Shown here piece by piece: positions 1 through 20,913 of a stretch of 20,913 nucleotides of DNA (the first letter of the stretch is position 1; each line of letters begins with the position of its first letter). The notes beneath the pieces were generated by a model that was given only the letters and a program-made list of their open reading frames with translations, did not search any database and was not told the DNA's origin. The translations under genes were made by a program, and so were the position numbers. The DNA is from a virus, in the IMG/VR virus record IMGVR_UViG_3300044225_004257, positions 1 to 20,913 of that record; one strand, 5' to 3'.

Positions 1-1
1 A

Positions 2-520
2 AGAGCTGGCGACTTCCTCTGCACACGCCTCACCTTGGCCATGAACCCAGAAGGTGGGGAGGCGCAGCCCAAGTTCAGCACAGGCGACTTCCTCAATGCA
101 CGTTGCGGCGCGTTCCTAAACGGCAAGCTGATCTATGGAACGACAGGCGGGCTGTACGACGTATTGAAGATTGAAGAGGAGCGTGATGGGGCATTTACGC
201 CCGAGATGAAGATTACGACACCACTGCTCTGGCACGGCAGCCTCGAAGACACCAAAGAAATACAAGCGATCATTGTGCAGGCGGCTGGCAAAGGAAAGGT
301 CGAGATCGACGCACAAGACGACAAGGGCCGCGTTCTTGGGTCAATGTTCATGGAGGTAGATGATACGTCGGACGACAACTACTTTCAGGACGTGCCATTA
401 TCTCGACAGTATGAACGAAAGTTTCAACATAGATATCGTGCAGCGCAATATCGCATTCGATCTGAAGGAGGTAGTGGACTGCTCCGGCTTATCGGTTTTG
501 CAGTGACTGTGAGGACGTAA
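2..520 (+). CDS. Tail nozzle / tail tubular protein B-like, C-terminal fragment (partial)
   Basis: The frame is open from the left edge, so this is the last 172 residues of a longer gene; the ATG at 41 and TTG at 35 are internal codons. The fragment is beta-rich, with short strands separated by GG and GT turns (GTTGGLYDV). It ends in an alternating basic/hydrophobic stretch, RYRAAQYRIRSEGGSGLLRL, followed by IGFAVTVRT. That ending resembles the C-termini of podoviral tail nozzle or tail tubular B proteins, the beta-propeller ring of the T7 gp12 or P22 gp10 type that forms the DNA exit channel. Position supports this: it lies directly before a tail fibre gene and upstream of internal virion proteins. 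The stop is one base before the next start. The family call is inferred from context and the C-terminus; another stabilisation protein or adaptor is possible. Confidence 0.5.
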   Translation, partial: RAGDFLCTRLTLAMNPEGGEAQPKFSTGDFLNARCGAFLNGKLIYGTTGGLYDVLKIEEERDGAFTPEMKITTPLLWHGSLEDTKEIQAIIVQAAGKGKVEIDAQDDKGRVLGSMFMEVDDTSDDNYFQDVPLSRQYERKFQHRYRAAQYRIRSEGGSGLLRLIGFAVTVRT

Positions 521-521
521 A

Positions 522-2081
522 ATGGCTCGTATTAGACAACAATTCCCGCAAAACTACGGTTCCTCCGGCAACATCAACGTAGAGTTCGAGAACCTGATCC
601 GTTACATCAACGCGGCAGAACTGGGTAATAAGACCGTTGGCGAGTTGCTTGAGAAGCTGTTCGACTCAAACGGAAACTTTGATGGCCCAATCGAGCTGCA
701 AAAAAACACGGGTGGCGACATTGAATACCGTGTTGGAGAGTACACAAACACAACAGACGGGTGGATCACCCTCGTAGCAGCGTCTGAGCTTCGCGGCCCA
801 TCGGGCCAAGACTTTGGTCAGATCGGTGCGCCAATCTTCTTTGGTCGCGCGGACTACACAGCCACAGCCGCACAGACAAACTTTGATTACTCACACGCCT
901 CCACAGACGAGCTTCTTGTTTACGTCAATGGTCTGCTAAAGCGTCCGGGTGCAAGTAATGACTACACGACGGATAGCAGTGGCGGCTCCCAAAGCGCAGG
1001 TCAAATTACCTTCAACTCTGGTTTGTCACTAAATGACAAAGTCACAGTCTATAAGGTTCGCGCGACATCCATCACTGGCTTCAAGCGTTCAGACTTTACC
1101 CCAGCTTCGGCGCAGACAGTTTTTGCTTTCGTTCATACGGCAGAAACAAAACTGCAAGTCTACAAGAACGGCGTTCTTCTTCGTGAAGGTGGCTCGAATG
1201 ACTACACAACCTCAGCAGAACAAGACACCGTAACCCTTGCATCTGCCGCAACAAGTGGAGACCTTGTAAGCATCATCACGGTTGAGAACACATCCGTGCA
1301 AGCTGTGACTGGCATGATGTTTGAGGAGGACTTTGTTCACACGGATAGCGGCCTCATCAAGTTCAACAAGATCAAGATCGACAATGGCAACATCCCCCAA
1401 GCCAAGGTCGCATCTCTGACTACAGACCTCGGCACAAAAGCAAAACTAACCGTATCTTCGTCCACCCCAACTGGCCCTGCGACAGGCGATTTGTTCCTCG
1501 ACACCTCCCAGACACCGAACCAGTTGAAGTTTTTCGATGGTACGCAATTTTTGCGTACATCCCCTGAATCATCGCTGCCCACCTTTACGTCTTCAGACGC
1601 GGGTCGCTTCGTCAAAGTAAACGGCACGGGTACGGCTCTTGAGTATGGCACTGTAGACCTTTCCTCTGTGATCCCAGTCACGCAAAAAGGTGCAGCAAAC
1701 GGCGTCGCATCGCTCGACTCCACTGGCCGTCTGCCTAGCTCGCAGCTTCCGTCTGTCCTTTCCACAGACAGCCTGTACATCGCAGTCGCCACACCGACCA
1801 ACCAGACGTATGATGTGAAGCGCATCTACAAGCAAAAAATACGCATCGACGGCCTTGCTCTGCAAACCACGTCTGGCACCTGCTCTGTCCAAATCTCTGT
1901 GAACGGTACGGGCCTCGGCAGCACATACAGCGTTAGCTCGACACCAAACGAGTTTGCTCTGGGTACGCCAATCGAGATCGACGCCACGACCTCATCGAAG
2001 GCTATTGAATTTATTGTAACCAACAATTCTTCAGCTTCGGCCCTTGAGGTAACGATAGCTATAAGCGTTATAGCGTCATAG
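522..2081 (+). CDS. Tail fibre / receptor-binding protein
   Basis: This 519-residue protein is rich in Ser, Thr, Asn and Gly. The N-terminal ~60 residues (FPQNYGSSGNINVEFENL, then a short helical stretch) look like a virion-anchoring domain. A collagen-like RGPSGQ break follows at about residue 91. Two homologous ~70-residue modules follow at about 110-179 and 190-255; each starts D-Y/F-T-A-A-Q-T, has L-V-Y-x-N-G-LL-R in the middle, then a SNDYTT turn. Residues 300-440 contain GDLFLDTSQTPNQLKFFDG, typical of fibre shafts, and a further phrase GVASLDSTGRLPSSQLPSV. The last ~95 residues form a beta-rich tip. The family binds the cell-surface receptor. The start at 522 has a GAGGA ribosome site 6 bases upstream and lies one base after the preceding stop. 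Host range cannot be read from the sequence. Confidence 0.85.
   Translation: MARIRQQFPQNYGSSGNINVEFENLIRYINAAELGNKTVGELLEKLFDSNGNFDGPIELQKNTGGDIEYRVGEYTNTTDGWITLVAASELRGPSGQDFGQIGAPIFFGRADYTATAAQTNFDYSHASTDELLVYVNGLLKRPGASNDYTTDSSGGSQSAGQITFNSGLSLNDKVTVYKVRATSITGFKRSDFTPASAQTVFAFVHTAETKLQVYKNGVLLREGGSNDYTTSAEQDTVTLASAATSGDLVSIITVENTSVQAVTGMMFEEDFVHTDSGLIKFNKIKIDNGNIPQAKVASLTTDLGTKAKLTVSSSTPTGPATGDLFLDTSQTPNQLKFFDGTQFLRTSPESSLPTFTSSDAGRFVKVNGTGTALEYGTVDLSSVIPVTQKGAANGVASLDSTGRLPSSQLPSVLSTDSLYIAVATPTNQTYDVKRIYKQKIRIDGLALQTTSGTCSVQISVNGTGLGSTYSVSSTPNEFALGTPIEIDATTSSKAIEFIVTNNSSASALEVTIAISVIAS
849..1286 (+). repeat. Two diverged ~70-residue modules inside the tail fibre
   Basis: Residues 110-179 and 190-255 of the fibre align by eye. 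Shared elements in order are DYT/DFT-A-AQT-F, an acidic-to-LxVYxNGxLLxR strand-turn, a G-SNDYTT turn, a Q/T-ITF/VTL strand and a closing D-VxVY/VSIIT strand. The modules are protein-level repeats and the DNA has diverged, so the duplication is old. Confidence 0.75.
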
Positions 2082-2087
2082 CGTTAT
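2064..2087 (+). repeat. Three tandem octamers at the fibre stop / GNAT start
   Basis: Three consecutive 8-base units, agcgttat, agcgtcat, agcgttat, run from 2064 to 2087. The second unit plus the first bases of the third contain the fibre TAG stop (2079-2081), and the end of the third unit supplies the first two bases of the next ATG (2086). The unit length is not a multiple of three, so gain or loss of a unit would shift the end of the fibre frame. Confidence 0.7.
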
Positions 2088-2490
2088 GGTGAGGTGCATT
2101 ACAAATGACTCGAAACATATCACAGCTTGGGCATCAGGTTATCTTGATGGAATGCAATGGGGCGCAAGCCAATGTTTTGGCTACGAGCTTGACGGTGAAC
2201 TCATCGGTGCGGTCATCTTCACAGAATACAGCGGAAATGACATGCAAGTCACCGTCGTCACAACAAATCCAATCTGGTGGACACGTCGCAACATCCGAGC
2301 CATGTACGACTACGTCTGGAACAAATGTGGTTGCGTGCGTCTTAGCGCACTCTGCAAAGAGTCAAACGCCAAATCGCAAAAACTTCTGCGAGGTCTTGGC
2401 TTTCAGGAGGAAGGCAGACTTCGTAAATACTTCAACCCAGAAGACGGAATTGTATTTGGTCAACTCCGTTCAGAATGCAGATGGATATAG
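2086..2490 (+). CDS. GNAT-fold acetyltransferase-like protein, T7 gp13-like position
   Basis: This 134-residue protein has the C-terminal GNAT signature NAKSQKLLRGLGFQEEGRLR (residues 94-113), the helix-strand that packs on acetyl-CoA. It is preceded by a strand ending VRLSALCKES and an earlier hairpin, GYELDGELIGAVIF (32-45). The usual acetyl-CoA pyrophosphate loop Q/RxxGxG/A is not evident where WWTRRNIRAMYDYVW stands, so activity is uncertain. Size and position, after tail genes and before long internal virion proteins, match T7 internal virion protein A (gp13), which is also small and GNAT-like. No Shine-Dalgarno sequence precedes the ATG, which lies 4 bases after the fibre stop, so translation probably depends on reinitiation. 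It may be a morphogenesis factor rather than an enzyme. Confidence 0.7.
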   Translation: MVRCITNDSKHITAWASGYLDGMQWGASQCFGYELDGELIGAVIFTEYSGNDMQVTVVTTNPIWWTRRNIRAMYDYVWNKCGCVRLSALCKESNAKSQKLLRGLGFQEEGRLRKYFNPEDGIVFGQLRSECRWI

Positions 2491-2499
2491 GAGCTAAGT

Positions 2500-4362
2500 A
2501 TGGGCAAGAGCAGACCAAGACGACCGCCAGATTATACACAGCAGAAGAACGACATCCGCTTGGCCACTGAGGCTGACTACGCAGCAAAGGCAGCGGATTA
2601 CAACACCGCAGTCGACAACTACAACACTGCGCTGTCTGGCTATCAAAACACACTTAGCGACATATCCGGCAATATTGGCGGCATGAGCATTGCTGACTTA
2701 TATGACGACCCGACCACATCAGAAAATGAGAACCAATATCGTGGGTTTATGGACACGCTATCTGGCCTTTCATCTAACTTGGGTGGCCTTTCTGTCGGCA
2801 TGGAAAGACCTGTGTTTGAAAGCACGGTCAACTCTCAATACGGGCCAGTCGGCATCACAAACATTCCTGACTTAACAAGCGCGAACACCCAGCTTTACGA
2901 CACCCTTCGTGGCGACCTGTCAAACAATCAAAGGCAACTGAATAACCTTCTCGCCGATCGTGAGTCTGAAGAGAGGCGCATCCGCGATTTCCGCTCAAAC
3001 CAGCTTACTAATCTGGGCGGATATAGCTCTCAAGCTGGCCAACTTGGCATTGCTGACCTTAATCAGATCAATCAGCTTGAACGTGACCTCGCCGCGCTCA
3101 ACACGGGCCGCAACGCTTTTTCATCTACAATCATGGATCAACTGTATCCAAGTGGCTTCTCTCAGGTTAATCAGCAGGCGACAGGCATTCAGAACACGCT
3201 TAATGACCTTCGCACGCAGCGGCAGGCCGAACTTGACCGTATCTCCGCCTTTGAGTCTGGCCTTCTTGGCCAAGCGGATACGTTCCGTGACACGCTAGGC
3301 GGCCTCACTATTGCAGATGACAGCGCGATTGCAGACGCAATTCGTGACATCGAGGCGCAACAACGCGCAGCCAGCCGCTTCTCATCTGAGCTTGGCTTCG
3401 ATTTTAGTCAAGAGACTGGTGAGCTTGGCGAGCTTCTTCGCGACGCACAAGGTCTGCAAACAGAACGTGAGCGGGAGCTTGCACGCATCGGGGCAGCACG
3501 CAGCCGCTTCCTCAACGAAAGCCGTGACGCAGAACGCGCAGCGGAAACAGGCAGCATTTACAGTGCCGCTGGCCTTGATGCTTTGGATGACCGAATCCGT
3601 GATCTCCGCACAGACATGGGTGGCTTCTCGTCCGCTCTCGACTTCGACTTCTCAGGCGGCACAGGCAACCTCTCAGACGCAGAGGCCGCACTTGCAAGTC
3701 TTCGTGAACGTCGTGCAGGCGAACTCGACAGCATCCTATCTGGCGTAACAACAGCGGGTGCAGGCATCGGAGATATCGACCTCTCAGACGAAGCAGCAAT
3801 TCGCGCACGGGCTACAGAACTAAACGACCTGAATCAGCGTCTGTCGCCATTCAGTGGCGGCAGGGTCAACGACATCCAGACGCAGCTTCGCGCTGGTCTC
3901 GATTCAGTTGACAGCCGTCTGGCTGAACTTCAGGCGCGTCGCGCAGAACTTGAAACGCAGGCAGCCGCACTGGCAGAGCAGGTTCGTAACCAGCAGTTCT
4001 TCGCCACAGATGACCTCACTGGATCGCAGGGCAGCTTCGACGCCCTGCAAGCAGAGATTGAACTGTTCGGCGCGCAGCAAGCTATGGACGAACTCGCACA
4101 AGCCGAGCAGCGTCTGCAAGGTGAGCGTCAGCGTCTGGAAGCAGACGCAGAAGCTGTGGCTCTCCGCGAAAATCAGGCTCAACAAGACCTCCTCGCAACG
4201 ATTGGTGCATCTGGCCTTCCTGAGTTCCAAGACTTTAATCAGGTAGACCCGATGACGCTGGAGCAATATCTCAATATTCTCGCAAACAGCGAAGAAGAAG
4301 AGTTTCCGCTCGGCATTTCGCCGACAGCGTTTAGCCAGAACCTCGGAGTGATAAGGGCATAA
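2500..4362 (+). CDS. Internal virion protein, repeat-rich coiled-coil protein (620 aa)
   Basis: I do not recognise a named family. The N-terminus is basic (MGKSRPRRPPDYTQQ). The rest is almost wholly alpha-helical, rich in Ala, Gln, Arg, Glu and Leu, with heptad-like runs such as DSRLAELQARRAELETQAAA. At least four degenerate units begin near residues 183, 268, 358 and 424; each opens G-L-x-I-A-D or similar. Two contain an FSS/SA-L-FDFS-TG-L element and several end in a helix R-x-x-EL-x-x-I. No signal peptide or membrane segment is seen. The ribosome site AGGAG lies 6 bases before the ATG and overlaps the preceding stop. Its place between a gp13-like gene and further long helical genes makes an ejected or inner-core virion protein likely; a scaffold or tape-measure-like role cannot be excluded. 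Confidence 0.65.
   Translation: MGKSRPRRPPDYTQQKNDIRLATEADYAAKAADYNTAVDNYNTALSGYQNTLSDISGNIGGMSIADLYDDPTTSENENQYRGFMDTLSGLSSNLGGLSVGMERPVFESTVNSQYGPVGITNIPDLTSANTQLYDTLRGDLSNNQRQLNNLLADRESEERRIRDFRSNQLTNLGGYSSQAGQLGIADLNQINQLERDLAALNTGRNAFSSTIMDQLYPSGFSQVNQQATGIQNTLNDLRTQRQAELDRISAFESGLLGQADTFRDTLGGLTIADDSAIADAIRDIEAQQRAASRFSSELGFDFSQETGELGELLRDAQGLQTERERELARIGAARSRFLNESRDAERAAETGSIYSAAGLDALDDRIRDLRTDMGGFSSALDFDFSGGTGNLSDAEAALASLRERRAGELDSILSGVTTAGAGIGDIDLSDEAAIRARATELNDLNQRLSPFSGGRVNDIQTQLRAGLDSVDSRLAELQARRAELETQAAALAEQVRNQQFFATDDLTGSQGSFDALQAEIELFGAQQAMDELAQAEQRLQGERQRLEADAEAVALRENQAQQDLLATIGASGLPEFQDFNQVDPMTLEQYLNILANSEEEEFPLGISPTAFSQNLGVIRA
3046..3975 (+). repeat. Degenerate helical repeats in the 620-aa virion protein
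   Basis: Units start near residues 183 (GIADLNQIN), 268 (GLTIADDSAIADAI), 358 (GLDALDDRIRDL) and 424 (GDIDLSDEAAIRA). Units two and three share FSSELGFDFS-x-ETGEL versus FSSALDFDFS-x-GTGNL, then a long helix with ERERELARI versus ERRAGELDSI. Unit length varies from about 66 to 90 residues, so this is a protein repeat and not a recent DNA duplication. Confidence 0.6.
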
Positions 4363-4365
4363 GAA

Positions 4366-5910
4366 ATGTTCTCACAAATATTAGGTCTGGCAGGTAGTGC
4401 AATTTCAGCGAACGCAGCTTCACGCGATGCCGCTGCCGCCAGAGCCGACGCAAATTTTTTCAGGGGCAGAGAGCTTGACCTAGCCAACGCCAACTTTGCC
4501 TTGGCGCAAGACCAACGCCGCGCCCAACGTGAAGAAGCTGCATACCAACGCAACATCGAGCGCATGAACCGCCGCATTCGAGAGGATGAGCGTAGGTTTC
4601 AAATGGAAATCATGGAGGACAATAAGCGTGCCGCCATGGAACAGCGGCGTATGGACATTGAGCGTCAGCTTCAAGAGGACAGAGAGGCCGCCCGCCTGTC
4701 TCAATTCCGTCTTGAGCAGCTTCTCCAGAACCAAGACATTCGTGCAGAAGAGCGTGAGTTTGCAATCGAGCAACTCAACGAAGCCAAAGCTGTGGCGGCA
4801 GGCGAGCGCGATGAGGAAATGCGCCGCTTTCTCGAAGACCGTGCGACCAAAGAAATCGAACGTGACTTTATGATCCAGCAAGCCCTTGGCGCACAACAAA
4901 CTGCTCGTGACGAACGCGCCCAAGACGTGGCTCTCCGTAACCAAATCATGGCGGAAGTGCAGTCAATGCAAGCTGCCCTAGACAGCACTGCTGCCAACCT
5001 TGGTTATGTTCCAATGATCGACCCAGTCACGCAGTCAGAGATCGACGCGCAGACGGCACAGTTCACCCAAGACTACATGGGCGATGTAGACCGCGCCGCT
5101 GACCGTGTCGCGTCTGTAAACGAGGCAAACCTCATCCGCCGTGGTATCGACGAAAGCACACCCGGAACCGCAAGACGCGGCGAGGTGGCCGAGCGCATCG
5201 CTAACGAGTACAACCAAGCAAGACGCCGTGCTGCAACAGATGCGCTGGCTTACGTCACTGGTTCCGACCGAGCAATGCGCGACAGCATCAGTGGCCTTAT
5301 GAACCAGCGCAAGGGTATCCTTAGTGAGGCCGTAAATGTTGCTGGCGCAAGTATCGCACCTTTAACAGGTCTTCCGGGTCTGACATCCGCAGTCGACTCG
5401 TATCGTCTGGCCCAATTAGTTCCCAGTGGCATTCTTGACCGAAACATTGGCAGCGCAAACAACTTCGCTGCTCCAGTATCTATCGGCTCCAGCGTTTATG
5501 ACACCATCAACACGCTTCCAGCATTGGCTGACTACAATCCACCAACATCGTTAGTCTCTAACGAAGGCTACGGTATTCAGAGTGCCATCTTCAACCCATA
5601 TAATGTGAGTCTGGACAGCAATGACTACATGGGCAACGCACTCAACACTATGAGCGGCCTTACTGGTCGTGCGTCTTCTTTTGCAGACAACATGGCGAAA
5701 CGCTCCACAGCCGCGTCGCAGGGCTTCGGTTCACAGTTCAACAAGTTCCTGAACGACCAGTCCCAAGGGGCGCAGTACGGTATTAAGGGAATGGTGAAGC
5801 AGCCTGATGGCACGTTTGATCCCCAATACGGCCAAACTTCCGACCCCGGTGCGTTTTACAATCTCAACAATAGCATGAACAACTGGTTTAGCGGCCTGTT
5901 TGGAGGATAA
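4366..5910 (+). CDS. Internal virion protein, T7 gp14-like position (514 aa)
   Basis: The first ~25 residues (MFSQILGLAGSAISANAASR) are short, Ala/Gly-rich and amphipathic, resembling the start of podoviral internal core proteins of the gp14 type. Residues ~45-200 form a long, highly charged coiled coil rich in Arg, Glu and Gln (for example RRIREDERRFQMEIMEDNKR). A second helical part spans ~215-320. The last ~190 residues are Gly, Ser, Asn and Pro-rich and end with a NNSMNNWFSGLFGG tail. In T7 the equivalent protein forms part of the tube across the cell envelope during DNA ejection; that role here is inferred from order and composition. AAGGG lies 8 bases before the ATG, and the gap from the previous stop is 3 bases. 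I see no enzyme motif. Confidence 0.6.
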   Translation: MFSQILGLAGSAISANAASRDAAAARADANFFRGRELDLANANFALAQDQRRAQREEAAYQRNIERMNRRIREDERRFQMEIMEDNKRAAMEQRRMDIERQLQEDREAARLSQFRLEQLLQNQDIRAEEREFAIEQLNEAKAVAAGERDEEMRRFLEDRATKEIERDFMIQQALGAQQTARDERAQDVALRNQIMAEVQSMQAALDSTAANLGYVPMIDPVTQSEIDAQTAQFTQDYMGDVDRAADRVASVNEANLIRRGIDESTPGTARRGEVAERIANEYNQARRRAATDALAYVTGSDRAMRDSISGLMNQRKGILSEAVNVAGASIAPLTGLPGLTSAVDSYRLAQLVPSGILDRNIGSANNFAAPVSIGSSVYDTINTLPALADYNPPTSLVSNEGYGIQSAIFNPYNVSLDSNDYMGNALNTMSGLTGRASSFADNMAKRSTAASQGFGSQFNKFLNDQSQGAQYGIKGMVKQPDGTFDPQYGQTSDPGAFYNLNNSMNNWFSGLFGG

Positions 5911-5913
5911 ATA

Positions 5914-8034
5914 ATGTTTGATCCAGTAGGTTTCTTCCAAGGCTTCAACGAGCAACAAGAGACAGACGAGCGCAAAAGAATAGAGCTTGCACGAACGTTC
6001 CAAGAGCTTCGAGCTGCAAACCCCTACGCCACTGGCATGGAGCTTCAGTCTTACGTCCAGCAGCTTGGCGGCGGGCGCAATTTCCTGCGCGGCGGCATGC
6101 CGTCTGGCCAAGTCTTGGAAGAGATCGCTAGGGCAAACGCCTCGAACAAACAACGTGCGCTTGATGACCGTAACCGCACAATAGCAGCCGACAACATGAG
6201 CCTTGCTCTCAGCCGGGCAAACCTGACGAACCAGCTAAAAGACTCCGCAAAAGACGCTTTGCTAAACAGCGGCTTATCGTCTGAAAACACAGTCGATAAA
6301 AACAACAAACTTTTGAAAGCAGCAGAGGACAGCGTTATCGACATGTTTGGTGGTCAGGACACTTTAAAAAGTCTTGGCGTAAGTACAGATGGCCTGTTCA
6401 CTAACGAGCGTTATAATCGCCTTCGCATGGAGGAAGTCAGTAATTATTTGCCGCAAGCACTCGACCTCATCAAAGCGAACAAAGGCCAAATCGACGCGCT
6501 CACTTTGCAGAACACTTACGGCATCCCAGGAAGCATGGTTGACGGAGTTATCGACGCTGCCAAGAAGAAATACGCGCAAGAGCAGGCGACCTTTGAGTTC
6601 AACAACGAAACGGCACTCATCAACCGAGCGGTTGCGTTTATGAACGACGGCATGGACATTACAGACGCACTGACATCAATCAACGCTAATACAGAAGAAA
6701 GATTCGGCTTTACCCTGTCGGACGATATGAAGACCAAGATTAAGACTAATGCCATCCGTATTTTCAACCGTCGCGAACAAGAACAAAATCAAGCAGACAA
6801 CGACCGCATCAGCGGCTTAATGGACAATGCTATTGAGAAACTCCGTAACAATGTCGACTTCCGCACGGCTGTCTTTACAGGTGATCCTCAAACTATTGAG
6901 AACGCATTCAACAACGCTGTGGCTCGCGCTCCAGCAGATGTGCAAGAAAAGCTAAAAGAGCAAAAAGATTCTCTCATCGCGGAAATCTTAAACACCCTGC
7001 AATTCGAGCAGCTGGAACGTCTTGCCAAGGCAGCGGACGATTTTGATGCGACTATACCTGCAAAACAGGCAGACTTGGTTGCAAACAATGCAGATCAAGT
7101 TAATAACTATTTTGGCATTAAACGTAAAGATCAAGAGACCCCATATCGCAGGGACGCACTGTTGGCTGCCACTACTTTGGCAAAGCAATACCGCATGTCC
7201 CCATACGCAATTTCCCTTCTGTCAAACGCTTGGGATCAACAAGCGCGAGATCAGGGAATAGACCCAGAGAAAACTTCTGTTGGATTTGACGAGATGCTCG
7301 CGCTTGGTCAGTCCATTCTAGCGCGGGGCGGTGTCATGGGTCTTGATGAATTTGTGGATCAATCAGTTGGCCAAAGCGCACTTCGCGCAGGAGTTGTTGA
7401 AAACACCATGTCTGTTGAAAGCTGGACAGACGATACGTCTCAAGATATGGCAAACTCTATTACTGGGCTTGAAAACGCCGCTCGGATGGTGCTGGACTCA
7501 AGCGACCCAGATGACATTGAAATGGGGATCGCTGCCACTCGCAGGAAGTTTGAGAACGAACTTAGTATTTACAAAAACCGCATTGAGCAAGCCATTAGAT
7601 TTAGCACAGGTCTGAATCGCTGGGTGACGGCTGGTGAACAAACTCTAAACCCAGAAGACGCGAGACAGATGCTTACAGATTATCAGTCCCGTACTGAGAC
7701 CATGAACACAATTCTTCAAAAGGCTCAAGACAAGGCTGACACCATCAGAGCGCAGAATACGGCAAACACAAATCTGACGCCTCAAACCATTAAGGACAAC
7801 AGAAATCGGCTTGAACAAACTGCCAATCAGTACACTCGTCGTTCCCGCACACAAACAGGTCCAGACGCTAAGGCAATGAGAGAATTTGTAAACATACAAG
7901 GCGTTCTGGACACAATCGCGTCCAACGCGCAGATGTTCTCAGACTTCACAAACGACCCAGTTGGCTACATGAAAGTCCACAAGCTCCCCGATGGCACCGT
8001 CTGGTACGATCGCTGGAAGGCAAATAACCCATAG
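5914..8034 (+). CDS. Internal virion protein, T7 gp15-like position (706 aa)
   Basis: This is a soluble-looking, mainly helical protein with no signal peptide, membrane segment or catalytic motif that I can identify. It opens MFDPVGFFQGFNEQQETDER, a short hydrophobic cap followed by charged helices. Similar openings are common in internal core proteins of marine podoviruses. It ends GYMKVHKLPDGTVWYDRW, a compact aromatic tail. Size (706 aa) and place immediately before the giant protein match T7 gp15 (about 750 aa), which lines the ejection channel. A strong GGAGGA ribosome site lies 6 bases upstream of the ATG, 3 bases after the previous stop. The function is inferred from order, length and composition only. 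Confidence 0.6.
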   Translation: MFDPVGFFQGFNEQQETDERKRIELARTFQELRAANPYATGMELQSYVQQLGGGRNFLRGGMPSGQVLEEIARANASNKQRALDDRNRTIAADNMSLALSRANLTNQLKDSAKDALLNSGLSSENTVDKNNKLLKAAEDSVIDMFGGQDTLKSLGVSTDGLFTNERYNRLRMEEVSNYLPQALDLIKANKGQIDALTLQNTYGIPGSMVDGVIDAAKKKYAQEQATFEFNNETALINRAVAFMNDGMDITDALTSINANTEERFGFTLSDDMKTKIKTNAIRIFNRREQEQNQADNDRISGLMDNAIEKLRNNVDFRTAVFTGDPQTIENAFNNAVARAPADVQEKLKEQKDSLIAEILNTLQFEQLERLAKAADDFDATIPAKQADLVANNADQVNNYFGIKRKDQETPYRRDALLAATTLAKQYRMSPYAISLLSNAWDQQARDQGIDPEKTSVGFDEMLALGQSILARGGVMGLDEFVDQSVGQSALRAGVVENTMSVESWTDDTSQDMANSITGLENAARMVLDSSDPDDIEMGIAATRRKFENELSIYKNRIEQAIRFSTGLNRWVTAGEQTLNPEDARQMLTDYQSRTETMNTILQKAQDKADTIRAQNTANTNLTPQTIKDNRNRLEQTANQYTRRSRTQTGPDAKAMREFVNIQGVLDTIASNAQMFSDFTNDPVGYMKVHKLPDGTVWYDRWKANNP

Positions 8035-8054
8035 GGACGACCGCACTTATCTCG

Positions 8055-8089
8055 CTCCAGTAATCTGATGCCACATCGGATAACTGGAG
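8055..8089 (+). promoter_or_regulatory. Hairpin that occludes the ribosome binding site of the giant gene
   Basis: Bases 8055-8070 pair with 8074-8089 around a CCA loop. The stem has 16 positions with 14 Watson-Crick pairs, one U-G wobble (8066/8078) and one A-A mismatch (8062/8082). The Shine-Dalgarno GGAG at 8086-8089, 7 bases before the ATG at 8097, is fully paired with CTCC at 8055-8058. No T-run follows, so it does not look like a terminator. It lies in the largest gap of the late module, 62 bases. The structure suggests control of translation of the 3259-codon gene, by melting, RNase III processing or a bound protein; which of these applies is not visible. Confidence 0.65.
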
Positions 8090-8096
8090 TACCGAG

Positions 8097-11000
8097 ATGA
8101 AGTTTGAAAGCGCAACCTCTCGCTTTGATGGGTTCAACCCACTTGCAAAATCCCCTGAGCAAGCAACTGATTATTCTGCATCTATCGACCCGCAGAAAAT
8201 CCTCAAAGACCCCCGATTCCTGAAAGACCTCTATGCCCACTATCATGGGCAGGGAAAGTATTTCGGCAGTGACGAAGAGGTTATTGACGAGTTTTACGCA
8301 GACGCCACATGGCGCGACCTCAACACGGTCGGTGCAATCGGTGGCGCGATGGAGGCATACGGTCAGGGTTCTGAAGCCCGCCAACGCTCCAAGCGCATCG
8401 AAACCGTCTGGCGGCAACTCCCAGCTTTCTGGCAAAAAGGCGGACGCGGCTTCATGGAAGCGGCTCCAGACATTGCTAAATCAATCCTACTCGATCCAGT
8501 CAACCTTATCCCCGGCGTCGCCGCATACAAAGGTGCAGCCCAAGCAGGCCGTGCAGCGTATGTAGCTGGCAAAAGCGCACCTGTGGCACGCGGCACTCTT
8601 TCTGGGGTTAAGAGGGCGGCAATTTCTGAAGGAGCAATTTCTGGCGTTCAAGAAGGCGTGGTCAACACAGCCACACAGCTTCGCGATCAGCAACTTGGAT
8701 TACGCAATGACTTCAGCCTTGGCGAACTCGGAATTGCCACCGCAAAAGGTGCCGCCACGGGCGCGCTTGTTGGTGGTGGCATTGGTATTCCGTCTGGTAT
8801 AGCGGGCGCACGCAGCGGCATTGCAGACGCCGACAGTCTCATGGCTCGTGGTCTTACAAGAGAGGACTTGGCCGCAGAACTCGCCAGTCGTGGAGCAAGC
8901 GGTCTCGATGACCTTGTCCGTGGCACACGAAATGTAGATCAGTTCTCGCAGCCTGTGCCACAAGAAGAGCCTGCTGTTATTCCAGAGCCAGAGTTGTCCC
9001 CAGAAGAATCTTCTCTGGCAGCAACCCAACAGAACATTGATTCAGCACTCGACGTCGCAAGACGCCGCTACCAGCGCATGCTGGCAAGCGAAGCACACCC
9101 AGAGCGCATCGCAGACGCAGAAGAGGCAGTCAACGAGCTTGCTGTTATGCGCCGTGCTTGGGATCGCATGTCTCGCGAAGAAAGCGAAATCAATTCGCTT
9201 GAAGCATCGAACGACCCACGCAAAGCAGCAGAAGGCGCAACACGTCGCCGTAAGTTTGAGAACTATCGCGCCCGCTTCAACAACCTCATCGACGGTCTCG
9301 AACCAGCGGAAACTGTCCAGCAGTTCGAGGAAGCTCTCGACGCAGACGGACTTGGCCTGACACGGGGATCGGACGTCGCCCCTCCCTCGACGTCTGATGA
9401 AGCGGTGCCGAATACCGCGCAGCAGCAAGAAGAACCGGGGCGGGCAACGGAGCCTGCCCCGGAAGCTGCTGCTGAAAGTGAAATAGCTGCGAAAGTTCGT
9501 AGAGACATCGAGCTTTTTGGCCCCAACAGCCGCAATTCCTCTAGCTCTGAGAACGCCATTCGCCAGAACATGGGCGACGAAGCCGCAGACGAATATCGTC
9601 GTTTGTTTGACGCAGAGTCCCAGCGTCTCACTGATGAGTACATCGCAAGACGCAACCAAGAAAACGCCGCTGCAACAACAGCGGCTGACATCCCCTACAG
9701 GAATAAAGGGCAGAAGACAGAAATCAGCCGTCTATTCAACGAGCAGTACACAGAGGACATGTTTGCCACAGACTATGCTGCGGGCAAAATCCCTGTTGGC
9801 CGCGACGGCAAGCTGACACGAAAGAGCATTGCGGACATCAAGGCAAAGTCTGAGGTCGCCCGTGATACGCAGGCGTTCCAAGACGAGATGGCTAAGAAGC
9901 CCGCCCCGGCTGAAGAAGCACTGCCAGACGAGACACCTGAAGTCCCCAAGATTTCACAGCAACTTCGTGGACGCGCACTCGCTGCGGGCATTGATTGGCG
10001 TGACATTCCCCCTGTTGAAGGGGCGAAGTCTGGGCGCATCACCAGGGGCGCGGTCTCAAATGCAGAAAAAGCGAGAGAAGGCCAAGGTCCAGACGCATAC
10101 GCACAGCAAGTATCGAGAGAACTAGACGACGTTATTAATACCCTTGATGGCCTTGATGGCATGACACCAGAGCTTCTGGAAGAAATGCTCCCACTTCTGG
10201 CTCGCGATGCAAAGTACACTTCAGACGCAGAAGATATTATCGCGCTCTTCCGCCACGAGAAGAATCTGGCTGGTGATGCACCAGAAGTCCGCGCCAACAT
10301 GTCGGACGATGTGTTCAATCAGACTGAAACCAAAAAGATCAACCGTCTGAAAGCCCGTTACAAGAAAGAATACGGACTGACGGATCAGGTTGCAGAGTTC
10401 ATGGCACGCAACGATGTCAAAAAGCTCCGCGACGACCCATCCAAGCCGGGGACAACCACACCAGACAAAGGGCCACGCGGCTCCCAGACGTCAATCGACA
10501 AGAAGAAAGTCTTCGAGACCGCTGGCCGCAGCCGCACTGGCCGCATCCAGTCAATCCTCCGCCGTGGCCAGCGTATCTCCAAGGGCAGCGACTACACAGT
10601 TAGCTCTGGCTACGCTGTACGCAAAGGCGACTTCGCTCGCGAAGAAGCAATGTTGCAAGCGGCAAGCGGCAAAGGCCCAGACATCGTCCCATACGAAACC
10701 ACCGTGCCAGAGACAGCGATGTCCCCGAACGGCCAGATCGAAGTTGGGAAAGGCACAACGCTGTGGGCTGATGCAGTAACTGGCCGCGTATATACAAGCA
10801 TGGACTTTGCCATGCAGGTTCGTGGTGATGCGAAGCCTACTGCCCGCAAGACAGAAGACGCAAAGCCAGATGCAGGCGAGCAGCTTGAGAAGATGCTGCG
10901 CGACGCAAAAGAAAGCGGTGACATCGAGGGCTTCATCGAGGCCGTAAAAGGTATGAGCCGCAGTGGTGAGGAGCTTCCGGGCGTACCAGATAATCCAAGC

Positions 11001-14000
11001 GTCCAGACACCAGAGCAAACCATCCCTTTGTTCATCGGCAACAAGAAACTTATTGTCCGCTCTAAAACCGACCCCGCAGACATTCGCATGATCGGCGATA
11101 AGCAAATTCGAGAAGGTGGTGACATCAAGTCGATCATCGGGCAGAAAGCTGGCGAGCCAGATGCAGACCCGAAAAACTGGGAAGTCCGTTATGCCCCGAT
11201 GTCTTCTAAGGCGAACAAGCCTCGTGCCTTGCAGAAACTTTTCGACTCGCTCCCCGAAGAAGACTACAGCCGTGGAGAGGCTACCCGCGTAGATGCTGGC
11301 TTCCAAAACGCCAACAAGACGCCGATCAGTCAAAAAATATTTGAGAAGCGCAGCTTCAAACTAAGCCCAGAACAGGTCAAGCAACTTAGAGATATAGAAA
11401 AAGTAGTTTCGATCAAGGGCGTTGTTACCAACAATGCGAAGGGCGAGCCTACAATTTCCGGTGAACACCTTCTGGCATTGCATGGGCGTCTGCATGTGAA
11501 CCGCTGGGCGCGTCGATCTGGCAACGGTATCTATACAGTAGACACACAAGTCGAACACATTATTGCCATAGAGTCGATGATGCGGGACTTTGCCCCACAG
11601 GGCGTCGCCCGTCCGAATGCAACTCGTCAAGAAGCAATCGACGCTCTCGACCTTATCTTTGACGGACACTCCGCAGACGAGATCGCAGAAGCAAAGCGTC
11701 TTGTGACAAACCTTGGTGGCGACCCATCTGTCGGGCCTCGCTTCGAGGAGTCCACAGGCGGAGCGAATTACTACGAAGTCATGGGCAACCAAATCCGCCT
11801 TGACCCAGAAGTACGCATTGTTCCTAAAATTCAGAAGCTGAACCATGAGGTAGCACACTGGGGCTACTATAACATCCTGACAGCCGAAGACCGCATTGAC
11901 TTCTGGAACATCATTCGTGACAAGTACCCAGAGAATGGCAAGCTGCAAGACGCGGTGGTCAAGGACATTGAGGCAAATGTCCCACTTGACAAAGGCCGTG
12001 ATGGCCCTCGCAGGTTGGATACGAATGGCGCACACTCGCCGCAAGAATACTTCGCGCAACAGTTTGATCTGTGGGTGACTCGTAATCGCCCTGCGTCTTC
12101 CATTAACGAAGAGGCGTTCTGGCTTCGTATCTCTAACTACTTCAAGAACATTTACGAGCGTTACTTCAGCACATCGAAGATCGACCCTGCTCTGGAGCCA
12201 CTGTTCGCGAAGATGCTTCTTGACCCGCAAGAAGAGCGGGCGTTCGAGCTTGGCGTTGGTTCTGAACCAAAGAGCAAGGCTGGCGAACACATCCGCAAGC
12301 GTCTGATAGAACTCACACTCAGCAAGGAGATGCTTGAAGACGCGATTGCACGAGGCAGCACAGACGGTATTATTACCGCGTATGAAGACCTCGTGAACCT
12401 GCTTTTCCGCATGGTTCCAAACGAAAGGCTCGTGGCAAAGGAAGGGCCACAGGTTGTCTTTGGCCCATTCCAGCGTGGAGCGGGCAAGAAGGTTATCCGT
12501 AATCGTCAGCGCGACATTTCTGAGATGCTGTACGGCCTGAAAAATGCAGACGGCTCGTTCACAACTTCACAAGAAATGGGCATGAGCCTTCGCGGCGACC
12601 CAGAAGAAATCGCAGAAGTTCTTACCGACTTTTATTACAACGGATACGAGGGCAAGTTCGAGCCAGCAGATGGGCTGCCGGGTGCGATCAACGAGCGCAA
12701 CATTGGCAAGACGTCTATCAAGTCAATGTTCGACCAGATCGAGCGGCTGTTCCAGACGCACTATAATCGTGTTGAAAATTCTGTGGATAAAGTCCCCGGA
12801 TCGAAGCCCAAGTCTACGCGTAACGTCGAGCCGCCGACAAAAGAAGACGGCACGGTTGTCACTACAGACGTGGCACGCAAGGCAAGCAAAGCACGCAGCA
12901 CTCGTAATGAGCGCACAGACGCGCAGGCAACCGCAGACGCCAAGACGAAGCGCAAAAACCGAACTCGTCGTACAGACGCGGCCAAGCCTGTAGCAACCCC
13001 ACGCACTGCGGAGTCTCCGAAAAAGCTGTCTATGTCACAGCTTCGCACTCTGTATCGGGAATATCGCGGCACGGAATATGGAGATCAACTCGCACAAGAG
13101 ATTGTGGCAAAGGTGAAGTCCACTCCCGTGCCATCGAAAAAAGTGGCTGTTCCGCGTGAAATTTTCCAGCTCAATAACGCCGCACTCGAACAAGAATTGC
13201 TAGACGCACTTTATACTGGCGAGAAGGGCCGCGTTGACGCTGCATACTTTGAGCTGCAACGCCGTCAGGCCAACAAAAAAGCGAAGAAGAAAGGCGGCAA
13301 AATTATCACACCTCGTTTTGCCAAGACGCGTCTTGCTGTCAAAACGGAAATCAATGACAACATGGGCGTCATGCAGAGCGACGGCATCCCGCCGTCTGCA
13401 CGCGCATCAGTCCGCGAGATGCTTTCATTCATCACGCACCGTGATCCAGAGATCGAAACCACTAGCCGCACTCTAGCTTATCGTATGTTCAACATCCTAA
13501 ACCGCACTGGGCGCGGCACTCTCGAAGACAGCAATCGCATCACCACCGAGCAGATGTCTCGTCTGAGCTACGGTGACTATGTTCTTGAGGGGAACTCTGC
13601 GTTTGGAGACTACAAGTCACCAAACTTCAAGTCCTTTCGCAGCACAGTCCGCCAGATCGCTCAAAGAATCGCCAAAGGTAACGACGAGAAAGGCATGACC
13701 GAACTCGTCAAAATGATAATGCGGTCAGGGGCGATCCCGCAAGAGCGGGTAGATGTCATCGTCAGTGCGTACCGCTCCACATCTGAAGCCAACCAAAGGA
13801 AATATGGTGGCCAAATCATAGGCGACTACAGCGCACAGGCGCGGGAAGAGCTTGAGGCTGTAGATTGGCTCAGTGAAAGCATCATTGAATATATGGCCGA
13901 GCGCACCACGCGTGACGACATCCTCGAAAATGCGATCAACGCAGACAATCTGCAAAGCATCACCAACATCCGCATGCTTGATGACGCTATAGATGAAACA

Positions 14001-17000
14001 ATTGAATACGCGTCTTACATGGTGAACGGCCACGTTGGTAGCCCGACTGTCAAAGAGAACTTCCGCCGCGTATCCATGTATGGCGACATGTTCGAGGACA
14101 ACTCATCTCGTCCAATGGCAGGCACACTAGATGGCAAGTTTCTGACCCACCCAAGCTACGCCGCAGATTATGCCTATGACTCAGTGGCGTCGATGTCTGC
14201 CTTCCGCAGAGAGCGGATGAGGGAATTTGCCAAGGGTGGCATGGGCTTTGATGTTGCTTCTGACATGCCTGTGTTCTTCTATCATGGCACTCCGCACGGC
14301 TCTAAGCTGTCGAAGGCCAAAAACCCAGACGTGGCTTTGCAACCATCACAGCGCGGTCACTATGGCCCCGGAATCTACGTCACACGCAACCCGCACGTTG
14401 CCAGCCAAATCTATGGTGACAACCCAACAATGGAGTCTCTGTTTGGCTCTATTCAGGCGCGTGAGGACATCGACATTGATGAGAAAGATATGCTCATCAA
14501 ATTCGCTTACGAGCTTGTGCAGGCACGCAAGAGTATCAATCATCTTCGTCGAAACTATGCAGACCTGAACGCTGATGACGATGGGTTCCTATACCGCGAG
14601 ATCGCCAACGAAAAGCAAGTGACCCGTGATGAGATCGAAGAGCTTATCGAGGTAGAGCAGGCACTGATGAAAGCTCTTGAAGATGGTGGCGTCAACATGA
14701 ACGACGGCCTCGTCTTGCCACTGGTTATCCAGTTCAGGAACCCTGCTGACTTGCGAGAGACCGCTCACTACAACTCGAACAGCGAGTTCGTCAAAGCGAT
14801 TGCAGCGAAGATGAACGAAGACGAGACCATCCCCGCAGACGTCATCGAAGCGTTCGCAAACCCGGCGAGATACTCACGTTACCCCGGTGTGACTGGCATG
14901 ACTGGCAATGAGTTGTACGACACAATCATCAACGCCATGGCTAATCACGCTGGTCGGAGCCGCCCAGAAGCCCAAGCCGAATTTAACAATATGTTGCAAG
15001 ACATGGGTTATGACGGCCTCATCACCACCCAGCGCAACAGCTTGGACACTGGGGAAGAGGTTATCGGCGGCATTGATGGTGTCAAAGCGAGGACTTATGG
15101 CGCGTCCAGCGTAACGCATGACGCGGCCATTCTGTTTGACTCCAGCCAAGTGAAGCATGTGGACTCGAAAGAGTTTGATGCAGACCTGACCTCAATGTAC
15201 CACCTTGAGGAAGTGTCAAACGTGCCTCGCGGTGTGACAGGCGCGACTGTCGAGTCTCTCTCCACTGGCCGTCTTAACTCTGTAGATGATATCCCCGTCG
15301 GCGAGTTTGGCGAACTAGCAGAGACAGCAGGAACCGACCCGACATACACTGGCGCAATCATGTCAATGCTCAGACGCCGCCCTCTCACGGAGCAAGAAGA
15401 GGTGGCAGTAAGGTCGCGCGGGCCGATGGCATTCCTGCAATCCCAGTCTGACCGCATGCGTCGCATGGGTGCAAAGTGGCTGGGAGACACATACGAGAAG
15501 CACTTCCCAGACATGAACCAACGCTTTGCTGGTAAGTTCTTCCCCATCCGCCAAGCTCTGGCGAAATTGCCAGACGCAGACGGTGTGCTTCGCAGCTACG
15601 TTCGCAAGTCGACTGCTGGCGTCGGGCAAAAGCAACCACAGTCACATAGCAAAATCGTCCGCGCCCTCAGACGTGGAGACGGCAGCCGTCAAGAGCAGGC
15701 ACTTACCCCGCAAGAACGCGCAATCTACAACCAGATTCGCACAACTCTGGCAGGCGAGCGTCAGGAACTCATCGACCTTGGGTTCCATGTTGGTGATCGT
15801 GGCCCGAACTACTTGCCACAGGTCTGGAACGCAGAGAAAATCCACAAGAACAGAGACGCGGCTATCGAAAAGTTTAAGCAGTATTATGTCTACGAGCGCA
15901 TGTCGAATGGCATGGACTTCACAGACGAAGAGGCACTCGCCTTTGCTCGTGGCATTGTTATGACCCTTACAGAAGAAGGAGGAGACGGTGCATTTATCCC
16001 TGTTCGTGGAACAACTAAAAACCCAACTTTCGAGAACGCTGACTACTCTCGTGTCATCGAGCTTGAAAAATATCCAGAGATGCTGGAGCAACTTGAAGAG
16101 TTTCTTGAAGACGATCTTGAAGCCATACTTGTAAAGTATATCGAAGGAAGTTCACGCAGGATCACACATGCCCGTGAATTTGGCGTAAATTCTCACGCCG
16201 TTTCAGATTATCTCACAGTGGCGCAGGAAGGCGTGAACGGAATTGTACGTTTGTTGTCGTCGAACAAGGTCTTCAGACGTGACATCCAGAGCATGATGCC
16301 TGATGGACAGCGCGAAGAAGCCACTCTGGCCGACGTCATCAGGATGCCATTCGTCAATAATGAGCAAACAGCTATAGAATTTGTCAGCCGACTGATGGAC
16401 GCGCACGCACAAAGTGGCGCACCTGCTGCACGGCAACTTCTGTACAGTGTGGCTCCAATAGATAACGCCACTGGCCGCATGAACCAGACGTACAAGCGGC
16501 GTGCTGACGCAATCGTCCATGGCCTTGAAGACTTCCGTGGTATGGACGGACAGCTTTCGCCAGCCGACGAGGACTTCATCCAGAACGCAATGCGTATTGC
16601 GATGAAGAAGCCTCTAACAGCTTTTGGTGGCAAAGGTGTCGTAAACACGAGCCGCACTTTGCGTGCTGTGAATAACGTGACCTTGCTGGCCTTTACTACT
16701 TTGACGTCCCTCGGTGACTTGGGTCTGCCTATCATCAGGTCTGGCTCGTTTAAGTCTTGGGTGAAAGGCTTGCACAAGTGGAAGAGCGACCCAGAATACC
16801 GCGCCATGCTTCAGAACGTGGGCGTTGCTATGGAGAACATTCTCCATGAGCGCATGCTCCATCTATATGGCGCACCAAATGGCAAAGGCTCGCACGCATT
16901 CTTCAATGCTACGTTCCTCACACCGTGGACTGACATGAACCGCGAGATCGCTGGTGCAACCGCACACGAAGCCTTCATCGCCATGCAGAAGAAAGCCTTC

Positions 17001-17876
17001 AATCACTTCAAAGAAGGCACGCCATACGCGCAGCAACCTGCTGCGTACAAGACGGCTCACCGTTTCCTCAAGACTTATGGTCTGGAGGCGTTCTTGCCCG
17101 GAGCAGAACGTCAAAGTGAATCCCTTGGCAGCCGCCAAATGTTGGCTGAAGACGAGACTCTCCGCATGGCGATAATCCGCTTCGCAGATGATGCCATCTT
17201 CCAGCCCAATGCGGACGACGTCCCGATGTGGGGGCAAACACCAATCGGCGCACTGGTCTTCCAACTGAAGTCCTTCCCGCTGATGATGACACGTCTTGCA
17301 GGACACACCTTGAGGGAGGCAGACAGGGGCAACTTCAAGCCGCTGATGTACTTCGCAACGATTGGCCCTGCCTTCGGCATGGTTACGAACAGTGCCAAAG
17401 ACGTTGTCCAGCAGCGTGGCGGCGAAGACGAAAGGTCGCCAGAGCTTCGCAAGAGAAACTTTCTCAAGACCATCGGCTACGATGAAAAAATACATGGCAA
17501 TGAGAACGACTTCTTGGGCTGGTATCTTGAAGGTCTGATGGTCATGGGTGGTCTTGGCCTCCTTGGTGACGTGATCCACTCCACCGTGTCCCAAGCTGAC
17601 AATGGAGCATTCGGTCAGAACCGCATCGCATCGACCTTCCTTGGCCCAACATTTGGTCTTGGTATGGACAGCATCACCGTATTAGCAGGGGCGCAAGACG
17701 CGGCTTTCGGCGGCGACAATAGCAATGCTAAAGAACGTGCCGCAGTCAGGGAGCTTGCTAATCGCATCCCAGTGATCGGCGGGGTTCGCTCTGCCAAGGA
17801 GAACATTGTTGAAGCGGTGGCAGGAGAAGCCACTCGCGGGAACAAGAGAAATAGTGGAGGAGGGTTCTTTAACTAA
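8097..17876 (+). CDS. Giant internal virion / polyvalent protein with zincin and ADP-ribosyltransferase-like domains (3259 aa)
   Basis: The N-terminal ~110 residues (DPRFLKDLYAHYHG, EVIDEFYADATW) and Gly/Ala-rich hydrophobic stretches (~128-160, 213-240) are typical of large podoviral ejection proteins. Residues ~280-1000 are mostly charged helix and linker. A metallopeptidase motif LNHEVAHWGYY has H1250, E1251 and H1254; a likely third ligand is E1317 in QEYFAQQF. A Lys/Arg-rich linker covers ~1565-1643. An ADP-ribosyltransferase-like domain spans ~2060-2355 (FYHGTPHG with H2063, GPGIYVT, LPLVIQFRNP, YDGL, ILFDSSQVK). The next region contains NYLPQVWN (~2572). The C-terminal ~400 residues have hydrophobic segments (~2857-2877, 3081-3100, 3138-3160). 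Known relatives are T7 gp16-like ejected proteins and phage polyvalent proteins. Likely roles are channel formation plus protease and ADP-ribosylation activity in the host. No lytic transglycosylase motif was found. The gene ends in a TAATG overlap with the next. Confidence 0.8.
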   Translation: MKFESATSRFDGFNPLAKSPEQATDYSASIDPQKILKDPRFLKDLYAHYHGQGKYFGSDEEVIDEFYADATWRDLNTVGAIGGAMEAYGQGSEARQRSKRIETVWRQLPAFWQKGGRGFMEAAPDIAKSILLDPVNLIPGVAAYKGAAQAGRAAYVAGKSAPVARGTLSGVKRAAISEGAISGVQEGVVNTATQLRDQQLGLRNDFSLGELGIATAKGAATGALVGGGIGIPSGIAGARSGIADADSLMARGLTREDLAAELASRGASGLDDLVRGTRNVDQFSQPVPQEEPAVIPEPELSPEESSLAATQQNIDSALDVARRRYQRMLASEAHPERIADAEEAVNELAVMRRAWDRMSREESEINSLEASNDPRKAAEGATRRRKFENYRARFNNLIDGLEPAETVQQFEEALDADGLGLTRGSDVAPPSTSDEAVPNTAQQQEEPGRATEPAPEAAAESEIAAKVRRDIELFGPNSRNSSSSENAIRQNMGDEAADEYRRLFDAESQRLTDEYIARRNQENAAATTAADIPYRNKGQKTEISRLFNEQYTEDMFATDYAAGKIPVGRDGKLTRKSIADIKAKSEVARDTQAFQDEMAKKPAPAEEALPDETPEVPKISQQLRGRALAAGIDWRDIPPVEGAKSGRITRGAVSNAEKAREGQGPDAYAQQVSRELDDVINTLDGLDGMTPELLEEMLPLLARDAKYTSDAEDIIALFRHEKNLAGDAPEVRANMSDDVFNQTETKKINRLKARYKKEYGLTDQVAEFMARNDVKKLRDDPSKPGTTTPDKGPRGSQTSIDKKKVFETAGRSRTGRIQSILRRGQRISKGSDYTVSSGYAVRKGDFAREEAMLQAASGKGPDIVPYETTVPETAMSPNGQIEVGKGTTLWADAVTGRVYTSMDFAMQVRGDAKPTARKTEDAKPDAGEQLEKMLRDAKESGDIEGFIEAVKGMSRSGEELPGVPDNPSVQTPEQTIPLFIGNKKLIVRSKTDPADIRMIGDKQIREGGDIKSIIGQKAGEPDADPKNWEVRYAPMSSKANKPRALQKLFDSLPEEDYSRGEATRVDAGFQNANKTPISQKIFEKRSFKLSPEQVKQLRDIEKVVSIKGVVTNNAKGEPTISGEHLLALHGRLHVNRWARRSGNGIYTVDTQVEHIIAIESMMRDFAPQGVARPNATRQEAIDALDLIFDGHSADEIAEAKRLVTNLGGDPSVGPRFEESTGGANYYEVMGNQIRLDPEVRIVPKIQKLNHEVAHWGYYNILTAEDRIDFWNIIRDKYPENGKLQDAVVKDIEANVPLDKGRDGPRRLDTNGAHSPQEYFAQQFDLWVTRNRPASSINEEAFWLRISNYFKNIYERYFSTSKIDPALEPLFAKMLLDPQEERAFELGVGSEPKSKAGEHIRKRLIELTLSKEMLEDAIARGSTDGIITAYEDLVNLLFRMVPNERLVAKEGPQVVFGPFQRGAGKKVIRNRQRDISEMLYGLKNADGSFTTSQEMGMSLRGDPEEIAEVLTDFYYNGYEGKFEPADGLPGAINERNIGKTSIKSMFDQIERLFQTHYNRVENSVDKVPGSKPKSTRNVEPPTKEDGTVVTTDVARKASKARSTRNERTDAQATADAKTKRKNRTRRTDAAKPVATPRTAESPKKLSMSQLRTLYREYRGTEYGDQLAQEIVAKVKSTPVPSKKVAVPREIFQLNNAALEQELLDALYTGEKGRVDAAYFELQRRQANKKAKKKGGKIITPRFAKTRLAVKTEINDNMGVMQSDGIPPSARASVREMLSFITHRDPEIETTSRTLAYRMFNILNRTGRGTLEDSNRITTEQMSRLSYGDYVLEGNSAFGDYKSPNFKSFRSTVRQIAQRIAKGNDEKGMTELVKMIMRSGAIPQERVDVIVSAYRSTSEANQRKYGGQIIGDYSAQAREELEAVDWLSESIIEYMAERTTRDDILENAINADNLQSITNIRMLDDAIDETIEYASYMVNGHVGSPTVKENFRRVSMYGDMFEDNSSRPMAGTLDGKFLTHPSYAADYAYDSVASMSAFRRERMREFAKGGMGFDVASDMPVFFYHGTPHGSKLSKAKNPDVALQPSQRGHYGPGIYVTRNPHVASQIYGDNPTMESLFGSIQAREDIDIDEKDMLIKFAYELVQARKSINHLRRNYADLNADDDGFLYREIANEKQVTRDEIEELIEVEQALMKALEDGGVNMNDGLVLPLVIQFRNPADLRETAHYNSNSEFVKAIAAKMNEDETIPADVIEAFANPARYSRYPGVTGMTGNELYDTIINAMANHAGRSRPEAQAEFNNMLQDMGYDGLITTQRNSLDTGEEVIGGIDGVKARTYGASSVTHDAAILFDSSQVKHVDSKEFDADLTSMYHLEEVSNVPRGVTGATVESLSTGRLNSVDDIPVGEFGELAETAGTDPTYTGAIMSMLRRRPLTEQEEVAVRSRGPMAFLQSQSDRMRRMGAKWLGDTYEKHFPDMNQRFAGKFFPIRQALAKLPDADGVLRSYVRKSTAGVGQKQPQSHSKIVRALRRGDGSRQEQALTPQERAIYNQIRTTLAGERQELIDLGFHVGDRGPNYLPQVWNAEKIHKNRDAAIEKFKQYYVYERMSNGMDFTDEEALAFARGIVMTLTEEGGDGAFIPVRGTTKNPTFENADYSRVIELEKYPEMLEQLEEFLEDDLEAILVKYIEGSSRRITHAREFGVNSHAVSDYLTVAQEGVNGIVRLLSSNKVFRRDIQSMMPDGQREEATLADVIRMPFVNNEQTAIEFVSRLMDAHAQSGAPAARQLLYSVAPIDNATGRMNQTYKRRADAIVHGLEDFRGMDGQLSPADEDFIQNAMRIAMKKPLTAFGGKGVVNTSRTLRAVNNVTLLAFTTLTSLGDLGLPIIRSGSFKSWVKGLHKWKSDPEYRAMLQNVGVAMENILHERMLHLYGAPNGKGSHAFFNATFLTPWTDMNREIAGATAHEAFIAMQKKAFNHFKEGTPYAQQPAAYKTAHRFLKTYGLEAFLPGAERQSESLGSRQMLAEDETLRMAIIRFADDAIFQPNADDVPMWGQTPIGALVFQLKSFPLMMTRLAGHTLREADRGNFKPLMYFATIGPAFGMVTNSAKDVVQQRGGEDERSPELRKRNFLKTIGYDEKIHGNENDFLGWYLEGLMVMGGLGLLGDVIHSTVSQADNGAFGQNRIASTFLGPTFGLGMDSITVLAGAQDAAFGGDNSNAKERAAVRELANRIPVIGGVRSAKENIVEAVAGEATRGNKRNSGGGFFN
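11700..12110 (+). other. Zincin metallopeptidase domain within the giant protein
   Basis: HEVAH at residues 1250-1254 fits the HExxH zinc-binding and catalytic motif, in the setting IQKLNHEVAHWGYYNIL. It is preceded by a strand-like stretch NYYEVMGNQIRLDPEV (about 1222-1237). About 63 residues downstream, SPQEYFAQQFDLWV supplies E1317 as a probable third zinc ligand, in the arrangement of gluzincin-like phage peptidases. The domain could process virion proteins during assembly or cut host proteins after ejection. Boundaries are approximate. Confidence 0.65.
14265..15175 (+). other. ADP-ribosyltransferase-like (ART-PolyVal type) domain within the giant protein
   Basis: Landmarks occur in the order expected for ART folds of phage polyvalent proteins. 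They are VFFYHGTPHG (H2063), GHYGPGIYVTRNPHVA (G2090-Y2094), VLPLVIQFRNPADL (P2208, N2215), MGYDGLIT (Y2305) and AAILFDSSQVKHVDS (from 2345). E2320 or E2321, in LDTGEEVI, is the best candidate for the catalytic glutamate of an H-Y-E set. A charged helical insert of about 100 residues lies between the second and third landmarks. Substrate and activity are unknown. Confidence 0.65.
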
Positions 17877-18085
17877 TGTTTGCTGAAAGCGTACTGAAAT
17901 GGAAAATACTTCCGCGATTTATGATGTTTGTAATGACCATCATGTACATTCGCGTCATCGAGTGGTTCATAGACGTCCATGACTCTGGCCTTGTGACTGT
18001 CGAAGCCACCGCCCTAACCGCCACTGTTACTGGTGCCATGACTGGTGCTTTTGGCCTGTGGCTCGGATCGGAGAACAAGTCATGA
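17876..18085 (+). CDS. Small two-TM membrane protein of the lysis cassette
   Basis: This 69-residue protein has two predicted membrane segments, about 11-31 (ILPRFMMFVMTIMYIRVIEW) and about 43-64 (EATALTATVTGAMTGAFGLW), joined by a short loop with Asp and His. The start overlaps the giant gene's stop as TAATG, and a strong GGAGGAGGG lies about 11 bases upstream inside the end of that gene. Proteins of this shape are common just before the holin in marine podoviruses, where no function has been shown as far as I know. It could be a second holin, an antiholin or a pinholin-like partner. Its own stop overlaps the next start as ATGA, so the two are probably translationally coupled. Confidence 0.75.
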   Translation: MFAESVLKWKILPRFMMFVMTIMYIRVIEWFIDVHDSGLVTVEATALTATVTGAMTGAFGLWLGSENKS

Positions 18086-18462
18086 TTCAAGCACTACTTG
18101 CCCCAATCGCTGGTCTGGCTACTAGCTGGATCGAAGCGAAGACAACAAAGCAAACTGCTGAAGCTAAACTGAAGCTGACCGAAGCTGAAGCGAAGGCAAA
18201 AATTATGCTCTCAGAGAAGACGTCTGTCGCAGACTGGGAGCGCATCATGGCACAGGGTACACAGAACTCACTCAAAGACGAGTTTGTCACCGTGATCGTA
18301 ATGATCCCGGTCGTCTTGTGTTTCATACCCGGCATGGAAGAGACCGTTAAGAATGGCTTCGATCGTCTTGCGGAGTTGCCAGAGTGGTACACATGGCTCG
18401 TTTTCACAATCTGCACGGCAGCCGTTGGCATCCGTGGAGGCAAGCACTTCTTCAAGCGATAG
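18082..18462 (+). CDS. Holin, three-TM gene-transfer-agent type
   Basis: The protein of 126 residues has a weak hydrophobic N-terminal segment (1-17), a charged amphipathic helix rich in Lys, Ala and Glu (20-46), then ADWERIMAQGTQNSLKDEF. Two clear membrane segments follow at about 67-85 (VTVIVMIPVVLCFIPG) and 103-118 (YTWLVFTICTAAVGIRGG), with a basic C-terminus. This matches the Holin_3TMs/GTA holin family, whose members open the inner membrane so that endolysin can reach the cell wall. I chose the ATG at 18082, overlapping the previous stop as ATGA and preceded by GGAGA, over an in-frame GTG at 18058 inside the upstream gene. The family is well represented in alphaproteobacterial phages and gene transfer agents, which bears weakly on the host. 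Confidence 0.8.
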   Translation: MIQALLAPIAGLATSWIEAKTTKQTAEAKLKLTEAEAKAKIMLSEKTSVADWERIMAQGTQNSLKDEFVTVIVMIPVVLCFIPGMEETVKNGFDRLAELPEWYTWLVFTICTAAVGIRGGKHFFKR

Positions 18463-18470
18463 GATAGATT

Positions 18471-18923
18471 ATGGAGTTCAAACTTTCCCAACGGTCATTG
18501 TCACGTCTTGAGGGGCTAGAGCCTGAATTAATTGGTGTCGTGAACCGTGCTATTGAATTAACAAATGTGGATTTTGGTGTGACATGCGGAATAAGATCAA
18601 AGGCGGAGCAAGAAAAGCTGGTTGCATCTGGTGCATCCCAGACGATGAGGTCGAAGCATTTAGAGGGCAGAGCGGTGGACGTCGTGGCATACATTGGGCC
18701 GAGGATCACATGGGAACTCAACGTGTACGACAACATTGCAGATGCGTTCAAAAAGGCCGCAGACGAACTCGACGTTCCTCTTCGTTGGGGCGCGGCGTGG
18801 AACGTGTATGATCTGCGCGGGTGGGACAATACAATGGAAGAAGCGATGATGCACTATATTGACGCGCGAAGGTCAGAAGGTCGGCGTCCTTTCATTGACG
18901 CACCGCACTTTGAACTGACATGA
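18471..18923 (+). CDS. Endolysin, M15/VanY-type peptidoglycan peptidase
   Basis: This 150-residue, single-domain protein has the M15 zinc-peptidase signature. SKHLEGRAVDVVAY gives H63 and D70, and the C-terminal FIDAPHFEL gives H146, which together bind zinc; D143 or E148 is a likely catalytic residue. The earlier strand GVTCGIRSKAEQEKLVASG with R42 is the usual substrate-binding region. RWGAAWNVYDLRGWDN resembles the W-G-G-W turn of phage L-alanyl-D-glutamate peptidases such as the T5 endolysin. No signal peptide or cell-wall-binding domain is present, so it should be released through the neighbouring holin. AGGA lies 6 bases before the ATG, overlapping the holin stop. The exact bond cut cannot be settled from motifs. 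Confidence 0.88.
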   Translation: MEFKLSQRSLSRLEGLEPELIGVVNRAIELTNVDFGVTCGIRSKAEQEKLVASGASQTMRSKHLEGRAVDVVAYIGPRITWELNVYDNIADAFKKAADELDVPLRWGAAWNVYDLRGWDNTMEEAMMHYIDARRSEGRRPFIDAPHFELT

Positions 18924-19151
18924 ATGGTTCACGTCTTTCTGTTACTTGTTTTTGTTGGAAGCGGCGAAGCTCAGAAACTCGTCAGTGGTGATATGTATTT
19001 TTGGGACGTGAATAAGTGTAATTATTTCGCGTCTAAATTGGTTAAAAGATACGGAAACTATAAATATAAATACCGTTTGGACAAGCAACACAAATCAACA
19101 GCTTACTGTGTTCCTAAGTACATTGAACAGAACTCAGTCCGCATCTACTAA
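18924..19151 (+). CDS. Small exported protein with signal peptide and two cysteines
   Basis: The first ~17 residues, MVHVFLLLVFVGSGEAQ, form a hydrophobic core ending in a likely signal peptidase I site near GEA. The mature part (~58 residues) is basic and aromatic with repeated Tyr and Lys (YGNYKYKYRLDKQHK) and contains just two cysteines, C32 and C62, that could form a periplasmic disulphide. There is no lipobox, so it does not look like an outer spanin. The ATG directly follows the endolysin TGA as TGAATG and has no Shine-Dalgarno, which suggests coupled translation. Similar short exported proteins with an MYF-D-N-C-YFA core seem common in marine phages; their role is unknown. Envelope disruption or superinfection exclusion are possible. 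Its 3' end overlaps the convergent gene by 18 bases. Confidence 0.7.
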   Translation: MVHVFLLLVFVGSGEAQKLVSGDMYFWDVNKCNYFASKLVKRYGNYKYKYRLDKQHKSTAYCVPKYIEQNSVRIY

Positions 19152-19409
19152 CTCGCTTGCCAAAGCCGCATATCCACAAATGTCCTGCCATGTGTCTTGG
19201 TGATGGGGCGTGTGTGATACGCGTGATAGTTTCATGGCTATGAGGCACTGATAAACCTCCTCTACAGAAACAAGACGACCTAAAATTACTGACCAATGTG
19301 CTGCAATGCGAAGATGGTTGTCATAGGCATCGCCATAATCAGTAGCCCTATCGCCGTTGATTTTCTTTTTTGCTTCATCTAACGTAATGTTTCTCTTTAC
19401 TTCGCCCAC
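19134..19409 (-). CDS. DUF6378-like phage protein
   Basis: The protein is 91 residues and contains the core DRATDYGDAYDNHLRIAAHW followed by SVILGRLVSVEEVYQCLIAMKLSR and a DTWQDICGYAALASEL end. This is the pattern of DUF6378, a small helical phage family, often encoded near replication or nucleotide genes, with no established activity known to me. The conserved Asp, His and Tyr residues in RATDYGD and HHQDTWQDICGY recall helical nucleotide-pyrophosphohydrolase-like folds, but that is only an impression. The start is GTG at 19409, with AAGGA about 10 bases upstream; it overlaps the preceding coiled-coil gene by 13 bases, so coupling is likely. It is the last minus-strand gene and meets the late module tail to tail. 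Confidence 0.7.
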   Translation of the reverse strand: MGEVKRNITLDEAKKKINGDRATDYGDAYDNHLRIAAHWSVILGRLVSVEEVYQCLIAMKLSRVSHTPHHQDTWQDICGYAALASELVDAD

Positions 19410-19678
19410 TGCACCGTCATCCTTATTGTATCAAGTTCTGTTTCAATAATTCGTCTTTTCTTATGAAGCACGCGAATTTCACATTTAAGATAGCGTTTTT
19501 TATCTCTAGCTTTGGCTAACATATCCTTTTTGTTTTTGTGTTGCTCAAACTTTATTCGAGAGATCGCGTCGTCTATGGATGTAACTTCGTCTTGCTTCTC
19601 TTCAATCTCGAACAGAAGCTCGGCTCGATTGTTACCAAGCTCAGTGTAACGCACCATTATTTTGCCAAAGTCGGTCAT
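19397..19678 (-). CDS. Short coiled-coil protein, function unknown
   Basis: I do not recognise this 93-residue protein. It is almost entirely helical and strongly charged. Heptad-like runs span most of its length, from RYTELGNNRAELLFEIEEKQ through KKRYLKCEIRVLHKKRR to ETELDTIRMTVQW. It has a single cysteine, no membrane segment and a net basic C-terminal half. Its ATG overlaps the stop of the nuclease gene as ATGA (19675-19678), and its end overlaps the next gene by 13 bases, so the three genes are probably translated in a coupled series. It could be a partner or regulator of the nuclease; this rests only on the coupling. Confidence 0.6.
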   Translation of the reverse strand: MTDFGKIMVRYTELGNNRAELLFEIEEKQDEVTSIDDAISRIKFEQHKNKKDMLAKARDKKRYLKCEIRVLHKKRRIIETELDTIRMTVQWAK

Positions 19679-20490
19679 GTTTTTTTCTCAAATGGCTCGT
19701 ACTTTTGGTATTGGTCACAAACTGAGACCGCCTCTTCATCATGTTTTGAGCAATGCCAAGTACCCTGCTTGTTAGCAAAAGCATGCTGACAGGTTGAGCA
19801 AGTCTTCGGAGTTTCTACCCCCTCCCAACAGACGCCGCGCTTGAAACATCCACGGCACCGCCAGTCTGTTTCGTCCACACTGATCTTGGCGGCCTGATTC
19901 GCCAAGACGCGCTCAATCCTTTGTCGTATGTAGTTCCACTCAAGCTCGTCGAACTCTACAATCTCTGCGTGGTACTCGCTGTTGTTCTTGCAGACTGCAA
20001 TGAAAAATGACGACGGTATCTTAGACATGCCCATCATCATCTGCATCTGCGCGTAGTATCTGGAGTGGGAAATCTTGACGCCGTCTTTCTGGAACTTCTT
20101 GAAGCTCGCCTCGTTCATGGACTTGATCTCCAAGACGCGAAGAACTTCGTCATTAAGCTGGATGTGTCCGTCCATGTGACAGACGATATGGCCACCTAGT
20201 TCTGAATAAGTATGTTGCCTCCCGGTAAGCCCATCCTTTTCCCAGACGCGGACGTCTGCTTTCAGCTTTAGGTCTCGGACGACCTCCTCTTCGAGGATGT
20301 GGCCCAAGCGGAATATGCGCTTGAGGCGGGGGTCTGGGTCAGTATTCGGAAAACCTCGTAAGCTGTAGGCAAGCTCTGCATCACATGCAGTGCCAATGCC
20401 AGATGCGCCGATGTAATCTCGCGCCCTCTCTCGACTCTCTCTGGCATAACCTTCATCAATGGCCTTTACGGTATCTTGAGCTACTGACAT
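19675..20490 (-). CDS. Cas4/RecB-like PD-(D/E)XK nuclease with 4Fe-4S-type and extra zinc-like cysteine clusters
   Basis: The 271-residue protein carries the RecB/Cas4 nuclease order: RLGHILEEE (H64, E67), HMDGHI (D107), VLEIKS (E121, K123) and SRYYAQMQMMMG (Y146, Q148, Q150). C36 in GIGTACDAELAY plus C212-x2-C215-x5-C221 match the four-cysteine iron-sulphur pattern of Cas4 and AddB. A further set, C231-x2-C234 with C247, H250 and C258, looks like a zinc ribbon. Expected activity is metal-dependent DNA exonuclease in phage recombination, host-DNA breakdown or end processing. I chose the ATG at 20490, with AGGA 6 bases upstream; the frame could run back to 20559, but that extension crosses the hairpin and is Arg/Ser/Pro-rich. 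It follows an SSB-like gene, a common pairing. No cas1 or cas2 is present, so a CRISPR role is unlikely. Confidence 0.85.
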   Translation of the reverse strand: MSVAQDTVKAIDEGYARESRERARDYIGASGIGTACDAELAYSLRGFPNTDPDPRLKRIFRLGHILEEEVVRDLKLKADVRVWEKDGLTGRQHTYSELGGHIVCHMDGHIQLNDEVLRVLEIKSMNEASFKKFQKDGVKISHSRYYAQMQMMMGMSKIPSSFFIAVCKNNSEYHAEIVEFDELEWNYIRQRIERVLANQAAKISVDETDWRCRGCFKRGVCWEGVETPKTCSTCQHAFANKQGTWHCSKHDEEAVSVCDQYQKYEPFEKKT

Positions 20491-20510
20491 TTGTTTTCCT
20501 TTTGATTTTG

Positions 20511-20542
20511 GTCGGCGAGGTGGGGAGGAACACCTCGCCGAC
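20511..20542 (-). other. Perfect 12-bp hairpin between SSB-like and nuclease genes
   Basis: Bases 20511-20522 are exactly complementary to 20531-20542 around an 8-base loop. The stem is GC-rich. In the minus-strand RNA the loop reads UUCCUCCC. No T-run follows on either strand, so it is not a typical intrinsic terminator. It ends about 10 bases before the nuclease Shine-Dalgarno. It may be an RNA processing site, a barrier protecting mRNA ends or a translation control element. Loop bases UUCCU could pair with AGGAA of the nuclease ribosome site, which is speculative. Confidence 0.7.
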
Positions 20543-20559
20543 CTGCGGCCGGGACTCAC

Positions 20560-20913
20560 CTAAAAGGGAATATCATCGTCCATACACATGTCTTTTTTGG
20601 GAGATGATTTGGCTTCAGAAGACAAATCATTTAAAGGCATGAAAGATTTTATTTCAGTAGTTTGCACCTCACGCCCCTCGTTATTTTTCCATGGTTTACC
20701 TAAGCCAACGCGGATTCTACACTCAAGATTTTTGAGTGTGGAAATATCTCTAGGATTGTCGGGCGAGGGGTGTCCAGACGAAACCAAGAAGGTTTTCAAC
20801 TGACGAAGAGCAATCTCCTGCGCTCGTGAGCTAGTGTGTCTGATATTTAGGATTTGTCGAATATCACCAGAGCCTTCAGTGTCCGCAAGCTCAATGACTA
20901 GCTTCTTGTTCTC
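20560..20913 (-). CDS. DUF669/single-stranded DNA-binding-like protein, C-terminal part (partial)
   Basis: The frame is open to the right edge, so the gene begins outside the window; about 117 residues are visible. A TTG at 20799 is an internal Leu codon and not a start. The visible part begins ENKKLVIELADTEGSGD, then a helix RAQEIALRQLKTFLVSSG, a strand LKNLECRIRVGLGKP and EIKSFMPLND. This is the arrangement of DUF669, a phage family often placed where an SSB would be. It ends in a flexible Ser/Lys linker and the acidic tail MDDDIPF, the hallmark of bacterial and phage SSBs that recruits partner proteins. It lies upstream of the nuclease gene on the same strand, which fits a replication/recombination operon. 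The DUF669 call is by eye; the SSB-like tail is plain. Confidence 0.7.
   Translation of the reverse strand, partial: ENKKLVIELADTEGSGDIRQILNIRHTSSRAQEIALRQLKTFLVSSGHPSPDNPRDISTLKNLECRIRVGLGKPWKNNEGREVQTTEIKSFMPLNDLSSEAKSSPKKDMCMDDDIPF

Follow-up and report, generated by a model that had tools for sequence, protein, structure and literature searches.

A giant cysteine-free phage protein, probably ejected, that combines zincin and ADP-ribosyltransferase domains with a T7 gp16-type C-terminal module

Polyvalent proteins of phages join several unrelated enzymatic domains in one chain. Members with both MPTase and ADP-ribosyltransferase (ART) domains were described by Iyer et al. in 2017, one of them from a roseopodovirus (PMC5512222). 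The peptidases of these proteins form their own clades and share a layout in which three strands are followed by an HExxH helix and a helix bearing a Glu, and the active site of ART-PolyVal is H-Y-D, carried on strands 1, 2 and 5 (PMC5512222). The absence of cysteine in the virion RNA polymerases (vRNAPs) of N4-type phages has been linked to passage through the tail and the periplasm (PMC2784036, PMC3715699). Among marine phages, Roseobacter phage CRP-810 defines a family of 252 genomes, and the giant protein considered here is not mentioned in the accessible parts of the paper that reported it (PMC11288001).

The window, that is, the whole 20.9-kb stretch of a virus record that was analysed, is nearly half filled by a single uninterrupted frame of 3259 residues (Table 1), as the sequence-only reading had stated. 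An independent contig (L003) holds 2775 residues of this giant frame; the regions that were compared are 99-100% identical, and HEVAHW, TELVK and YHGT recur in it. Because these are repeated independently, the motifs present or missing in the window are not assembly accidents. The Pfam scan of the whole protein gave no match, and scans of segments were needed. The results placed a zincin, an ART domain and a T7 gp16-type ejection protein module in one polypeptide, in agreement with the earlier proposal, and its link to polyvalent proteins was also supported. The protein belongs to a known class (Iyer 2017), of which the combination found here is a large, almost unannotated variant. The novelty of the combination had been overestimated, for a zincin together with an ART had been described in 2017 in a giant ejected protein of a podovirus, the vRNAP of Roseovarius Plymouth podovirus 1 (RPP1) (PMC5512222). 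Three features seem to be new, namely a T7 gp16-type scaffold that lacks a transglycosylase, a pair of zincins of which one has been inactivated repeatedly, and the reach of a family of giant proteins concealed by annotations that split them or call them hypothetical. A literature search found no description of this family.

Table 1. Positions of the giant gene, its modules and motifs, and neighbouring genes in the window.
Feature	Residues or size	Coordinates	Strand	Basis or remark
Three cysteine-free genes, candidate co-ejected partners	620, 514, 706 aa	2500..8034	+	0 Cys each; positions of T7 gp14/gp15
Giant ejection/polyvalent protein gene		8097..17876	+	open throughout; no in-frame cysteine codon; uninterrupted in L003 too
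N-terminal module: DPxNLIPG and Gly/Ala-rich, membrane-active-looking helices	25-253	8169..8855	+	alignment
Middle module	803-1036	10503..11204	+	conserved, in most relatives; without Pfam match
Zincin 1, intact active site	1114-1399	11436..12293	+	ligands kept in 60/61; model
HEVAH motif, zincin 1	1250-1254	11844..11858	+	sequence
Third zinc ligand, zincin 1, in SPQE-YFAQQF	E1317	12045..12047	+	alignment
Zincin 2, degenerate here	1647-1999	13035..14093	+	profile match to zincin 1; tree states
TELVK, at HExxH site of relatives	1868-1872	13698..13712	+	alignment
Asp where relatives have the Glu ligand	D1923	13863-13865	+	alignment
ART domain (ART-PolyVal type), helical insert ~2110-2200	2036-2369	14202..15203	+	Pfam, model
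ART triad (YHGT)	H2063	14283..14285	+	alignment
ART triad (GIY, in GPGIYVT)	Y2094	14376..14378	+	alignment
Probable third ART residue (GYDG, in GYDGLI), just before model strand	D2306	15012..15014	+	alignment, model
C-terminal T7 gp16-type internal virion protein module	2426-3249	15372..17843	+	PHROGs, fold matches
Cysteine-bearing gene	134 aa	18058-18462		bounds module downstream, with endolysin gene
Endolysin gene		18471..18923	+	PHROG_465 endolysin, E 1.5e-54

The distribution of the protein was explored with a tblastn search of its last 2159 residues against 50,697 phage records, in which CRP-810 was the one full-length relative (99% covered, 44% identity). Viral contigs were then scanned three times, with the alignments of the C-terminal module, the zincin and the ART as queries, which yielded more than 100 further loci. 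With profiles made from them, 76 complete single-ORF relatives were delimited, or 38 once near-copies had been removed, with lengths of 2931-4059 residues (median 3255). The modules of these 38 follow the order N-terminal, zincin 1, zincin 2, ART, C-terminal. The order of the N-terminal module, zincin 1 and the C-terminal module was constant; the ART was present in 37 of 38 and the zincin-2 region in 36 of 38, and all 35 relatives having both carry the ART after zincin 2 and before the C-terminal module. No extra enzymes were found by Pfam in the inserts of the longer relatives. A single giant ORF is the norm in the family and the split gene of CRP-810 is not. The relatives derive from CRP-810-type marine phages. 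The giant gene is likewise split at L009/L088 (one contig) and L106. Another relative, split into two ORFs (L165, 4103-12658 and 674-4099), lies on a Neomarinimicrobiota MAG contig, which may be a phage contig binned with that genome. A distant relative of 3859 residues with two HExxH motifs and one cysteine (MW202828.1, locus 7471-19050) is annotated as a reticulocyte binding/rhoptry protein, a misleading label. The same C-terminal module was seen in a 2050-residue hypothetical protein of Aeromonas phage phiA008 (OL774570.1, locus 7765-13917), which has one zincin (HELGH); an ART was looked for in it and was not found.

The kinship with T7 gp16, which had been proposed from the position of the gene, was borne out by homology and not by gene order alone. 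Residues 2791-3225 aligned with positions 773-1208 of the PHROG_342 profile (E 7.5e-17, with the C-terminal 836 residues as query), the label of which is internal virion protein with endolysin domain, and the C-terminal module also matched PHROG_684 (E 3.8e-19). T7 gp16 itself spans the whole of PHROG_342 (full length, 1355 bits, E 0); the part of this family matched by the window protein is therefore its C-terminal half. A direct comparison of the C-terminal module with T7 gp16 gave a weak, colinear match, and the N-terminal modules of two relatives matched PHROG_342 with a best E of 7e-7. A lytic transglycosylase had no match in the Pfam and PHROGs scans and no motif in the N-terminal module. 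Because this end was not found, the protein is described as a gp16-type C-terminal homologue and not as a full gp16 orthologue. The structure of the ART and C-terminal part was modelled over 1200 residues (mean pLDDT 79). Among viral predicted structures, this model matched LPD-containing phage proteins (E 1e-49) and internal virion protein D or core proteins of the podoviruses BB8, LKA1, RSB3, VP2 and others (E 1e-8 to 1e-5). In the PDB, its best phage matches were the cyanophage A4 pre-ejectosome (probability 0.93) and phage E1004 core proteins (0.77), both with weak E values of 0.03-0.06.

The complete absence of cysteine in the window protein had been missed in the sequence-only reading. 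Only three cysteines occur in the 126,435 residues of the 38 non-redundant relatives, 35 of which have none, and none occurs in T7 gp15, T7 gp16, the RPP1 vRNAP or the phiA008 relative. The cysteine content of other long ORFs at these loci is 0.75%, in a set that may include spurious frames; the CRP-810 structural proteins counted have about 0.2-0.3%, which would still predict some 300. The missing cysteine was taken as independent support for ejection. From the homology to the gp16 family, the core-protein fold matches, the position of the gene and this near-absence of cysteine, we infer that the protein is delivered into the host, as had been suggested. The three genes upstream are, by position, candidates for co-ejected partners in the places of T7 gp14 and gp15. 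Together with the giant gene they encode 5099 consecutive residues without cysteine, and the gene next upstream was also cysteine-free in most of the 20 relatives checked. In the PHROG scan, the two nearest upstream genes had no match and the 620-residue gene had weak off-topic matches only; no match of the upstream genes to T7 gp14 or gp15 was obtained. Further upstream, a GNAT-type acetyltransferase gene (2086-2490; PHROG_4470, E 1.4e-31) directly follows the tail fibre gene, as in CRP-810, and a similar N-acetyltransferase label stands near the giant gene of MW202828.

The sequence-only reading had located an HEVAH motif with a downstream Glu ligand between residues 1200 and 1330, and both lie there (Table 1). 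An HExxH motif was expected about 0.05 times per shuffled protein of the same composition (91 of 2000 shuffles). H1250, E1251, H1254 and E1317 were kept in 60 of 61 non-redundant relatives, which are about 28-38% identical to the window protein, and the motif is therefore beyond chance. The zincin-containing model (mean pLDDT 83) had, for zincin 1, three short strands (131-134, 141-143 and 148-151 in model numbering), then the HExxH helix (160-175) and the Glu-bearing helix (231-245), the layout of the polyvalent-protein peptidases. Structure prediction, which had been named as a check on the zincin, thus gave the expected elements; the Foldseek search of the PDB gave no zincin, long helical proteins dominating its results, and used the whole multi-domain model of residues 1085-2010 (926 residues). 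A search of the PDB with the zincin profile returned only Ste24p (E 0.69), over the HExxH part. Weak peptidase matches were all that Pfam gave, in a few relatives, which agrees with the own-clade statement of Iyer et al. On sequence grounds, zincin 1 is a probable zinc protease.

The domain anatomy read earlier was right as to the zincin and the ART; a single zincin had been assumed, and a second, degenerate one was missed. The profiles of zincin 1 and intact zincin 2 were aligned by hhalign with a probability of 93.8% (E 1.8e-7) and with motifs and ligands in register, whereas control pairs of unrelated domains gave 0.5% and 1.1%. The HExxH and EEWF(A/S)E motifs of zincin 2 were intact in 30 of 57 non-redundant relatives, including CRP-810. 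The ligands were gone in the other 27, the window among them, while the remaining domain was kept, with a high-confidence model. The Glu was present in all 30 with an intact HExxH and in 9 of the 27 that had lost it. Judging from these residues, zincin 2 is catalytically dead in the window protein. In the tree of the C-terminal module, the zincin-2 state changes at least eight times, in directions (loss or gain) that the tree alone cannot tell apart, and the window falls in a fully supported clade of 15 members, all without the motif. Both zincin regions were found in 123 proteins, near-copies included; 66 had both motifs, 56 had only that of zincin 1, one had only that of zincin 2 and none had neither. 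The sole relative without the zincin 1 active site (SSER; L046, 2621-12535) has an intact zincin 2. A tentative reading, rather unlikely in our estimate, is that the giant protein needs one working zincin and not two, the copies being interchangeable and one repeatedly inactivated but never both. If so, a protease step, most simply a self-cleavage freeing the ART after delivery, would be obligatory in genome entry or takeover.

The ART landmarks had been placed some 800 residues beyond HEVAH, and the ART domain was found about 810 residues on. Its matches to Pfam ART-PolyVal (PF18760) scored 28.2-29.0 bits, against a cut-off of 31.2, with E 2.1e-6 to 3.6e-6. The same family was matched by 35 of 49 relatives at E 0.01 or better (best 1.3e-11), and by its sequence the domain of the window appears to be a member or near-member. 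The roughly 100 residues between Y2094 and the next strand form long helices, and the Pfam score is depressed because of this insert. In the model, H2063 and Y2094 lie on predicted strands and D2306 directly precedes one; its assignment as the strand-5 Asp is our own, after the published H-Y-D, and is probable. Position 2342, before the ILF strand, was considered as the third residue and rejected, since relatives carry E, D, K, T, Q or M there but keep D2306 near-constant. The triad was kept in 51 of 64 relatives and broken in 13, or 12-13 given that one match counted ends before the third residue; the ART is thus not needed everywhere. No true match of significance came from profile searches of the PDB, whether the query was the ART, the C-terminal module or the zincin; what they returned included coiled-coil matches to the ART insert and weak PARP matches (tankyrase, E ~0.5; ZAP, E 0.29). 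The sequence suggests that the domain probably attaches ADP-ribose to host proteins.

Taken together, the protein is probably a giant internal virion protein that is ejected, with gp16-type scaffold ends and a central polyvalent effector cassette in which zincin 1 is live and the ART modifies a host protein. It would be packaged in the head as one chain and be ejected alongside T7-like partners, entering the host together with the DNA or before it. The inner-membrane section of the DNA conduit may be built by the C-terminal module and, with less certainty, the N-terminal one, and the centre of the chain would act as the effector cassette, either in the cytoplasm or at the membrane. Zincin 1 would be an active zinc peptidase, its likeliest substrate being its own chain, cut during assembly or after delivery to free the ART part; zincin 2 would be a former second peptidase, retained here as scaffold. 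By analogy with T4 Alt and the polyvalent proteins, the ART would, in the first minutes after infection begins, use NAD+ as donor to ADP-ribosylate a host protein. The vRNAP of N4 is packaged unprocessed despite its zincin (PMC5512222), so an obligatory self-cleavage before packaging is disfavoured. The same uncut packaging also speaks for the alternative that zincin 1 cuts a host protein, as an effector degrading it after delivery and not as a self-processing enzyme. Polymorphic toxin systems use zincins as effectors, and the point is left open by Iyer et al. (PMC5512222). This alternative is possible, though we do not lean towards it; it lacks a known host target, self-release suits a giant chain of unlike domains better, and the zincin-bearing P1 DdrB undergoes processing before it is packaged (PMC5512222).

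A purely structural ejection protein was also considered, in which the zincins and the ART would be relics of a polyvalent ancestor that serve folding or the conduit without catalysis. The loss of the zincin 2 ligands with the rest of the domain kept, and the relatives with a broken ART triad, would fit such a protein. We consider it improbable, for the four ligand and catalytic residues of zincin 1 are nearly invariant at low overall identity, the one exception keeps zincin 2, and most relatives keep H-Y-D. An N4-like vRNAP with accessory domains, which would share its size, lack of cysteine, zincin and ART with the RPP1 vRNAP, is very improbable and was rejected, because no T7-like RNA polymerase domain was found in Pfam scans of any segment, no family profile matches the RPP1 vRNAP convincingly or aligns it, and the family of the C-terminal module is that of T7 gp16.

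The protein preferred here, an ejected carrier of a polyvalent cassette, ties the class of predicted polyvalent effectors described in 2017 to a T7 gp16-type ejection scaffold, and lack of cysteine provides an easy way to screen sequences for ejected proteins. T4 Alt, an ART packaged in the head and ejected, is a functional model, but it is a separate protein of the R-S-E clade and is not polyvalent. T7 gp16 (internal virion protein D) shares the homologous C-terminal half, the genomic position and the lack of cysteine; unlike the window protein, it has 1318 residues and an N-terminal transglycosylase and is without zincin or ART. The published polyvalent proteins (PMC5512222) are likewise giant phage proteins with a zincin-like peptidase and ART-PolyVal, predicted to be injected early. 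By comparison, the protein here has the T7 gp16-type scaffold, two zincins of which one is repeatedly inactivated, and an ART with a long helical insert, and no RNA polymerase, methylase or helicase was detected in it. The RPP1 vRNAP (CBX87992) is similar in its 3760 cysteine-free residues, two HExxH motifs and YHGT ART, and RPP1 infects a Roseobacter relative; the vRNAP differs in belonging to the Schitoviridae and in its N4-type RNA polymerase. A further close system is CRP-810 (OR671924, PMC11288001), a cultured member, on Roseobacter FZCC0198, of a globally distributed family of marine phages. Its full-length homologue is 36-59% identical, has the same domain order and is colinear with gp36, gp35 and gp34. 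Unlike in the window, zincin 2 is intact (HEIGH), and in the CRP-810 record the gene is broken twice, giving three ORFs, by a frameshift and, at the second break, a tandem duplication of 31 nt (OR671924.1 positions 24,061-24,089 and 30,065-30,111). The published annotation, with gp36 as internal virion protein D and gp35 and gp34 as hypothetical, hides the giant protein as fragments. An isolate exists and its homologue has both zincin motifs, so the delivery and host action of such domains could be tested in CRP-810.
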